From contig JAAFJE010000004.1 of NCBI GenBank assembly GCA_013298025.1, forward strand, positions 1-64,000: a DNA stretch of 64,000 nt, in the 5' to 3' direction. How positions within the stretch are numbered: the first letter of the stretch is position 1; the number at the start of each line of letters is the position of its first letter. A program made the position numbers and the translations under genes. This stretch comes from Cytophagales bacterium. Lineage in GTDB: Bacteria > Bacteroidota > Bacteroidia > Cytophagales > Spirosomataceae. Below the pieces are notes generated by a model. The model was not told the DNA's origin and searched no databases. It saw nothing but the letters and a program-made list of their open reading frames with translations. This document shows, in pieces, positions 1 to 64,000 of this stretch.

Positions 1-111
1 TCTCAAGAAAGACTCCCATATTATTTGGGTTTCTTTGAGTATTTACACAATATTAGAAAACGTGGTCAGGTCGCTCTATCTGCTTTAGTTGGGCTTTTGA
101 TAGCAACTTGA
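1..111 (+). CDS. Possible C-terminal end of an unidentified protein (5' truncated by window edge)
   Basis: Frame 1 is open from the first base for 36 codons and stops at TGA 109-111. The peptide ends in a basic stretch (IRKRGQVAL) followed by a hydrophobic tail. I do not recognise the family. An open frame of this length at the edge is suggestive but not proof of a gene; the sequence left of the window would decide. Confidence 0.4.
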   Translation, partial: SQERLPYYLGFFEYLHNIRKRGQVALSALVGLLIAT

Positions 112-266
112 AATCATAATTGAGCCACTAAAAATTATGACTTATAATTTATGTCATTTTTATAAAATTGTAAATAATAAAGATTCTTGTATCCACAGGT
201 TATTTCTTTATACGTCCCTTTTTTCTGAGAAAAACAGAAGATGACAGTATATTCAGTAAAGCATTT

Positions 267-457
267 TTACACACTTAAATCTCCATTTTACATACGAAAT
301 AGCCTATTTCACATATTTTTATATTTTTTTTTTCATTGATGCAACTAATTTAGTGCTTAGACGGTCAATACCATTAGACAAGAATTTTAAATCTTTGAAA
401 GACTTTTAATGGTTTTTACAAAATAGAACTATTTTAAGTGTTGTCGTTACACACTTA
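267..457. promoter_or_regulatory. Repeated TTACACACTTA motif upstream of the LytTR gene
   Basis: The 11-mer TTACACACTTA occurs at 267-277 and again at 447-457. The second copy is also the right arm of an inverted repeat, TAAGTGT (435-441) and ACACTTA (451-457), about 40 nt before the LytTR start. The rest of the 387-nt gap 112-498 is AT-rich and shows no gene. An operator role is inference. Confidence 0.35.
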
Positions 458-498
458 GCTCTAAAATCACCCCATACACAATAACACTATAACTTGGA

Positions 499-855
499 AT
501 GCTTATGAACATCGAAAACTTTTGCAGTATCACGCATGGAAAGTTGGATTTTAAATTCCAAAAAATTGAAATATCCATCAACGATATAGTTATGCTCAAG
601 GCTGACAGCAACTATACGCATCTCTATTTAACCAACGGGCAAAAATATGTATTTGCTCGTACTATTAAATTATTTGAAGATATTCTCAAAGACCATCCTT
701 TTGAGCGTATTCATAAGGCTTTCATCATCAATTGGGGGCATTTGCAAGGATACGATGCCGATACCGAGTCGCTTTGTTTGAGTAATAATCTCAAAGCTAA
801 TATTTCTCGTAGAAGAAAATGCCAGTTGCGTCGTAAACTTCGTTATGTTTATTAA
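499..855 (+). CDS. Stand-alone LytTR DNA-binding domain protein
   Basis: The 118-residue product is essentially one LytTR domain: a strand-rich start with NDIVMLKADSNYTHLYL, the typical TIKLFEDIL segment, then PFERIHKAFIINW and a basic C-terminus (ISRRRKCQLRRKL). LytTR domains bind direct-repeat sites in promoters and usually sit behind a receiver domain in AgrA/LytR-type regulators; here no receiver is present, so control must come from expression level or a partner. An alternative ATG lies two codons downstream (505). It is monocistronic, with repeated motifs just upstream that could be its own binding sites. The family call is firm; the target genes are unknown. Confidence 0.85.
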   Translation: MLMNIENFCSITHGKLDFKFQKIEISINDIVMLKADSNYTHLYLTNGQKYVFARTIKLFEDILKDHPFERIHKAFIINWGHLQGYDADTESLCLSNNLKANISRRRKCQLRRKLRYVY

Positions 856-1019
856 CCAACTTATTATCAGACGATTGATTAGAATTTACGCCATTTTACC
901 GATTAGGAAAATTGAAAAATACGAAAAAGCTTTGCTTAATAAACCTCAAGTATGTATCATAAAAAATTACGCTAATTTTCAGGTTTTCTTTCGCTTAGTA
1001 AATTCTTACTAGGTATGTT

Positions 1020-1050
1020 GTGAATTGATGATAGTTTATCATTGATTCAC
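1020..1050. other. 14-bp stem-loop in the LytTR/coiled-coil intergenic region
   Basis: GTGAATTGATGATA (1020-1033) pairs along its full length with TATCATTGATTCAC (1037-1050), with two G-U pairs and a 3-nt loop. No T-run follows on the plus strand. It could end LytTR transcription or be a structured RNA element. The rest of 856-1150 shows no gene. Confidence 0.45.
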
Positions 1051-1150
1051 ACTTTGCCCACAATTCTTATGGTAAATACGGGATTATCGTGCGGCTGTAG
1101 GTCTGACTTACGGCTATAGAAACCTTTGCGTATAGCCAAAGGGTTCGTAA

Positions 1151-1184
1151 TAAAAAAAACGATGTGGTTGCCCAACATCGTTTT
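1151..1184 (-). terminator. Rho-independent terminator of the coiled-coil gene
   Basis: AACGATGT (1158-1165) pairs with ACATCGTT (1175-1182). On the minus strand the stem is followed by a run of T (the plus-strand A-tract 1152-1159). It lies about 30 nt after the stop of the minus-strand gene. Confidence 0.8.
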
Positions 1185-1213
1185 GATTATATAGGAAATT
1201 TGTACTCAGTTGC

Positions 1214-2158
1214 TTATTTTACTTCAAATGCTCCCGCTCCAATTTTAAAGCCTTCCGAATACATTTCAATGCTGTATTTACCTGCTTTGTATGGCGAACC
1301 TTTGGCATAGAGGACTTCTACTTTTTGGTCGCTGTTATCGAAAAGTACGCCTTGTTTGGTCGTATAACCAATTTCTTTGCCATCAATGGTAATTACACCT
1401 GAACCTGACTCGCTAACCACCGCACCCGTTGCATCTAAAATGCGTACATAAATGTCTTTGTTGTTTTTCTCGGCAACAGGGTTACTTGCCAAGGTAAAGG
1501 CAATTTTCAAACGGTCGATTTTCGATACTTTATATACACCGCCCTCACGTACTTTGCCATTTGAAGCCACGGCATACACCGCCACATTGATTGCTTTCAT
1601 GGCAGAAGCCATAGTCACTTTGCGTTTGAGTTCTTCGTTTTGCGACGATACATCTTGTACGGTCTTAGTCAACGAAGCTTTTTCATTTTTCAAACCAGTG
1701 TTTTCGGCTAAAGCAGCTTCTTTTTCGCTTTGGAGGGTTTTGGTACGCTCGGTCAAAATACCGTTTTCTTCTTTGAGTTTATTCAACTCTTCGTCTTTTA
1801 CAGCCAAAAACTCTTCGTATTCTTTGATTTTAGCTTCGTATTGTTCTATTGAAGTATTCAAATCGGTTTTGAGTTTCTTTTTGTCGGATTCAAGCTGGGC
1901 TTTTACTTTTTTCAATTCTGCTACATCGCCTCCCAATGCCTCCGTTTCTGCAATTTTTTGGTCGAGCGATTTGGCAATAGAATCGAGCTTGATTTGCGTA
2001 TCCGACAATTGCTCTACCTTGGTATTGAGGGCATTTTGCAATTGTGCTGTTTCGTTTTTGGCTCCAATAAACAAATAGCTCAACAAAGCAATGATACCTA
2101 CTGTAACGCCTAAAGCTATTTTGAAAAAAGTTTGGTTTTGATTACTGTTCGTTTCCAT
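1214..2158 (-). CDS. Membrane-anchored coiled-coil protein with C-terminal beta domain
   Basis: The product has 314 residues. After a short polar N-terminus there is one transmembrane helix (about residues 12-31, IALGVTVGIIALLSYLF), then a long heptad-rich Glu/Lys/Leu coiled coil (about 33-185), then a compact C-terminal region (about 190-314) with alternating hydrophobic residues typical of a beta sandwich. This is an inner-membrane protein with an extended stalk. Proteins of this layout are common in Bacteroidota and usually carry no functional name. No enzyme motif is visible. It is monocistronic with its own terminator. A large antisense ORF (1452-2078) is a shadow of its Lys/Glu-rich codons. 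Confidence 0.85.
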   Translation of the reverse strand: METNSNQNQTFFKIALGVTVGIIALLSYLFIGAKNETAQLQNALNTKVEQLSDTQIKLDSIAKSLDQKIAETEALGGDVAELKKVKAQLESDKKKLKTDLNTSIEQYEAKIKEYEEFLAVKDEELNKLKEENGILTERTKTLQSEKEAALAENTGLKNEKASLTKTVQDVSSQNEELKRKVTMASAMKAINVAVYAVASNGKVREGGVYKVSKIDRLKIAFTLASNPVAEKNNKDIYVRILDATGAVVSESGSGVITIDGKEIGYTTKQGVLFDNSDQKVEVLYAKGSPYKAGKYSIEMYSEGFKIGAGAFEVK

Positions 2159-2328
2159 AATTAAAAGAATTTTAATGAGTTAACTAATAAAATGTAAAGT
2201 GATTTTGTATCGAAAGAATAAATTTTATTTAATTCTTTAACAGATAATGAATCGTATTAGAAAAGGTCTTTTTGCTTGATACAAAATAAGTCATTCGCTT
2301 TTAAAGCGGTGTTAAATCAGGCTTAATT

Positions 2329-3711
2329 TTAGCTTAAAATGCTTAGGGTCGGAAAACCAACTGTAAAACGAGTACCTGTGGCATCGGATGCAACGTGGAT
2401 AGTCCCTTGGTGAATTTCTACGATTTTTGCCACAATCGTCAGCCCAACGCCATGTCCTTTCACAGCCTGAGCCGTGGCATCGCTTCGGTAAAAAGGTTCA
2501 AAAATATTGGGTAAATCTTTGCTTGGAATGGCTGGCCCTTCGTTGAAAAAGGCTAATTCGAGGTAGGGTGTTTGGGTTGTAAAATATACTTGTACGGTAT
2601 GATTGGGCGAAAACTTACAGGCGTTGTCTATCAAATTGATGCACAACACCTTCAAAGCGGCTTCGTTTCCTTCAACCATCAGGGCTTCTTCCTCGTCAGG
2701 AAAGTCGTCAAAATGCAAGGTGATTTGGTAGTTTTGGTGCCATTTTTGTACCTGATTTTTGGCTTCCCATAATAGCTCATCCATCCTTACGGGTATTTTG
2801 GGCAACGATTGTCCATCAACAATCGTGTTGGCAAGGTTGAGCAAGGTGTTGGTCAGTTGGGTTAGCGTGCGGGTATCTTCTTTGAGCGATTCGAGGGATT
2901 GGGTATAAACTTCGAGCGAACGAGGCTGCATGAGCGTTACGTCTAGTTGCGAGTACATTTTGGTGAGCGGATTTTTCAGCTCATGCGATACATTGGCAAT
3001 AAAAATCTTTTGTGTTTGGAGGGTTTCCTCTACTCGGTCGAGTAGCTTATTAAAGGTTTCTACCAGTAGTCCTATTTCATCCGAACGGTTGGGATGCAGC
3101 ACTCTTTTTTCTACATTTCTCGGAAAAATACCATTTACTTGTTGGATTATAGCCGACATCGGAGCAAGGGCATTGCCAGCAAAAGCCCAACCGCTCAGAC
3201 TTACCCCCAAAATACCAATCAAACACATGACTATCAAGATTTTTCGTAGGTCAGAAAGGGCCTGATTGCCCGTTACATCGTAGGCACTTGTCACAATCCA
3301 ATATTCGTCGCCTCCATGACGCACCTTAATACCCATGATTTGGTAGCCTTTTTTTGAGGTAAATACACTACTTTTCGACGTAAACAAGCCTGCGATAAAC
3401 AAAGAATGAGAAACAGGATTATTTTTATTATTAGAAAAAATAAAGCGTTGTTTGGTTTGGTTATACACCGAAATACTTTCGTCTTTCATGATTTCAGATT
3501 CCGATACTTTCGAGATTTTCACGAGCGTTGTGTCGGATGCTTGTATGTCAAACAAAAGCGTAACGGTGGTTAAAGCACTGTCTTGCAAACGGTTATAAAA
3601 TCTTTTTTCAAGATAAAGTTGGCTGAAAAAATAAACGCCTATCGAGAAAATCAACAAAATAGCCGATACGATAGTCGTAAACTGATACGTAAGTTTTAAG
3701 CGAATATTCAT
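2329..3711 (-). CDS. Sensor histidine kinase (HAMP, HisKA, HATPase)
   Basis: This is a membrane sensor kinase paired with the OmpR-type regulator just upstream in the same operon. Visible in order: first transmembrane helix (FTTIVSAILLIFSIGVYFF), an extracytoplasmic sensing region of about 110 residues, second helix (ILIVMCLIGILGVSLSG), a HAMP linker, the phospho-acceptor box FIANVSHELKNPLTK near residue 240, then the N-box NLIDNACKFSP and G-boxes NIFEPFYRS and GHGVGLTIVAKIV. The ORF track begins at a TTG codon (3783) that overlaps the regulator; I chose the ATG at 3711 (MNIRLKLTYQF) because kinases of this family start a few residues before the first helix. Signal unknown; CusS-like kinases share this layout. 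Confidence 0.93.
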   Translation of the reverse strand: MNIRLKLTYQFTTIVSAILLIFSIGVYFFSQLYLEKRFYNRLQDSALTTVTLLFDIQASDTTLVKISKVSESEIMKDESISVYNQTKQRFIFSNNKNNPVSHSLFIAGLFTSKSSVFTSKKGYQIMGIKVRHGGDEYWIVTSAYDVTGNQALSDLRKILIVMCLIGILGVSLSGWAFAGNALAPMSAIIQQVNGIFPRNVEKRVLHPNRSDEIGLLVETFNKLLDRVEETLQTQKIFIANVSHELKNPLTKMYSQLDVTLMQPRSLEVYTQSLESLKEDTRTLTQLTNTLLNLANTIVDGQSLPKIPVRMDELLWEAKNQVQKWHQNYQITLHFDDFPDEEEALMVEGNEAALKVLCINLIDNACKFSPNHTVQVYFTTQTPYLELAFFNEGPAIPSKDLPNIFEPFYRSDATAQAVKGHGVGLTIVAKIVEIHQGTIHVASDATGTRFTVGFPTLSILS

Positions 3712-3772
3712 GCGTACAAAATTGAAGCGTAAAAGAGAAGCTAAAGCAGGAAGGTTTAGAGGCAAACGGTCT

Positions 3773-4453
3773 TTAGTTGACAATTTTCAACACGTAGCCC
3801 ATGCCAATATGCGTATGCAATAGTTTGGTACTAAAATCTTTATCTATTTTTTTTCGTAAAAAATTCACATATACTTCTATCACATTGGTACCCGTATCGA
3901 AGGTAATATCCCAAATTTTTTCGGCCAATTCTACCTTTGAAATCACCCTTCCTTGGTGTCGGATAAAGTACTCTAATAGGGCAAATTCTTTGGCCGTAAG
4001 CGGAATGGTTTTGCCTTGTCGAGTAACAGATTTCATGGATAAATCCATTTCTAAATCTGCAATTCTTAATACGTTGCTTGTCACAAGTGGCGTAGTACCA
4101 CGGCGGCTCAAGGCCCTGATGCGTGCCAGTAATTCTCTAAACTCGAAAGGCTTGGCAAGGTAATCGTCGGCACCAGCGTCGAGTCCGATGATTTTATCGT
4201 CGGTTGTACCCAAGGCTGTGAGCATCAGTACGGGCGTAGCAAGTTTGGCTTCTCGTATTTTTTTACAAAGCTCCAAGCCATTGAAGCCTGGCAAAATAAT
4301 ATCGGTAATAATCAACTGATAAGGATGCCTCATGGCAAGTTGCAGACCCATCGGGCCGTCGTAGGCAACATCTACCTGATAGTGCTGCTCTTCTAACCCT
4401 TGCTGGATTATTTGAACAGTCTTTACTTCGTCTTCTACTAATAATATTCTCAT
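3773..4453 (-). CDS. OmpR/PhoB-family response regulator
   Basis: An N-terminal receiver domain starts MRILLVEDE, with phospho-acceptor Asp in LIITDIILPGFNG and conserved Lys in DDYLAKPFEFREL. A C-terminal winged helix has the typical TAKEFALLEYF, GRVISKVELAEKIWD and VIEVYVNFLRKKID. The ORF track starts 31 residues too early; the receiver begins at the ATG at 4451-4453, giving 226 residues, the usual family length. The partner kinase follows immediately. The gene is divergent from the M20 peptidase, and a direct-repeat site of the OmpR type (4588-4605) lies between them, so both autoregulation and control of the peptidase are plausible but unproven. Confidence 0.95.
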   Translation of the reverse strand: MRILLVEDEVKTVQIIQQGLEEQHYQVDVAYDGPMGLQLAMRHPYQLIITDIILPGFNGLELCKKIREAKLATPVLMLTALGTTDDKIIGLDAGADDYLAKPFEFRELLARIRALSRRGTTPLVTSNVLRIADLEMDLSMKSVTRQGKTIPLTAKEFALLEYFIRHQGRVISKVELAEKIWDITFDTGTNVIEVYVNFLRKKIDKDFSTKLLHTHIGMGYVLKIVN

Positions 4454-4587
4454 AAGCAACAAGGTTGAATGACAATTAAGCTGACAACGCATCGCATCGG
4501 CGATAGCGTGTGGTTTTGTTTCAATAAAGACTTCTGAATGATGCAAGATAAGCTTTTTTAAGAAAAATGCTCGGAAATTTATGGCAT

Positions 4588-4605
4588 TTTAAGGTAACTT
4601 TAAGG
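4588..4605. promoter_or_regulatory. Direct-repeat operator candidate for the adjacent response regulator
   Basis: TTTAAGG (4588-4594), 4 nt (TAAC), TTTAAGG (4599-4605): two identical 7-mers on an 11-bp period, the geometry bound by OmpR/PhoB dimers. The site sits between the divergent regulator (4453) and M20 peptidase (4638) starts. Binding is inference. Confidence 0.5.
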
Positions 4606-4637
4606 AAACATTCAACAACAAACCCTCGTTTTTTTAG

Positions 4638-5930
4638 ATGAAAAAAATCCTAACTACTGCTTTATTATGGCTAACAGCCCTTTACACTGGACAAGCCCAA
4701 GGGCTTAATGCAACCGAACAAAAAATTGTGGCCTATGTTGATAGCCATTTTCCTCAAACTGAAAGCCTCCTCAAACAGGTAGTCAACATCAATAGCGGTA
4801 CGCTCAATGTGGCTGGCGTAAAGCAAGTCGGAGCGGTTTTTACCCAAGCCTTCCATAAAATTGGCTTTCAAACTACGTGGGTAACATTGCCCGACTCGCT
4901 CAAACGAGCAGGGCATTTTGTGGCAACACGCCAAGGCAATAAAGGTAAAAAACTTTTTCTCATTGGGCATTTAGACACCGTTTTTGAAAAAGAAATGGCT
5001 TTTGCTCCTTATACCTATCTCGACGATTCGACCGTAACAGGACAAGGCGTAAACGATATGAAAGGTGGCGATATTGTGGTATGGGCAGCTTTAGAAGCCC
5101 TTCAAGCACAGGGCTTGCTCAACGATACGCATATTACGGTTTATTTTACAGGCGATGAGGAAAGTGCAGGCAAACCTGTATCGGTGAGCCGAAAAGATTT
5201 TATCGAAAAAGCCCAACAACACGACATCGCCTTGGCATTTGAAACGGCCGCAGGCTTACACAGCGTAGCCACGGCTCGGAGAGGGTCGAGTAGTTGGCAG
5301 TTGAAAACTTATGGACAAACGGGGCATTCGTCGAGGGTATTTAGTCCTGAAATGGGCTACGGGGCGATTTATGAAGCGGCTCGTATTTTGAATGATTTCA
5401 GAACAACCCTTAGTACCGAAAAATACCTAACCTTCAATCCGGGTATTATTCTAGGCGGTGCCGAAATGAGTTATAACGAAAACAAAGCCAGTGGTACAGC
5501 CGTGGGCAAAACCAATATCATTTCGCCAGCGGTACTGGTCAATGGGGATTTAAGATTTTTAACAGAAAAACAAAAAAACGATGCCAGAGCCAAAATGCGT
5601 GCCATTGTGGCCAAACACCTCACTGGCACAAAAGCCGAAATTTCGTTTAGCGACGGCATTCCTGCGATGGAACCAACGCCAGCCAACGAGCAATTATTGG
5701 GCGTATTGAACAAAGTGAGTCAAGACCTAGGCTATGGCGTAGTAAAAGCTGGCGACCCTGGTGCCAGAGGAGCAGGCGATATTTCGTATATCGCACAATA
5801 TGTAGCTTGTTTAGACGGACTCGGTGCATCGGGCAAAGGGGCTCACGCTCCTGGCGAAACCCTTAATATCAAAGAATTACCTGCTTTGATTAAACGCACC
5901 GCCTTGCTGATTTACCGACTTACGCAGTAA
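4638..5930 (+). CDS. Secreted M20-family metallopeptidase (carboxypeptidase G2-like)
   Basis: A signal peptide (MKKILTTALLWLTALYTGQAQ) is followed by an M20 catalytic fold. Zinc-site motifs are in order: LIGHLDTVFEK (first His), VNDMKGGDIVVW (bridging Asp), and FTGDEESAG (Glu base and ligand). An inserted dimerisation domain is suggested by GQTGHSS and the NPGIILGG region. Length (430) and motif spacing match glutamate carboxypeptidase-like M20 enzymes, which remove C-terminal residues from peptides or acylated amino acids. Exact substrate is unknown. The gene is divergent from the two-component system and shares its upstream region, so it may be a target of that regulator. Confidence 0.9.
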   Translation: MKKILTTALLWLTALYTGQAQGLNATEQKIVAYVDSHFPQTESLLKQVVNINSGTLNVAGVKQVGAVFTQAFHKIGFQTTWVTLPDSLKRAGHFVATRQGNKGKKLFLIGHLDTVFEKEMAFAPYTYLDDSTVTGQGVNDMKGGDIVVWAALEALQAQGLLNDTHITVYFTGDEESAGKPVSVSRKDFIEKAQQHDIALAFETAAGLHSVATARRGSSSWQLKTYGQTGHSSRVFSPEMGYGAIYEAARILNDFRTTLSTEKYLTFNPGIILGGAEMSYNENKASGTAVGKTNIISPAVLVNGDLRFLTEKQKNDARAKMRAIVAKHLTGTKAEISFSDGIPAMEPTPANEQLLGVLNKVSQDLGYGVVKAGDPGARGAGDISYIAQYVACLDGLGASGKGAHAPGETLNIKELPALIKRTALLIYRLTQ

Positions 5931-5942
5931 TATCGGAATTGA

Positions 5943-5978
5943 GTTGTTTGGTTGTGGATTTATCCACAACCAAACAAC
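5943..5978. terminator. Bidirectional terminator, perfect 17-bp hairpin
   Basis: GTTGTTTGGTTGTGGAT (5943-5959) and its exact reverse complement (5962-5978) are separated by only TT. The palindrome lies between the convergent M20 peptidase and MATE genes. It happens to contain TTATCCACA, the DnaA-box consensus, which I treat as chance. Confidence 0.8.
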
Positions 5979-5987
5979 TACACGCTT

Positions 5988-7361
5988 TTACACTTGCATT
6001 TTTTTCCAACGTCCTCTTTTAAAGAGTATTACGCCCAACAATGCCAAAATAGACTCGCTGATGGCAATAGATAAAAACGCCCCCAACGGCCCTAAGTTTT
6101 GCATCACGGCCAAGTAATAAGCCAAGGGAATTTCTATGAGCCAGAAGCATACAAAATTGAGGATAGTAGGCGTGCGGGTATCGCCAGCCCCGTTGAGCGA
6201 CTGCCCAATCACCATGCCATAACCAAAAAATAAATAGCCTGCACTAATCACCTGCAAGCACAATACGCCAATCTCTATGACTTTGGGCGAGGTATTGAAT
6301 TGTGCAATAAAAAACGGCGAGGATGTCCAGAATAATACGCTCACCAAACCCAGAAAAATCATGTTGTAAAAGGCGGTTTTCCAAACAGACGCTTCGGCCC
6401 TGTCGGGTCGGCCAGCCCCAAGGTTTTGTCCGACCAAGGTTGCCGCCGCATTAGCCATGCCCCAAGCAGGTAGAATCGTAAAAACGATGATACGTATGGC
6501 AATGGTATAGCCCGCCACAGCATCGCTACCGAAACTAGAAATAATACGGGTAAGGAATATCCAACTGGCCGATTGTATCAAGAATTGTCCCGTACCTCCT
6601 GCCCCAATTTTGAGTAAATTTTGTAGGATGGCTGGGTCGGGTTTGAATAATTCCCAACGAATGTGAATGTTTCCACTTCCTTTTTGCAAACCGTATAACT
6701 GGTACAACACGCCAATGCTCCGCCCGACGGTTGTGGCAATGGCAGCCCCTTCTACGCCAAAATGCAAACCCATAATCAACAGGGCATCGAGTGTCATATT
6801 GATGATATTGGCTAAAATAATTGAACGCATGGCTGTAGAAGCATTGCCTGCTCCACGCAAGGCACCACTGAGCGTATAAAGCAAAATAATAGCCGGACTA
6901 CTCAAAAACATCAAACGGGTAAAACCTACACCTTGGGCTATCAGATGCGATTCTCCACCCATTAAACGAAGAATATCTTCGGCAAAAATACTGCCCGGAA
7001 TGCCTATCAAAGCGGCCAATACCAACGAAATTAGAATAACTTGTGCTACCGCATGACTAGCAGCTTGTGGATTCCCTTCGCCTACTCGACGTGCTACAAT
7101 GGCTGTGGCTGCCGAACTTAGCCCGATGGCTACAGAGTAAATCAACGTTAAGACCGACTCCGTTAAGCCAACCGTAGCAATGGCTTCAATGCTAATTTTA
7201 GCTACAAAAAAGGCATCGACAATGGCAAAAAGGGATTCCCCAATCATTTCTAAAATCATGGGAATAGATAACAGAAAAATGGCACGGTTGATACTCATTT
7301 GTGTATAATTCTGCTCTTCTCCTCGAATGGCTTCGAGGAATAAGGTAAGGTATTTTTTCAT
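5988..7361 (-). CDS. MATE-family multidrug/toxin efflux transporter
   Basis: A 457-residue integral membrane protein with about 12 hydrophobic helices in two related halves. Typical family segments are SINRAIFLLSIPMILEMIGE near the N-terminus, FVAKISIEAIATVGLTES, and the second-half ISSFGSDAVAGYTIAIRI. MATE transporters export cationic drugs or metabolites in exchange for Na+ or H+. It is monocistronic, with a candidate promoter (TATTTTTG on the minus strand, 7500-7507) about 140 nt upstream. Substrate cannot be told from sequence. Confidence 0.93.
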   Translation of the reverse strand: MKKYLTLFLEAIRGEEQNYTQMSINRAIFLLSIPMILEMIGESLFAIVDAFFVAKISIEAIATVGLTESVLTLIYSVAIGLSSAATAIVARRVGEGNPQAASHAVAQVILISLVLAALIGIPGSIFAEDILRLMGGESHLIAQGVGFTRLMFLSSPAIILLYTLSGALRGAGNASTAMRSIILANIINMTLDALLIMGLHFGVEGAAIATTVGRSIGVLYQLYGLQKGSGNIHIRWELFKPDPAILQNLLKIGAGGTGQFLIQSASWIFLTRIISSFGSDAVAGYTIAIRIIVFTILPAWGMANAAATLVGQNLGAGRPDRAEASVWKTAFYNMIFLGLVSVLFWTSSPFFIAQFNTSPKVIEIGVLCLQVISAGYLFFGYGMVIGQSLNGAGDTRTPTILNFVCFWLIEIPLAYYLAVMQNLGPLGAFLSIAISESILALLGVILFKRGRWKKMQV

Positions 7362-7567
7362 GAAATAGAATAAAATGCGTAATTCCTCCTAAAAAGAGGA
7401 AGGAAGATATGAAGTAAAAAGAAACGAGAGGTACATCGCCACATAGGGATGTGTGCTTAGAAAATCATCGGCTTGTTGTGTGAATGATAGATAATAGGAC
7501 AAAAATATAAGCTTTTAGCTATATTTCCTAGCAGTGAAAAAAATGTTTTGCTCAGATTTTTTGGTTG

Positions 7568-7604
7568 TACATTGGGTAAAAATGAGGTGTTTTTACCCAA
7601 TGTA
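7568..7604 (-). terminator. Strong hairpin downstream of the D-2-hydroxyacid dehydrogenase
   Basis: TACATTGGGTAAAAA (7568-7582), 7-nt loop, exact reverse complement (7590-7604): a 15-bp perfect stem. It lies about 75 nt beyond the stop of the minus-strand dehydrogenase. There is no long T-run after it. The remainder of the 316-nt gap 7362-7677 holds a candidate MATE promoter and nothing else obvious. Confidence 0.55.
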
Positions 7605-7677
7605 TTGAGGATGCAAGCAAAAATCATCAGCCGATTAAGCGAGTCTGTTTTTTTGCAAAATATTCATTATGAGGTAT

Positions 7678-8625
7678 TTATAACACTTGATTCAATGGTT
7701 TTTCATGTAAAAAGCCTTCGATGTTTTGATAAACCGTTTGAGCAATGCGTTGGCGTGCTTCGAGGCTCATCCAAGCATTATGCGGTGTAATAAGACAGTT
7801 CGGTGCTTGTATCAATGGATTATCGGCGGAGGGTGGTTCTTGACTGAGCACGTCTAACGCCGCACCTGCCAATACACCTGTATGCAGGGCTGTTGCCAAG
7901 TCGGATTCTACTATCAATTGTCCTCTCGAAGCATTGATAAGATAGGCTGTTGGCTTCATTTTTTCGAGCAACGCCTTGTTGACAAAGCCACTATTTTCTG
8001 CTGTTGCAGGGCAGCATAAAGCCACAAAATCGCTGGTAGCAAACAAATCTTCCAAAGAAAGGGCTTGCATATCGTTGTGGTGTTTGGGCGAACGGGCATG
8101 ATAGCATACCTTCATGCCAAAGGCCTGAGCAATACGAGCCGTTTGCAAACCGATGCGTCCTAAGCCAACAATGCCTAGGGTTTTATCGGCGAGTTCTATC
8201 AACGGTTTTTCCGAAAAACACCAATCTTCGGCCTTGTGCCAAGCCCCTTGTTGTACGGCACGGCTATTGCGACCCACGTGGTTGGTGAGTTCGAGCAACA
8301 AAGCAAAAATATGTTGTGCCACCGAAGCCGTACCATACGTAGGCACATTGCACACCACAATACCTTGGCGTTTGGCGGCGGTTATGTCAATAATATTGTA
8401 GCCCGTAGCAGCCACCGCTATCATCTTGAGCTTGGGCAAAGCGGCTAAAGTTTCAGCACTAAAAGGAACTTTATTGGTGACAACAATGCTGGCATCTAGG
8501 CATCTTTCTACGATACGTTCGGGCGGAGTGCGGTCGTAAAATACTACCTTACCGAGGCTATCGAAATAATGCCTGTCGATGTCGTGGCTATGTAGCGTGT
8601 GGCCGTCGATAATGACAATATTCAT
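7678..8625 (-). CDS. D-2-hydroxyacid dehydrogenase (glycerate/hydroxypyruvate reductase type)
   Basis: A 315-residue NAD(P)-dependent oxidoreductase. The Rossmann fingerprint is LGIVGLGRIGLQTARIAQAFG near residue 145. The catalytic Arg, Glu and His region is visible as INASRGQLIVE, LDVLSQEPP and LITPHNAWMSLEARQR. These enzymes interconvert 2-keto acids and D-2-hydroxy acids; overall length and the HNAW variant of the His motif fit the glycerate dehydrogenase branch, but the substrate is inferred only. It follows the MazG-like gene by 6 nt, so the two are probably cotranscribed. Confidence 0.9.
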   Translation of the reverse strand: MNIVIIDGHTLHSHDIDRHYFDSLGKVVFYDRTPPERIVERCLDASIVVTNKVPFSAETLAALPKLKMIAVAATGYNIIDITAAKRQGIVVCNVPTYGTASVAQHIFALLLELTNHVGRNSRAVQQGAWHKAEDWCFSEKPLIELADKTLGIVGLGRIGLQTARIAQAFGMKVCYHARSPKHHNDMQALSLEDLFATSDFVALCCPATAENSGFVNKALLEKMKPTAYLINASRGQLIVESDLATALHTGVLAGAALDVLSQEPPSADNPLIQAPNCLITPHNAWMSLEARQRIAQTVYQNIEGFLHEKPLNQVL

Positions 8626-8631
8626 GATAAA

Positions 8632-8970
8632 TTAGGATTGAGGCGTTTGTAATTTTTCGTTCTCCAGGTGACGGGTCGCATCACGTTTGGTCTTTTTATC
8701 TAAATTTTTTTGTAAAGCTTCAGTCAAATTAACGCCTGTTTGATTCGCCAAGCAAATCAAGACGAAAAGTACATCAGCCATTTCATCGCCCAAGTCTTTG
8801 GCTTTATCCGATTCTTTTTCCGACTGTTCGCCGTATCGACGGGCAATAATCCTTGCCACTTCGCCCACTTCTTCGGTGAGCATAGCCATATTGGTGAGTT
8901 CGTTGAAATAGCGTACCCCTATGGTTTTTATCCAATTATCAACGGTTTCTTGTGCTGCTTGAATCGTCAT
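8632..8970 (-). CDS. MazG-like nucleoside triphosphate pyrophosphohydrolase
   Basis: A 112-residue all-alpha protein with the MazG metal-binding signature: LTEEVGEVARI (about residues 31-41) and LGDEMADVLFVLICLA (about 60-75), i.e. ExxE...ExxD. Single-domain members hydrolyse (d)NTPs to monophosphates and help clear damaged nucleotides. It is the first gene of a two-gene operon with the hydroxyacid dehydrogenase. A good minus-strand promoter element (TAATTTTG) lies 24 nt before the ATG. Confidence 0.9.
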   Translation of the reverse strand: MTIQAAQETVDNWIKTIGVRYFNELTNMAMLTEEVGEVARIIARRYGEQSEKESDKAKDLGDEMADVLFVLICLANQTGVNLTEALQKNLDKKTKRDATRHLENEKLQTPQS

Positions 8971-8993
8971 TTTTTAGGAAAGTTTTAGAAGAA

Positions 8994-9001
8994 CAAAATT
9001 A
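8994..9001 (-). promoter_or_regulatory. Bacteroidota -7 promoter element for the MazG-like operon
   Basis: CAAAATTA on the plus strand reads TAATTTTG on the minus strand, an exact TAnnTTTG match 24 nt upstream of the ATG. No clear -33 TTTG is seen. The gap 9002-9342 also holds two interleaved 10-bp inverted repeats (9086/9203 and 9117/9252) and no gene. Confidence 0.5.
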
Positions 9002-9342
9002 GCAGAAGTCAACGAAAACAATGATGTTGTTCTGACAGCTTTCGTCCATTTATTATTATTTTACAAAAATAAATTTGTATGCAAGCATCCTATCTTACTA
9101 AATAGGTAAGTAACTATAGCTAAAAAAATATTGAAATAATACCAAAAACTTTATTTGTCGTCTTTGTTTTTTCCTGCAAAGCCCTTGCTAGTTTTATACT
9201 ACAGATAGGATGAGGCATAGAAAAAACCGCTTTAATAAGCTATATACGAGGTTTTTAGCTACGTTCAAAAACTTTTACAATAGAAAATAAATAGGTATAT
9301 TCATTTAGCGAAATTTCGCTTAGAAAAAATATTACGCCTTTT

Positions 9343-9350
9343 TACCTTTG
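9343..9350 (+). promoter_or_regulatory. -7 promoter element for GAPDH
   Basis: TACCTTTG matches TAnnTTTG exactly. The start point would fall near 9357, giving a leader of about 95 nt before the ATG at 9453. The same octamer precedes the SpoU methyltransferase gene. Confidence 0.55.
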
Positions 9351-9452
9351 TTGCATCAAAAAACCAAGCTTAGTTTTGAGCTAACGACACACAGTACAAC
9401 AACTAAGAAAAATACAATTTATTATAACAAAATAAAACGCAAAACACATCTT

Positions 9453-10904
9453 ATGGTACAAGAACTTACGTATGAAAAACAGCTCAGTAGCTGGATTGAG
9501 GACGAAAAAGCAGCGTTAGCACTGGTCAATGTAGTAGGCAAACTATGGTTTGATAAATCAGTAGAACTGTTGTTGTTTAGAAATCAAATGTTCGATGTAA
9601 GTTCGTCGGGATTGTTGAGTTTACATGACTATGCTCAAAAAATTGTAGGACAGCCCATCACGGTAGAAGTAACTTTAGCGTTGGCACAAGCCATCAGCGA
9701 AATCGAAATTTCGCCTGCCCGCATCGACATGGGCCGCTTGGGTAGCGAGTGGCTCAAAGAGCAATTTGCGTATGCCTCGGTTAAGCAGTTTGTGGTGACA
9801 AAACTCGAAAAATTTATCGGCCGCAACCGCTTCAATTTAGTGCCCAAAGATGTAGTCTTGTATGGTTTTGGACGCATCGGGCGTTTGGCTGCTCGGATGC
9901 TCATTGGGATGGCAGGCAAGGGCGAGCAACTACGCTTACGAGCGATTGTAACACGTGACCACCAAGAAAGTGATATTTATAAAAGAGCCGAATTGCTCAA
10001 AAACGATTCGATTTATGGGCCATTTCAAGGTACAGTAGAAGTAGATGCCGCCAATAGATGTTTGATTATCAATGGGCAACAGGTAAATATGATTAGTGCG
10101 GCTTCGCCCGAAAGCATCGATTATACCCAATACGGCATCGAAGATGCTTTAGTCATTGATAATACAGGCGTAAAACGAGACAGAGAAGGACTCAGCAAAC
10201 ACCTCCAAGCCAAAGGTGTAGCAAGGGTATTGCTTACTGCCCCAGGCAAGGGCGATATTCCAAACATTGTGGCAGGTGTAAACAACTATGCCTACAAAAA
10301 AGACGAAAGTATTTTCTCGGCAGCCTCGTGTACCACCAATGCCATTGTACCGATTTTGTCGTTGATAGACCAAGCCATAGGCATCGAAAGGGGACATATC
10401 GAGTCGGTGCATTCTTATACCAATGACCAAAATTTGCTCGACAACTACCATCCAAAATCAAGAAGAGGACGCTCGGCGGCACAAAACTTGGTCATCACAG
10501 AAACCGGTGCCGATAAAGCCGTTGCCAAAGTATTGCCTCAATTGGCGGGCAAACTCACGGGCAACGCCATTCGAGTACCAACGCCCAATGGCTCGTTGGC
10601 CGTACTCAGCTTGCAGGTAGCCCGTAGCGTCAGTAAAACGGAAGTCAACGAAATCATTCGCCAAGCAGCCCTCAGTGGCGATTTGGTTGAACAAATCAAA
10701 TATTCGATGTCGGAAGAATTGGTTTCTTCCGATGTCATTGGTAGCCAAACAGCCGTAGTCTTTGATAGCCCTGCTACGATTGTAGCACAAGACGGCAAAA
10801 GCATTGTGCTGTATGTTTGGTACGACAACGAATTTGGCTATACTCGTCAGGCTTTGAAAGTAGCCAAAAACATTTCTGGTGTTTTAAGATTGACTTATTA
10901 TTGA
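9453..10904 (+). CDS. Glyceraldehyde-3-phosphate dehydrogenase, long form
   Basis: This enzyme catalyses NAD(P)-dependent oxidation and phosphorylation of glyceraldehyde 3-phosphate in glycolysis, or the reverse. The NAD-binding loop is VLYGFGRIGRLAARM near residue 138 and the catalytic cysteine is Cys293 in SAASCTTNA; GYTRQALKVA lies near the end. An N-terminal extension of about 125 residues makes it 483 residues instead of the usual 330; this long form is known from several Bacteroidota. The ORF track starts at a TTG; the ATG at 9453 gives MVQELTYEKQL and leaves the upstream promoter outside the gene. It is monocistronic with a strong terminator. Confidence 0.92.
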   Translation: MVQELTYEKQLSSWIEDEKAALALVNVVGKLWFDKSVELLLFRNQMFDVSSSGLLSLHDYAQKIVGQPITVEVTLALAQAISEIEISPARIDMGRLGSEWLKEQFAYASVKQFVVTKLEKFIGRNRFNLVPKDVVLYGFGRIGRLAARMLIGMAGKGEQLRLRAIVTRDHQESDIYKRAELLKNDSIYGPFQGTVEVDAANRCLIINGQQVNMISAASPESIDYTQYGIEDALVIDNTGVKRDREGLSKHLQAKGVARVLLTAPGKGDIPNIVAGVNNYAYKKDESIFSAASCTTNAIVPILSLIDQAIGIERGHIESVHSYTNDQNLLDNYHPKSRRGRSAAQNLVITETGADKAVAKVLPQLAGKLTGNAIRVPTPNGSLAVLSLQVARSVSKTEVNEIIRQAALSGDLVEQIKYSMSEELVSSDVIGSQTAVVFDSPATIVAQDGKSIVLYVWYDNEFGYTRQALKVAKNISGVLRLTYY

Positions 10905-10970
10905 GTTAGTTTGATGGTTTGGGGACGATACCTCGTATCATTTGTTTAAGTAAAAAGGGATAGATAGCTT

Positions 10971-11003
10971 AAAAAGCCTTCAAGGATTCTTGAAGGCTTT
11001 TTT
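10971..11003 (+). terminator. Rho-independent terminator of GAPDH
   Basis: AAAAAGCCTTCAAG (10971-10984), loop GATT, CTTGAAGGCTTTTT (10989-11002), then another T. The right arm and its flank (10994-11061) reappear at 11334-11401 inside the repeat array. Confidence 0.9.
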
Positions 11004-11401
11004 GTTGTGTATTTGTTTTGTTTTCAGTATGTTGCTAAGGGTGAAGTAATCATTCCAGACCTCTTTCGTTAAATATATACCTAGCTGTTTCAAGCTTAAA
11101 AACCCCGCTGTTTCAAGTTTAACAACTTGGAACAACAAATCAAGTGCAGTCTCCGACTGCACCACCAGTACAACCAATAGCAAAGATTGAATATTTTAGT
11201 ATATTCAGTTTGAGCAAGGTCGCAGTCAGAGACTGCTTTTTATTCGGCGTTCCAAGTTTTTAAACTTGAAACAGCTGGGGCAGTCAGAGACTGCTTTTAT
11301 TTGGCGTTCCAAGTTGTTAAACTTGAAACAGCGAGGCTTTTTTGTTGTGTATTTGTTTTATTTTCAGTATGTTGCTAAGGCTAAAGCAATCATTCCAGAC
11401 C
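10994..11401 (+). repeat. Segmental duplication of the GAPDH terminator flank
   Basis: Bases 10994-11061 (starting AGGCTTTTTTGTTG) and 11334-11401 match over 68 bp with about 4 differences (offset 340). A further copy of 11030-11133 appears at 11626-11729 (offset 596). The duplicated flank is interleaved with hairpin elements. Confidence 0.75.
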
Positions 11402-11798
11402 CTCGCTGTTCCAAGTTTACCAACTTGGAACAATCAATCAAGTGCAGTCTCCGACTGCACCCTCCCGCTGTTTCAAGTTTAATAACTTGGAACAATTAAT
11501 CAAGTGCAGTCTCCGACTGCACCACCAGCACAGATTGAATACTTTAGTATATTCAGTTTGAGCAAGGTCGCAGTCAGAGACTGCTTTTATTTGGCGTTCC
11601 AAGTTTTTAAACTTGAAACAGCAAAGGTTGCTAAGGCTAAAGCAATCATTCTAGTCCTCTTTCGTTAGATATATACCCCACTGTTTCAAGCTTAAAAACC
11701 CCACTGTTTCAAGTTTAACAACTTGGAACAATCAATCAAGTGCAGTCTCCGACTGCATAACTGCAAAATTAAGTAATACACTATAAACAAATACAACC

Positions 11799-12356
11799 AT
11801 GAGTTTTGCCTATAAAATAAATAACCCAAGAGGAACATATTTTATCACCTTTGCTACTGTTCAATGGGTTGATGCTTTTACCAGAAAGCGTTATGTTGAT
11901 ATTGTGTTGGAAAGTATAAAGTATTGCCAAAAAGAAAAAGGTTTACGGATTCACGCTTGGTGTATTATGTCTAATCATGTCCATTTAATTGCCTCAACAC
12001 TTCATCCTAAACCTACGTTATCCGATATTTTACGAGACCTTAAAAAATTTACTTCTAATAAAATCTTGGACGCTATTCAAGATGAACAAGAAATAGAAAG
12101 TAGAAAAGGCTGGATGCTGTGGTTGTTTAGAAGTGCAGGAGAGCGTAATCCCAACAATACATTTTTTCAATTCTGGCGACAAGACAATCATCCAGAAGAA
12201 ATCTTCTCAGCAAAGTTTATGGAAAGTAAACTAGCTTATATTCATAATAACCCCGTAAAAGCTGGCTTAGTAGATGAACCTTGGGAATATTTGCTTTCGT
12301 CTGCAAGAGATTATATGACAGATAGAAAAGGATTATTGGAGATTGATTTTGTTTGA
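11799..12356 (+). CDS. REP-associated tyrosine transposase (RAYT, Y1/HUH family)
   Basis: A 185-residue Y1 transposase-like protein. The HUH metal site is SNHVHLIAS (His60, His62), and the catalytic tyrosine is Tyr147 in KLAYIHNNPVKAGLV, the motif typical of RAYTs. The N-terminus (GTYFITFATVQWVDAF) also fits. RAYTs cut and join single-stranded DNA at REP hairpins and are thought to spread them. Forward hairpin elements flank it closely, at 11703-11758 and from 12369 (12 nt after the stop), both in the same orientation as the gene, so 11703-12424 could be the mobile unit. It appears intact. Nearby track ORFs with FQVFKLETA are readings of the repeats, not genes. Confidence 0.93.
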   Translation: MSFAYKINNPRGTYFITFATVQWVDAFTRKRYVDIVLESIKYCQKEKGLRIHAWCIMSNHVHLIASTLHPKPTLSDILRDLKKFTSNKILDAIQDEQEIESRKGWMLWLFRSAGERNPNNTFFQFWRQDNHPEEIFSAKFMESKLAYIHNNPVKAGLVDEPWEYLLSSARDYMTDRKGLLEIDFV

Positions 12357-12640
12357 AATATGTCCCTAGCTGTTTCAAGTTTAACAACTTGGAACAATCA
12401 ATCAAGTGCAGTCTCCGACTGCACCCTCCCGCTGTTTCAAGTTTAACAACTTGGAACAATTAATCAAGTGCAGTCTCCGACTGCACCACCAGCACAGATT
12501 GAATACTTTAGTATATTCAGTTTGAGCAAGGTCGCAGTCGGAGACTGCTTCTTATTTGGCGTTCCAAGTTTTTAAACTTGAAACAGCAAAGAGACTGCTT
12601 CTTATTTGGCGTTCCAAGTTGGTAAACTTGAAACAGCAAA

Positions 12641-13343
12641 GGTTAAATCTTTGTAGTAGTAGCATTAATCATAAAACAATACATTTCCAGCCCCTGCTGT
12701 TTCAAGTTTACCAACTTGGAACAATCAATCAAGTGCAGTCTCCCGCTGTTTCAAGTTTACCAACTTGGAACAATTAATCAAGTGCAGTCTCCGACTGCAC
12801 CACCAGCACAGCCAATAGCACAGATTGAATACTTTAGTATATTCAGTTTGAGCTAGGTCGCAGTCGGAGACTGCTTTTTATTTGGCGTTCCAAGTTTTTA
12901 AACTTGAAACAGCAAAAGCTAGGTCGCAGTCAGAGACTGCTTTTTATTCGGCGTTCCAAGTTTTTAAACTTGAAACAGCAAGAGTTTTAAAACCTCGTAG
13001 AGGTTAAATCTTTGTAGTAGTAGCATTAATCATAAAACAATACATTTCCAGCCCCTGCTGTTTCAAGTTTACCAACTTGGAACAATCAATCAAGTGCAGT
13101 CTCTCGCTGTTTCAAGTTTACCAACTTGGAACAATTAATCAAGTGCAGTCTCCGACTGCACCACCAGCACAGCCAATAGCACAGATTGAATACTTTAGTA
13201 TATTCAGTTTGAGCTAGGTCGCAGTCGGAGACTGCTTTTTATTTGGCGTTCCAAGTTTTTAAACTTGAAACAGCAAAAGCTAGGTCGCAGTCGGAGACTG
13301 CTTTTTATTTGGCGTTCCAAGTTTTTAAACTTGAAACAGCAAA
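12641..13343 (+). repeat. Recent tandem duplication of a 361-bp composite unit
   Basis: Bases 12641-12982 and 13002-13343 align at a constant offset of 361 bp with only a handful of differences. Each copy carries two forward elements, the central palindrome and two inverted elements. Bases 13248-13406 add inverted units on an exact 66-bp period. Confidence 0.8.
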
Positions 13344-13422
13344 AGCTAGGTCGCAGTCAGAGACTGCTTTTTATTTGGCGTTCCAAGTTTTTAAACTTGA
13401 AACAGCAAGGAAACAGCAAACG

Positions 13423-13886
13423 AAAATTGCCTATTCCTTCATTTTAGCTGTCATTTCTTCATTACACTTGCCTATTTCTTTATTTTAATGGCTTGTTTCT
13501 TTTTTGTAGCTGTCATTTCTTTTTTGCAAACACTTGTTTCTTTATTACAATTGCCTCTTTCTTCATTTTAGCTGTCATTTCTTTTTTGCAAACACTTGTT
13601 TCTTTATTACAATTGCCTCTTTCTTCATTTTAGCTGTCATTTCTTTTTTGTAAATGGTTGTTTCTTTATTACAATTTCCGTTTCTTTACTTTAATTGCTT
13701 GTTTCGCAATTGTAATTACTCATTTCCTCGGTGTAATTGTTTGTTTCTTTGTTTTAAATGGTCTTTCCTAGATGTAATTAATCGTTTCTTTATTGCAAGT
13801 TTCCTTTTCCTAAATGTAATTAACTGTTTTCTCGGTGTAAATACTTGTTTTTTGATTGTAAACTATCTTTTCTTGAGTGTAAAATA
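13423..13886. repeat. Degenerate 20-21 bp tandem repeat (about 22 units)
   Basis: Units follow roughly TTTCTTTATTRYAATTRNY and recur every 20-21 bp. A 62-bp block made of three units is exactly duplicated at 13511-13572 and 13573-13634. Units near 13430-13640 are alike; those toward 13886 are diverged. The ORF at 13654-13887 is only a 7-codon reading of this repeat. The array directly abuts the hairpin array on one side and ends about 100 bp from the restriction-modification gene stop. Confidence 0.8.
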
Positions 13887-13887
13887 G

Positions 13888-13947
13888 GTTTTTGTTGGCG
13901 TTATTTCTACTAAACTTGTTGCATGAAAGAAAAACACCAACGAAAAC
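13888..13947 (-). terminator. Probable terminator of the restriction-modification gene
   Basis: GTTTTTGTTGGCGTT (13888-13902) pairs with AACACCAACGAAAAC (13933-13947) with one mismatch and one G-U pair. It lies 40 nt beyond the minus-strand stop at 13987. Confidence 0.4.
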
Positions 13948-13986
13948 CCAAAAATATACGTGTAAAATATAAAGCCTCTTTGCTAA

Positions 13987-16900
13987 TTATGCTCCTTCTA
14001 TGATTTGTATCTCTTCCTCAGTTAGTTCATATAATTGATAAACTAATTGGTCAATTTGGGCTTCTTCAGAGCTAGTATCTTTATTGTCTTGTTTCTTTGC
14101 TAAAATTGTTTCTACAAGTGAAATGATTTCTAGTTCATTATTTTTATTTGGAATGACAAGTGGAATTTGAGATAAATAAGACTTTGACAAGTTTACTGTC
14201 AAATTAGATTCGTTTGTAAATTGATTTACATAAAACCAATTTATTAACTTAGAATTTAATAATGCTAAAACAAACTTTGTTTGAACAGGACTATCTTTAT
14301 TCAAAATAATATTGTTGATTGATTCTTTATTATAAAATCCTTGATTATCGTATGCTGCTTTTAATGGTTTTGAACCACCTGTAATTCTTTGAATTAATAT
14401 TTTTTCAGGTGTTTCAAATACTTCTTTTGTTCTAGCTCTGTGAAGCAATGATGGTTCGTAATTTAGCCATTGTTTTACTTCTTGTATATGATATGCACCA
14501 ATTTCTCTACCTTCTAAAAATGGCTTCCATCCCTCTTGAGGTTTATCACTGACTACTTCATTTTTATTTTTTGTAATTACAACGCCAAATATCATTTCTT
14601 TACAAATTGAACCTAACATTTTATTAGATTTTAGTTTTCTTAAAAGGTTTGATGAATTTTCATTCGTATTTGTTGCTATAACAAACTCACTGTTAATAAT
14701 ATCTTGTTTACTAATTGTTCCAACACTGTGAGGATTCATCAATTTGACTTTGTAATCCGCAAAATTTCCTTTTGTAGCTGTAATTACAATAGCTGTTGTA
14801 ATAGCATCTTCAAAAACTCTATCCCCAAAATCAAAAATACAGTTGATGCGAGAGTTTTTTACTAAATAACGTCTTGTAGAATCATACGAGGTAACTCTTA
14901 AAAATGTATTAGGAATTATAAAAGCAAATTGTGCTGAATTTTTTAAGTTACGAAATGCTTTTTCAATGAAAAGAGTAAATAGATTTATTTTCCCACTTCC
15001 ACATTCATAATTTTCTTTATAGTAGTTTTTTTCTGTTGTTAATATTCCTTCATTTCCACCAAAAACATACGGCGGATTACCAATCACTACATCAAAACCC
15101 ACAAAATCACCTTCATCATTTAATACTTCTGGAAATTCAAAACGCCATTCAAAAGCGTTTTCATAGATTTTATTGGCTTTAATATTTTCAATTTCGCTCC
15201 CAAGCTTTTTGATTTCATCGTTGAGTTGTGCTACTCTTTTATCTCGGGCAATCTGCTCTTTTTTTTCTATCCCAAACAAGCTTTGTTGGGTAGTAAGATT
15301 GGTTAATTCGCCATTGAGAGCATAGAGTTTTTTTAGTTTAGGGTCGTTTTTAGCAATTTCACTTCTAAAATCTGATTTGATAAGCGAAATTAATCTTTCC
15401 ATTTCTCGCTTTTCTTCTTTGCTTTTGGCATTTCGGTAAGTATCAACGGCTATTTTGTAGCTATCAATCGTCCATTTACTTTTTTTGAGGGCTTGGCTCA
15501 AATCTTCGTCTATACCAAATCGACTAATGAGCGAGTTTCCACATTTAATATTAATATCAATGTTGGGAAGGGTTTCAAGTTCGGTAGCATTTTTGTAATA
15601 GGCATTTTTTAATAACTCTATCCACAAACGCAAACGGCATATTTTTACAGAATTGGGGTTAATATCAACGCCAAAAAGGCAATTTTCTATAATGCTTTGT
15701 TTTTCATGAAAAAGCGTTTCTTGAATACGCTGGCTTTCGTGATTCTTTGGATTGTATTCAAAGAGTTCGCCGTCTTCGGTTACAATCAGTTCATCATTGA
15801 CTACTTCTACTTGGTATTCTTTCAAGCGTTTGCCTGTTCTGTCTTGCAAAATTTTTAAATCATTTTTTACCGCAATCATTTCATTAAGAGCCGAAACCAA
15901 GAAATGTCCAGAACCTACAGCAGGGTCACAAATTTTGATACTATTTACAATTTGGTTGGCTTCTTTGCGGTCATCTATTTTATCGTAAAGGTCTTCTATG
16001 CTTTGGCATTGCCAGTTTTTGATTTCATTAAACTTTTGTACAACGGCTTTCCGAATGGTTTCACGGCACATATACATGGTAATAAAGCCGGGCGTAAAAA
16101 ACGAGCCATCTTTATAGCCATTGATTTTTTCAAAAATCAAACCCAATACAGAAGCATTAATTAAGGTTTTATTATCTTCTTGAATCTCCTCAGAGCCTTC
16201 ACTACTAAAATCGTAAGCATCTAAAAACGCAAAGAAATATTTTAGCGTACTTAATTTTCCTGTTTGCTTTTTGCCTTGTTCATTTTTCAACACTGTATTG
16301 CTCAAAATAGGAATCTCTCTATCATCTCGCAGATTGCTAATAAACAAGGTTTGGTGTTCGAGTTCGGTAGGTTCAAAAAGCGAACTGTTGAGATACGGTA
16401 CTTTTTCAAAAGCTTTTTTTACGTCTTGGTTTCGTTGCTCATGTTTACGAGCCAATACCTGAAAAAACAAAGAATTGAGGTCGTCATAATCTTTGATTTT
16501 ATCTAAACTTAAAAAAGCATAAGATTTATCGCCTTTGTGATAAGTAATCAATTGGGCTTCCAGTAGTTTTAAGAATAAGATTCTATTTACCCAAGTAATC
16601 GTTAATTCAAGTGCCACATTAAACAAACGTTCTTCTGTGGTAGCACCAAATTGTGAAGGTTTATCTAAACGGCTGAGTTTATCGAGGCTATCCAACTGAA
16701 TGATAGCATCTTCTAGCATCGTTCCAGTATTTCTTTCTTCTTCTTTGTTGCGTTGGATAATTTTTTTGCTTCCTTCTTTTGTTTCGGTGAGTCCGATAAT
16801 GTGTAGCAATTCGCTATAAAAGCGTTTGTCGAGGCTATTGCTATCATTTGCAAAAGGAAGTTTGAGCAAATGTTCGGGCGAGAGTACTTTAAAGAGACCA

Positions 16901-17571
16901 ATCAGCGATTTATCATCGGCTTTATCGGCATTACGTAGTGCTTTTTGGTATTCATGAATATTAAAATAAGTATATTCAAGAGAAGTTTGTAAACTACTGA
17001 TAAAAGGTTCGGCAATTTGTTTATAAAAGAAATCTGTTTTATTATCAGGTAAACGACCACTTTCAAAATCGTTGAATTGTTTTACAAAACTTTTGTTTTG
17101 GGCAAATAATCTATCGAATAGCGTAGCATCAAAAATAAACCATTCGTTAATATTGGTAGCAATGAGGTATTTTACTTCAAGATTTTTGTGGGTAATTCTT
17201 TCTCTCAAATAATAGAGTACCAATTCTTGAAAAGCCTTTGTATTTACTTTTTTTGGGGTTATCATCTCAGCCTTATTGGTAGGCTTTTTGGCTTCTATAA
17301 TTACACCTACGGTACTGTTGGCGGTATTTCCGTTATGAATCACAAGGTCGTTTCTACCTTTTGTATTGATAAAATGGTTGGGGTCATAATAGGTTTTCTT
17401 TAGGAAATCAATCACCAGATTTTTATGAAACTCTTCTGATTCAGCTTCATTCATGCTATCAATGAGGCGAATCAAATTTGTTTTAAATCCTTCGATATTA
17501 TCTCTATTCGGTTTTACTTTTAAAAAAGCTTTGTTTAATGCCTTTGTAGGTTTTAGTGCTATTAATTCCAT
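13987..17571 (-). CDS. Single-chain restriction-modification enzyme (type IIG/IIL, Eco57I-like)
   Basis: A 1194-residue protein combining nuclease, methyltransferase and target-recognition parts. The N-terminal PD-(D/E)xK site appears as RND75 and VIIE93AK95. The methylase SAM-binding motif is DPAVGSGHFL starting at residue 549, and the N6-adenine catalytic motif is NPPY at 832-835. The C-terminal quarter (FLEGREIGAYHIQ, KILIQRITGG) resembles TaqI-like specificity domains. Such enzymes methylate one strand of an asymmetric site and cut unmodified DNA. No separate methylase, specificity or BREX partner is nearby, so it is probably a solitary system. It adjoins the repeat island, consistent with an accessory locus. 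Recognition sequence is unknown. Confidence 0.9.
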   Translation of the reverse strand: MELIALKPTKALNKAFLKVKPNRDNIEGFKTNLIRLIDSMNEAESEEFHKNLVIDFLKKTYYDPNHFINTKGRNDLVIHNGNTANSTVGVIIEAKKPTNKAEMITPKKVNTKAFQELVLYYLRERITHKNLEVKYLIATNINEWFIFDATLFDRLFAQNKSFVKQFNDFESGRLPDNKTDFFYKQIAEPFISSLQTSLEYTYFNIHEYQKALRNADKADDKSLIGLFKVLSPEHLLKLPFANDSNSLDKRFYSELLHIIGLTETKEGSKKIIQRNKEEERNTGTMLEDAIIQLDSLDKLSRLDKPSQFGATTEERLFNVALELTITWVNRILFLKLLEAQLITYHKGDKSYAFLSLDKIKDYDDLNSLFFQVLARKHEQRNQDVKKAFEKVPYLNSSLFEPTELEHQTLFISNLRDDREIPILSNTVLKNEQGKKQTGKLSTLKYFFAFLDAYDFSSEGSEEIQEDNKTLINASVLGLIFEKINGYKDGSFFTPGFITMYMCRETIRKAVVQKFNEIKNWQCQSIEDLYDKIDDRKEANQIVNSIKICDPAVGSGHFLVSALNEMIAVKNDLKILQDRTGKRLKEYQVEVVNDELIVTEDGELFEYNPKNHESQRIQETLFHEKQSIIENCLFGVDINPNSVKICRLRLWIELLKNAYYKNATELETLPNIDINIKCGNSLISRFGIDEDLSQALKKSKWTIDSYKIAVDTYRNAKSKEEKREMERLISLIKSDFRSEIAKNDPKLKKLYALNGELTNLTTQQSLFGIEKKEQIARDKRVAQLNDEIKKLGSEIENIKANKIYENAFEWRFEFPEVLNDEGDFVGFDVVIGNPPYVFGGNEGILTTEKNYYKENYECGSGKINLFTLFIEKAFRNLKNSAQFAFIIPNTFLRVTSYDSTRRYLVKNSRINCIFDFGDRVFEDAITTAIVITATKGNFADYKVKLMNPHSVGTISKQDIINSEFVIATNTNENSSNLLRKLKSNKMLGSICKEMIFGVVITKNKNEVVSDKPQEGWKPFLEGREIGAYHIQEVKQWLNYEPSLLHRARTKEVFETPEKILIQRITGGSKPLKAAYDNQGFYNKESINNIILNKDSPVQTKFVLALLNSKLINWFYVNQFTNESNLTVNLSKSYLSQIPLVIPNKNNELEIISLVETILAKKQDNKDTSSEEAQIDQLVYQLYELTEEEIQIIEGA

Positions 17572-17668
17572 TGGTATGATTTTAAAAATTATCGGATTGT
17601 AATTTACTTGATTGAAATGGAAATTAGCAGGTTTTAGGAGAGAAAAAATCTGTAAATAGCTGTATGAT

Positions 17669-17727
17669 ACTCATGGCATGAATATCAAATTATTTTGAAA
17701 GACCCTTCTGTCAGTCATGCCATGAGT
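17669..17727. repeat. 13-bp perfect inverted repeat upstream of the restriction-modification gene
   Basis: ACTCATGGCATGA (17669-17681) and its exact reverse complement (17715-17727) are separated by 33 nt, about 100 nt before the start codon at 17571. It could be an operator, a large hairpin or remnant element ends. A second inverted repeat (TCCTAAAAAGCTT 17812-17824, with AAGCTTTTTTAGGA at 17860) lies further on. No gene is seen in 17572-17967. Confidence 0.5.
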
Positions 17728-17911
17728 CAATAAGCTTACATCCAATAAAATGTAGCTTCAATACTGTTTGTGAGAGATTGGTACTCAGATTTTCTGGGCT
17801 TCAATGTCCTGTCCTAAAAAGCTTAATAATTAATGCAGTTTTAATTCCCTAATACTGTCAAGCTTTTTTAGGATGCGAGAGGGTTCTTAAAAATCAGACT
17901 TTTTTAAATAA

Positions 17912-17955
17912 AATTGGTTTTGCACACATCGTTTCTTATGCGTGCAAAACCAATT
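17912..17955 (-). terminator. Terminator of the tannase-like hydrolase
   Basis: AATTGGTTTTGCAC (17912-17925) and its exact reverse complement (17942-17955), with further near-pairing inside the loop. It lies 12 nt beyond the minus-strand stop. Confidence 0.65.
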
Positions 17956-17967
17956 GTATCATTACGC

Positions 17968-19440
17968 CTATTTCTTACATAAAGTATCAATCCATTGAAA
18001 CAACTCGTCTATATCATAATCTCCACTATGAGGACGTTCCCATGGAAAAGCAAGGTTTACATCATATCCTTTATTATCGAGTAAGGTAGCCAGCATGACA
18101 GATATGCTCAAGCTAGTATCCTTATCCTTAGAGCCATGTCTGATACGCCAATGTTTTGCAGTAGCGGTGTTTTTTTGCCCTACATAATTCATAGGATTCA
18201 TCATTCGGATAATCGCTTGATTGGCGGTTTGCGCTTCGACCAATGTATTGTCTTTTCCAAAGGTAGTAAAATGCTGCATGTCGGTTGTAGCCGTTCCAAA
18301 CAAACTATTTTCGGGAGACGACCCATCTAAGGCATCAAAGGCAGGAGGTGTTTTTTGTCGGCCAAGGTGTTTGAGATACGCATCAAAATCTATGGATTCA
18401 ACGGTATTATTACGAATGGTTAAGAAAGTAAAGGCAGACAAATCGGTATTTTTATCCAATTCTTTCTGAGCCGATGCCATGATATATGATGCCACCAATG
18501 TTTTGAAGTTACCATTGCCTGTATCGTCTAAAGACAAGAGATTCCCTTGTTTATCTTTCAGTTTTAAAGCATTAAGATATGCTGGGAATAAGACTTTCAA
18601 TTGAGCAGAAACGTTGATTTGAGCATCGCTCAAATTTTTACTAGGAACATTCCCTCCACCAAATGACCATCCTTTATAGGTATTGATGCCATAAAACTGC
18701 CATTCATAAGCCATATCGGCATGGTCTAAATTAGTAATAGGACAATAGGCTGATACGGCAAAAATATCGTCTTTTGCCTTGGCGGCTCCGATGGCTTGCA
18801 AATAAGGCTCATAGTCGGGATTATTGCCTGTAGCACCTAGCAAGGTTGACATCGCTCCGCCCGCACTTGTACCATTAGAAATAATTTTATTGGCATCGCC
18901 GGGCATATTGGCATCGTTGAACTTTAGAAAACGAATAGCGGCTTTCAAATCTACGATTCCAGCAGGTGCTTTACCCGAAAAAATACCCTTGTTATCTTTG
19001 AGTACTCGGCCTCTTGCACCTGCGGAGGCAACAATATAGCCTTTTGAAAGTGCTACCAATAAGGCAGTTGGCTGTACTGGTGTAGGGCTAGGCGAACGCA
19101 TTCCCATAGGTTTATCTTGGGTAGTTGCAGGCTTGGCTGGCATATAGCCACCTACTTTATTAGGAAAGAAAATAGGAGCATTTTGGGCGGTATAACCATT
19201 GATACTCTTACCATTAAAATAGGCTTCGGGAATATAAATATTCATTTTCTGATAGGCCGTATCTACGGGATTTCCTACGTAAACAAGGTTTTCGTAGGCT
19301 CTTACCGTTACTGTTTGCTCTCCTATGTTCAGGGTTTGACTTTGATACTTAGTAGGGTCGAAATGCAAAGAAAATGGAATAGTTTGTGCTACTGCTTTTG
19401 CACTGAGCAGCAGTAGCCATAATAATACGCTGTTTTTCAT
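17968..19440 (-). CDS. Secreted alpha/beta hydrolase, subtype B tannase-like
   Basis: A 490-residue secreted protein with a signal peptide (MKNSVLLWLLLLSAKAVAQ). The nucleophile elbow is SNGTSAGGAMS, preceded by DLKAAIRFLKFN. The likely catalytic His is in PWERPHSGDYD near the C-terminus. The strand YQKMNIYIPEAYFNG, the long lid-like insert (AYEWQFYG, KGWSFGGGN) and overall length resemble bacterial subtype B tannases and related feruloyl esterases, which cleave aromatic acid esters of plant polyphenols. It is monocistronic. A generic esterase or peptidase-like hydrolase cannot be excluded. Plant-material degradation would fit the PL4 lyase elsewhere in the window. Confidence 0.75.
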   Translation of the reverse strand: MKNSVLLWLLLLSAKAVAQTIPFSLHFDPTKYQSQTLNIGEQTVTVRAYENLVYVGNPVDTAYQKMNIYIPEAYFNGKSINGYTAQNAPIFFPNKVGGYMPAKPATTQDKPMGMRSPSPTPVQPTALLVALSKGYIVASAGARGRVLKDNKGIFSGKAPAGIVDLKAAIRFLKFNDANMPGDANKIISNGTSAGGAMSTLLGATGNNPDYEPYLQAIGAAKAKDDIFAVSAYCPITNLDHADMAYEWQFYGINTYKGWSFGGGNVPSKNLSDAQINVSAQLKVLFPAYLNALKLKDKQGNLLSLDDTGNGNFKTLVASYIMASAQKELDKNTDLSAFTFLTIRNNTVESIDFDAYLKHLGRQKTPPAFDALDGSSPENSLFGTATTDMQHFTTFGKDNTLVEAQTANQAIIRMMNPMNYVGQKNTATAKHWRIRHGSKDKDTSLSISVMLATLLDNKGYDVNLAFPWERPHSGDYDIDELFQWIDTLCKK

Positions 19441-19842
19441 TATATGAGAATCGTGTTGGTTTATGCAACGCAGTTATTCCTGATTGCCGTTAATAAAAAG
19501 TGGGTATATTCGAGCGTAACAAGAGAGGTCAAATAGACTGGTCGCTTGTGTGGTGAATACAAAAGAAATGATTTAAATGTGTTTCTATAACAAATGGGTA
19601 TGGTGAAAAATGCCTTTATTTTATAGGCAAAGTTCTTGTTTTTTGGCTATAACATAAGGATACAATTTCTACAATTTAGGATAAAAATAAAACATGGTTA
19701 TTGTAGATACCACATTACTTTTGATAGAGAAGACAATAAAAAATGGCTTATTTTGCCATTTTAGAGATGTTTTTAACGAAAAAGCATTTCGATAAAAAGA
19801 AGAAAAGTATAGACCAATAGCTATTTTTTAAACATAAAAGTC
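19441..19842. other. Intergenic region, no gene seen
   Basis: About 400 nt of AT-rich sequence between two minus-strand secreted-enzyme genes. It holds a small hairpin (AAAATGGC 19740-19747 with GCCATTTT 19755-19762). I found no ORF, tRNA or clear promoter in it. Confidence 0.5.
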
Positions 19843-19881
19843 TGGTTATTGGCAGGTTTTTAGCTTACCTACCAATAACCA
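19843..19881 (-). terminator. Terminator of the sugar dehydrogenase fusion gene
   Basis: TGGTTATTGGCAGGT (19843-19857) pairs with ACCTACCAATAACCA (19867-19881) with one mismatch, 12 nt beyond the minus-strand stop. Confidence 0.65.
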
Positions 19882-19892
19882 TAATGCACTGA

Positions 19893-22610
19893 TTATTTCT
19901 CCAAAAACTCAATCCATTCTAAACTAAATAAATCTTTGTTTGGAGCATCTTTTTTGACAAAAACGAAATATAAATCTTGCTTGCCAGCCAAGGTTTTGAT
20001 AGGTGTGGTTTGTTCTACAAAATTATTCCAGTTGCCTGTAGCATTATACGCCAACGAACTGATAATTTCGCCATTGAGCGAGCCTGCATGAACCTCTATG
20101 GTTGCAGCTCTGTTGAGCGAGGAGAAACGGTATTTCAATTGGCTAATTCCTTTTAAATCAATGTTTTTCAAAATAAAATACGAGCCATTATTTACATAGC
20201 CCAAGCGTTTGTCTTGGCGACGCAAGTCGTGTACTTCGTCGGCTTCGCTGCCCCAAACCTTGGTAGGTCTGAGTACCAAAACATCGTTTCTTTTCAGCGA
20301 TAACACACTTGGGCTTTTGCCTTGTGGAGCTACCAACGAGCCTTTATCGGCATAAGATGCCGTAATGAGATAACGTCCTTCTTGTACTTTACCTACGTGT
20401 TCTTTCAGGCTCACTTTTCCTTGGGCAGGAAGGCGATTTTCGGTAGGTTCTGTGCCTAGCGATAAAATGTATTTGACCATTTCGGTGGTTTCTTCTCTCG
20501 AAAGTTGGGGGTGAGCACTCATCTCACGGTCGCCCCAAGTGCCACCTCCGCCAATGATAATTTTATTCGCCAATTTAGCCACAGCGGTTTTATCATCTCT
20601 GTATTTTTTCGCTACTTCTTTAAATGCTGGCCCAGCCGAAGGAGCATCGAGTTGGTGACAAGCCTTACAATCGGAGCCAGCAATCAACGATTTTCCAAGG
20701 TTGAAATTAGCACTGATTTGTTGGTGTCCCATTTGTGGCTCTTGGCTCACTTTGGGGATATAATTGAGTACCACTTTCAATCTTTTGGCATCAATTGTTT
20801 TATCCTCTTTGTCTTGTACGCTTACTTTATAATTGAAAGCCGTTTCGCTAGGTTTAAAGAACGTGCTGTTATCGTCGGTAGAAATGGCTATGCTCGGAGC
20901 GGTATTGCCTACTTTTACCGTTACAAAATTGGTATTACTTGCACCAGACGGGTCTTTTACGGTAAGGGCTACTTTATAAATACCATTTTTGGTAAAAGTA
21001 AAACTCGGATTTTTTTCGGTAGAAGTTGCTTTTCCATCAAATTTCCAGAGATAGGATAGCTTATCATTTTTATCATAATCTACGCTTTGTTCGCCAGAAA
21101 ACGCCACTTTTAACGGAGCTAAACCAATGGTATCACTGGCAATAGCAACAGCCTTGGGTGCTCTGTTTCCACCGTTGAAATCTATTTTTACCAAACGAGC
21201 ATCTTCGTTATCAATGCCATACACCGAGCCGTATTCGAGCATATACATACAGCCATCAGGGCCAATTTCTATATCGACAGGCCGACGGAAATCGCCAGAA
21301 ATAGACATGAAGGCTTCCATTGATTGATAATTGTAGGCTTCGTCTAAACGCACCGCAAACACCCAGTTACGCATCCAATCATAGATAAACAAAGCTTTGT
21401 CGTAATACGCTGGCAATTTACTTTTATTCGCAACACTAGGGTCGAAATGATACACTGGCCCGCCCATCGCACAACGACCACCAACGCCCAATTGTGGAAA
21501 TTCCTCCGATTTGTTGTAAGGATACCAAATCATGGCTTTTTGGGCTGGCGGTAAATTTTTGATGCCTGTATTATTAACCGAATTATTGATAGGAGCAGCA
21601 GGATTGAAAAGTTCGCCTACTTTTTTTGTGGCAAAATCATACTGAAAATAAGGCTTGCTATCGCCTACAAAATAAGGCCAACCATAATTGCCTGCCTTTT
21701 TCGCTTGATTGATTTCGTCATAGCCTCTTGGCCCTTGTACACCGTCGTTGCCAGCGTCGGGGCCAATTTCGCCCCAATACACATAGCCAGTGGCAGGGTC
21801 AACCGAAATACGGTAAGGGTTACGACAGCCCATTACATAGATTTCGGGACGAGTATTGGCAGTGCCTTTCGGAAAAAGGTTGCCTTCGGGAATGGTATAA
21901 GAACCATCGGCTTCGACATGGATACGCAAAATTTTTCCTCTTAAATCATTAGGGTTTCCTGCCGAGCGTTGAGCATCGAAGATAGGTCTGCCGGTTCTTT
22001 CGTCGATAGGAGCGTGTCCGTTCGATTCAAACGGAACGGTGTTATCTCCTGTCGAAATAAAAAGATTGCCTTTGGCATCCCAAGCCAACGAGCCACCAGT
22101 GTGTGCACTTACTTCGAGATCGATAGGAAACTCAATGATAGGTTTTTCACTGGCTAAATCAAGCGTAGAATCGTCATTTACCTTGAAACGAGCGATGCGT
22201 TGTTTGGTTTGTTCTTTGTCTTGAACCGTGTAAAAGAAATATAAATAATGGTTTTGTTTGAAGTTAGGGTCGATAGTCATACCCAACAAACCGTTGAGGT
22301 ATTTGTCAACAGCCTTGGCAGGAAAATCATGGATAAGCCGAGTTTTCTTCGTTTTTGGCTCATACACATAACATTTGCCTGCTCTTTCGATAAAAAATAC
22401 TCGTCCGTCTGGTGCAACGGCAAGTTCCATTGGTTCGTTGAGGTCGTTCGATAAGAGCGTTTTGGTAAAACGGTTTTCATCAGGCCGATTCGTTGTATCG
22501 GGTGCTACTACGCTTGTAGGCACATAGGAAGTGATTTTGGGGGGGGAAATGACAAATGAGTATAGGCTCAAAGGTATCCCCAAGTACATCAAGATTTTTG
22601 AAAATGACAT
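19893..22610 (-). CDS. Secreted PQQ-type sugar dehydrogenase-PKD-cytochrome c-binding module fusion
   Basis: A multidomain exported protein of about 905 residues. Order: N-terminal hydrophobic signal segment, a six-bladed propeller of the glucose/sorbosone dehydrogenase family (MELAVAPDGRVFFIER, NGLLGMTIDPNF, HTGGSLAWD), a PKD domain (KVAFSGEQSVDYD to SNTNFVTVKVG), a class I cytochrome c with CKACH near residue 650 and a downstream Met ligand region, and a C-terminal CBM6-like module. It probably oxidises a sugar or alcohol outside the inner membrane and passes electrons to its own heme. I chose ATG 22610 (MSFSKILMYLG) because it gives a normal signal peptide; the track start at 22652 adds 14 residues. 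Confidence 0.88.
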   Translation of the reverse strand: MSFSKILMYLGIPLSLYSFVISPPKITSYVPTSVVAPDTTNRPDENRFTKTLLSNDLNEPMELAVAPDGRVFFIERAGKCYVYEPKTKKTRLIHDFPAKAVDKYLNGLLGMTIDPNFKQNHYLYFFYTVQDKEQTKQRIARFKVNDDSTLDLASEKPIIEFPIDLEVSAHTGGSLAWDAKGNLFISTGDNTVPFESNGHAPIDERTGRPIFDAQRSAGNPNDLRGKILRIHVEADGSYTIPEGNLFPKGTANTRPEIYVMGCRNPYRISVDPATGYVYWGEIGPDAGNDGVQGPRGYDEINQAKKAGNYGWPYFVGDSKPYFQYDFATKKVGELFNPAAPINNSVNNTGIKNLPPAQKAMIWYPYNKSEEFPQLGVGGRCAMGGPVYHFDPSVANKSKLPAYYDKALFIYDWMRNWVFAVRLDEAYNYQSMEAFMSISGDFRRPVDIEIGPDGCMYMLEYGSVYGIDNEDARLVKIDFNGGNRAPKAVAIASDTIGLAPLKVAFSGEQSVDYDKNDKLSYLWKFDGKATSTEKNPSFTFTKNGIYKVALTVKDPSGASNTNFVTVKVGNTAPSIAISTDDNSTFFKPSETAFNYKVSVQDKEDKTIDAKRLKVVLNYIPKVSQEPQMGHQQISANFNLGKSLIAGSDCKACHQLDAPSAGPAFKEVAKKYRDDKTAVAKLANKIIIGGGGTWGDREMSAHPQLSREETTEMVKYILSLGTEPTENRLPAQGKVSLKEHVGKVQEGRYLITASYADKGSLVAPQGKSPSVLSLKRNDVLVLRPTKVWGSEADEVHDLRRQDKRLGYVNNGSYFILKNIDLKGISQLKYRFSSLNRAATIEVHAGSLNGEIISSLAYNATGNWNNFVEQTTPIKTLAGKQDLYFVFVKKDAPNKDLFSLEWIEFLEK

Positions 22611-22799
22611 ATTGTATTGGTATTTATTGAGGTTGATAGCCGAAAATTTCATTGCTCAAGGCAACAACGGCTTTTAAAGGGTTAAGAGTCAATAAAAGTA
22701 CCAGAATACCCTTATATTTCTGTCATGATTGTAGGGGCTTGTATGGTGCGAAAGGATGTGTTGAAGCTAGACTTACTGTAAATGTCAAGTGAACGCTAA

Positions 22800-22847
22800 A
22801 ACATCCTATTAAAAAGATGGAGAACACAATCTTTTCAATAGGATGTT
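22800..22847 (-). terminator. Terminator of the TIGR04255 module
   Basis: AACATCCTATTAAAAAGAT (22800-22818) pairs with ATCTTTTCAATAGGATGTT (22829-22847) with one mismatch, 10-nt loop. It lies about 100 nt after the last gene of the three-gene module and before the sugar dehydrogenase gene. Confidence 0.65.
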
Positions 22848-22950
22848 CTTAATTGTATTTCTACCTAAAAAGATAAGAGTAAGGTTCAAAAACTGTAGTT
22901 ATGCAACAATACATATAACGTGATTGAATCTGTGATGAGAGATATTCTAT

Positions 22951-23472
22951 CTATTTCGTAGTATATAAGTGTGCTGATATTTCCTCAAAAAATGGTTCTT
23001 CAAATATAGCTAAATTTATTATTCGACTTCGGGCATGTTCCCAGACCATTCTACTTTTACTTTTTGTTAATTCTTCACTGTCTTTTTCTCCAAGAAACCA
23101 TCTAATAGAGCAATGCCAATAATTTTCGACGGGTTGTTGTATAGGAGTATGTAATACTCTTGATGTTATTGTTTGATTATCATCGATTGTAGAAGTCACA
23201 ACATTGAAATCATCTAATTTTAAGAAAAAATACCACTCACATTTTAATTGTTCAAGCAAATCTGTTGGTAATGTTTTTCCTAATAGGTTTGTAGAATAAT
23301 CTCTGATATGACTGGATTGTTTTGCGACGAACTCTGATTTTAATCTTCCATATTCATCTTTTATATCCTTTGATGAAGTTCCTCGAACTAGGTAGTATGC
23401 ACCAGTGCCTTTTTGAATAACAGATAAATCTATCTGCTCAACAAAATTTTCTTCTTTTTTAAGTCTTTCCAC
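22951..23472 (-). CDS. Uncharacterised 173-aa protein, third gene of the TIGR04255 module
   Basis: I do not recognise this family. The product is soluble, with no signal peptide or membrane helix. It has a strand-helix pattern, a central CEWYFFLKLDDFNVV segment, and a conserved-looking C-terminal part (NYWHCSIRWFLGEKD, RMVWEHARSRIINLAIFEEPFFEE). No catalytic motif is evident. It follows the 141-aa gene by 12 nt and ends the module. The DNA is more AT-rich than the flanking metabolic genes, hinting at acquisition. Role can only be guessed through its neighbours. Confidence 0.75.
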   Translation of the reverse strand: MERLKKEENFVEQIDLSVIQKGTGAYYLVRGTSSKDIKDEYGRLKSEFVAKQSSHIRDYSTNLLGKTLPTDLLEQLKCEWYFFLKLDDFNVVTSTIDDNQTITSRVLHTPIQQPVENYWHCSIRWFLGEKDSEELTKSKSRMVWEHARSRIINLAIFEEPFFEEISAHLYTTK

Positions 23473-23484
23473 GTAAAAAATATT

Positions 23485-23910
23485 TTAGCTATTTATTAGC
23501 TTCAAAAAAGCATTTTCTAATGCTCCGTGATAATTAAATAAGTGTCTTTTATCTTGATAAACATTCAAAAAGCATTCATAGCCGTCTGAAAGCTCCTCAT
23601 CAAAATAAATTGCTAAAAAATAGTTTTTGTTATTGAAATTAGCCTTAATAAGATAACTTTCTTCTGGAGTTTTCTCAAAAGTTATTTTATCCGATTGTGT
23701 GAGAACAAGAAAGGAAACTAAGTTCCCAACAATTTTATGCTTCACGTTAATATCACTATCAGATTTAGTAAGAATTTTGGTGAAATCTTCTGTGTATTTA
23801 ATCGTCTTTTTTATATTACTACTTGCCTGCTGAATGTCAATAGCATCTTTTTTACGAAATTTTGACTCGTAATAATATGCTGGGGGTTGAGGTGGTAGGG
23901 AGGCTGTCAT
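23485..23910 (-). CDS. Uncharacterised 141-aa protein, second gene of the TIGR04255 module
   Basis: No family recognised. The N-terminus is proline-rich (ASLPPQPPAYYYESKF), followed by a helical region (DIQQASSNIKKTIKYTEDFTKIL) and a strand-rich C-terminal half (KNYFLAIYFDEELSDGYECFLNVY). There is no signal peptide. Its start codon lies one base from the stop of the TIGR04255 gene, so translation is probably coupled and the two proteins may act together. Confidence 0.75.
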   Translation of the reverse strand: MTASLPPQPPAYYYESKFRKKDAIDIQQASSNIKKTIKYTEDFTKILTKSDSDINVKHKIVGNLVSFLVLTQSDKITFEKTPEESYLIKANFNNKNYFLAIYFDEELSDGYECFLNVYQDKRHLFNYHGALENAFLKLINS

Positions 23911-23911
23911 A

Positions 23912-24625
23912 TCAATAAATAGGATTTAATGTTGTTAAGAAAGAGTCTTTGAGTAGTGAAAAAAATACCTTTTTCTCTATCTCATGAATATCCCCAATAG
24001 TGTTAATTAATTCAGCTATTGAGTTTACACTTGGTTGCCGTTGAATAATATCTATATCTATGATAGAACCAACTCTTGGAGTATTAGTAGATTCTGAATC
24101 CACAACACCCCCACCATTTAACAAGTTCAAGAGAACTATTTTATTATCAATTGTAAATTCAAACTTTGACTGCCCTTTAATTCTATTATTGGTAAAACCC
24201 AACTGAATGGTCGCATTTATGTGTTCATAAATATAAATGTCATCAAAATTACTAATGTATCTTACCCCTATTTGGTTAATTTTTTCGATGAGTTTTTCAT
24301 TGAAAAGCGGTGTTAAATAATTAATTATATTTTTTTGATATACATCCCAACCTTTATATCCATTGAGTAAATCAAAAGTGATGGAGTTATCTTGAATTAC
24401 AATAGTAAAGTTATCATCTTCAGTTATTATAATCGGTGCTGATTCTTCCACTCCAATTATCTTACCATTTGATAATATTGGCGTTCTTTGTGGTAAGAAC
24501 TTTAGTTTTTCTTTGAAGATTGAGTGAAAATAACCTAAAATAGTACCAAAAGGTAATAGTGAATCAAACTGAATTTGAACTATTGAGTTTTTAAGTCTAT
24601 CGTCTATTTTTCTTGGAATTTTCAT
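23912..24625 (-). CDS. TIGR04255-family protein
   Basis: A 237-residue protein whose C-terminal half carries the hallmark of the sporadically distributed TIGR04255 family (NQIGVRYISNF, with a preceding long helix LTPLFNEKLIEKI). Function is unknown; the family is patchy across bacteria. I chose ATG 24625 (MKIPRKIDDRLKNS); the track start lies 17 codons upstream in a repeated, promoter-like stretch. It is the first gene of a three-gene unit with two unknown proteins, and the unit sits between the sugar dehydrogenase and methylmalonyl-CoA mutase genes. Confidence 0.78.
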   Translation of the reverse strand: MKIPRKIDDRLKNSIVQIQFDSLLPFGTILGYFHSIFKEKLKFLPQRTPILSNGKIIGVEESAPIIITEDDNFTIVIQDNSITFDLLNGYKGWDVYQKNIINYLTPLFNEKLIEKINQIGVRYISNFDDIYIYEHINATIQLGFTNNRIKGQSKFEFTIDNKIVLLNLLNGGGVVDSESTNTPRVGSIIDIDIIQRQPSVNSIAELINTIGDIHEIEKKVFFSLLKDSFLTTLNPIY

Positions 24626-24629
24626 CGTG

Positions 24630-24670
24630 TACGCAAAATAAATATTGTATGTGCAAAATAAATACATACA
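24630..24670 (-). promoter_or_regulatory. Tandem repeat in the promoter region of the TIGR04255 module
   Basis: GCAAAATAAATA occurs twice (about 24633 and 24653). On the minus strand these read TATTTATTTTGC, close to the -7 motif. Promoter or operator use is inference. Confidence 0.35.
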
Positions 24671-24736
24671 CAACACTGTACGAAATTAAATCACTCTTAT
24701 TTTGAGTAATGACAAGCATCAATTAGGACATAGAGA

Positions 24737-24772
24737 GATGCGGCAACCCACAGACGTGGCATTGCCACGTCT
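24737..24772. repeat. GTAGAGACG-type palindromic repeat at the mutB stop
   Basis: AGACGTGGCA (24752-24761) and TGCCACGTCT (24763-24772) form a perfect hairpin flanked by TAGAGAGA on one side and CTCTAC on the other. Similar GTAGAGACG...CGTCTCTAC palindromes are, to my knowledge, common interspersed repeats in Bacteroidota and cyanobacteria. It touches the mutB stop codon and may also terminate transcription. It is unrelated to the 11-13 kb hairpins. Confidence 0.55.
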
Positions 24773-26896
24773 CTACATTAATTCTCGTAAAATTTTCTGT
24801 GCTGCTATCGAAATAATGGTGCCAGGGCCAAACACGCCTTTGACACCTGCCTGATACAGATAATCGTAATCTTGGGCGGGAATAACCCCTCCAGCAATGA
24901 CCAAAATATCTTCTCTGCCAAGCTTCTTTAGCTCCGCTATCAGTTGAGGCACTAGCGTTTTGTGTCCTGCCGCCAAGCTTGATGCCCCTACCACGTGTAC
25001 GTCGTTTTCGGCGGCTTGCAAGGCTACTTCTTCGGGTGTTTGGAAAAGTGGGGTAATGTCCACGTCAAAGCCCAAATCGGCAAAACTGGTAGCAATTACT
25101 TTTGCTCCACGGTCGTGGCCGTCTTGTCCCATTTTTGCCACTAAAATACGAGGCCTGCGGCCTTCTTGTTGGGCAAAGGTATCGGCCATTTGTTTGGCTA
25201 TGCTGAAATTTTCGTCGTCTGTCACTTCTGCTGAATAAACTCCTGAGATGGAACGAATAATGGCTTTGTGTCGCCCATAAACCTGCTCTAATGCCATCGA
25301 AATTTCGCCTAATGTGGCTCTTTCTCTGGCTGCTTCAACGGCCAATGCAAGCAAATTGCCTTCGCCTGTTTGGGCAGCCTGCGTAAGTTTTTGCAGGCAA
25401 GTTTCTACGTTGGCGGTATGGCGTTGGGCTTTGATTTGTTCTAATCTTTGTATTTGAGCAATCCTAACGGCTTGATTGTCCACTTCTAAAATCTCGATAG
25501 GTACTTCCTCCGCAAGTTTGTATTTGTTTACGCCAATAATGCTATCTTTCCCCGAATCGATGCGGGCTTGTTTGCGTGCGGCGGCTTCTTCGATACGCAT
25601 TTTGGGCAAGCCTGTTTCAATGGCTTTTGCCATGCCTCCGAGGCTTTCTACTTCTTCTATCAATGTCCAGGCTTTACGAGCCAATTCTTTCGTAAGGTAT
25701 TCTACACAATACGAACCGCCCCAAGGGTCCACAACCTTGGTGATATTGGTTTCGTGTTGCAAATAAAGCTGTGTGTTACGGGCAATCCTTGCCGAAAAAT
25801 CGGTAGGTAAGGCAATGGCTTCGTCGAGCGAATTGGTATGCAAACTTTGGGTATGCCCCAAGGCGGCAGCCATCGCTTCTACGCAGGTACGAGTGACGTT
25901 GTTGAATGGGTCTTGTTCAGTAAGCGACCAGCCAGAGGTTTGGCAGTGGGTACGCAAGGCTAAGGATTTATCGTTTTTAGGATTAAATTGCTTGACTATT
26001 TTTGCCCAAAGCAAGCGTCCTGCACGCATTTTGGCAATTTCCATAAAATGATTCATGCCAATAGCCCAGAAAAATGATAACCTTGGAGCAAAATTATCAA
26101 CGTCTAGCCCAGCCGCTACGCCCGTGCGAAGGTATTCTAGTCCATCGGCAAGGGTATAAGCCAACTCTAAATCTGCGGTAGCACCTGCTTCTTGCATGTG
26201 GTAGCCCGAAATAGAAATAGAATTGAATTTGGGCATATTTTTGGCCGTATAGTCAAAAATATCGGCAATGATTTTCATCGAAGGTGCAGGCGGATAAATG
26301 TAGGTATTCCGCACCATAAATTCTTTTAAAATATCGTTTTGAATTGTACCCGAAAGTTTGTCGGCATTTACGCCTTGTTCTTGGGCGGCTACAATATAAA
26401 ACGCCATGATAGGTAGCACTGCTCCGTTCATGGTCATCGAAACCGACATTTGGTCGAGAGGAATTTGGTCGAAGAGTATTTTCATATCTTCTACCGAATC
26501 AATCGCTACGCCAGCTTTGCCTACATCGCCCGTAACCCTCGGGTGGTCAGAGTCGTAGCCTCGGTGGGTAGCTAAATCGAAGGCAACGGAAAGTCCTTTT
26601 TGTCCTGCTGCCAAATTACGTCTATAAAAAGCGTTAGACTCCTCGGCGGTCGAAAAGCCCGCATATTGTCGTACTGTCCAAGGTTGTTGCACATACATCG
26701 TCGAATACGGCCCACGCAAATAGGGGGGCAACCCCGCCGCAAAGGCAAGGTGTTCGGCATCGGCTAGGTCTTGGGCTGTAAAAGAAGATTTTACGGGAAT
26801 GCCTTCTGGCGATTTCCAAGGCTTGTTGGCACTGCTTTGGGCAGGCGTTTCGGCTTGGGTTTGCTGTAATTTTATATGGCTAAGTTGAGGTTTCAT
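24773..26896 (-). CDS. mutB: Methylmalonyl-CoA mutase, large (catalytic) subunit
   Basis: A 707-residue adenosylcobalamin enzyme that interconverts succinyl-CoA and (R)-methylmalonyl-CoA in propionate metabolism. The N-terminal TIM barrel shows [17 protein letters not shown]-like sequence, [19 protein letters not shown] and [16 protein letters not shown]; the C-terminal B12-binding domain shows [17 protein letters not shown], with the cobalt-ligating His594 in DGHDRG, then [14 protein letters not shown]. Length and motifs are complete. It follows mutA by 53 nt in the same operon. No epimerase or MeaB chaperone is present in the window. Confidence 0.97.
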
Positions 26897-26949
26897 CTAT
26901 TTCAAAAAACTGGTTATGCTTTGTTTTGTTATGGATACTTATTACTCAA

Positions 26950-28329
26950 TTACGAAGCGTTTTCTATGACGGTGGCAAGTCGATTGTTGGATAAAAGCGT
27001 AGCGTTTCCCATGCTTGTTGGGGTAGCCATAAAAGGTTTTTCGTCGAACCTAAATTTATTAACGCCTACCATAATTTTACTGCCTGTAGTAAGTTTGTTT
27101 ACTCGTTGGGCATGATTGTCGGCTATGATTGCTTGTATCGTTCCTTGCTCAAAAGCCTTCATAATACCGCCTTGTGCTTCGATGCTTTGGAGCAAAACAA
27201 GGGCTTTTTCGGCCAAGGCAAAGGTAAGGTTTTCGATGAAATAACTGCCTGCCGAAGGGTCATTTACTTTGTCGAGATACGATTCTTCTTTCAAAATACT
27301 CGAAATATTGCGTGCCATGCGTTGTCCAAAATGGTCGGGTGTTTCAAAAGCGGCATTGTAGGCGTGTACTTGTAGGGCATCGCAACCGCCGATAATCCCT
27401 GCCATGGCTTCGGTCGTAGCCCTGAGCATATTGGTATTGGGCGTAAGGGCTGCATCGTAGTAAAACGAAGTATTGGCTTGGATATGAGGCAAGGGCGGAT
27501 TGGCTACGCCATAGCCTTGGATAAGCAATTGTTGCCACACATAGCGAAACGCCCTGATTTTGGCAATTTCAGTAAAATAGTCTGTTCCTACCGAAAGACT
27601 GATATGCAATTTGGCGAGAATCGTCGATAGCTCAATTTGGCGTTCGGTTAGTTCGTCGATATACACAAGGGCATTGGCTAAGGTAAAAGCTATTTCTTGT
27701 GCAGCACTGCCACCTGCCTGATGAAAAACTTCGGAACTTACCTGCAATACTTTCCACTGCGGATGCCCCGCCGTTTCGTTGAGCACTTGGGCGAGTTCGT
27801 CCCAAATGTTAGGGGCAATAGTTCCCGTTTGCATCCACTGTCCTAATACATCAAGCAGCATGCCGCCTTTCATTTGGTAAGGAATCAGCGTTTGAAGGGT
27901 TTGGAATAAATGGAGTGGATTTTCTTGAATTTTAAAGAAAACGGGCGATTCGGATAATTTGATTTTATGCAGTAATTTTTTATAATCGACTTCATTGACC
28001 AACCGATGTTGCAAATCAAACACAAGGGCATCTGCCCCTCGCTCAAGGGCTTCGAGGGCTTGGGCATTGGCACTGGCTTCGTCTTGCAACAGAATCGTTT
28101 CGAGGTTTTGCCATTGCCTTGCCGAGGCTGTATCTTGGGCTTGTTGTAGGGCTGCTAAGGGTACATGGGCGAGGTCGTCTTGTACAAAATAAGGTTCGAT
28201 AGCCAGTTGGTCTTCGGCTTGCCACACAAGCGTTTGCTCAAAGTCTTTTCCCTTTAAATCTTTGATAGCCTGTTTTTTCCAAAGCTCTTTGGTTGTCTTT
28301 GGAAACTCATCGAAAAGGTTAGATGCCAT
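26950..28329 (-). CDS. mutA: Methylmalonyl-CoA mutase, small subunit
   Basis: This is the non-catalytic partner of MutB. The 459-residue product has the mutase barrel fold (LVWQAEDQLAIEPYFVQDDL, ARNISSILKEESYLDKVNDPSAGSYFIENLT) but lacks the DGHDRG cobalamin motif. It is shorter than typical small subunits (about 600 residues) because the B12-domain relic is missing; the end reads cleanly, so this appears natural rather than a frameshift. It is the first gene of the mutA-mutB operon, divergent from dnaA, with a good promoter 100 nt upstream. Confidence 0.93.
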   Translation of the reverse strand: MASNLFDEFPKTTKELWKKQAIKDLKGKDFEQTLVWQAEDQLAIEPYFVQDDLAHVPLAALQQAQDTASARQWQNLETILLQDEASANAQALEALERGADALVFDLQHRLVNEVDYKKLLHKIKLSESPVFFKIQENPLHLFQTLQTLIPYQMKGGMLLDVLGQWMQTGTIAPNIWDELAQVLNETAGHPQWKVLQVSSEVFHQAGGSAAQEIAFTLANALVYIDELTERQIELSTILAKLHISLSVGTDYFTEIAKIRAFRYVWQQLLIQGYGVANPPLPHIQANTSFYYDAALTPNTNMLRATTEAMAGIIGGCDALQVHAYNAAFETPDHFGQRMARNISSILKEESYLDKVNDPSAGSYFIENLTFALAEKALVLLQSIEAQGGIMKAFEQGTIQAIIADNHAQRVNKLTTGSKIMVGVNKFRFDEKPFMATPTSMGNATLLSNNRLATVIENAS

Positions 28330-28429
28330 AAGCTAAAAAAATGCTAAAACATGAATAATTATGTTTGAAAAATGCTATCTTTTATCAAGAAATAATCAGA
28401 TAGCAACCTATCAGAAAATGAATACCAAA

Positions 28430-28461
28430 CAAATGTAGTAGCTGGGATTTTTTCTACCAAA
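28430..28461 (-). promoter_or_regulatory. Promoter of mutA-mutB
   Basis: On the minus strand: TTTG (28461-28458), 20-nt spacer, TACATTTG (28437-28430), matching the -33/-7 pattern of Bacteroidota. A 10-bp hairpin, GGGATTTTTT/AAAAAATCCC (28444-28468), overlaps the -33 side. Confidence 0.6.
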
Positions 28462-28595
28462 AAATCCCAAAAACTTGATAAAGATTAAGTTTTGATTGGA
28501 TTTTTTTTAGAAACATCCTACTCCCTTTCTTAGCCTTTCGCTAAAATCTTTGCAGGAAGTCGCTTGTTTCATTTTTTCTCAATGATAAAATTTAC

Positions 28596-28603
28596 TAATT
28601 TTG
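28596..28603 (+). promoter_or_regulatory. -7 promoter element of dnaA
   Basis: TAATTTTG is an exact TAnnTTTG match about 125 nt before the dnaA ATG. No DnaA-box cluster is visible in 28330-28727, so there is no sign of oriC here. Confidence 0.5.
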
Positions 28604-28727
28604 TGGCTTGAACTGGCTCCAATTAAATCATTGTTTTTTTACCCAAAAGATAAATGATTCACATACAGAGGTTTGCCTTTCAAACGTCTGAACAAATAGC
28701 CATCTTATAACATTGATACCCCCAACC

Positions 28728-30158
28728 ATGCAAACCGAAACAAGGCAAGTGTGGGCTAAGTGCCTCGACATCATTCGTCAAGAAGTGAACGAACAAAGCT
28801 TCAAGACATGGTTCGAACCCATAGTTCCTCTGAAAATTGTCCATAATACACTCACCATACAAGTCCCAAGCCAGTTTTTTTACGAATGGCTTGAGGAAAA
28901 TTATGTGCATGTTTTACGCAAAGCCATCGACTACACCTTGGGCCGTAATGGTATGTTGGAGTATTCAATTATTGTTGACCGTGGCGACCGCAAGAATCCA
29001 CCGATTGCCCTCAATGTACCCAATCAAAAGCCTACTACACCGCCTCCTACACAAAAACGCCCTGAACCGACGATTTACGAAAGTCCGTTTCAGTTGAAAG
29101 ATTTAGATTCGCTCGAACTCGATTCTTATTTGAATCCACATTATATGTTCGACAATTTTGTAGAAGGTGATTGCAACCGCTTGGGTCGCTCGGCTGGCTT
29201 GGCTGTGGCACAACGCCCGGGCGTAACGTCGTTTAATCCGCTTATGATTTATGGCGGTGTTGGGTTGGGCAAAACGCATTTGATACAAGCCATTGGCAAC
29301 TATATCAAAAACACTTATACCGATAAATTTGTGCTGTATGTGTCGTCTGAAAAGTTTGTCAACCAATTTATCAACGCCATTCGTAACAATACGCTGCAAG
29401 CATTTACCAATTTTTATATGCAAATAGACGTGTTGATTATCGACGATGTGCAGTTTTTGGCAGGAAAAGAAAAAACACAAGAGTCGTTTTTCCATATTTT
29501 CAACCATTTGCACCAGTCGGGTAAACAAATCATCATGTCGTCCGACCGTCCGCCTAGAGATTTGGCTGGGATGCAAGACCGTCTGCTTTCTCGTTTTAAA
29601 TGGGGCTTAACCGCCGACTTACAACAGCCCGATTTTGAAACCAGAATTGCTATTATTCAGAAGAAATTACAAGCCGATGGTATTTATATAAAAGACGAAG
29701 TGATTGAGTATCTGGCACATAGCATTGATACCAACGTGCGTGAACTAGAAGGTGTAATTGTTTCGTTGATGGCCCATGCTTCGCTCAATAGAAAAGAAAT
29801 TGACATGGATTTGGCGAGGGCTACGCTCAAAAACATTGTTGTTGACAGTGAAAAGGAAATCAGCGTTGATAATATTTTCGATGCCATTACGTCGCATTTC
29901 GATGTCACGATGGCCGATTTGAAAGGAAAAAGCCGTAAAAAAGAAACGGTTTTCCCTCGTCAGGTAGCTATGTACCTGATGAAAGAATTTACTGATTTGC
30001 CCCTGAAATCTATTGGTTATCATTTTGGTGGCCGTGACCACAGCACCGTTATCCACGCCGTACAGAACATCAGCGTATTGATTGATTCTGATGCCGAAGT
30101 GGAAAAAATGGTACAGAAATTATACAAGCATTTCAATCGAGTGCGTGTAAAAAGCTAA
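28728..30158 (+). CDS. dnaA: Chromosomal replication initiator DnaA
   Basis: DnaA binds origin boxes and opens DNA for replication. Domain I begins VWAKCLDIIRQEVNEQSFKTWFEPI. The AAA+ core carries Walker A GGVGLGKTH (176-184), Walker B VLIIDDVQFLAGKE and sensor VRELEGVI. Domain IV has the DNA-binding signature GGRDHSTVIHAV near the C-terminus. The track start (28713) is a TTG; the ATG at 28728 (MQTETRQVWAKC) fits the family start, giving 476 residues. dnaN, recF and rpmH are not adjacent, and neighbours are unrelated metabolic genes, an arrangement seen in many Bacteroidota. Confidence 0.98.
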   Translation: MQTETRQVWAKCLDIIRQEVNEQSFKTWFEPIVPLKIVHNTLTIQVPSQFFYEWLEENYVHVLRKAIDYTLGRNGMLEYSIIVDRGDRKNPPIALNVPNQKPTTPPPTQKRPEPTIYESPFQLKDLDSLELDSYLNPHYMFDNFVEGDCNRLGRSAGLAVAQRPGVTSFNPLMIYGGVGLGKTHLIQAIGNYIKNTYTDKFVLYVSSEKFVNQFINAIRNNTLQAFTNFYMQIDVLIIDDVQFLAGKEKTQESFFHIFNHLHQSGKQIIMSSDRPPRDLAGMQDRLLSRFKWGLTADLQQPDFETRIAIIQKKLQADGIYIKDEVIEYLAHSIDTNVRELEGVIVSLMAHASLNRKEIDMDLARATLKNIVVDSEKEISVDNIFDAITSHFDVTMADLKGKSRKKETVFPRQVAMYLMKEFTDLPLKSIGYHFGGRDHSTVIHAVQNISVLIDSDAEVEKMVQKLYKHFNRVRVKS

Positions 30159-30179
30159 GATAAACTCACGCTTCCTACC

Positions 30180-30503
30180 TTAGTTTTTTACTTTTTTGTC
30201 CTTTGTATAGGATACCTCCAAACGCACAGGAGGGTTATCAGAAAAATCGAGAATCGTATTAAATAAACCTTTTACCTTGGTGAAAAGGCTTTTCTTGGTG
30301 GTATCGCTTTTGTCGTCTTCTTTAAAAACAAATTTGATGCGTAGCTTTCTTTTGGGGTTATCAAGGGCATACACCACATCCCAAGGCTCATATACGTGAG
30401 CTTGTGCTGTGGGTGAAATTGATAAGCCTGCTATACTCAGCAGAATACCTAGCAAAAGGCTTCTGAGGTGTTTGTTTGTTGATTGATAGGGCATTTTTTT
30501 CAT
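30180..30503 (-). CDS. Small exported protein of unknown function
   Basis: A 107-residue product with a signal peptide (RSLLLGILLSIAGLSISPTAQA, cleavage likely after AQA). The mature part is a Lys/Asp-rich beta-type sequence (KRKLRIKFVFKEDDKSD, NPPVRLEVSYTKDKK). An alternative start is Met4. It is convergent with dnaA, with only 21 nt between stop codons and no visible terminator. Family not recognised. A TATTTTTG promoter-like element lies about 40 nt upstream (30540-30547). Confidence 0.7.
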   Translation of the reverse strand: MKKMPYQSTNKHLRSLLLGILLSIAGLSISPTAQAHVYEPWDVVYALDNPKRKLRIKFVFKEDDKSDTTKKSLFTKVKGLFNTILDFSDNPPVRLEVSYTKDKKVKN

Positions 30504-30714
30504 GAGTTAACTTGCTTTGTGTGGAGAGATAAGCATAAACAAAAATAAGGACTAAGCCTGACAAAACAACTTTTTTCGGTAAAATAGTAGTTGACTACTT
30601 GGTATAAAAAGCGATAAAAACAGTATTTCAGCTAAAAATGCCCTTCCGATGCTTCTTTTTTTATAAATCTCCTTATTTTTACTACACAAGTTTTTCTCAA
30701 CAAATGAATCATTC

Positions 30715-33162
30715 ATGAAAAAAAGTTTATCTCTCGTGCTATGCCTTTGGCTGATAGGCATTCTAGTACCGTCTTTTGCTCAAAAACTACCCAGTATCAC
30801 CGAAAAAACACAGGGTTTACAGAAATTTCAAGGCTTTTTCTCTTTTTATTGGGACGAAGACCAAGGAAAAGTTTGGTTAGAAATCGACAAATTCAATACC
30901 GAATTTTTGTATTATTCTTCGTTGCCAGCAGGCTTAGGCTCTAACGACATTGGGCTAGACAGAGGCTTGTTGGGCGATGAAAAGGTTGTCTTTTTTCAGA
31001 AAATTGGTCGTAAAATTTTACTCATCCAACCCAATCTCAAATACCGTGCGGTGTCAAACGATGCCAAGGAAAAAAGAGCCGTCGAACAATCGTTTGCCAC
31101 TTCGACCATTGCAGGCTTTGTGGCAGAAGCCGAAGAAAACGGCAAGGTGCTGATAGACCTCACCGACTTTTTATTAAACGATGCCCAAGGCATCAGCGAA
31201 CGCATCAAAGCCATGAAACAAGGCTCGTATTCGCTCGACAAAACACGCTCGGCGATGTATTTGCCTCGTACCAAAAGCTTTCCGATGAATACCGAATTTG
31301 AAGCTACGCTTACGTTTACTGGTGGCGACGACGCTGGTGACTTTGTGCGTTCGGTTGCTCCCAGTAGCGAAGCCCTAACGCTACGAGTACACCATAGCTT
31401 TGTACAATTGCCCGATGCCGACTACACGCCACGGGTATTCGACCCTCGTTCGAGCTTCAACGCCCTTAGCTATTTTGACTACGCTACGCCAGTATCTGAG
31501 CCAATCGACAAATATTTTATTGTACGCCATCGACTCAAAAAGAAAGACCCCAATGCCAAACTTTCCGAAGCGGTAAAGCCTATTGTGTATTACCTCGACA
31601 ACGGTACGCCAGAACCCATTCGCTCGGCTTTGTTGGAAGGTACATTGTGGTGGAACCAAGCGTTTGAAGCGGCTGGCTACAAAAATGCTTTCCAAGTAAA
31701 AGTACTACCCGACGATGCCGACCCGATGGATGCCCGCTACAACGTTATCAATTGGGTGCATCGTAGCACAAGGGGGTGGTCGTATGGGGCTTCTATCATC
31801 GACCCACGCACGGGCGAAATCATCAAAGGTCACGTAACGCTTGGCTCGCTGCGTGTACGACAAGATTACCTCATTGCCCAAGGATTATTGTCGCCTTTTG
31901 AAAAGGGCGAAAAACTCGACCCCGACAAAGACCCCATGCTCAAAATGGCTTTGTTGCGTTTGAAACAACTGGCGGCTCATGAAGTAGGGCATACGCTAGG
32001 CTTGATGCACAACTATTCGGCGAGTATCAATAATCGTGCATCTGTCATGGACTACCCACACCCTACCGTTAAGCTGAATGCCCAAGGCGAGGTCGATTTG
32101 TCGGATGCTTACGCTTATGGCATTGGCGAATGGGACAAAGTTTCGATTACTTTTGGCTACCAAGATTTTGCAAAAAACATAGATGAAAAGCAAGCGTTGA
32201 ACAAAATTCTGACTGATGCTACGCAAAAAGGGCTTTTGTTTTTGACAGATATAGACGCACGACCAGCAGGCAGTTTTAGTCCGAATGCTCATTTGTGGGA
32301 CAATGGTAAAGACCCTGTAGAAGAATTAAAAAATACCTTGGCGGTTCGGCAAAAGGCTTTGAGCAAATTTGGCGAAAATACCATTCGTAAAGGTGTGCCA
32401 ATGTCACACTTGGAAGATGCGCTGGTGCCAATTTACAATTACCATCGCTACCAAGTGGAGGCTGCTGCCAAAATCATCGGCTCGGTCGATTATCGTTATG
32501 CTTTGCGAGGCGACGGACAAACGCCCAATGCGTTGGTAAGTAAAGAACGCCAACAACAAGCCTTAGATGCCGTTTTGACAACCCTATCGCCCGAAGTGCT
32601 TACGTTGTCGGAAGACATTATCAAGCTCATTCCTGCTCGTCCTGCGGGTTATTGGCCGAGTAGAGAGTTGTTCAAAAAACGGACAGGAAGAGCCTTCGAC
32701 CCTTTGGCCGCTGCCGAAGCTGCCGCCGATTTTCCGCTACAATTTTTACTACAAACCGAACGTGCCAGTCGCATGGTCGAATATGAAGCACGTTATGGTA
32801 GTTTGGGTTTAGAAGAAATGTTGATGCAATTGATAGAAAAGACAATTAAAGCACCTAAAACCACTGGATTGGCTCGTAAAGTGCAGTTGCAAACCGAGCA
32901 GATTGTCCTAACGCACTTGATGGCCTTGAGCGTAAATGAAGCCAGTAATTACCAAGTAAGGGCTATTTGCAACAAAGTATTGAAAGAAGTAAAGACTTAC
33001 CTCGAAAGCCAAAAAAATACCAAGGAGTCAGACCTTCAAGCACATATCGACTACGCCCTCGACCGTTTGAAAAACCCATCGGCGGCAAAAGTAATTGTAC
33101 ATAAAGAACTCGCACCGGGTGCTCCTATTGGCACAACCGACATGGGTTGCGAGGAAAACTAA
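30715..33162 (+). CDS. Secreted zinc-dependent metalloprotease (DUF5117/DUF4953 type)
   Basis: An 815-residue exported protein with a signal peptide (MKKSLSLVLCLWLIGILVPSFA). The zinc site is the extended motif HEVGHTLGLMHN starting at His422. The N-terminal half (QGFFSFYWDEDQGKVWLEI, DRGLLGDEKVVFFQKIG) and the C-terminal helical part match the large metalloproteases widespread in Bacteroidota and annotated with DUF5117 and DUF4953. It probably degrades protein in the periplasm or outside the cell. The NTF2-like gene follows by 19 nt and may be cotranscribed. Confidence 0.93.
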   Translation: MKKSLSLVLCLWLIGILVPSFAQKLPSITEKTQGLQKFQGFFSFYWDEDQGKVWLEIDKFNTEFLYYSSLPAGLGSNDIGLDRGLLGDEKVVFFQKIGRKILLIQPNLKYRAVSNDAKEKRAVEQSFATSTIAGFVAEAEENGKVLIDLTDFLLNDAQGISERIKAMKQGSYSLDKTRSAMYLPRTKSFPMNTEFEATLTFTGGDDAGDFVRSVAPSSEALTLRVHHSFVQLPDADYTPRVFDPRSSFNALSYFDYATPVSEPIDKYFIVRHRLKKKDPNAKLSEAVKPIVYYLDNGTPEPIRSALLEGTLWWNQAFEAAGYKNAFQVKVLPDDADPMDARYNVINWVHRSTRGWSYGASIIDPRTGEIIKGHVTLGSLRVRQDYLIAQGLLSPFEKGEKLDPDKDPMLKMALLRLKQLAAHEVGHTLGLMHNYSASINNRASVMDYPHPTVKLNAQGEVDLSDAYAYGIGEWDKVSITFGYQDFAKNIDEKQALNKILTDATQKGLLFLTDIDARPAGSFSPNAHLWDNGKDPVEELKNTLAVRQKALSKFGENTIRKGVPMSHLEDALVPIYNYHRYQVEAAAKIIGSVDYRYALRGDGQTPNALVSKERQQQALDAVLTTLSPEVLTLSEDIIKLIPARPAGYWPSRELFKKRTGRAFDPLAAAEAAADFPLQFLLQTERASRMVEYEARYGSLGLEEMLMQLIEKTIKAPKTTGLARKVQLQTEQIVLTHLMALSVNEASNYQVRAICNKVLKEVKTYLESQKNTKESDLQAHIDYALDRLKNPSAAKVIVHKELAPGAPIGTTDMGCEEN

Positions 33163-33181
33163 TTAACCATATCTCAATTGT

Positions 33182-33613
33182 ATGAAAAAATATCTTTTAG
33201 TACTACTCTGTTTTGGTTTGATAAACAGTGTATTAGCTCAAAAAACAAGCGATAGAAAAGCGATTTTGTCCATTTTGGCAAGACAAAATCAGGCTTGGAA
33301 CAAAGGCGATGTAGTGACTTTTATGAAAGGCTACTGGGAATCGGATTCGTTGATGTACATAGGTAAAAATGGGGTAAAATATGGCTACCAAAATACCTTG
33401 GAGAGCTACCAAAAAAACTATCCCGATGCCGCCACGATGGGAACACTCAAGTTTGATATTCTGCACGTCAATTTTCTTGCCCCAACGGTTTGTTTGGTGG
33501 TTGGCAAATGGCATTTGACTCGTCCAGAAAAAGGCGATATAGGAGGACATTTTACCCTTACGTGGAAAAAAATCAAGGGGCAATGGGTGATTATCGCCGA
33601 CCATTCTTCGTAA
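33182..33613 (+). CDS. Exported NTF2-like/DUF4440 protein
   Basis: A 143-residue product with a signal peptide (MKKYLLVLLCFGLINSVLA) and an NTF2/SnoaL-type cone fold: ILARQNQAWNKGDVVTFMKGYWESDSLMYI, then strands ending GHFTLTWKKIKGQWVIIADHSS. DUF4440 members include ketosteroid isomerase-like enzymes and simple binding proteins; no catalytic pair can be fixed here. It lies 19 nt downstream of the metalloprotease gene. Confidence 0.85.
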   Translation: MKKYLLVLLCFGLINSVLAQKTSDRKAILSILARQNQAWNKGDVVTFMKGYWESDSLMYIGKNGVKYGYQNTLESYQKNYPDAATMGTLKFDILHVNFLAPTVCLVVGKWHLTRPEKGDIGGHFTLTWKKIKGQWVIIADHSS

Positions 33614-33616
33614 ACA

Positions 33617-33775
33617 ATTGAGTGAGTTAGTGAATTGTGAGTTAGTGAATTATTGTATAAATATTTGAAAATCAAATGATTATACATTTTTCTGATTGAA
33701 GTAAGTTTATATGATTATTTATCTACAGCTAACAAATTCACAATTAACTAACTCACCATTCGCTAATTCGCTTCT
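33617..33775. repeat. Nested inverted repeat between convergent genes
   Basis: An outer pair related to GTGAGTTAGTGAATT (33622 on) and AATTCACAATTAACTAACTC (33736 on) encloses a hairpin TGTATAA (33654-33660), ATTTG/CAAAT, TTATACA (33680-33686). It lies between the NTF2-like gene and hflX, overlaps the hflX stop and probably terminates both. Its arms resemble the middle of the dispersed repeat at 53801 and 62092. Confidence 0.5.
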
Positions 33776-35034
33776 ATATTATCGGTAGGAGCGAGCCAGT
33801 TCGGGAATATCCTGAAATGTTTTTCCTTGACCAACGCCAGCAATTTTTCTCTCAAATCGTCTAGGTTTTCTTTTTGTTCTGCCGAAATAAAAACAGCCAA
33901 AGGCTTGGGCTCATGAAGATAAGTGTTTTTCAGAAAACTGGTTACTTTTTCTATTCTACTTTCTTGTGTATCAGGCTCTTGTATGGTATTTTCGGCTTCT
34001 GGCGTAACCTCCCAATCGGCTTGCTCGATTGTCACCATTTCTTTTTCATGTTCAAACAAATCTATTTTGTTGAATACCAGAATCGTAGGTTTGTCGCTTG
34101 CCCCAATTTCGGCTAAAGTGGTATTTACTACGTCTATCTGTTCTTCGTAGTTCGGATGCGAAATATCCACTACGTGAATCAAAATATCTGCTTCTCGCAC
34201 TTCGTCGAGGGTCGATTTAAACGACTCAATCAACATCGTGGGCAGTTTACGAATAAACCCTACGGTATCCGACAGCAAAAACGGGATAGCGTCAACGGTC
34301 ACTTTACGCACGGTAGCATCAACGGTGGCAAAAAGTTTGTTTTCGGCAAAGACATCGGCTTTTGCCAAGCGACGCATCAAGGTCGATTTACCTACGTTGG
34401 TATAGCCTACCAACGAAACACGCACCATGCGGTCACGGTTTTTACGTTGCGTAAAGGCTTGTTTGTCGATTTGCTTCAATTTTTCTTTCAAAAACGAAAT
34501 ACGGTCGTTGGCAATACGGCGGTCGGTTTCGAGTTCTTTTTCACCTGGACCACGCATCCCAACGCCCCCTCTTTGCTTGGAAAGGTGGGTCCACATACGG
34601 GTAAGGCGTGGCAATACGTACTGTTGCTGGGCCAATTCTACTTGCGTTTTGGCTTGTACGGTTTGGGCACGCATGGCAAAGATATTGAGAATCAGCAAGC
34701 TGCGGTCGAGTACTTTTACCTCTTTATTAAATTTGGTAAATTCGGCTTCGATGTTTCGTACCTGAATCGGTGAAAGCTCATCGTCGAAAATAACCATATC
34801 TACATCGTTATCAATCACATACATAATAATATCTTGCAGTTTTCCTTTGCCTACATACGTGCGTGTATCGGGCTTTTCGAGCTTTTGCGTAAAAGTATAT
34901 AAGGTTTTGATACGAGAAGTATCGGCCAAAAAAGCCAATTCATCAAGGTACTCGTTGGTTTGTTCGTAAGATTGTTTTTGTGTTTGTACCGCCACCAGTA
35001 CGGCGGTTTCATTTTCTTTATATGTACTGTGCAT
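33763..35034 (-). CDS. hflX: GTPase HflX (ribosome-splitting factor)
   Basis: HflX binds the 50S subunit and rescues stalled or heat-damaged ribosomes. The N-terminal HflX domain is visible (DTRTYVGKGKLQDI, VIFDDELSPIQVRNIE), then the linker KQRGGVGMRGPGEKELETD, and a G domain with G1 GYTNVGKST, G3 DTVGFI and G4 NKID. The ORF track starts 29 codons upstream in a poor leader; ATG 35034 (MHSTYKENETAVLVAVQ) matches the family, giving 423 residues. A modest insertion rich in Glu/Thr lies between G4 and the C-terminus. It is monocistronic. Confidence 0.95.
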   Translation of the reverse strand: MHSTYKENETAVLVAVQTQKQSYEQTNEYLDELAFLADTSRIKTLYTFTQKLEKPDTRTYVGKGKLQDIIMYVIDNDVDMVIFDDELSPIQVRNIEAEFTKFNKEVKVLDRSLLILNIFAMRAQTVQAKTQVELAQQQYVLPRLTRMWTHLSKQRGGVGMRGPGEKELETDRRIANDRISFLKEKLKQIDKQAFTQRKNRDRMVRVSLVGYTNVGKSTLMRRLAKADVFAENKLFATVDATVRKVTVDAIPFLLSDTVGFIRKLPTMLIESFKSTLDEVREADILIHVVDISHPNYEEQIDVVNTTLAEIGASDKPTILVFNKIDLFEHEKEMVTIEQADWEVTPEAENTIQEPDTQESRIEKVTSFLKNTYLHEPKPLAVFISAEQKENLDDLREKLLALVKEKHFRIFPNWLAPTDNIEAN

Positions 35035-35364
35035 AAAAATAGCCATTAAAAGTAGTTGCAACGCCAAGCATAAAGGCGGTGTTTGGGTTGAATAATTGTT
35101 GGAAACCAAGCATAAAAGCACGCCATTATAAGCACAATCACCTGCTCATAATCATAAGGCAATACAATAAGCTTATTGAAACGAATGTGTGCTTACTGAG
35201 AAGTAAGCTTTCGGAAGCATGAGAATGATGATTAAAAATTCATGGCAGTAATGCTCAAATAAAGCGTTTAATAATTGGGAAGCAAAAATAATAGATTTTT
35301 TGATAAGTAACAATCGAAATGCAGTTTATTGAAAGTAGAATCTGTTTTTGGCACAACAAACACA

Positions 35365-35403
35365 AAAAACGCCGTTGGAGTATTGCAACTCAACGGCGTT
35401 TTT
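35365..35403 (-). terminator. Terminator of pgeF
   Basis: AAAAACGCCGTTG (35365-35377) pairs with CAACGGCGTTTTT (35391-35403). It has A/T tails on both sides, so it can work in both directions. It lies about 90 nt after the pgeF stop. The rest of 35035-35491 shows no gene. Confidence 0.75.
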
Positions 35404-35491
35404 GATACAACTATCACTCAGGCATGGCAATGCCCACCAAGCAACTATTGGTTTGCTTGTGTTTTCAAAGGGGCTTCAGCATAGATTTTGC

Positions 35492-36247
35492 TTAGATAGA
35501 CTCTTCTTCGCTACGGATGCCAATGATGGCTACAAAGCGGCCTGTTTTACCTCTTTCTTTGCGATGTGAGAAATAGTCGTGGTTATCAATAATAGTAGAA
35601 TAAGGAGAGACTTCAATTTGTGTTTCAGGAATGCCACAGGCAAGGAGTTGACCTTGATTGGCTTTTTTCAAATCAATGAAAAACTTGTTGCGTTCGGAGT
35701 CATACCTTTTGAACGCTGGCATAAATTCTTCGGCTACATCGGCACTTACTTCAAAAGAGCGTTCGTCGATACAAGTGCCCACATAGGCATAACAGTCGGC
35801 TGGGTTTGTCCCAAATTCTTCTTGCATTCGTTGAATAGCCTTGGCGGTTATTTGTTTGACAGTGCCTCGCCAGCCCGCATGAACAGCCGCTACGGCTTCC
35901 TTCACAGGGTCATAAATTAAGACAGGTGTACAATCGGCAACGGTAACGGATACATATACGCCTTTGCGTTCGGTTACTAAAGCATCGTATCCATCGTAGG
36001 CTTTTCCTCGGGTGGCTACTACAACTTCGTCGCTATGGGTTTGATGTGCGTGGGCAATGCGTCGCTCGCCGATGCCCAATGCACTGAAAAATAAGCGGCG
36101 GTTTTGTAGTACAATCTCTTTTTTATCACCAGAGTACAGCCCTAAATTTAATGAAGCGTAAGGTTTTTCACTTATTCCCCCGTGACGGGTACTTTCGGCA
36201 GCAACAAGATTCGGAAACTGCTGAAAGATTTGTGGTTTTTTAAACAT
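35492..36247 (-). CDS. pgeF: Peptidoglycan editing factor PgeF (YfiH, DUF152)
   Basis: A 251-residue cytosolic protein of the YfiH/laccase-domain family. Metal-site motifs are VTVADCTPVLIYD and AAVHAGWRGTVKQI, with an upstream His in HAHQTHSDEVVV. E. coli PgeF removes wrongly incorporated L-serine from UDP-MurNAc peptides; older annotations call it polyphenol oxidase. The full length is present and starts MFKKPQIFQQF. It is monocistronic with its own terminator. Confidence 0.93.
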   Translation of the reverse strand: MFKKPQIFQQFPNLVAAESTRHGGISEKPYASLNLGLYSGDKKEIVLQNRRLFFSALGIGERRIAHAHQTHSDEVVVATRGKAYDGYDALVTERKGVYVSVTVADCTPVLIYDPVKEAVAAVHAGWRGTVKQITAKAIQRMQEEFGTNPADCYAYVGTCIDERSFEVSADVAEEFMPAFKRYDSERNKFFIDLKKANQGQLLACGIPETQIEVSPYSTIIDNHDYFSHRKERGKTGRFVAIIGIRSEEESI

Positions 36248-36701
36248 AAATTATAAGCTTTAAATAATTCCCAGTTACAAAATTACGAGAATATCAAGAT
36301 GTCAGTAATTCCACGCCATAATTATGACAGAAGCGGATTTTTTAGGATTAAAAAAATATAATCTTTTTTTTAAAACAGCTTAATTATACGTATCTGGGTT
36401 TGTATAAAAAAGATGAAAATAGCCTGAGATGAAACAACTTCTTTCGCCAAGCATTTTGTGGATAATACCCAAATACATAATAGACTAGCAGAAATAGCTT
36501 TTCGTTGGTGCGGTGACAAGACTTTTATAAGAATACCGAATTGTGTACAGGAATAGCTATAATCGGTTTTGAAAAAATACAATACAAGAAAAAATCCGAT
36601 GCTTCCCTTCATAAATAACTACAGAAACGCTGTAAAGTGCGTATATTCGTCATCATATTTTTATGATAAACGATACATTTCATTAAACAAACCTTTCTTA
36701 C
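36248..36701. other. Intergenic region between divergent pgeF and M28 genes
   Basis: 454 nt, AT-rich. It includes TGTGGATAA (36458-36466), a single perfect DnaA-box match, and a TATATTCG stretch about 55 nt before the M28 start that loosely resembles a -7 element. No gene or strong hairpin is seen. Confidence 0.4.
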
Positions 36702-38078
36702 ATGATGAAAAAACTAACGACCAGTTTGGTGTGTTGCTTGCTTTCAGGCTCACTTTTTGCTCAACAAGCCCCCACCGACTCGACGATTATCAAGCAATTT
36801 TTTGATATGTCTTTAGACAAAGGACAATCGTATCAGTGGCTACGGGAGCTTACCAAAAACGTTGGAGGACGTTTGGCTGGTTCGGCCAATGCCGCCAAAG
36901 CGGTACAATGGGGCAAAGCTTTGCTTGAGCAACAAGGAGCCGACAAGGTGTTTTTGCAGGATGTGATGGTGCCACATTGGGAGCGTGGAGCAAAAGAACA
37001 AGCCTATATTTTGAATGGCAAACAAAAGATTGTTGTGCCTTTGTTGGCACTAGGAGGCTCTATTGCTACGCCCAAAAAAGGCATTCAGGCAGAAGTAATA
37101 GAAGTGAAAAACTTTCAAGAATTAAGGGCTTTGGGCAAAGAAAAATGCGAAGGTAAAATCATCTTTTTCAACCGCCCAATGGATGCCACTAAAATCAATA
37201 CTTTTGAAGCCTACGGTGGGGCTGGCGACCAACGCCGCAGTGGGGCCAATGAAGCCAGTAAATTGGGGGCTATTGGCTGTATCATCCGTTCGTTGAGTAG
37301 TACGCTCAACGATTATCCGCACACGGGTTCGATGGTGTATGCCACAGGCGTACCCCTGATTCCGGCAGGGGCTATTAGTACCAATGCTGCCGAATTGTTG
37401 AGTAAAACTTTGAAAGAAAACCCTAAAACACAGTTTTTTTTCAAACAAAATTGCCAAACCTTCGACGATGCCCCTTCGCATAATGTGGTAGCAGAATTGA
37501 AAGGCTCGGAAAAACCAGAAGAAATTATTGTGGTGGGTGGCCACCTCGACTCGTGGGATGTAGCCGAAGGTGCACACGACGATGGCACGGGTATTGTGCA
37601 GTCGATAGAAGTGTTGCGGTTGTTTAAAACTTTGGGTATAAAACCCAAAAGAACCATTCGGGTGGTGTTGTTTATGAACGAGGAAAACGGCAACCGTGGA
37701 GGCATCAAATATGCCGAACTTGCCAAACAAAATGGTGAAAAACACGTTTTTGCCCTCGAATCTGACAACGGAGGCTTTACGCCAAGAGGTTTTGGCTTGC
37801 AAGGTGCTAGTGCCGAAACGCTTGCCAAGGTACAAGGATTCAAACCTTTGTTGTCGCCTTATGGATTACACGAAATCGAAAAAGGCGGTGGAGGCGTTGA
37901 CATCGGGCCGCTTGCACCCCAAGGAACGGTGCTGGTAGGCTTTAAGCCCGATTCGCAGCGTTACTTTGAATACCATCATGCTGCTAACGATGTTTTTGAA
38001 AATGTGAACCAACGTGAGCTCGAAATGGGAGCAGCTTCGATGGCATCGTTGATTTATTTGTTGGATAAATACTTGTAA
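36702..38078 (+). CDS. Secreted M28-family aminopeptidase/carboxypeptidase
   Basis: A 458-residue exported protein with a signal peptide (MMKKLTTSLVCCLLSGSLFAQ). The di-zinc M28 motifs are VVGGHLDSWDVAEGAHDDGTG (His and bridging Asp), MNEENGNRGG (Glu-Glu) and a final His in YHHAANDVFE. A PA-type insert (about residues 110-240, GKIIFFNRPMDA) is present, as in plasma glutamate carboxypeptidase-like enzymes. It probably releases amino acids from peptides in the periplasm. The PL4 lyase gene follows after a 72-nt gap holding a strong hairpin. Confidence 0.93.
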   Translation: MMKKLTTSLVCCLLSGSLFAQQAPTDSTIIKQFFDMSLDKGQSYQWLRELTKNVGGRLAGSANAAKAVQWGKALLEQQGADKVFLQDVMVPHWERGAKEQAYILNGKQKIVVPLLALGGSIATPKKGIQAEVIEVKNFQELRALGKEKCEGKIIFFNRPMDATKINTFEAYGGAGDQRRSGANEASKLGAIGCIIRSLSSTLNDYPHTGSMVYATGVPLIPAGAISTNAAELLSKTLKENPKTQFFFKQNCQTFDDAPSHNVVAELKGSEKPEEIIVVGGHLDSWDVAEGAHDDGTGIVQSIEVLRLFKTLGIKPKRTIRVVLFMNEENGNRGGIKYAELAKQNGEKHVFALESDNGGFTPRGFGLQGASAETLAKVQGFKPLLSPYGLHEIEKGGGGVDIGPLAPQGTVLVGFKPDSQRYFEYHHAANDVFENVNQRELEMGAASMASLIYLLDKYL

Positions 38079-38108
38079 AGCCCATTCACAGCAGGATGGC
38101 AACCTAGA

Positions 38109-38147
38109 AATTATTGGGTAAATTAGACCACTATTTACCCAATAATT
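38109..38147 (+). terminator. 15-bp hairpin ending 3 nt before the PL4 start codon
   Basis: AATTATTGGGTAAAT (38109-38123), 9-nt loop, exact reverse complement (38133-38147). It can terminate the M28 transcript, but its position directly before ATG 38151 would also mask the PL4 ribosome-entry region if both genes are cotranscribed. Confidence 0.6.
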
Positions 38148-38150
38148 ATC

Positions 38151-40478
38151 ATGAAAGCTCCTCTCTACTTATGGCTTATCGGACTCTTGTTGAGTTCTTT
38201 AACGCAGTCTTTGGCACAAGTCAAACGGGTGACGAATGCACAATCTACTACGCTTTCTAATGGCAAAGTTGCCCTTACGTTCAATCATCAGAATGCCGAT
38301 GTAACGGGCGTTTCGTTTGCCAATCATGAAAATATTTTAGGAAAAAATGGTCGCTTTTATCTGTTAGGTCCAGGTTTTTCGATGTCACCAAGTACCTTTC
38401 GGGTAATAAGAGATACGCCAGCATTGGTAGAAATTGCTTTTTATCATGAAGCCAGTAATCATTTCCAGTATGATTTACACTATGTAATGACCCAAGATTC
38501 GCCGGGCGTTTATTGCTTTTTGGTACAAACCCATCAAAAAGGCGACAGCACAGGTGACTACGGACAAACCCGTTTTGGGATTCGTGCCGACGAACAACTT
38601 TTTGATTATCATTTGGTTAGAGATGATATACAAGGTGCAATGCCACCGATGCGTATGCTTACCCAAGAAATACAAGACTGGACTTACCGCCTGCCCGACA
38701 GCAGTGTTTATACCAAATACGATTACAGCGACTATATAGAAGGGCGTTATGTGCATGGCATGGCTGGGCGGTCGTCGGGTTTGGGAATGTTTATCATCCA
38801 AGCCTCGCATGAGTACCTCAACGGTGGCCCAACCAAGCAATACAATACCGTACACAGCACGCCTTTTTTGATGAATATGTTCAATTGTGGGCATTATTTA
38901 CTAGACAAACGCAAGGGCGATAACCTGATTGCAGGACAGTGGACAAAGGTAAATGGCCCATTTTTGATTTATTTCAACCAAGGAAAAAACATAGCGGCTC
39001 TTTGGAAAGATGCCAAGCAAAAAGCCAATGCCGAACAAAAACAATGGCCTTATTCTTGGATGCAACACGCTGATTATCCAATAAATAGGGGAGAGGTAAA
39101 AGGGCGATTGTTACAAGGACAAAAGCCTCAAGCCAATGCCCGTGTGATATTGGCAGCACCTCACCACGACTGGCAGGCACAAGCACAAGGATATATGTAT
39201 AGCGGTCGTACACAAGCCGATGGTACATTTAGCCTCAATCAAGTGCGGGCTGGGCATTACACGTTGTACGTTGTGCCAGATGACACAATGGAAGAATTTC
39301 GCTTTGATAATATTACGGTCGAAGCAGGGCAAAGCCTTGCTTTAGGTGATGTATCGGTGCAAACAAAGCAACAAGGAATAACGCTTTGGCAACTAGGCAA
39401 AGCCGACCGCACTACGCAGGGATTTGCCATGAGCGAAAGAAAAAGGAATTATCAAAGTTTTCAAGAAACACCTGAAAACCTTGATTTTTATATCGGTAAA
39501 AACCCAACAAAAGCGTGGTATTATGCCCAAACGAAAAATGGCTCTTGGAATATTCATTTCGATTTGCCCGATACCCTTCGGCAATTGCGTGGCGAATGTA
39601 TCTTGACCTTGGGCATTGCTGGTGCTACCCGCAACGCCGCTCCCGAATGCTTAGTCAATGGCACAATGGTCGCCCAAAAAGCCTTTGGCAACGATGCAAG
39701 TATTTACCGTTCGGCTATGTTGGGTGGGTATTATCAACAATGGGAAATGCACTTTGAGGCAAGTCTATTGAAAAAGCAGGATAATGTTATCTCTTTTGTC
39801 ATGAAAAATCTCAAACATGGGGCTGGAATCATGTATGATGCCATTCGGTTGCAATATGACCCTAAGCAAAAACTGATTTTTCAAGATGATTTTTCGAGAA
39901 AAGCACTAGGCGAAAACTGGCTGGTAGAATGGGACGAAGCCCAAGGCTCGTCGGTTGGCTTGCAAGACGATAAGTTGCTACTCGATACGCAAGGAGGGGT
40001 GTCGGTATGGTTGAAGAAAGCGTTGCCGAAAAATGTAAGAATCGAATGTACACGCCAAGTATTGTTAGACGGAAAACCCAACGACCGCTTATCTGACCTG
40101 AATTTCTTTTGGCATTGTCCGAACCCCTTTTTTGAAAAACAACGCAAGGGCGATTTCGCTGCATACGACTCGCTGGCTTTGTATTATGTAGGTATTGGGG
40201 GCAATTACAATACTACTACTCGCTTACGCAAATACGATGGCAAAGGCGAACGGGTATTATGGCAGGAAAAAAACGATAAAGTCCATTTGCTTCAAGCCAA
40301 TACTGTTTACAAAATCGTGTTGGAAGTCATCAACGGACAAGTAGCGGTGTGGGTAAACAACCAGCTTTATTTTACACAGCAAGATGCTTCGCCATTGGCA
40401 GGAGGTTATTTTGCCATTCGTTCTACCAAATCTCGACAATGGATAGACGACGTAAAAATATATGAGGTGTTGGAGTGA
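38151..40478 (+). CDS. Secreted PL4-family rhamnogalacturonan lyase with C-terminal DUF6250-like domain
   Basis: A 775-residue exported enzyme (signal peptide MKAPLYLWLIGLLLSSLTQSLA). The N-terminal PL4 catalytic domain (NADVTGVSFANHENILG, SPGVYCFLVQTHQKG, GQTRFGIRADEQLFDYH) is followed by a carboxypeptidase-regulatory/FN3-like strand domain (GEVKGRLLQGQKPQANARVIL), a CBM-like domain (WNIHFDLPDTLRQLRGECILTLG), then an extra 200-residue beta-jelly domain (DDFSRKALGENWLVEWD, SDLNFFWHCPNP) resembling DUF6250. PL4 enzymes cleave the rhamnose-galacturonate backbone of pectin by beta-elimination. No SusCD pair is nearby, so it is not part of a classical PUL in this window. Confidence 0.87.
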   Translation: MKAPLYLWLIGLLLSSLTQSLAQVKRVTNAQSTTLSNGKVALTFNHQNADVTGVSFANHENILGKNGRFYLLGPGFSMSPSTFRVIRDTPALVEIAFYHEASNHFQYDLHYVMTQDSPGVYCFLVQTHQKGDSTGDYGQTRFGIRADEQLFDYHLVRDDIQGAMPPMRMLTQEIQDWTYRLPDSSVYTKYDYSDYIEGRYVHGMAGRSSGLGMFIIQASHEYLNGGPTKQYNTVHSTPFLMNMFNCGHYLLDKRKGDNLIAGQWTKVNGPFLIYFNQGKNIAALWKDAKQKANAEQKQWPYSWMQHADYPINRGEVKGRLLQGQKPQANARVILAAPHHDWQAQAQGYMYSGRTQADGTFSLNQVRAGHYTLYVVPDDTMEEFRFDNITVEAGQSLALGDVSVQTKQQGITLWQLGKADRTTQGFAMSERKRNYQSFQETPENLDFYIGKNPTKAWYYAQTKNGSWNIHFDLPDTLRQLRGECILTLGIAGATRNAAPECLVNGTMVAQKAFGNDASIYRSAMLGGYYQQWEMHFEASLLKKQDNVISFVMKNLKHGAGIMYDAIRLQYDPKQKLIFQDDFSRKALGENWLVEWDEAQGSSVGLQDDKLLLDTQGGVSVWLKKALPKNVRIECTRQVLLDGKPNDRLSDLNFFWHCPNPFFEKQRKGDFAAYDSLALYYVGIGGNYNTTTRLRKYDGKGERVLWQEKNDKVHLLQANTVYKIVLEVINGQVAVWVNNQLYFTQQDASPLAGGYFAIRSTKSRQWIDDVKIYEVLE

Positions 40479-40506
40479 AAAATGGTGTTTTAAACCTTAG
40501 ATTTTC

Positions 40507-40545
40507 GATTGAATTAGGGTAAAATCATTTTACCCTAATTCAATC
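40507..40545. terminator. Bidirectional terminator, 39-nt near-perfect palindrome
   Basis: GATTGAATTAGGGTAAAAT (40507-40525), a single C, and the exact reverse complement (40527-40545). It lies between convergent PL4 and kdsA genes. Confidence 0.75.
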
Positions 40546-40573
40546 AATATAGCATCAAGCCACGAACGCTATT

Positions 40574-41383
40574 TTATACAACAGCTTGGCGTACTCGAAC
40601 GAGTTTTTCTAATAATTCTTCTAATTTATCTAAAGGCAACATATTCGCTCCGTCAGATTTGGCGATGGCAGGGTTTGGATGCGTTTCGATAAATAGCCCA
40701 TCAGCACCTACGGCAATCGCCGCTTTGGCAATGGTTTCAATCATTTTGGGCTGTCCGCCTGTAACGCCCGAAGTTTGGTTAGGTCTTTGTAAAGAGTGCG
40801 TACAGTCCATTACCACAGGCACGCCATGTGCTTGCATTTCAGGAATGTTACGATAATCAACCACCAAGTCGCCATAGCCAAAAGAATTGCCACGGTCTGT
40901 CAAAAATACTTGTGCCGAAGGGTTTTCATGCAAGATTTTTTCAACGGCAAATTTCATGGAAACGCCTGCCATGAATTGTCCTTTTTTGATATTGACCGCC
41001 TTGCCTGTACGAGCAGCAGCAGCTAACAAATCGGTTTGGCGACACAAAAACGCTGGAATTTGTAGCACGTCCACATACTTGGCAGCCATTTCTGCCTCTT
41101 GCGATTCGTGAATATCGGTAACAGTTGGCAAGTCGTAATGATGACCAATTTCTTGTAAAATTTCCAAAGCAGCGATGTCGCCGATGCCTGTAAAAGAATC
41201 TAATTTTGTACGGTTAGCCTTGCGGTACGAACCTTTGAAAATATAAGGAATACCAAATTGGTCGGTGATACCTTTGATTTTTTCAGCAATTTCAAAAGCC
41301 AAATCACGGCTTTCAATGGCACAACTTCCTGCCATGAGGAAGAAATTATTGTTTTCGGTATGTTTTAATTTGGGGATGTTCAT
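40574..41383 (-). CDS. kdsA: 3-deoxy-8-phosphooctulonate synthase (KDO8P synthase)
   Basis: KdsA condenses arabinose 5-phosphate with PEP to make KDO8P, the precursor of the lipopolysaccharide inner core. Typical motifs are MAGSCAIESRDLAFE, GSYRKANRTKLDSF, FLTDRGNSFGYGDLVVDYRN and HSLQRPNQTSGVTGGQPKMIE. The true start is ATG 41383 (MNIPKLKHTENNNF), giving 269 residues; the track begins 12 codons earlier. It is the last gene of a minus-strand operon murB-AAA ATPase-small protein-kdsA, with 8 nt to the preceding gene. Confidence 0.96.
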   Translation of the reverse strand: MNIPKLKHTENNNFFLMAGSCAIESRDLAFEIAEKIKGITDQFGIPYIFKGSYRKANRTKLDSFTGIGDIAALEILQEIGHHYDLPTVTDIHESQEAEMAAKYVDVLQIPAFLCRQTDLLAAAARTGKAVNIKKGQFMAGVSMKFAVEKILHENPSAQVFLTDRGNSFGYGDLVVDYRNIPEMQAHGVPVVMDCTHSLQRPNQTSGVTGGQPKMIETIAKAAIAVGADGLFIETHPNPAIAKSDGANMLPLDKLEELLEKLVRVRQAVV

Positions 41384-41391
41384 GGTACTGA

Positions 41392-41943
41392 TTAATGACA
41401 AATTGCGTCTAAATCGCAAGTGTCTGTTTGAGAATCGTTTGAGATATAATTACGTATTTTGTTTTGTGGAATTTTTCTGGGATTGGTCGGGACTTTAAAT
41501 AAAGGAACTGATGAGTACAATATTGGAATAAACTCAGGTTTAACTTCTTCAAAATCCGCTTGAAACATCCGTTGGGCAGTACTTACGATAAAATTTGCAA
41601 ATATTTTTCCTGCTTCAATTTGGTCTGCACTATTGCCTTTATTGCCTGATTTAAGGTTGCAGATAATGACAAATAGCCTATCTTTTTTTACATAAAAAAG
41701 GATAAAATCAGCCATACTTTTTACACCAGAAATATCATTCAAGAAAGGAAGTTTATCTTTTATTTCTTGCCCATTTTTCTTGGGAAATTTATCAAACTTA
41801 TACACTAAAACATCGCCCGTTTTTTGGATTTTAGCTTTAGCACATTTGGCTTTTTTGTTATCTTCTCTGAGTTCAAATACATCTCCAGATACATTTTCCT
41901 TGTATCCAGAGAATATCATTTCTTCGATACGTTGTAGAATCAT
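41392..41943 (-). CDS. Small partner of the AAA ATPase, possible degenerate PD-(D/E)xK fold
   Basis: A 183-residue soluble protein I cannot name. The middle shows strand SMADFILFYVKKDRLFVIICNLKSGNKGN followed by a Gln-containing helix (ADQIEAGKIFANFIV). The layout Asp79...[Asn96]-x-Lys98...Gln108 resembles a PD-(D/E)xK nuclease core (often ELKS in such partners), but with Asn where Glu is expected, so catalysis is doubtful. It begins 2 nt after the AAA ATPase stop, typical of a toxin/effector and sensor ATPase pair in defence systems. Function is inference only. Confidence 0.72.
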   Translation of the reverse strand: MILQRIEEMIFSGYKENVSGDVFELREDNKKAKCAKAKIQKTGDVLVYKFDKFPKKNGQEIKDKLPFLNDISGVKSMADFILFYVKKDRLFVIICNLKSGNKGNSADQIEAGKIFANFIVSTAQRMFQADFEEVKPEFIPILYSSVPLFKVPTNPRKIPQNKIRNYISNDSQTDTCDLDAICH

Positions 41944-41945
41944 GG

Positions 41946-43364
41946 TTAATCAAAAAGGGTAAAAAAGATTTCTTCTGAGGCATTATTCAAATGATTAATT
42001 TCCTCGTCAATCGTATTTACTTCAAAACCAGTTTCAGATACTTCTATAGTATGATTTTTGTTGTTTTTGAAAAGATAAGCTCCAATTCTATGATAATCAA
42101 TTAATTGACTTTCTTTATAGCCATATTTGTCGATTAATGGTTTTGCTTTTTCTCCGCCTGATTTTAGCATGATTAAATTATTGATTTCTCGAATAATATA
42201 ATCACTGTGTGTACTAATCATCACTTTAAAGCCGTGATTGATGATTTCTCCGATGAGCCGAGCTACTTTCCGCTGGTTATCAGGGTGAAGGTTTAATTCG
42301 GGTTCATCAATAATGATAAAATCGCCTTTCTGAGCCAAATGTCTAAAGTAAAACACTAAATTAGCAAGCGACTTCACAATGGAAGCCGTTAGGTGAATGC
42401 TAAGGTTTTTTGCTTTTGATTTATGAGGGCTGTATTGTACTTCTCCTTCTTTGGACGTAGTAATTTTTCCATCTAAAAGAACCTCTTCGATTCTATCAGC
42501 TAAGAAACCATATTCACTTTTATGTCGAGATAAATTGGCTAAATCTTCGGCAATGGCTAAACTATCACGAATGGGAAGCGGATAGCGTTGAAGTTTACCA
42601 ATTAATTGATTGATATTGCCGTTTTTCGTATCTCTTACTTCTAATAATTTGTCAATAATCGTGTTTCGCTTGATAGATAATTCTTTACTAAAAATGTTGA
42701 TGGCACTTCTCTCGGCAGTATTGATATAAATGGTTTTGATGTAAAAATCAAGAATATGCTCAGTGAGTAAACCTGTGATACTCATCCCTAAGTGTTCAAG
42801 GAAAGAATTATGAAGGAAATCATCGGTATGACCATCAGTAAGAACATTGATATAAATAAACTCGTCGTTTTCTTTCTTTGAAATGTTGATGTTATTTTTT
42901 GAAGGAAAGGAAAAATAAGTGTCTTCTTGAAAAAAGATTTTTTTCCCCTTGATAAAATCTTGTAATTCTTTTGTATCAACAGCAATCTCTAGCTGAGATT
43001 TTTCAAAATTGGCTTGCTCCGCAGCAAATATATGAGGAAGTTGAGCTGGAAAGATTATTTTAATATGTTCCCAGATTATATCCAGCATTTTCTCAACAAG
43101 GGTATCAATATTTATTTTACACTCAAGAGGGTTGTTTTTCGTTTCCGCATTGAGTAGCGTTGAAATAGTATTATCAATATCAATTTTAGTGAAAAGGTTT
43201 AAAAGAGTCCTTCTATTGTCTTTTAGCGTATCAAAAAAGCCATAAACCGTATAAGCCGCATACGTTTTACCCGTGTTGTTGGGACCAGCCAAAATGATTA
43301 AATCTTTCGATAAATCCATTTCTGCTTGTTTGAGTGTACCGATATTTTTTAGCTTTAATTTCAT
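41946..43364 (-). CDS. AAA family ATPase (OLD/SMC-like, AAA_15 type)
   Basis: A 472-residue ABC-class ATPase. Walker A is GPNNTGKT at residues 27-34 after KLKNIGTLKQAEMDLSKD, Walker B is FIIIDEPELNLHP, and the switch region is KVMISTHSDYII. The middle (about residues 60-340) is helical and would form the SMC-like arm. No TOPRIM domain is visible, unlike OLD nucleases. ATPases of this type drive several antiphage systems with a separate effector. Here the effector candidate is the 183-aa protein 2 nt downstream. The pair is embedded between murB (9 nt) and kdsA (8 nt). Confidence 0.88.
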   Translation of the reverse strand: MKLKLKNIGTLKQAEMDLSKDLIILAGPNNTGKTYAAYTVYGFFDTLKDNRRTLLNLFTKIDIDNTISTLLNAETKNNPLECKINIDTLVEKMLDIIWEHIKIIFPAQLPHIFAAEQANFEKSQLEIAVDTKELQDFIKGKKIFFQEDTYFSFPSKNNINISKKENDEFIYINVLTDGHTDDFLHNSFLEHLGMSITGLLTEHILDFYIKTIYINTAERSAINIFSKELSIKRNTIIDKLLEVRDTKNGNINQLIGKLQRYPLPIRDSLAIAEDLANLSRHKSEYGFLADRIEEVLLDGKITTSKEGEVQYSPHKSKAKNLSIHLTASIVKSLANLVFYFRHLAQKGDFIIIDEPELNLHPDNQRKVARLIGEIINHGFKVMISTHSDYIIREINNLIMLKSGGEKAKPLIDKYGYKESQLIDYHRIGAYLFKNNKNHTIEVSETGFEVNTIDEEINHLNNASEEIFFTLFD

Positions 43365-43373
43365 GATAGAAAG

Positions 43374-44390
43374 TTAAATATAATTCACTTCTGGACTCAA
43401 TTTTATTCCAAATTTATCCAAAACAGATTGCTGTACTTTTTCGGCTAATTTCTTTATTTCATTACCATTTCCACCGCCATAATTGACCAACACTAAGGCT
43501 TGCTTGGCGTGAACGCCAATTTGTCCATCTCTAAATCCTTTCCAACCTGCTTGCTCTATTAGCCAACCTGCTGGCACTTTTACCGTCGTTTCGTTGATAG
43601 GATAACTCGGCAACGTAGGAAAAGATTCGATTAACGTTTTGTATTGTGTAAGCGAAATTTCTGGATTTTTAAAGAAACTTCCCGAATTACCTATTTCGGC
43701 TGGGTCTGGCAATTTACTTTTACGAATGGCAATCACGGCATCGCTGATTGCTTTGATAGAAAGCTCCGTTACGTTCATTTCGGCTAAGGTTTTTTGAATA
43801 TCGCCGTAAGCCGTTTTAAAAGTGGGTACTTTATGTAAACGAAAAGTAACTGAAACAATCACATATTTTCCTTTCAAGGTGTGCTTGAAAACGCTTTCAC
43901 GATAACCAAACTGGCAATCGGCTAAAGTAAAGGTTTCAATCTCAAGCGTTTCCAGATTGAGGGCTTGCAACTCGTGAAAAATGTCTTTGATTTCTACACC
44001 ATAAGCCCCGATATTTTGCATAGGAGCAGCCCCAACCGTACCCGGAATCAGCGATAGGTTTTCGATGCCTGCGTAATGATTCTCCACACAAAACATCACG
44101 AATTGATGCCAAATTTCGCCTGCTCCAGCTTGGATAAGTACATGGTTTTCGTCTTCAAAAATCTTTTCTTTGCCTTTCAATGCAATTTTTACGACCAATC
44201 CTTCGTAGTTTTTTGTCAGTAAAAGGTTACTTCCTCCACCCAAAAAAAGCTTTTCCACGGCGTGAAAAGCGGGGTTTTGAAGTGCATTTTTTAATTCATC
44301 GACGGTACTTACTTCCACAAAGTAGCGTGCGGTGGCTTCTAATCCGAAAGTATTGTAGGGTTTTAAAGAAACATTTTCTTGAATATTCAT
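43374..44390 (-). CDS. murB: UDP-N-acetylenolpyruvoylglucosamine reductase
   Basis: MurB reduces UDP-GlcNAc-enolpyruvate to UDP-MurNAc using NADPH and FAD in peptidoglycan synthesis. The family signatures are KPYNTFGLEATARYF, LGGGSNLLL, AAPMQNIGAYGVEIKD, FGYRESVFKH and the catalytic region GNSGSFFKNPE. The 338-residue type I (E. coli-like) length is complete. It heads a minus-strand operon that continues into the AAA ATPase pair and kdsA. A TAACTTTG promoter element lies about 45 nt before the start. Confidence 0.97.
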   Translation of the reverse strand: MNIQENVSLKPYNTFGLEATARYFVEVSTVDELKNALQNPAFHAVEKLFLGGGSNLLLTKNYEGLVVKIALKGKEKIFEDENHVLIQAGAGEIWHQFVMFCVENHYAGIENLSLIPGTVGAAPMQNIGAYGVEIKDIFHELQALNLETLEIETFTLADCQFGYRESVFKHTLKGKYVIVSVTFRLHKVPTFKTAYGDIQKTLAEMNVTELSIKAISDAVIAIRKSKLPDPAEIGNSGSFFKNPEISLTQYKTLIESFPTLPSYPINETTVKVPAGWLIEQAGWKGFRDGQIGVHAKQALVLVNYGGGNGNEIKKLAEKVQQSVLDKFGIKLSPEVNYI

Positions 44391-44434
44391 CGAAACTGGG
44401 GCATAAAAATGCTTATAACATAATTTTGAGTCAA

Positions 44435-44442
44435 CAAAGTTA
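44435..44442 (-). promoter_or_regulatory. -7 promoter element of the murB operon
   Basis: CAAAGTTA on the plus strand reads TAACTTTG on the minus strand, an exact TAnnTTTG match giving a leader of about 38 nt. The -33 side is not clear. Confidence 0.55.
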
Positions 44443-44537
44443 CAATCCTAGCAGGGCTTTTCCATTTTTTTATTAAAATTGTATCTCTAAGTCAAGTGCC
44501 TAAGTTAGCACGTTTTTCACAAACCGACACATATCAA

Positions 44538-45110
44538 ATGAAACATACCTTTTATTGCCTCGTACTTGGGTGTATTGTCTTGTTGCAAGGATGTAGCCCT
44601 GCCGTGACGACCAGCCAAGGAAGTAATACCGACGCTAACAAAACGAATACGAACAAACACAAAGAAAGTAGTTTTGTGCAAGATTTGACGACTTACCGAC
44701 CTGTATTTAGTGAGCCAATAACGCCACAAAACACCGTTGCCTCGCCAAGCAAGAGCATTGTGTTTGATAAAAAAGAAGCGTCGAAGGCGGTTAACAAGCG
44801 TTTAGACCCTATTTTAGATACGCTTGCTGCACGCAACAAAGGTATCAAATACGCCAATGGCTTTCGCATACAGATTTATGTAGGCAACGACAAGCGAGCC
44901 GCCGACGAAGCGAAAATCTTTACCTACCAGACTTTCCCCGAAATATTTCCTTATTTGGTGTATCAGCAACCTGTATATAAGGTAAAAGTAGGCGATTTTT
45001 TGAATAGAATGGATGCCGAACGCTATTGTGCTACTATCCGAGATAGCTATCCTTCGGCCATGATTTTGCCCGATAAAGTAGAAATCAAAAAAAGTATGTT
45101 GGTGAAATAA
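44538..45110 (+). CDS. SPOR-domain lipoprotein
   Basis: A 190-residue lipoprotein: signal MKHTFYCLVLGCIVLLQGC with a lipobox ending LLQGC, so Cys becomes lipidated. A disordered Asn/Thr-rich spacer follows, and the C-terminal third (NGFRIQIYVGNDKRAADEAK, VYKVKVGDFLNRMDAERYCATI) is a SPOR domain that binds denuded peptidoglycan glycan strands, often at the division site. The track start is a GTG 14 codons upstream; the lipoprotein signal fixes the ATG at 44538. It is monocistronic. Confidence 0.87.
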   Translation: MKHTFYCLVLGCIVLLQGCSPAVTTSQGSNTDANKTNTNKHKESSFVQDLTTYRPVFSEPITPQNTVASPSKSIVFDKKEASKAVNKRLDPILDTLAARNKGIKYANGFRIQIYVGNDKRAADEAKIFTYQTFPEIFPYLVYQQPVYKVKVGDFLNRMDAERYCATIRDSYPSAMILPDKVEIKKSMLVK

Positions 45111-45112
45111 AG

Positions 45113-45166
45113 GTAAAAAGCCACAATGCTCCTTACGCATACGTTGGTAGCATTGTGGCTTTTTAC
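45113..45166. terminator. Bidirectional terminator between SPOR lipoprotein and hemN
   Basis: GTAAAAAGCCACAATGCT (45113-45130) and its exact reverse complement (45149-45166). A second stem, TTTTCCCAAAC (45167-45177) with GTTTGGGAAAA (45190-45200), overlaps the hemN stop. Confidence 0.8.
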
Positions 45167-45182
45167 TTTTCCCAAACGAGCG

Positions 45183-46547
45183 TTAAATTGTTTGGGAAAA
45201 TAGTTGATGTGTCGGATTTTCTCGCATCATGCGTTTGTCGAATGCCATACAAATATTCCGAACAAAAGCTTTGCCTGCTTCAAGTACCACAACCGAATGC
45301 TCCTGTACTTCAATGAGTTGGTCGTCTATAAAAGGCTGTAAGCGTTGCTGCAAAGCGGCTCGTTCTTCGCTTGTCCAGTCGGTTGCTTGCCATTGAGTAG
45401 CAAACCGACAGATTAAATTTAAAATTTGCGTTCTGATAAAAAGGTCTTCTGCTGTGAGAATATGTCCTCGCAACAAAGGTAACTCTCCTTTTGCGAGTAA
45501 TTCAACATAGCTTTCTATGTCTTTTACATTTTGGGCGAAGGCTGTCCAAGCATCACTAATCGACGATACGCCCAAGCCAATCAAGACTTTCGTTTGGGTT
45601 GTGGTGTAGCCCATAAAATTGCGGTGCAATTGCCCCGTTTCTTTGGCCAGATACATCGAATCGCTGCTGAGGGCAAAGTGGTCCATTCCAATTTCATGGT
45701 AGCCATTGGCTTCCAACAGGGTTCTTCCGTGTTCGTAGAGGGCTCTTTTGAGTGCTGGACTAGGCAGGTCTTCGTCTTTAAAACCTCGTTGACCACTGCC
45801 TTTAATCCACGGAACATGGGCATAAGAATAAAACGCAATGCGGTCGGGTTTGAGTTGGATGGTTTTATGGATGGTATCGGTCATGCTGTCGATGCTTTGA
45901 AAGGGCAAGCCAAAAACTAAATCGTGGCTAATCGACTCATAACCTATTTTTCTACTAAGTTCGGTGACAGTCGCCACTTGTTGAAAAGTTTGAAAACGAT
46001 GAATCGCCGTTTGTACTTGTGCATCGTAGTCTTGTACGCCATAGCTCACCCGTCTAAAACCTAAGTCGTACAATACTTGCAGGTGCATGGCACTGGTATT
46101 GCTCGGATGTCCTTCAAAACCAAAGGCTATGTTGTCGGTTGTATCGGCATAAGCCAAGAGTCCTTGGATAAGCTTTTGGAGATTTTTCGGACTAAAAAAG
46201 CTAGGTGTACCACCGCCCAAATGAATTTCGGCAAGGCGAGGTTTTTCGGGTAAAACTTTCAAATACAATTGCCATTCTTTCAAAACTGCCTCAATATAAG
46301 GCTCTTCTACTTGGTGATTTTTAGTAATGCGTTTGTTACAACCACAAAAAGTACACAAACTTTCGCAGTAAGGTAAGTGAATGTACAAACTAATGCCTTC
46401 GGTAGCATTGCTGCCAACAAAAGTATCTTGCAGGCGACTGAGCCATGCGGTGCTACTAAAAGTATCGGCTTGCCAAAAAGGAACAGTCGGATAACTGGTA
46501 TAGCGTGGGCCTGGTACGTTATATTTTTGGATAAGTTGCTGCGTCAT
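45183..46547 (-). CDS. hemN: Oxygen-independent coproporphyrinogen III oxidase
   Basis: This radical SAM enzyme decarboxylates coproporphyrinogen III to protoporphyrinogen IX without oxygen. The [4Fe-4S] motif is PYCESLCTFCGC (Cys61, Cys65, Cys68, plus Cys70 typical of true HemN). GGGTPSF, YGVQDYD and DLVFGLPFQS are present, and the 454-residue length fits HemN rather than the shorter HemW. Upstream lie a TAGTTTTG promoter element (46567-46574) and a perfect ATGATAATTATCAT palindrome that may be an iron-regulated operator. Confidence 0.96.
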   Translation of the reverse strand: MTQQLIQKYNVPGPRYTSYPTVPFWQADTFSSTAWLSRLQDTFVGSNATEGISLYIHLPYCESLCTFCGCNKRITKNHQVEEPYIEAVLKEWQLYLKVLPEKPRLAEIHLGGGTPSFFSPKNLQKLIQGLLAYADTTDNIAFGFEGHPSNTSAMHLQVLYDLGFRRVSYGVQDYDAQVQTAIHRFQTFQQVATVTELSRKIGYESISHDLVFGLPFQSIDSMTDTIHKTIQLKPDRIAFYSYAHVPWIKGSGQRGFKDEDLPSPALKRALYEHGRTLLEANGYHEIGMDHFALSSDSMYLAKETGQLHRNFMGYTTTQTKVLIGLGVSSISDAWTAFAQNVKDIESYVELLAKGELPLLRGHILTAEDLFIRTQILNLICRFATQWQATDWTSEERAALQQRLQPFIDDQLIEVQEHSVVVLEAGKAFVRNICMAFDKRMMRENPTHQLFSQTI

Positions 46548-46566
46548 ACGTTGCTGAGAATTTCTT

Positions 46567-46610
46567 CAAAACTAGCGTGTAGGTCAACAGGCGAAAATGA
46601 TAATTATCAT
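46567..46610 (-). promoter_or_regulatory. hemN promoter with Fur-box-like palindrome
   Basis: CAAAACTA (46567-46574) reads TAGTTTTG on the minus strand, a -7 match 20 nt before the hemN ATG. ATGATAATTATCAT (46597-46610) is a perfect palindrome at the -33 side, close to Fur half-sites (TGATAAT/ATTATCA). Confidence 0.5.
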
Positions 46611-46694
46611 GAAAAAAGCTAAGGAAACTTACTTTCAAGCCAATGTAGGGCATGGAAGCGGTGTGAAGGCAAGCATTTTTCCGTTTCTAACAAT

Positions 46695-46702
46695 TACCTT
46701 TG
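46695..46702 (+). promoter_or_regulatory. -7 promoter element of the SpoU methyltransferase gene
   Basis: TACCTTTG, identical to the GAPDH element, 28 nt before the ATG at 46730. A T-run stands near the -33 position. Confidence 0.55.
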
Positions 46703-46729
46703 CAAAAAATTAGGATTTATCAGAAAAAT

Positions 46730-47266
46730 ATGCGTAAATTATCTATGGACGAGCTCAATCGCTTGTCGGCAGAAGACTTCAAAACAAGCGAAAAGTTTCC
46801 TTTCGTATTGGTTTTAGACGACATCAGAAGCATGAACAACGTGGGTTCGGTGTTTAGAACAGCCGATGCCTTTAAGGCCGAAAAAATATATTTGTGTGGT
46901 ATTACGGCAACGCCCCCCCACCGAGAAATACAAAAAACTGCCCTCGGTGCCGACGAAACGGTGGCTTGGGAATATGCCTCTGACGTAACGGCGTTGGTGA
47001 CAACCCTGCAAGCCCAAGGCTATATCGTTATGGCGATAGAACAGGTGTCTTCGAGCGTTTCCTTGCTCGACTTTAAGGCAATACCCCAACAAAAATATGC
47101 TTTTGTGTTTGGAAATGAAGTTTTTGGCGTAAACGAAAAAGTGGTGCAGCAAGCCAATCATTGCCTAGAAATTCCGCAGTTTGGTACAAAACATTCGCTC
47201 AATGTGTCGGTGACGGCAGGCATTGTTTGTTGGGATTATGTTAGCAAGGTGATGCAACAAGGATAG
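46730..47266 (+). CDS. SpoU/TrmH-family RNA 2'-O-methyltransferase
   Basis: A 178-residue SPOUT methyltransferase of the minimal TrmH type. Motif 1 is NNVGSVFRTADAF, motif 2 VFGNEVFGVNEKVV, and motif 3 EIPQFGTKHSLNVSVTAGI, which forms the knotted SAM site. It would methylate a ribose in tRNA or rRNA. The track start is TTG at 46700; ATG 46730 (MRKLSMDELNRL) is better and lies after a good promoter. It has no RNA-binding N-terminal domain, so it is nearer TrmL/TrmH than RlmB. The specific target is unknown. Confidence 0.9.
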   Translation: MRKLSMDELNRLSAEDFKTSEKFPFVLVLDDIRSMNNVGSVFRTADAFKAEKIYLCGITATPPHREIQKTALGADETVAWEYASDVTALVTTLQAQGYIVMAIEQVSSSVSLLDFKAIPQQKYAFVFGNEVFGVNEKVVQQANHCLEIPQFGTKHSLNVSVTAGIVCWDYVSKVMQQG

Positions 47267-47442
47267 TGTTGGGTGGCACTATTTGTAATCAAGTAATCGT
47301 GTAAAGTGAGCGTTGATGTATTGATTGTTTTAAATTATTGAAAATCAGTATTTTAAAATATAAAGTCGAAATTTGCAATTCAAGATTTAAACTGAGGTAT
47401 GTTAAATTTTGACCTAAAATGAGAAACTTAACAGAAAAAACT

Positions 47443-47472
47443 TTTGAAAAGTTAGGCATTTTTATACCTTCG
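47443..47472 (+). promoter_or_regulatory. Promoter of the Lys/Ala-rich protein gene
   Basis: TTTG (47443-47446), 18-nt spacer, TACCTTCG (47465-47472), one mismatch from TAnnTTTG. The start codon is at 47518. Confidence 0.5.
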
Positions 47473-47517
47473 ACCATATTTAATAATTATTTAACAATAT
47501 TTTAATATTAGTACATT

Positions 47518-47859
47518 ATGAAAGCTGATAAAAAGCAATTAGTTGAAGACATAACTGCCCTTGTACTCTCTAAACTGAATGGTTTAACAGAAAAAAGTGC
47601 AAAAAAATTGGTTAAAACTGTCGATAAGTCGGCGGAGGAAATTGTAAAAAAATTCGCTAAACTTCAAAAAGAAGAAGAAGAAGCCAAAGAAAAAGCGGCT
47701 AAAAAAGCCTTAGAAAAAGCCCAGTCGAAGGCTGAAAAAGCCGCCAAAGCTAAGGCAAAAGAAGCCGAAAAAGCAACGTTCGATGCCAAAGTAGCCCTTA
47801 TCACTTCGGCTCCTGTGGTTATCGACAACTCAAAAGAGGATGCCGAAGACGACGAGTAG
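47518..47859 (+). CDS. Small Lys/Ala/Glu-rich coiled-coil protein
   Basis: A 113-residue protein with an ordered N-terminal helix pair (LVEDITALVLSKLNGLTEKSAKKLVKTVDKSAEEIVKKF), then a highly charged Lys/Ala/Glu helix (EEEEAKEKAAKKALEKAQSKAEKAA) and an acidic tail (SKEDAEDDE). The Lys/Ala tract recalls histone H1-like proteins of Bacteroidota, but it is nearly charge-balanced, so DNA binding is uncertain. It has its own promoter and a very strong terminator, as expected for an abundant small protein. Function unknown. Confidence 0.8.
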   Translation: MKADKKQLVEDITALVLSKLNGLTEKSAKKLVKTVDKSAEEIVKKFAKLQKEEEEAKEKAAKKALEKAQSKAEKAAKAKAKEAEKATFDAKVALITSAPVVIDNSKEDAEDDE

Positions 47860-47900
47860 TCTGCCTTTCATCCTAGCCATAGCAGGTTTGTCCTGATAAA

Positions 47901-47945
47901 ATAAGCGTCTATCAAAAAAAAATATCTTTTTTGATAGACGCTTAT
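47901..47945 (+). terminator. Terminator of the Lys/Ala-rich protein gene
   Basis: ATAAGCGTCTATCAAAAAA (47901-47919), 7-nt loop, exact reverse complement (47927-47945). Confidence 0.85.
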
Positions 47946-48021
47946 TGTTTTGTACTGTAATTCTTGGCTTTTCTTTGCGACTAAGCCTACAGATTATCTC
48001 CAAAACTAAAACGTTCATGCT

Positions 48022-48945
48022 ATGTCTTATATCCTCGAAGCCCAGCAAGTGGTCAAGCGTTATGCCAATCATACTGCTCTCAGTGGCGTGAGTATCCAAG
48101 TCCCACAAGGGTCTATTTTTGGGCTGTTGGGGCCCAATGGTGCTGGCAAAACATCGCTTATTCGTATCATCAATCAAATTACTGCACCCGACGAAGGGAG
48201 CATTCTGCTCAATGGCGAGCCACTACAGCCCAAACACATCGAATGGATTGGCTATTTGCCCGAAGAACGAGGGCTTTACAAAAAAATGAAGGTAGGCGAG
48301 CAATTGCTTTATTTGGCCCAGTTGAAAGGAATGGCGAAAAACCAAGCTATCGAGCAACTCAAATATTGGTTTATTAAATTTGATATTAAAGAATGGTGGG
48401 ATAAAAATGTAGAGGATTTGTCGAAAGGAATGCAACAAAAAACGCAGTTTATCGCTACCATTGTGCATAAACCCAAACTCATCATTTTAGATGAACCATT
48501 TTCAGGCTTCGACCCCATCAATGCCAATTTGCTCAAAGACGAAATCCTACAACTCAAGCAAGAAGGCTCTACCATCATTTTCTCGACGCACCGTATGGAA
48601 TCGGTAGAAGAACTCTGCGACCACATCGCCCTTATCAATAAATCGAAAGTGGTGTTGGCAGGGGAGAAAAAAGCCGTAAAAAACCAATTCAGAGATAATA
48701 CCTATACCATCGAATACCAAGGCACATTGCTACCTGCCACCGATTTGTTTGAGGTATTGCAATACACTACTTTAGACGACAACACCACCAAAGCCCAACT
48801 CAGGCTACGCCCCGACGTTCTCCCCAATGCCATGCTTGCGGCTGTTATTCAGCAGGTTGAATTGAGCAGTTTTCATGAAAATATTCCTTCTTTCAACGAT
48901 ATTTTTATCAAAGTTGTAGGCGAAAATGCCAATACCATTTTGTAA
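48022..48945 (+). CDS. ABC transporter ATP-binding protein (ABC-2 exporter, DUF4162)
   Basis: A 307-residue nucleotide-binding subunit. Walker A is GPNGAGKTS, the signature motif is DLSKGMQQK, Walker B is LIILDEPFSGFDP and the H-loop is STHRME. The C-terminal 80 residues match the DUF4162 extension of NatA-like ATPases. With the permease 25 nt downstream it forms a NatAB-like exporter; NatAB exports sodium in Bacillus, but many relatives export other compounds. Confidence 0.94.
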   Translation: MSYILEAQQVVKRYANHTALSGVSIQVPQGSIFGLLGPNGAGKTSLIRIINQITAPDEGSILLNGEPLQPKHIEWIGYLPEERGLYKKMKVGEQLLYLAQLKGMAKNQAIEQLKYWFIKFDIKEWWDKNVEDLSKGMQQKTQFIATIVHKPKLIILDEPFSGFDPINANLLKDEILQLKQEGSTIIFSTHRMESVEELCDHIALINKSKVVLAGEKKAVKNQFRDNTYTIEYQGTLLPATDLFEVLQYTTLDDNTTKAQLRLRPDVLPNAMLAAVIQQVELSSFHENIPSFNDIFIKVVGENANTIL

Positions 48946-48970
48946 ATCCCTTATCCTAAAGCTAAAAGTC

Positions 48971-50296
48971 ATGAACAAAATACTACTCATTATTCAGCGA
49001 GAATACCTTACGAGGGTCAAGAAAAAATCATTTTGGATAGCCTCTATTTTAGTTCCATTGCTGATTGCCGGCGTTTATACTGTGCCTATTTTGCTTTTTG
49101 TCAACGCCGACGACGAGCAGCGTGTAACCATTGTGGACGAAAGCGGTTTGTTTCAAGATAAACTCAAATCGGAAGGCGACCTCACATTTGTATTTACCAA
49201 ACAATCGTTTGAACAAGCCAAAGAAGCCTTACTCAAATCGAAAGACGACGTACTGGTGCGTATCAGTGCCGACATCATCTCGAACCCCAAAGGCGTACAA
49301 ATTATAGGCAAAAAAACGGTAGGTTTTGGGGTGCAAAACGACATTGAAGGCAAAATTCAAAACGAATTACGCAACATCAAACTGACGAAAGCAGGTATCG
49401 ACCTACAAGTACTCGAAGACAATAAAATCAAGGTAGATGCCCAAACCTTTACCCTCAACGAAGACGGTGGCGAAAAAAGCAGTAGCTCTGGCGGAGCGAT
49501 GATTTTAGGAGGCTTTTTTGGTTTTTTACTTTATATTTCGGCTTTTCTTTACGGCTCTCAAGTAATGAATGGTGTCATTGAAGAAAAAAGCAATCGTATC
49601 ATCGAAGTGATGGTATCGTCGGTGCGGCCTTTTCAATTGATGATGGGCAAAATCATTGGTGTAGGCATGGTGGGTATCACACAATTTTTGCTGTGGGGCG
49701 TTCTTACTTTTGGGGCATCATCGGCTACAACCGCCATCATGAGCAGCCAGATAGAGTCCAAAGTAATGGCCAAAACACAAGCGGGTATCAGCAAGCAAGA
49801 AATAGAAAAATACAAAGCGGCTGTCAAACAAGAAAACCCCTTATCGGCTATTAATCAGACCATTGAAAATATTTCACTCGGCAAAATTATCGTGTGTTTC
49901 TTTTTATTTTACATCGGAGGCTATTTGCTTTATAGCTCGCTTTTTGCTGCCATTGGTTCGGCTGTAGAAAGTCCAAGCGAGGCACAGCAATTTATGTTTC
50001 CTGTGACCATCCCTATTATTTTATCTTTCATTTTAGCCCAATTTATCATTCAAAAACCCGATAGTTCCATTGCTTTTTGGGCTTCTATTATTCCATTCAC
50101 TTCGCCCATCGACATGATGGTGCGGCTACCTTTTGGCGTATCGAATTGGGAAATTGCCCTTTCGCTGGTGCTACTAATTGCTGGGTTTATGGGAACAACG
50201 TGGCTGGCTGGAAAGATTTATCGGGTAGGTATTTTAATGTACGGTAAAAAGCCAAGTTGGAAAGAAATAGGCAAATGGCTTTGGTATAAAGGATAA
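48971..50296 (+). CDS. ABC-2 type transporter permease (NatB-like)
   Basis: A 441-residue membrane subunit. Topology is one N-terminal helix (FWIASILVPLLIAGVYTVPILLF), an extracytoplasmic domain of about 150 residues, then a cluster of about five helices with the family hallmark GVIEEKSNRIIEVMVSSVRPFQLMMGKI. The ORF track starts 15 codons early inside the end of the ATPase gene; ATG 48971 (MNKILLIIQREYLTRVKKKSFW) is the standard family start. It is cotranscribed with the ATPase gene and followed by a strong terminator. Confidence 0.93.
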   Translation: MNKILLIIQREYLTRVKKKSFWIASILVPLLIAGVYTVPILLFVNADDEQRVTIVDESGLFQDKLKSEGDLTFVFTKQSFEQAKEALLKSKDDVLVRISADIISNPKGVQIIGKKTVGFGVQNDIEGKIQNELRNIKLTKAGIDLQVLEDNKIKVDAQTFTLNEDGGEKSSSSGGAMILGGFFGFLLYISAFLYGSQVMNGVIEEKSNRIIEVMVSSVRPFQLMMGKIIGVGMVGITQFLLWGVLTFGASSATTAIMSSQIESKVMAKTQAGISKQEIEKYKAAVKQENPLSAINQTIENISLGKIIVCFFLFYIGGYLLYSSLFAAIGSAVESPSEAQQFMFPVTIPIILSFILAQFIIQKPDSSIAFWASIIPFTSPIDMMVRLPFGVSNWEIALSLVLLIAGFMGTTWLAGKIYRVGILMYGKKPSWKEIGKWLWYKG

Positions 50297-50303
50297 AAAA
50301 AAT

Positions 50304-50341
50304 CCTATACGAGAGATGAAATGCTTCATCTCTCGTATAGG
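50304..50341 (+). terminator. Terminator of the ABC exporter operon
   Basis: CCTATACGAGAGATGAA (50304-50320), loop ATGC, exact reverse complement (50325-50341), 8 nt after the permease stop. The remaining gap to 50612 is AT-rich; it contains TAGGTTTG (50593-50600), a possible -7 element that would give an almost leaderless mRNA, and no gene. Confidence 0.8.
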
Positions 50342-50612
50342 TCTAAGCACCAATTGAACCGTTTTTGGGAATATTTGTTTAAAAGTACAGTGTGTGGCTT
50401 ATCCCGATTTATTTAGGGTCTTTATTTATTGAATCTAAGTTTTCAGAAACCACAATAACTGTAATAAAGTTTATTTTTAAATACTACTTTTACTAATACT
50501 GAATGTTAAATATAGATTTATAGTTATTATTTTATATTGTTAATTTAAAATAATGCCCATAATTATAAAATTATCTATCTTTACTGAATAAATAGGTTTG
50601 AGAATTAGTGAT

Positions 50613-51905
50613 ATGTTTAGAGAAAAAATAAATGAGTTAGCCCATTGGAAAACGAAGTCCACCAGAAAACCACTCGTTTTGAACGGAGCAAGACAAGTGG
50701 GCAAATCTTGGTTGGTTCAAAAATTTGGTGAAAGCTTTTTTTCTGGAAAAGTAATCACTATCAATTTTGAAAAAAGAAGAGATTTACACATCATTTTTAA
50801 AACCAATTTTGATGTCAATAGAATACTTTTAGAGTTAGAATTTGCTTTAGGAATCAAGATTGACCCTGAAAATGACTTACTTTTTTTTGATGAGATTCAG
50901 GCTTGTGCTGATGCTTTGGGGAGCTTGCGATATTTTTATGAAGATAAACCCGCTTTGCATTTGATTGCGGCAGGTTCATTATTAGACTTTGAATTTAGAA
51001 ATCAGCCTTTTCCTGTTGGACGGGTAGAAGTAATGAGTCTTTCGCCCATGACATTCTATGAGTTTCTATTGGCAAGAAAAAGAGAAACTGTGGCTAATTT
51101 TCTCAAAGAAAAACCAAGTATTTTACCCGAAATCGTTAGTAATATTTTAAATGATGAACTGAATAATTACTTCGTGGTTGGCGGAATGCCCGAATGTGTG
51201 CAATGTTTTGTGGATAGTCAAAACCTCAATGAAGTACAGGAGATTCAAGATAATTTATTGTACGCTTACGAGCAGGATTTCAAAAAGTATAAGCCTACGG
51301 TGGATGGCGACGCACTGAATGATATTTTAGAAAAAAGTGCCTTGCTGATAAGTAATCAGATTATTTATACGCATTTGTCAGAGCGTTTTTCAAGTCCGAC
51401 TATTAAAAAAGGAGTTGAAGTATTACGCACCGCTCGTTTATTGAATGCCGTTCAGAATGTTTCGATTACGGGTTTGCCACTTACGCTTTCGGGCAAACAG
51501 TTCAAATTGTTTCATCTTGATATAGGTTTATTGTTACGAAAAAGTAAATTGTCTTTTCAAGATATTTACTTGAAAAAGAACCTTTCGGCGGCTTTTAATG
51601 GCATGTTGGCAGAGCAGTTTGTAGCACAGCAAATGATTGCTAATCAAAAAGATGAGCTTTGTTATTGGGCAAGAACCAGCCCGGGCAGTAGTGCAGAAGT
51701 AGATTTTATTATTGTTAGAGAAGGACAAATTATTCCGATAGAAGTAAAGTCGGGGAGAAGTGGTTCTTTAAAAAGTTTACATTATTTATTAGAACATCAT
51801 CCGCACATTACTAAAGCTATTATTTTTTCAAATGCTCCTTTTGGAATTAACGAAAAACTCCATTTTATACCGATATTTTGGGCAGGGAATTACAGTGCCG
51901 TGTAG
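50613..51905 (+). CDS. AAA_14 ATPase with C-terminal DUF4143 domain
   Basis: A 430-residue ATPase. Walker A is NGARQVGKSWL near the N-terminus, Walker B is LLFFDEIQACADAL, and sensor 1 is LIAAGSLLDFEF. The C-terminal DUF4143 domain ends with AEVDFIIVREGQIIPIEVKSG, a PD-(D/E)xK-like core with Asp, Glu and Lys in place. Such proteins are widespread, often in many copies per genome, and have no firm function; an archaeal/bacterial stand-alone STAND-like role or mobile-element origin has been suggested. The track begins at TTG; ATG 50613 (MFREKINEL) is preferred. It is monocistronic. Confidence 0.9.
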   Translation: MFREKINELAHWKTKSTRKPLVLNGARQVGKSWLVQKFGESFFSGKVITINFEKRRDLHIIFKTNFDVNRILLELEFALGIKIDPENDLLFFDEIQACADALGSLRYFYEDKPALHLIAAGSLLDFEFRNQPFPVGRVEVMSLSPMTFYEFLLARKRETVANFLKEKPSILPEIVSNILNDELNNYFVVGGMPECVQCFVDSQNLNEVQEIQDNLLYAYEQDFKKYKPTVDGDALNDILEKSALLISNQIIYTHLSERFSSPTIKKGVEVLRTARLLNAVQNVSITGLPLTLSGKQFKLFHLDIGLLLRKSKLSFQDIYLKKNLSAAFNGMLAEQFVAQQMIANQKDELCYWARTSPGSSAEVDFIIVREGQIIPIEVKSGRSGSLKSLHYLLEHHPHITKAIIFSNAPFGINEKLHFIPIFWAGNYSAV

Positions 51906-51934
51906 CTGATTTAGACAAATGAAGTTTTGGCGAT

Positions 51935-51973
51935 TTTATTGTAAGGCAAACGCAAAGATTGCCTTACAATAAA
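51935..51973. terminator. Bidirectional terminator after the DUF4143 gene
   Basis: TTTATTGTAAGGCAA (51935-51949), 9-nt loop, exact reverse complement (51959-51973). It lies between the convergent ATPase gene and the sulfatase remnant. Confidence 0.75.
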
Positions 51974-51988
51974 TAACTGATTTGAAAC

Positions 51989-52301
51989 CTATTTAAAGAT
52001 TTTGCCACTCCCTTCCAATTCCTTGTATTTTTCAATGTACTTTTTATCAAGTATTTCCGAGTCTTTATACTTTACCCGAAGTTGAGCCAATTTTTGATGT
52101 AATTCTTTTTTAACCGTCGCATACTTGGGGTCGTTATAAACATTTTTCATTTCGTTTTTATCGTTGATGCGGTCGTACAGTTCCCACTCGTCGATGTCGT
52201 AATAAAAGTGAACGAATTTATATTTTTCAGTAACGATGCCATAATGACGTTTCACCATGTGAACACTTGGATATTCGTAATACTTACTATTATACAAAAA
52301 G
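51989..52301 (-). pseudogene. Sulfatase remnant (C-terminal end only)
   Basis: The 102-residue frame (YYEYPSVHMVKRHYGIVTEK, VHFYYDIDEWELYD, EMKNVYNDPKYA) is the C-terminal sub-domain of formylglycine-dependent sulfatases (DUF4976-type). The catalytic domain with CxPxR is absent. The only possible start is TTG at 52297, preceded one codon earlier by an in-frame TAA, and the next gene starts right upstream. So this is a truncated gene, roughly one fifth of the usual length. It probably lost its 5' part in a rearrangement that brought in the adjacent anion transporter. Confidence 0.8.
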
Positions 52302-52334
52302 TTAGTAAACTTATTTTTCTCATATCAGTCTTGG

Positions 52335-53777
52335 TTAAATCATGAAAAGATAACATTTATAAACACTTATTAGCAGTAAAAAACCGAAAATAGCAATCCA
52401 CGAACCAGCCTTTATCATGTCCTTGACGTGTACAAAGCCAGTGCTTAACACAATGGCATTGGGTGGTGTGGACATTGGTAAAATAAAAGCAAAACTTGCC
52501 GCAAATGTGGTTGGAGCAGCCAACAAAATAGGTTCAATGCCCGAAGCCACCGCAATGCCCGCTACCATTGGCACAAGGATGGTAGCCAAAGCAGTATTGG
52601 CAATCATAATTTTTAACAGTAATGTTACGCCAACAACAATGGCTAAAAGCAAAGCAACATGACTAATCCCCAGATGTTTGATACTGCTTCCAATCAATTG
52701 CACCAAACCAGAAGTTTCGAGTGTTTTGGCTAAGGCAAGTCCACCGCCAATCATAAACAAAATTCCCCAAGGGAGTTTTTCCATGCTTTTCCATTCAAAA
52801 ATAAAGGAGTCTTTTTCAGTAGGATTTGGAAGAATAAACAAAAGTAAAGCTCCTGCCATGCCAATAATGGTATCGTTTAAGAAAGCAAGCACAGGTATTT
52901 TGATAAGAAATACCCTAAAAATCCATGTAAATGTTGTGAGTAGAAAAACGCTACTAACGGCATATTCTTGATAAGTGATAGCTCCTAAATGAGCTATTTT
53001 GTCTTCTACAATTTGTTTGGCGGAAGGTAAATCGTCGATTTCTATGACAAAAAGCCATTTGACGAGTACAAAATAAGTAAACGAAAGCATGATAATCGCC
53101 AAAGGAAAACCAATGGCAAACCATGCTAAAAAAGCAATGTCAAGCTGAAAATTATCTTTAAAATAGGCAATCAATACGGCATTGGTGGGCGTTCCGATAG
53201 GCGTGGCTATGCCTCCAATACAAGCACTAAAGGCCAAGCCGAGCAAAAGGCTTTTCGATAATCTGTGGAATGCTTCTTGCTGTTTTTGTGCAACAAAACT
53301 TTCTTGCAATAAACTCAATACCGAGTTGGCAATCGGAAACATCAGTAGCGTAGTGGCGGTGTTATTTACCCACATACTGATAAAAGCCGTGGCAAGCATA
53401 AAGCCCAATACAATTTTCTGGATTGAAGTACCAACCCAATGGATAATATGCAAAGCGATACGTTCGTGCAAACGGTGTTTTTCTATACTTAGGGCAAAGA
53501 CAAATCCAGCTAAAAAAAGTAATACCGTAGGATTGGTATAATTCGCTGAAGTTGTAGGTAAGTCCAAAATACCTAATGCAGGAAAAAGTACCACGGGTAA
53601 AAAAGCTGTAACAGGCAATGCCACAACTTCCGAAATCCACCAAATAAGCATCCACGAAGTAATACCTATGACTTTAACGATTTTTTCGTCTAAATGAATG
53701 ATGGGCAAATAGACCAACCCAACAAAGCAAAGAGGCCCAAGGACAAGAGGAATATATTTTCGTAAATGGTATTTCAT
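52335..53777 (-). CDS. DASS-family (SLC13) sodium:anion symporter
   Basis: A 480-residue membrane protein with about 11-12 helices. Family hallmarks are ACIGGIATPIGTPTNAVLIAYF in the first half and the C-terminal signature SMSTPPNAIVLSTGFVHVKDMIKAG. DASS carriers move di- and tricarboxylates or sulfate with sodium. Its position next to a sulfatase remnant and downstream of a sulfite-oxidation cluster favours sulfate or a sulfonate as cargo, but sequence alone cannot tell this from succinate. It follows the desaturase-like gene after a 110-nt gap holding a dispersed repeat. Confidence 0.92.
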   Translation of the reverse strand: MKYHLRKYIPLVLGPLCFVGLVYLPIIHLDEKIVKVIGITSWMLIWWISEVVALPVTAFLPVVLFPALGILDLPTTSANYTNPTVLLFLAGFVFALSIEKHRLHERIALHIIHWVGTSIQKIVLGFMLATAFISMWVNNTATTLLMFPIANSVLSLLQESFVAQKQQEAFHRLSKSLLLGLAFSACIGGIATPIGTPTNAVLIAYFKDNFQLDIAFLAWFAIGFPLAIIMLSFTYFVLVKWLFVIEIDDLPSAKQIVEDKIAHLGAITYQEYAVSSVFLLTTFTWIFRVFLIKIPVLAFLNDTIIGMAGALLLFILPNPTEKDSFIFEWKSMEKLPWGILFMIGGGLALAKTLETSGLVQLIGSSIKHLGISHVALLLAIVVGVTLLLKIMIANTALATILVPMVAGIAVASGIEPILLAAPTTFAASFAFILPMSTPPNAIVLSTGFVHVKDMIKAGSWIAIFGFLLLISVYKCYLFMI

Positions 53778-53800
53778 AAGTAATTAAACTCAATCAAAGT

Positions 53801-53875
53801 GTATTGTTGTAAGTTGTTGAAAATCAAAGTACTAATTCACTAACTGACAATTCACAATTTTACATTGATACTTAA
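53801..53875 (-). repeat. Dispersed intergenic repeat, copy A
   Basis: The minus strand reads TTAAGTATCAATGTAAAATT..., then TGAATTGTCAGTTAGTG, then CTTTGATTTTCAACAACTT. It aligns over about 70 bp with copy B at 62092-62157, in opposite window orientation, and with copy C at 58807. Confidence 0.65.
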
Positions 53876-53887
53876 ATAAGCACCTTT

Positions 53888-55315
53888 CTATTGTTCAAAT
53901 ACATCTTTCCATGCTCTTTCAGAGGCATGAAAACCACACATCCCATGCACGCCACCGCCCGGCGGTGTTGAAGAAGAACAGATATACAAACCTTTTTCAG
54001 AGGTTCTATAAGGCGAGTACCGAAGGGCTGGACGAGTGAATAATTGCCCGATGTCGATGATTCCTCCGTTAATATCGCCACCGATATAATTGGGGTTATA
54101 TGCTTCTAATTCAGCCGTATTAAAGGTATGTTTTGCCAAAATCCTTTCTCTAAAACCCGGAGCAAAACGTTCTACTTGTTGCTCAATGGCTTCTGTTACG
54201 TCTTTGGTCGAACCATTCGGAACGTGACAATAAGCCCATACTGCATGTTTCCCTTTGGGGGCACGAGTATCGTCAAATAAGCTTTGTTGTGCTAATAGTA
54301 CAAAAGGTTTTTCAGGGTGTTTTCCTTTTGAAGTGGCTAATTCTGAGGAAGCTATTTCCTCAAAGGTATTTCCCAAATGTACAGTTCCTGCTTCTCTTGC
54401 TTTGTCGGAAATAAATGGCACTTGCCCGTCTAAGGCCCAATCTACTTTAAAAACGCCCATGCCGTAACGGTACTTTTCTAACTGCCACTTGTAAATCGTT
54501 GAAAAACGATGTCCTGCAATTTGTAATAATTGTCGTGGCGTAATATCAAATAAAACGGCTTTTGCAGAAGGCAATTGGTCAAGCGATTTTACATAAAACC
54601 CTGTTTCAATTTTTCCACCAATCGAAACAAAATAAGAAGCCAAAGCATTTGCCAATGCCTGCGAACCGCCTTTGGGAATGGGCCAACCTTTGGCATGAGC
54701 TGCCCCCATCAATACTAACCCAATGGCAGAAGTTGCTACGTTACTCAAGGGTTGTATAGAATGTGCCGCCATTCCTGCCCATAAAGCTTTAGCTTCTGGC
54801 GTATTGAATTTATTGGCGAATAAGGTTGCTGGTAAAACTGCTTTTAGTCCAAAATCGGCAAAATTGAGCGGTTTTTTCGGAAAATGCAGAGGAGCTAATA
54901 AATCATCTAAAAGTACGTCCCAATGTTTGACAATCGGTTCTATTAGTTTTAGGTATTTTTTTCTATCGCTTCCCAAATAAACGGCTGTTTCTAAAATTGA
55001 ATTTGTCAAAATTGCCGAAGTACCGTCACTCAAGGGATGTGCCGCTGCGATGCGTGGATGAATCAACGAAAGTCCATGCTCACGGAGGGGCAATGTTGAG
55101 AAAAAAGGAGATGCCGCCGCCAAAGGATGAATTGCCGAACAAATATCATGTTTAAAACCCGGAAGCGTCAATTCTGCCGTGCGTAAACCACCGCCAATCG
55201 TATCTTTGGCTTCAAGGATAAGTACCGATAATCCTTTTTGCTGTAAGTTGATGGCGGCGGCTAATCCGTTTGGACCAGAGCCTACCACAATAGCATCAAA
55301 ATCTGTTTTGGGCAT
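53888..55315 (-). CDS. Phytoene desaturase-like FAD oxidoreductase
   Basis: A 475-residue flavoprotein of the amine-oxidase/phytoene dehydrogenase clan. The FAD-binding N-terminus is FDAIVVGSGPNGLAAAINL with LILEAKDTIGGGLRT. The C-terminal GG motif region includes YIGGDINGGIIDIGQLFTRP and CSSSTPPGGGVHGMCG. No phytoene synthase or other carotenoid gene is close, so the substrate is uncertain; this branch (close to all-trans-retinol saturase-type proteins) is often called simply NAD(P)/FAD-dependent oxidoreductase. It follows the small dimeric-barrel gene by 4 nt and is likely cotranscribed with it. Confidence 0.9.
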   Translation of the reverse strand: MPKTDFDAIVVGSGPNGLAAAINLQQKGLSVLILEAKDTIGGGLRTAELTLPGFKHDICSAIHPLAAASPFFSTLPLREHGLSLIHPRIAAAHPLSDGTSAILTNSILETAVYLGSDRKKYLKLIEPIVKHWDVLLDDLLAPLHFPKKPLNFADFGLKAVLPATLFANKFNTPEAKALWAGMAAHSIQPLSNVATSAIGLVLMGAAHAKGWPIPKGGSQALANALASYFVSIGGKIETGFYVKSLDQLPSAKAVLFDITPRQLLQIAGHRFSTIYKWQLEKYRYGMGVFKVDWALDGQVPFISDKAREAGTVHLGNTFEEIASSELATSKGKHPEKPFVLLAQQSLFDDTRAPKGKHAVWAYCHVPNGSTKDVTEAIEQQVERFAPGFRERILAKHTFNTAELEAYNPNYIGGDINGGIIDIGQLFTRPALRYSPYRTSEKGLYICSSSTPPGGGVHGMCGFHASERAWKDVFEQ

Positions 55316-55319
55316 TGCT

Positions 55320-55763
55320 TTATTTGTCTAAATTTTCTTTTCCAACCTGAACGTCCCAGTGAGCATCCAAAATTTCAAACCTTCTTGCTTCTTCTTTCTT
55401 GAAGGTGGCTTGGTCTGGATACAATGCTTTTTTATAAGGCTCGGTCAAATTGGGGTCAAATGCCGCCTGTACATTCTTGAAAACCAAAGTAACACGGTAG
55501 TCCCAACGCCCATCTTCTGTGCCATGCTGTAAAGTTTTTTCGAGTGTAACACTCAATAAATCGCCTTTTTCGATGGCTTTTTTCAGTAAAGGATAATGAT
55601 TTTTCTTGTACAATTCCAAGAACTCAGCCTGATGCCCCCATTTTACTTTATAATACCCTTCGATGGTGAAAGATTCATCTTTGGCTGATGTCGATTGAGC
55701 AAAAACAGAAAAATTGGCTATCAGCAACAGGGCTAATAATACCGAAGTACTTATCTTTTTCAT
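55320..55763 (-). CDS. Small secreted protein, dimeric alpha/beta-barrel type
   Basis: A 147-residue exported protein (signal MKKISTSVLLALLLIANFSVFA). The mature part has the strand-helix-strand pattern of NIPSNAP/EthD-like dimeric barrels: FTIEGYYKVKWGHQAEFLELYKKNHYPLL and WDYRVTLVFKNVQAAF. These small folds bind or modify aromatic or lipophilic compounds; no catalytic residues can be assigned. It sits between soxC (42 nt) and the desaturase-like oxidoreductase (4 nt) in one operon. Confidence 0.75.
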   Translation of the reverse strand: MKKISTSVLLALLLIANFSVFAQSTSAKDESFTIEGYYKVKWGHQAEFLELYKKNHYPLLKKAIEKGDLLSVTLEKTLQHGTEDGRWDYRVTLVFKNVQAAFDPNLTEPYKKALYPDQATFKKEEARRFEILDAHWDVQVGKENLDK

Positions 55764-55805
55764 GGTGATTTAAGGATTAAAATGGTTAAAATATCTCTTG
55801 AATTT

Positions 55806-57050
55806 TTAGCGGAATGATTCTGGTTTAAACAAAACCTTTCCGTCTTTTTTTATCTGCCAAGCTGTAATGGGGTTCATGTGATAACCGCCTTCGCTGCCTC
55901 TTGCCTCAAAAAGTTGTTTGAGGGTTGGTTGGGTATAACCTGTTTCGTCAGTTACTCGACTCAAAATCTCGGTTTCTTCGCCTCGCCATTGCCATAAATA
56001 CCTGAAATGCACATGGGCTTTATCAAGAATTGGCTCATTGAGTTGAGCCAAATGCCAGCTTTTTCCTGCATCGGTACTTACTTCTACTTTTTGCACTTTT
56101 CCTCTTCCCGACCATGCCAAACCACGAATTTCAATCCAACCTTTTTCTACTTGCTGCGGAAAAGAAGGAAAAGTAATGATAGAACGTGCATCAATATCAA
56201 AACTAAAAATCCTGAATTTTCCATCTTTGATGGGTTCAGTGTATTTGGAGGTTTCTTCACGGGTGTAAAAAGGAGCGTCGGAGATTTCTAACCTTCGCAA
56301 CCATTTTACACTGGTGTTGCCTTCCCAACCCGGAAGAAATAACCTGAATGGATAGCCTTGTTCTGGGCGAATAGCCTCACCGTTTTGGGCGTAGGCAATA
56401 ATGGCATCGTCCCAACCTTTTTGTAGAGGAATACTTCGGGTCATTACGGCAGCATCGCCGCCTTCTGCCAAAAACCATGTGGCTTTGGGTTGTATGCCTA
56501 CTTCTCTGAACAAGGTCGAAAGTTTTACGCCTGTCCACTCGCTTTGACTTGTCAAACCACAAACTTCTTGTGGAGTCATTTCCTCTTTTCCTGTTCTAAA
56601 ATTACCCGAACATTCAAGAAAAGCAATGCGTGAAACAGAGGGAAAACGCTTTAAATCAGCCAGTTTGAAAATGAGCGGTTTGTCAACCATGCCATGAATC
56701 AGTAATTCATGTTTGGTAGGGTCGATGGCTGGCACACCTGCATGATGCCGTTCAAAATGCAAATCTGACGGAGTAATCATGCCATAAAAATCTTGCAAAG
56801 GCGACCTCGACGAAATATCCGATGGCTTTTTTACAGACTTTACAAAAGGCGAACGAGTACCGATTTCGCCTGCCAATGTGCCAATTTGTTTGGTTGGGTC
56901 TTCGATGCTATTTTCCGCAATACCTTTCTGAATCGTTTTGCCTTGTGCCGACTGAACAATTGCCACAGCCGCCGTAGCCGCACCTCCTAACAAAGTTCTG
57001 CGAGAAATCTTTTTAGGAAATTGCTGTGTTATCTCTATGAGTTTTTCCAT
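55806..57050 (-). CDS. soxC: Sulfite dehydrogenase molybdopterin subunit (SoxC-like)
   Basis: A 414-residue Tat-exported molybdoenzyme. The twin-arginine signal is KISRRTLLGGAATAAVAI. The sulfite-oxidase-fold core has ITPSDLHFERHHAGVP and the molybdenum-ligating Cys147 in FLECSGNF. The C-terminal Mo-co dimerisation domain is visible (GLAWSGRGKVQKVEVSTDAGKSW). SoxC oxidises sulfite (or, in Sox complexes, bound sulfane sulfur) in the periplasm. The cytochrome c gene starts 2 nt upstream and is the expected electron acceptor. No SoxXYZAB genes are present, so free sulfite oxidation is more likely than thiosulfate oxidation. Confidence 0.9.
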   Translation of the reverse strand: MEKLIEITQQFPKKISRRTLLGGAATAAVAIVQSAQGKTIQKGIAENSIEDPTKQIGTLAGEIGTRSPFVKSVKKPSDISSRSPLQDFYGMITPSDLHFERHHAGVPAIDPTKHELLIHGMVDKPLIFKLADLKRFPSVSRIAFLECSGNFRTGKEEMTPQEVCGLTSQSEWTGVKLSTLFREVGIQPKATWFLAEGGDAAVMTRSIPLQKGWDDAIIAYAQNGEAIRPEQGYPFRLFLPGWEGNTSVKWLRRLEISDAPFYTREETSKYTEPIKDGKFRIFSFDIDARSIITFPSFPQQVEKGWIEIRGLAWSGRGKVQKVEVSTDAGKSWHLAQLNEPILDKAHVHFRYLWQWRGEETEILSRVTDETGYTQPTLKQLFEARGSEGGYHMNPITAWQIKKDGKVLFKPESFR

Positions 57051-57052
57051 CG

Positions 57053-57664
57053 TTATTTGATTTCTGGGCCACCTTTTCTATCGTCAGGGACAAATAGTTT
57101 TTGGGCGGGCATTACTATTTTAGGAAGCGTTTGGGCATTGATTACGGTTTTATCGTCGATAATTTCATTGGCGTTTAATAAGTAGGCCGTCAAATGATAT
57201 ACTTCTTCATTCGTCAGAGAACCGGGGGCATTAAACGGCATAGCACGGCGGACATAATCAAAAACCGTTGTGGCGTAGGGCCAATAATTTCCAATCGTTT
57301 TTTCCTTCTTTTTATCCAGAGGATTTTTGTTGGTCACTAACGAACCGTTTATGCCCCCAATGCCGCCAACGCCATGACAAGCCACGCATTTGGTTTCAAA
57401 AATTGCTTTGCCTTTTAATACAATGCCAGAACCTGCTGGTAATCCTTTTCCATCAGGACGCACATCAATATCCAAACGGTCGATTTCGGCTTGGGTTGCT
57501 TTTCTTCCAAAGCCGAAATTGGCTGGGGTTTGAACAGAATCCTTTTTGCTTTGATATGTCAAAGTACTTTTCTCTTCTGAATAATTCGCTGACTGGAAAG
57601 CACTTAGAGCAATGCCAACGCATACGAAAGCCAGTAGTTTGTACTTGAAATAATGAATATTCAT
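57053..57664 (-). CDS. Periplasmic cytochrome c, partner of the SoxC-like subunit
   Basis: A 203-residue exported protein (signal YKLLAFVCVGIALSAFQSA) with a single class I heme: CVACH (Cys93, Cys96, His97) and a distal Met in RAMPFNAPGSLTNEEVYHLTAYLL. The latter sequence is typical of the SoxD-type and related cytochromes that take electrons from molybdenum sulfite dehydrogenases. It overlaps functionally and physically with soxC (2-nt gap). Full SoxD proteins carry two hemes and are longer, so the symbol soxD is not used. Confidence 0.88.
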   Translation of the reverse strand: MNIHYFKYKLLAFVCVGIALSAFQSANYSEEKSTLTYQSKKDSVQTPANFGFGRKATQAEIDRLDIDVRPDGKGLPAGSGIVLKGKAIFETKCVACHGVGGIGGINGSLVTNKNPLDKKKEKTIGNYWPYATTVFDYVRRAMPFNAPGSLTNEEVYHLTAYLLNANEIIDDKTVINAQTLPKIVMPAQKLFVPDDRKGGPEIK

Positions 57665-57725
57665 CGTTAAATCAATTGTATTTGATGGACTAAAAAATCA
57701 TTTGCTACAATGCCCTGAAACTGTT

Positions 57726-58739
57726 TTATTCTTCTACTTCTGGCCCATTTTTGGCTAACTCGCTGCCCTCTCTTGTGGATTTTAAAATTGGCCACAACAG
57801 TTGTGCATACCATTCTTCTGACTTATACGATTTGATACCGTAAGAAGCTGGGTATTGGCGAGTAATGATGCCTGTGCCAAAAATCAAATCCCAAATAAAA
57901 AACATATTTCCAAAATTTCCTTTGTAGTAACCTACGCCGTCGTCGGTGGTATCTGCATGGTGGGCATGATGAGTAGCAGGAGTCGAAATCAAGCGTTCTA
58001 ATACCCAAGCAATTGGATGGAGTATTTTGTATTTATAAAATGGTTTGTCCCACGGAATACTCGAATGAGCAGACAACACAACGATACTTTTAAACACCGT
58101 AACGAACAAAACAGGCAACCCTAAGCCTAAGTAAACCAATGTGGCTACCAAGTAAAATTGGGAGAAAAAAACAGTATAAATAAAATTCTGCCGTGTTGCC
58201 ATTGCGATTCCCATGTACGGAGCGGCATGGTGTGTTCTATGAAAACGCCACAATGCTGGAATTTGATGATGCAAGCGATGATACCAGTACTGTGTTAAAT
58301 CATCAGCAATGGCTATCAAGAAAACGCCGTTCCAAAATGGTATCCACGAATAGCTGTTTTCTAAACCAGACAATAGGAATGGTAGTGCTTTAGCACTAAA
58401 AAGATACACAAATGCTGGTGCTATTACGATAATAAATACAAGCGAAGCGATGTCTATTTTCTTTTCGTTGCCATTCCATTTTTGTTCATAAAGCCCTGAA
58501 AAAAATTCTAATAGACCAATGGCTACCATTAAAAAAAGAACGCCCCATGTTTTAAGATACTCAAAATAGGGTACAGATGCCTCTATAAATTTGGGCAATG
58601 GAGCAGGAACCGAACGAGCGATAGGTTGTTGATTTACTTGATAGTAAATCAGAATGGATAGTACTGGTAATGCGCATATCAAAAGACTTATCCCAATGTC
58701 TTTCAATAACTTATGGTTAATGCTTGAATCTTGAGCCAT
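57726..58739 (-). CDS. Sterol desaturase/fatty acid hydroxylase family membrane enzyme
   Basis: A 337-residue membrane protein with about six helices and the eight-histidine di-iron motif: QYWYHRLHHQ, RFHRTHHAAP and TPATHHAHHADTTD. This family hydroxylates or desaturates lipids such as fatty acids, sterols and carotenoids (alkylglycerol monooxygenase, beta-carotene hydroxylase). The substrate is not evident. A carotenoid or lipid substrate would agree with the desaturase-like oxidoreductase three genes downstream, but the link is weak. It lies 61 nt upstream of the cytochrome c gene. Confidence 0.9.
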   Translation of the reverse strand: MAQDSSINHKLLKDIGISLLICALPVLSILIYYQVNQQPIARSVPAPLPKFIEASVPYFEYLKTWGVLFLMVAIGLLEFFSGLYEQKWNGNEKKIDIASLVFIIVIAPAFVYLFSAKALPFLLSGLENSYSWIPFWNGVFLIAIADDLTQYWYHRLHHQIPALWRFHRTHHAAPYMGIAMATRQNFIYTVFFSQFYLVATLVYLGLGLPVLFVTVFKSIVVLSAHSSIPWDKPFYKYKILHPIAWVLERLISTPATHHAHHADTTDDGVGYYKGNFGNMFFIWDLIFGTGIITRQYPASYGIKSYKSEEWYAQLLWPILKSTREGSELAKNGPEVEE

Positions 58740-58806
58740 ATCTATTTTGAGGTTTTATTATTTACAATATCAATATATAAACTATAGTTTTTGTAGATTA
58801 ATAAGC

Positions 58807-58841
58807 TAAGTATTAATGCAAAATTGTAAATTAGTGTTTTG
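58807..58841 (+). repeat. Dispersed intergenic repeat, copy C (internally shortened)
   Basis: TAAGTATTAATGCAAAATTG followed by TAAATTAGTGTTTTG matches copy B (62092) but lacks about 12 nt in the middle. It lies in the 142-nt gap upstream of the sterol-desaturase-family gene and downstream of the APC permease gene. Confidence 0.55.
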
Positions 58842-58881
58842 CACGAATACTTATGTTAATCTTACAATTTCCTTGAAAATA

Positions 58882-60300
58882 CTAAGCCTTATTGTTATGT
58901 CTTGTCAAGAAATATATAGGTACACCCAAACCAGCAATGATTAATCCCGGCCAAGTATAAGTGGGTTTGTAAATAACCAATAATACACAAAATGCCAAAC
59001 CCATGATAATATAAATGGCAGGAAGAAAAGGATAGCCAAATGCTTTATAAGGGCGTTCTTGGTTGGGCTGTTTGATTCTTAGAATATAAATAGCCACAAT
59101 AGTCAGTACATAAAATATAACGACAACAAACGAAATCATATCCAACAAATCGCCATAACGACCGCTCAAACTTAATATAACAGCTACGACAAACTGAAGC
59201 CAAAGGGCATATTCGGGTACAGCATTTTTGTTCAAATTGCCTGTTTTTTTGAAGAATAAACCATCTTTTGCCATGCTATAATAAACCCTTGCACCTGCCA
59301 AAATCATGCCGTTGGCACAACCAAAAGAAGCGATTAAAATTAACAGTGCTATGACGGCTGTGCCGTTTGCTCCAAAAATTGCTTGTGCTGCTACAATGCC
59401 TACACGGTCTTTTTCGGGAGTACCGAGTGCTTCGATAGGCAAAACGGCGGTAAACATGATATTGAGGGTGACATAAATAAACGTCACAACGGCTGTGCCG
59501 AGTAGTAAACTAAGACCAATATTTTGTTTGGGATTTTTGATTTCACCAGCTACAAAGGTGACATTGTTCCATGCGTCATAGCTAATAACTGTGCCTACCA
59601 AGGCCGAAGCAATAGCACCCCAAAGTGCTGGCGTATCGGCATATTGTATAAACTCGCCTGTTTTGGTGAGTTTCTGTAAATGAAAAGGATTAGTCCAGTT
59701 GGCTTGCCAAATTTCGGGTTTGAGGTAAATAAATCCGAAAAGAATTAAGCCCAATAAACTAAGGAGTTTGGTACTTGTGAAGATATTCTGAACGATTTTT
59801 CCTAATTTAACGCCCTGAGTATTAAGATATGTCAAAATAAAAAGCAGTACTATCGACGATAATTGTGCTGGGGAAACCTTGAAGGAATCACCGATGCTAA
59901 ATGCTACTAAGTCTTCGCTGAAAATTGGGAAAAAGTAAGCCAAAAACTTAAAAAATGACACGCAAACGGCTGCAATAGTGCCTGTTTGGATGACTGTGAA
60001 AAGGCTCCAACCATAGACAAAAGCCACCAAACTTCCGTAAGCTTCCTTGAGGTAAACGTATTGTCCACCAGCTTTGGGATACATTCCGCTAAGTTCGCCA
60101 TAGCTGACGGCGGCGGTTAGGGTCATAAAACCACCAATGACCCACACGACCATGAGCCATCCTGCCGAGCCAACATTGCGAGCGACATCGGCACTAACAA
60201 TAAATATTCCTGAGCCAATCATGCCGCTTGTAGCAAGCAAAGCGGCATCAATTAACCCTAATTCTCTTTTAAATTCTGATGAATTTTCTTGTACTGGCAT
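58882..60300 (-). CDS. APC-family amino acid permease
   Basis: A 472-residue transporter with about 12 helices. The N-terminal family signature is LGLIDAALLATSGMIGSGIF, followed by GGFMTLTAAVSYGELSGMYPKAGGQYVY. It belongs to the amino acid-polyamine-organocation superfamily (LAT-like branch). Substrate may be an amino acid; given the operon with an LLM monooxygenase, a sulfonated amine such as taurine is conceivable but untested. Its start lies 1 nt after the CpcT-like gene stop. Confidence 0.92.
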   Translation of the reverse strand: MPVQENSSEFKRELGLIDAALLATSGMIGSGIFIVSADVARNVGSAGWLMVVWVIGGFMTLTAAVSYGELSGMYPKAGGQYVYLKEAYGSLVAFVYGWSLFTVIQTGTIAAVCVSFFKFLAYFFPIFSEDLVAFSIGDSFKVSPAQLSSIVLLFILTYLNTQGVKLGKIVQNIFTSTKLLSLLGLILFGFIYLKPEIWQANWTNPFHLQKLTKTGEFIQYADTPALWGAIASALVGTVISYDAWNNVTFVAGEIKNPKQNIGLSLLLGTAVVTFIYVTLNIMFTAVLPIEALGTPEKDRVGIVAAQAIFGANGTAVIALLILIASFGCANGMILAGARVYYSMAKDGLFFKKTGNLNKNAVPEYALWLQFVVAVILSLSGRYGDLLDMISFVVVIFYVLTIVAIYILRIKQPNQERPYKAFGYPFLPAIYIIMGLAFCVLLVIYKPTYTWPGLIIAGLGVPIYFLTRHNNKA

Positions 60301-60301
60301 A

Positions 60302-60919
60302 CTATTTTTGTCTTAAAAATACATAACCGCCTTTGGTGGCACCCCATACTTGCTTGTCGTTGGCATCAAAACCTTTATCCCAACTCAACAGCGATTTATC
60401 GGTGAGTGTAACTGTCGATGTTGCATACGTCGCACCACGTAATTCACTTGGGCATTTTTTACCATCGGTACTGCCTTCAAAAGTTTTTTTATCTTTTTTT
60501 CGTAAAATAACGGCACAGCCTTCTCGTGAAATGAGCGAATCGGGGCTAAGTACAGTGGCTGCTAACGCTGGTTTTTGGGCAAATCTCAAAGGATTTTTGA
60601 AGGTAGAAATTTCGCTTTCAAAAACGCCTTTTGTTTTTTCGGTTAAATGATAAATCCGTTGCCGATAAGGTTTGTCGAGGGTATTAGCAGCAGCTTGCTC
60701 TACATAGAGCCAAAAACCGTCTTTACGCTCTTGCCAAATGGGTGTTACTTTCAACCGAATATCAAAATAATTCACCGTGTCAGCTTTATACTGTTGCTCA
60801 CTACTAAATGAACCAGTCAAGTACTTAGCGAGTTTTCTCAAATCTTTCGACTGAGCAATGGCGTAATTGCAGGATACAATCCATACAAAAAGCCATCCGA
60901 TTTTTAATATCCTTCTCAT
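60302..60919 (-). CDS. CpcT/CpeT-family protein (chromophore lyase-like), exported
   Basis: A 205-residue exported protein (signal ILKIGWLFVWIVSCNYAIA). The domain shows the CpcT/CpeT pattern: LRKLAKYLTGSFSSEQQYK, WQERKDGFWLYVEQAAA, YRQRIYHL, EGCAVILRKKDKKTFEGSTDGKKCPS, and GATYATSTVTLTDKSLLSWDKGFD. In cyanobacteria these attach bilins to phycobiliproteins; this bacterium has no sign of phycobilisomes, so the fold must serve another lipocalin-like role. It is tightly packed between the LLM monooxygenase (2 nt) and the APC permease (1 nt). Confidence 0.85.
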   Translation of the reverse strand: MRRILKIGWLFVWIVSCNYAIAQSKDLRKLAKYLTGSFSSEQQYKADTVNYFDIRLKVTPIWQERKDGFWLYVEQAAANTLDKPYRQRIYHLTEKTKGVFESEISTFKNPLRFAQKPALAATVLSPDSLISREGCAVILRKKDKKTFEGSTDGKKCPSELRGATYATSTVTLTDKSLLSWDKGFDANDKQVWGATKGGYVFLRQK

Positions 60920-60921
60920 AT

Positions 60922-62085
60922 TTAGACTAATATTGCGGTTGTCAATGGTGTTACGGGCGTTTCTTCAGGAATGCGATTATTCAACCTTGGCATCGAAACA
61001 TTGGGTAAATGTGGTAATACCAATTTGGCAAAATAGTTCGCTTCTTCAATCAAGGGAAAACCCGAAAAGACAAACGCTCGAAAACCCATATCCATATAGC
61101 GATTAAGCTTGGCTACGATTTGGTCGGCACTACCGACTAAACCACTTCCACAACCAGAAAATACTTTGCCGATGGTAGTCCAAAGAATTTCCTCGGTATA
61201 GCCGTCTTCATCGGCTGTTTTGCGAAATTCATCTTGACGAATCACGCCCAAAGAGCGTGAATCTTCGCCTCTTGCTCTGATTTCGGCTGCTCGTTTTTCA
61301 TCAAATTTTGAAATAAGTTTTTTGGCATAAGCCCTTGCTTCTGCTTGCGTTTCACGGGCTACTACGTGTATTCTTAGTCCAAAATCAATTTTTCTACCAT
61401 ATTTTGCTGCTCTGGCGGTCATGTCTTGCATGGTTGCGTACATGGCTTCTTCCGATTCTGGCCACATCAAAAACACATCGCAGTGTTTGGCACAAACCTC
61501 TCGTGAACCGTCGGACGTTCCGCCAAAATATAAAAGCGGGCCACCGTTTTGGTAGGGTTTTACGGGGTCGGAAGGCATATCAAATTGATAAATTTCGCCT
61601 TTATGTTGAATGCGGTCTTGCGTCCAGCCTTGTTTCAAAATTTCAATCACTTCGGTACATCGCTGATAACGAAAATCTGGATTTTCACGAGTACCCGGCA
61701 AGTCGGAATTGATGATATTAAGAATCAATCTGCCTTTTAAAGCGTGGTCGAGCGAAGCAATCGCTCTTGCCAACATCGGTGGATGCACCTCGCCTGTTCT
61801 GACTGCCGCCAAAAACGTTATTTTCTCTGTTAAAGGAGCAAGTGCCGAAGTGATTGTCCAAACATCTTGCCCAACGGTATAAGCCGTTGGGTATAAAATG
61901 TTGCTAAAGCCGAGCTTTTCGGCTTCGAGGGTAATGTCACGACAATGCTCAAAATTACTTCTACGAGTATTATCTAAAATACCTAAATATTCGGTATCAC
62001 CACCAATAATATCATTGAACCATGATATTTCAGCGACACGCTGGGTGGTTCGGATGTCGGCTGTTTTGATGCGTTGAAGAGTCAT
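60922..62085 (-). CDS. LLM-class flavin-dependent monooxygenase (alkanesulfonate monooxygenase SsuD-like)
   Basis: A 387-residue TIM-barrel flavoenzyme. Family segments include VAEISWFNDIIGGDTEYLG, FSNILYPTAYTVGQDVWT, KITFLAAVRTGEVHPPMLARA, LNIINSDLPGTRENPDF and YFGGTSDGSREVCAKHCDVFLMW, all close to SsuD. SsuD uses FMNH2 and O2 to release sulfite from alkanesulfonates. No SsuE flavin reductase is in the window. Sulfite made here could be oxidised by the nearby SoxC-cytochrome pair. It heads a tight three-gene operon with the CpcT-like and APC genes. Other LLM reactions (dimethyl sulfone, nitrilotriacetate) remain possible. Confidence 0.88.
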   Translation of the reverse strand: MTLQRIKTADIRTTQRVAEISWFNDIIGGDTEYLGILDNTRRSNFEHCRDITLEAEKLGFSNILYPTAYTVGQDVWTITSALAPLTEKITFLAAVRTGEVHPPMLARAIASLDHALKGRLILNIINSDLPGTRENPDFRYQRCTEVIEILKQGWTQDRIQHKGEIYQFDMPSDPVKPYQNGGPLLYFGGTSDGSREVCAKHCDVFLMWPESEEAMYATMQDMTARAAKYGRKIDFGLRIHVVARETQAEARAYAKKLISKFDEKRAAEIRARGEDSRSLGVIRQDEFRKTADEDGYTEEILWTTIGKVFSGCGSGLVGSADQIVAKLNRYMDMGFRAFVFSGFPLIEEANYFAKLVLPHLPNVSMPRLNNRIPEETPVTPLTTAILV

Positions 62086-62091
62086 TTATTA

Positions 62092-62157
62092 TTAAGTATC
62101 AATGCACAATTGTGAATTTTCAATTGTGTATTAGTGTTTTGATTTTCAGTAATTTAC
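62092..62157 (+). repeat. Dispersed intergenic repeat, copy B
   Basis: TTAAGTATCAATGCACAATT, GTGAATTTTCAATTGTGTAT, TAGTGTTTTGATTTTCAGTA and a short tail. It aligns with the reverse complement of copy A (53801-53875). It fills most of the 112-nt gap upstream of the LLM gene. Confidence 0.65.
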
Positions 62158-62197
62158 AATTCGTTTTAATCGAAATTAAATTTGCTTAATTACTTGT

Positions 62198-63523
62198 CTA
62201 TTTTTTACCGAAAAAACTTACTTTTTTCTCTACTAATGGATACTTCTTTTCGATTTTTTTGAGAACCACATACACAGAATCCTTATTTTCGAGTACACCT
62301 TTTAATACAAAAGTTTGAGCATTGGGATGTTCATAATTCAGCCAAATTTTTCGGGTAGTATCTGCTCGGTTTTTGAGCAAAAAGGTATGTTTTACGGTAT
62401 CGGCTTCATAGCCATAATACAAGCGTCCAACGTTTCCGTAATATTCGGTTGTTCTTACTTTATTGTCGGTATTCAGGTTGGTTTCGCTGGCTACTTTGAT
62501 ACTGAATGTATTGAATTTTTCAAAAACCACATTTTGCCAACGAGTAGTGTCGATAGGACTGTAAGGAATAAGCTGATGATTTAGTCGAAATTCTGCTACA
62601 TCATACAAGCCTTTAAATTCGGCAATACCATCGGTTAGCGGGAGTTTAAAGGTTTTTTCTGCTGCATACACTTTGCCATATTCAACGCCACGATAAACCA
62701 AGAAAACCAAAATAAAAGCCGACTTTAGAACGATGCGAGTTGATGTCAACCACTTTGCCGAAAAGGTGGGTGCCGAAAAAGTAGGAATCACCGAAGGCTT
62801 ATGCAAAATCAGCAAATCCCAAAAATGGGTCACATCTTTTGCCAATAAGATGAGGGCAAAAGTAAGAATATGCAAACTGGTGAGCTCTACGCCAGCATCG
62901 TAACCAATGTTGACAAACCAGATTGGTACTAAAATCGCCACCATCATCAATGCCCCAAGCGTGGTAGTTCTTCTAAAAAGAATCAATACCGTTGCGATTA
63001 GCTCAAACACTCCTGCAAACACCTCAAATAAGGGCGATACGCCTGTAGTAAGCCAATAGAGCTTTCCGGGTGTAAACTCTCCCAAATTGGTATTGAGTTG
63101 GCTAATGGTTGGGAAAGGCATTTGTACGGGAAATACCTTGGCAATAGCAAACCACGACATCCGCAAAGCCAACCCGTAACGTACTATCACGTAAAACCAA
63201 TAAGATAGCGTACTGTCATCTCGGTTCTTTTTGTCTAATACGTTCCAAATAAAGCCAATAACCAAACTTATCAATAGGGTAATTAACCAACCGAGGTAGT
63301 TTTTGCCGTTGGCATTATTGAAAAACCAAGGACTATTTTGGCTAACTACATCTATAATCCTGAACGGATGCGATTTCGTTTGGAAACTTTCGCTATAATC
63401 TCTCAGGTAAAAATCGGGTAAAAAGGGGACTGTGGTAATCAATGCAAATAAAAAGAATCCCCTTAGTAGGATACGTTGTAAACGTACCCTATTTTCTGGT
63501 ATATGAGCAGATTCGTCCGACAT
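62198..63523 (-). CDS. Multi-pass membrane protein, DoxX-like
   Basis: A 441-residue membrane protein. Roughly six to seven helices occupy residues 15-300 (LLRGFFLFALITTVPFLPDF, WFYVIVRYGLALRMSWFAIAKVFP, FEVFAGVFELIATVLILFRR, TTLGALMMVAILVPIWFVNIGYD), and a C-terminal extracytoplasmic beta region follows. The central part recalls DoxX-type proteins (quinol-linked membrane subunits), but no cofactor motif proves it. It starts 12 nt after the amidohydrolase stop and is likely cotranscribed with it. Confidence 0.75.
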   Translation of the reverse strand: MSDESAHIPENRVRLQRILLRGFFLFALITTVPFLPDFYLRDYSESFQTKSHPFRIIDVVSQNSPWFFNNANGKNYLGWLITLLISLVIGFIWNVLDKKNRDDSTLSYWFYVIVRYGLALRMSWFAIAKVFPVQMPFPTISQLNTNLGEFTPGKLYWLTTGVSPLFEVFAGVFELIATVLILFRRTTTLGALMMVAILVPIWFVNIGYDAGVELTSLHILTFALILLAKDVTHFWDLLILHKPSVIPTFSAPTFSAKWLTSTRIVLKSAFILVFLVYRGVEYGKVYAAEKTFKLPLTDGIAEFKGLYDVAEFRLNHQLIPYSPIDTTRWQNVVFEKFNTFSIKVASETNLNTDNKVRTTEYYGNVGRLYYGYEADTVKHTFLLKNRADTTRKIWLNYEHPNAQTFVLKGVLENKDSVYVVLKKIEKKYPLVEKKVSFFGKK

Positions 63524-63535
63524 TTTTAATGCTAT

Positions 63536-64000
63536 TTAGAGCTTTTTATACACTGTTTTTCCTTCTTTGATAGTCTCTAACACTTCTACTTCTTTGATTT
63601 TTGAAGGTTCAATCGTGAGAATATCGTCGGAGAGTATGACCAAATCAGCCAGTTTACCATTTTCGATAGAACCCTTTGTTTTTTCTTCAAAGTACTCATA
63701 AGCACCGTTGATAGTAATAGCTTTAAGCCCTTCCAAAGGTGTTAGGCGTTCTTCGGGACCAATCACTTTGCCTGAACGAGATTTGCGTTCTACCGATGTC
63801 CACAACAAGAATAACTGATTGATAGGCGTTACCCCAAAGTCGGTATGGTTGGTAGCAATAACGCCTTTTTTGATAGCCGTTTTTAGGGGACTCAAAAATC
63901 TCGCACGGTCATAACCTAAGTTTGTTTCATGAACATCTCCCCAAAAGAAAGCGTGATTACTGAATAATGAGGGTAAAAAGCCTAAGACTTTGTATTTATC
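63536..64000 (-). CDS. Amidohydrolase family protein, C-terminal part (N-terminus beyond window)
   Basis: The frame runs open to the window edge, 35 codons past the TTG start shown in the ORF track (63895), so this is the 3' end of a longer gene. The upstream residues NHAFFWGDVHETNLGYDRARF and the downstream GVIATNHTDFGVTPINQLF, RKSRSGKVIGPEERLTPLEGLKAITINGAYEYFEE and KGSIENGKLADLVILSDDI are the YtcJ-like amidohydrolase 3 signature, including a metal-ligand His/Asp region. These enzymes hydrolyse amide or imide bonds of varied small molecules. The true start lies outside the window. Confidence 0.88.
   Translation of the reverse strand, partial: DKYKVLGFLPSLFSNHAFFWGDVHETNLGYDRARFLSPLKTAIKKGVIATNHTDFGVTPINQLFLLWTSVERKSRSGKVIGPEERLTPLEGLKAITINGAYEYFEEKTKGSIENGKLADLVILSDDILTIEPSKIKEVEVLETIKEGKTVYKKL

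What the first reader, a model, noticed from the sequence alone, without database searches (positions are those of the whole stretch)
22951..24676. Three-gene TIGR04255 module, AT-rich and isolated between metabolic operons
TIGR04255 proteins are sporadic and of unknown function. Here one is translationally linked (1-nt gap) to an unknown 141-aa protein and followed by an unknown 173-aa protein, with its own repeated promoter region and terminator. The self-contained unit looks like a cassette.
Basis: partly seen in the sequence, partly recalled or inferred. Interest (0 to 1): 0.55.

Follow-up and report, generated by a model that had tools for sequence, protein, structure and literature searches.

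The report
Three-gene toxin-antitoxin-like module with TIGR04255
A compact three-gene cassette, widespread but sporadic in bacteria, pairs a constant TIGR04255 protein with exchangeable partners that in related copies include known RNA-cutting toxins, so it is most likely an unrecognised three-part toxin-antitoxin or phage-defence module, with a toxin candidate here that matches no solved fold.

Summary
In detail: a TIGR04255 gene (A, 237 aa), a 141-aa gene (B) and a 173-aa gene (C) lie head to tail on the minus strand, AT-rich, with a terminator hairpin, at a synteny break. 58 of 63 TIGR04255 loci sampled in the phylum carry A-B-C; the window's own B and C families recur with A in at least seven other genomes. 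B and C change together while A stays. C is MazF/PemK in some loci, HEPN in others, DUF7689 or an unknown family elsewhere. Relatives of the window's C also follow other first genes, once a Panacea antitoxin domain fused to B. B of two TIGR04255-free HEPN pairs lacks the N-terminal leader found beside A. A is predicted to have a two-lobed TBP-like fold; C has a confident model (pLDDT 92) matching no PDB fold. Relatives sit beside integrases, in prophages and on plasmids, and the window holds three more defence loci. Best reading: a TAC-like tripartite toxin-antitoxin module (C toxin, B antitoxin, A stabiliser or sensor), possibly anti-phage. Toxicity, neutralisation and defence are inferred, not shown. 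No paper in the searched library mentions TIGR04255.

The parts
23912..24625 (-). Gene A: TIGR04255 family protein, 237 aa (ATG at 24625), predicted two-lobed TBP-like/helix-grip fold
   Evidence: NCBIfam TIGR04255 1e-22; AF2 pLDDT 88.7, pTM 0.85; Foldseek top 20 all TATA-binding proteins, E 9e-5 to 8e-4, TM only ~0.3
23485..23910 (-). Gene B: 141-aa protein, variable N-terminal leader plus conserved C-terminal domain; candidate antitoxin or connector
   Evidence: Family aligned; B type tracks C type; the same domain is fused to Panacea in L102
22951..23472 (-). Gene C: 173-aa protein, motif S-x-N-L-L-G and H-x-P-x(n)-N-[YF]-W-H; candidate toxin/effector with no known fold match
   Evidence: Family alignments; AF2 pLDDT 92.2, pTM 0.88; no PDB or BFVD fold hit better than E 0.27
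22800..22847 (-). Strong terminator-like hairpin downstream of C, followed by U-rich sequence
   Evidence: (z -3.06 for the region), coordinates
24624..24663 (-). Two 20-nt direct repeats (80% identical) directly upstream of A's ATG; possible promoter/operator
24752..24772 (.). Perfect 10-bp palindrome between the mutase gene and the module, probably the mutase terminator stem; single copy in the genome

Best explanation
A-B-C is a tripartite toxin-antitoxin-like conflict module. C is the toxin or effector (shown: exchangeable, and replaced in homologous loci by MazF/PemK and HEPN families; inferred: toxic). B is its cognate antitoxin or connector: a core that changes with C, plus an N-terminal leader (co-variation shown; neutralisation inferred). 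A, the TIGR04255 protein, is the constant part, a two-lobed TBP-like clamp that binds B's leader and keeps B folded or stable, much as SecB-like chaperones do in TAC systems. Loss or titration of A, for example by a phage protein, would free C and arrest the cell (inferred).
For: 58 of 63 TIGR04255 loci carry A-B-C in one direction, mostly overlapping or a few nt apart. The C slot holds PemK/MazF (Pfam 2e-14), HEPN (1e-8), DUF7689 (2e-40) and unknown families. On the A tree C types change at least 17 times (minimum possible 11), with SQSCDL type in 5 and NYWH type in at least 4 separate places. B type tracks C type (mutual information 1.76 against a shuffled maximum of 1.17). B of HEPN modules with TIGR04255 is 161-192 aa; B of two TIGR04255-free HEPN pairs is 118-119 aa and lacks the N-terminal leader. 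In G253 a relative of the window's C follows a Panacea antitoxin domain (PF13274, 2e-14) fused to the B domain, beside an integrase. In other genomes DUF3467-like proteins fill the first slot. Mobile context; next to an abortive-infection gene on a Methylocystis plasmid. Defence genes in the same window.
Against: No experiment. The window's C belongs to no known toxin family and has no fold match, so its toxicity rests on slot-swapping. A resembles TBP, not SecB. The leader argument rests on few loci (4 with A; 2 without A, both from one genus), and B's leader is not uniformly hydrophobic. The link between the window's C subtype and the broader LYRR subtype rests on iterative HMMs in a small set plus a shared motif. 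A could itself be the antitoxin. The window's C is ~30 aa shorter in a loop than its nearest relatives.
Confidence: 0.52

Rival explanations
1. A is itself the antitoxin or infection sensor that holds C inactive directly, and B is a linker that matches the constant A to the variable C.
For: A is the constant protein; in L102 the antitoxin domain Panacea occupies its place, and Panacea is known as a hyperpromiscuous antitoxin (PMC8832971). B is always between A and C and tracks C.
Against: B-like cores occur with HEPN, and a short partner occurs with MazF, without TIGR04255, which suggests B can control C on its own.
Confidence: 0.2
2. A uses its TBP-like saddle to bind nucleic acid (phage DNA, RNA-DNA hybrid, or its own operator) and relays this through B to the effector C.
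For: Foldseek ranks 20 TATA-binding proteins first; a TBP-like domain is fused to HEPN RNase LS proteins and binds DNA-RNA hybrids in RNase HIII (PMC3710099).
Against: Full-length TM is only ~0.3; the two halves show no sequence similarity; the helix-grip fold also serves non-nucleic-acid roles. Binding residues were not tested.
Confidence: 0.15
3. An ordinary accessory or regulatory operon of unknown metabolic role, unrelated to conflict.
For: The flanking genes are metabolic; no known toxin family in the window copy.
Against: Sporadic distribution (11 of 223 family genomes), rapid divergence, MazF/HEPN/Panacea swaps and mobile context.
Confidence: 0.08

Closest known systems
TAC systems (toxin-antitoxin-SecB-like chaperone), including anti-phage CmdTAC
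   Same: Three tightly linked genes; exchangeable toxin-antitoxin pairs; a constant third protein; an antitoxin extension apparently present when the third gene is present
   Different: The third protein is TIGR04255 with a predicted TBP-like fold rather than SecB; it is encoded first; the extra segment of B is N-terminal, not C-terminal; toxin types differ
PanAT toxin-antitoxin systems (Panacea/DUF4065)
   Same: One constant antitoxin-side domain paired with many unrelated toxin domains; in L102 Panacea takes the place of TIGR04255, fused to B, before the same C family
   Different: No Panacea domain in the window; the module has a separate B gene
HEPN and MazF/PemK type II toxin-antitoxin pairs
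   Same: Homologous modules use HEPN and PemK proteins as C; TIGR04255-free two-gene relatives exist in Gloeothece and Planktothrix
   Different: The window's C has no HEPN or PemK match and no PDB fold match
TIGR04255 (sporadTIGR04255) family
   Same: A is a clear member
   Different: The family model carries no function; no paper in the searched library mentions it
TATA-binding protein / TBP-like fold
   Same: Two-lobed helix-grip topology, best Foldseek matches
   Different: Low TM-score, no sequence similarity; bacterial; role unknown

Membership tests
TIGR04255 | Full-length match above curated cut-off | tested here: met
   81.2 bits against 30, residues 11-234 to profile 7-252
TAC (toxin-antitoxin-chaperone) | Three adjacent genes conserved as a unit | tested here: met
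   58 of 63 TIGR04255 loci
TAC (toxin-antitoxin-chaperone) | Third protein is a SecB homologue | tested here: not met
   A is TIGR04255; top fold matches are TBPs, no SecB among the 50 listed
TAC (toxin-antitoxin-chaperone) | Antitoxin carries a chaperone-addiction extension absent from two-gene relatives | tested here: inconclusive
   N-terminal leader in 4 HEPN-type B proteins with A, absent in 2 without A; few loci, one genus
TAC (toxin-antitoxin-chaperone) | Toxin inhibited by antitoxin only with chaperone | not testable with these tools
   needs expression experiments
Type II toxin-antitoxin | C belongs to a known toxin family | tested here: not met
   No Pfam, NCBIfam, PADLOC or fold hit for the window's C; met only in related loci (PemK, HEPN)
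PanAT | Panacea (PF13274) domain in the operon | tested here: not met
   Absent in the window; present in relative L102
TBP-like fold | Two structurally equivalent TBP domains forming a saddle | tested here: inconclusive
   Foldseek E 9e-5 over 229 columns but TM 0.30; halves not alike in sequence
Catalogued anti-phage defence systems (PADLOC) | Components match system models | tested here: not met
   Only a sub-significant AbiEii match for A, E 0.0076; some C proteins of related modules match PDC-M32B

The most novel reading that the evidence does not exclude
TIGR04255 proteins are a bacterial two-lobed TBP-like clamp that works as a universal third component of toxin-antitoxin modules, controlling at least half a dozen unrelated toxin families through an antitoxin leader. 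The window's C represents a new toxin fold with an HxP...NYWH signature.
Probability: 0.35. Interest if true: 0.82.

Novelty: new variant of a known kind. Interest (0 to 1): 0.64.

Why it matters
It would give a function to a curated but unexplained bacterial family and add a third-component type, other than SecB, to tripartite toxin-antitoxin systems. Because A is constant while toxins are exchanged, TIGR04255 genes could serve as bait to find new toxins. The window's C is one such candidate, with a confident predicted structure that matches nothing solved.

Tried and rejected
Pfam, NCBIfam, PHROGs and PADLOC on the three window proteins gave only TIGR04255 and a phage family of unknown function (phrog_5464) for A. 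AbiEii (E 0.0076), Homez and MrpA matches were judged chance. Sequence search of solved structures with A and C profiles gave nothing. Fold searches for C in PDB and BFVD gave nothing. No plasmid, phage or viral-contig copy of the window's C subtype was found. Sequence similarity between A's two halves was not found. A general hydrophobic leader in B, as a chaperone-binding site, was not consistent. Profile comparison of the window's B with most other B types gave no support for one common B core. The palindrome at 24752-24772 is not a genomic repeat. No tRNA or Rfam RNA in the window.

Full report
WHAT IS THERE. On the minus strand of the window lie three genes: A (TIGR04255, 23912-24625, 237 aa), B (23485-23910, 141 aa) and C (22951-23472, 173 aa). 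A is a clear family member (81.2 bits, cut-off 30) and the only one in its genome. The A-B gap is 1 nt and the B-C gap 12 nt. A 19+ bp hairpin follows C, and two 20-nt repeats precede A. GC is 29.9% against 39.8% for the window. The host belongs to the family that contains Dyadobacter: G832, a same-family genome, carries the very proteins found in Dyadobacter sp. CY261.

IS IT A UNIT. I collected 63 TIGR04255 loci from genomes of the family, order and phylum. In 58 of them A is followed, on the same strand and mostly with overlaps or gaps of a few nt, by a small B and then C. The window's own B and C families recur together with A in L014, L023, L030, L062, L063, L064 and L068. A search with the C profile in 223 genomes of the family found seven copies; six lie in genomes where TIGR04255 was also found, and the seventh is at a contig start, with B in front of it and the place of A off the contig.

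WHAT VARIES. C proteins fall into a dozen groups. By Pfam three are PemK/MazF toxins, three HEPN and one DUF7689. The others are unknown families, among them a large 'SQSCDL/NTCD' group and the window's group with the motif H-x-P-x(n)-N-[YF]-x-H. On a maximum-likelihood tree of A the C type changes at least 17 times where 11 is the minimum, and the larger C groups appear in 4-5 separate places. B type follows C type far more than shuffles allow. So A is the fixed part, while B and C are exchanged as a pair.

THE FIRST SLOT CAN ALSO BE SWAPPED. Relatives of the window's C found in genomes without TIGR04255 are still preceded by a B-like gene, and before that by another small protein: DUF3467-like proteins in L100, L101, L103 and L104 (only one of the four reaches Pfam E 0.001, below the curated cut-off), and a 199-aa unknown in L107. 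In L102 the gene before C is a Panacea antitoxin domain (PF13274, E 2e-14) fused to a B domain, directly beside a tyrosine integrase. Panacea is an experimentally established, promiscuous antitoxin domain (PMC8832971).

TWO-GENE RELATIVES. HEPN proteins like those of the modules occur in Gloeothece with a 118-119 aa partner and no TIGR04255, whereas a Thermus plasmid has TIGR04255-B-HEPN. Aligned, the B proteins that sit next to TIGR04255 carry an N-terminal leader that the TIGR04255-free ones lack. A MazF pair without TIGR04255 has an 87-aa partner with a similar acidic tail. The parallel with chaperone addiction, where the antitoxin of a TAC system carries an extra chaperone-binding segment (PMC5105189), is suggestive, but the number of loci is small.

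STRUCTURES. A was predicted with confidence (pLDDT 88.7, pTM 0.85). Its 20 best PDB matches are all TATA-binding proteins (E 9e-5 to 8e-4), with a beta-alpha-beta(n)-alpha pattern in each half, but full-length TM-scores are near 0.3, so this is a TBP-like or helix-grip topology and not a TBP. The halves show no sequence similarity. C was predicted with high confidence (pLDDT 92.2, pTM 0.88) and matches nothing in PDB or BFVD. Two histidines are invariant in 22 relatives, which fits an enzyme or metal site (inference).

CONTEXT. The four congeners lack the module and have a SUI1 gene after the mutase; in this genome SUI1 lies about 160 kb away on the same contig. Relatives lie beside integrases (L067, L111, L112, L114) or in a prophage (L115) (gene names there read by eye from the sequences), and TIGR04255 modules with other C types are on plasmids of Phocaeicola, Thermus and Methylocystis and in Pseudomonas phage Dobby. 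On the Methylocystis plasmid the module lies a few hundred bases downstream of an abortive-infection gene. Within 20 kb of the module the window also holds a type IIG restriction-modification gene and a PD-T4-4 pair, and a PDC-S01 gene lies further off. PADLOC has no model for the window's proteins, but C proteins of some related modules match the phage-defence candidate PDC-M32B.

INTERPRETATION. Shown: a conserved, mobile, modular three-gene unit whose last two genes are exchanged together and whose last gene is, in several lineages, a known RNase toxin family. Inferred: C is toxic, B is its antitoxin, A stabilises B or senses a trigger. The system works like a TAC system but does not meet the SecB criterion, so I file it as a new variant of tripartite toxin-antitoxin modules rather than as a TAC. 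Whether it defends against phage is open. No paper in the library mentions TIGR04255, and none found by the searches on TBP-like folds, Panacea or tripartite TA describes this arrangement; subscription journals and preprints were not covered.

Noticed in passing
window 41392-43364 (-): A PD-T4-4-like defence pair: 472-aa ATPase (PD-T4-4_A, E 1e-104) and 183-aa partner (PD-T4-4_B, E 6e-16), at 32-33% GC between housekeeping genes.
   Followed up: partly
window 13987-17571 (-): A 1194-aa type IIG restriction enzyme-methyltransferase (E 3e-244), 32% GC, about 5.4 kb from the module.
   Followed up: partly
window 50598-51905 (+): A 435-aa ATPase matching phage-defence candidate PDC-S01 (E 1e-128).
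   Followed up: partly
window 11799-12356 (+): A 185-aa protein that reads like a REP-associated (Y1-type) transposase, 34% GC; by eye only, no PADLOC match.
   Followed up: no
L025, L027, L028: A divergent TIGR04255 subfamily in one Bacteroidota family (f4) that stands without C, possibly with a different role.
   Followed up: no
L008, L010, L011, L012, L039 (C genes): The commonest C group has a strikingly conserved 'SQSCDL ... LLPPYREHLSQAFARYFMRVGLP' signature without any Pfam or NCBIfam match; a likely unknown toxin family.
   Followed up: partly
L100, L101, L103, L104: DUF3467-like ~115-aa proteins head B-C pairs in place of TIGR04255; function unknown, possibly an analogous stabiliser.
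   Followed up: partly
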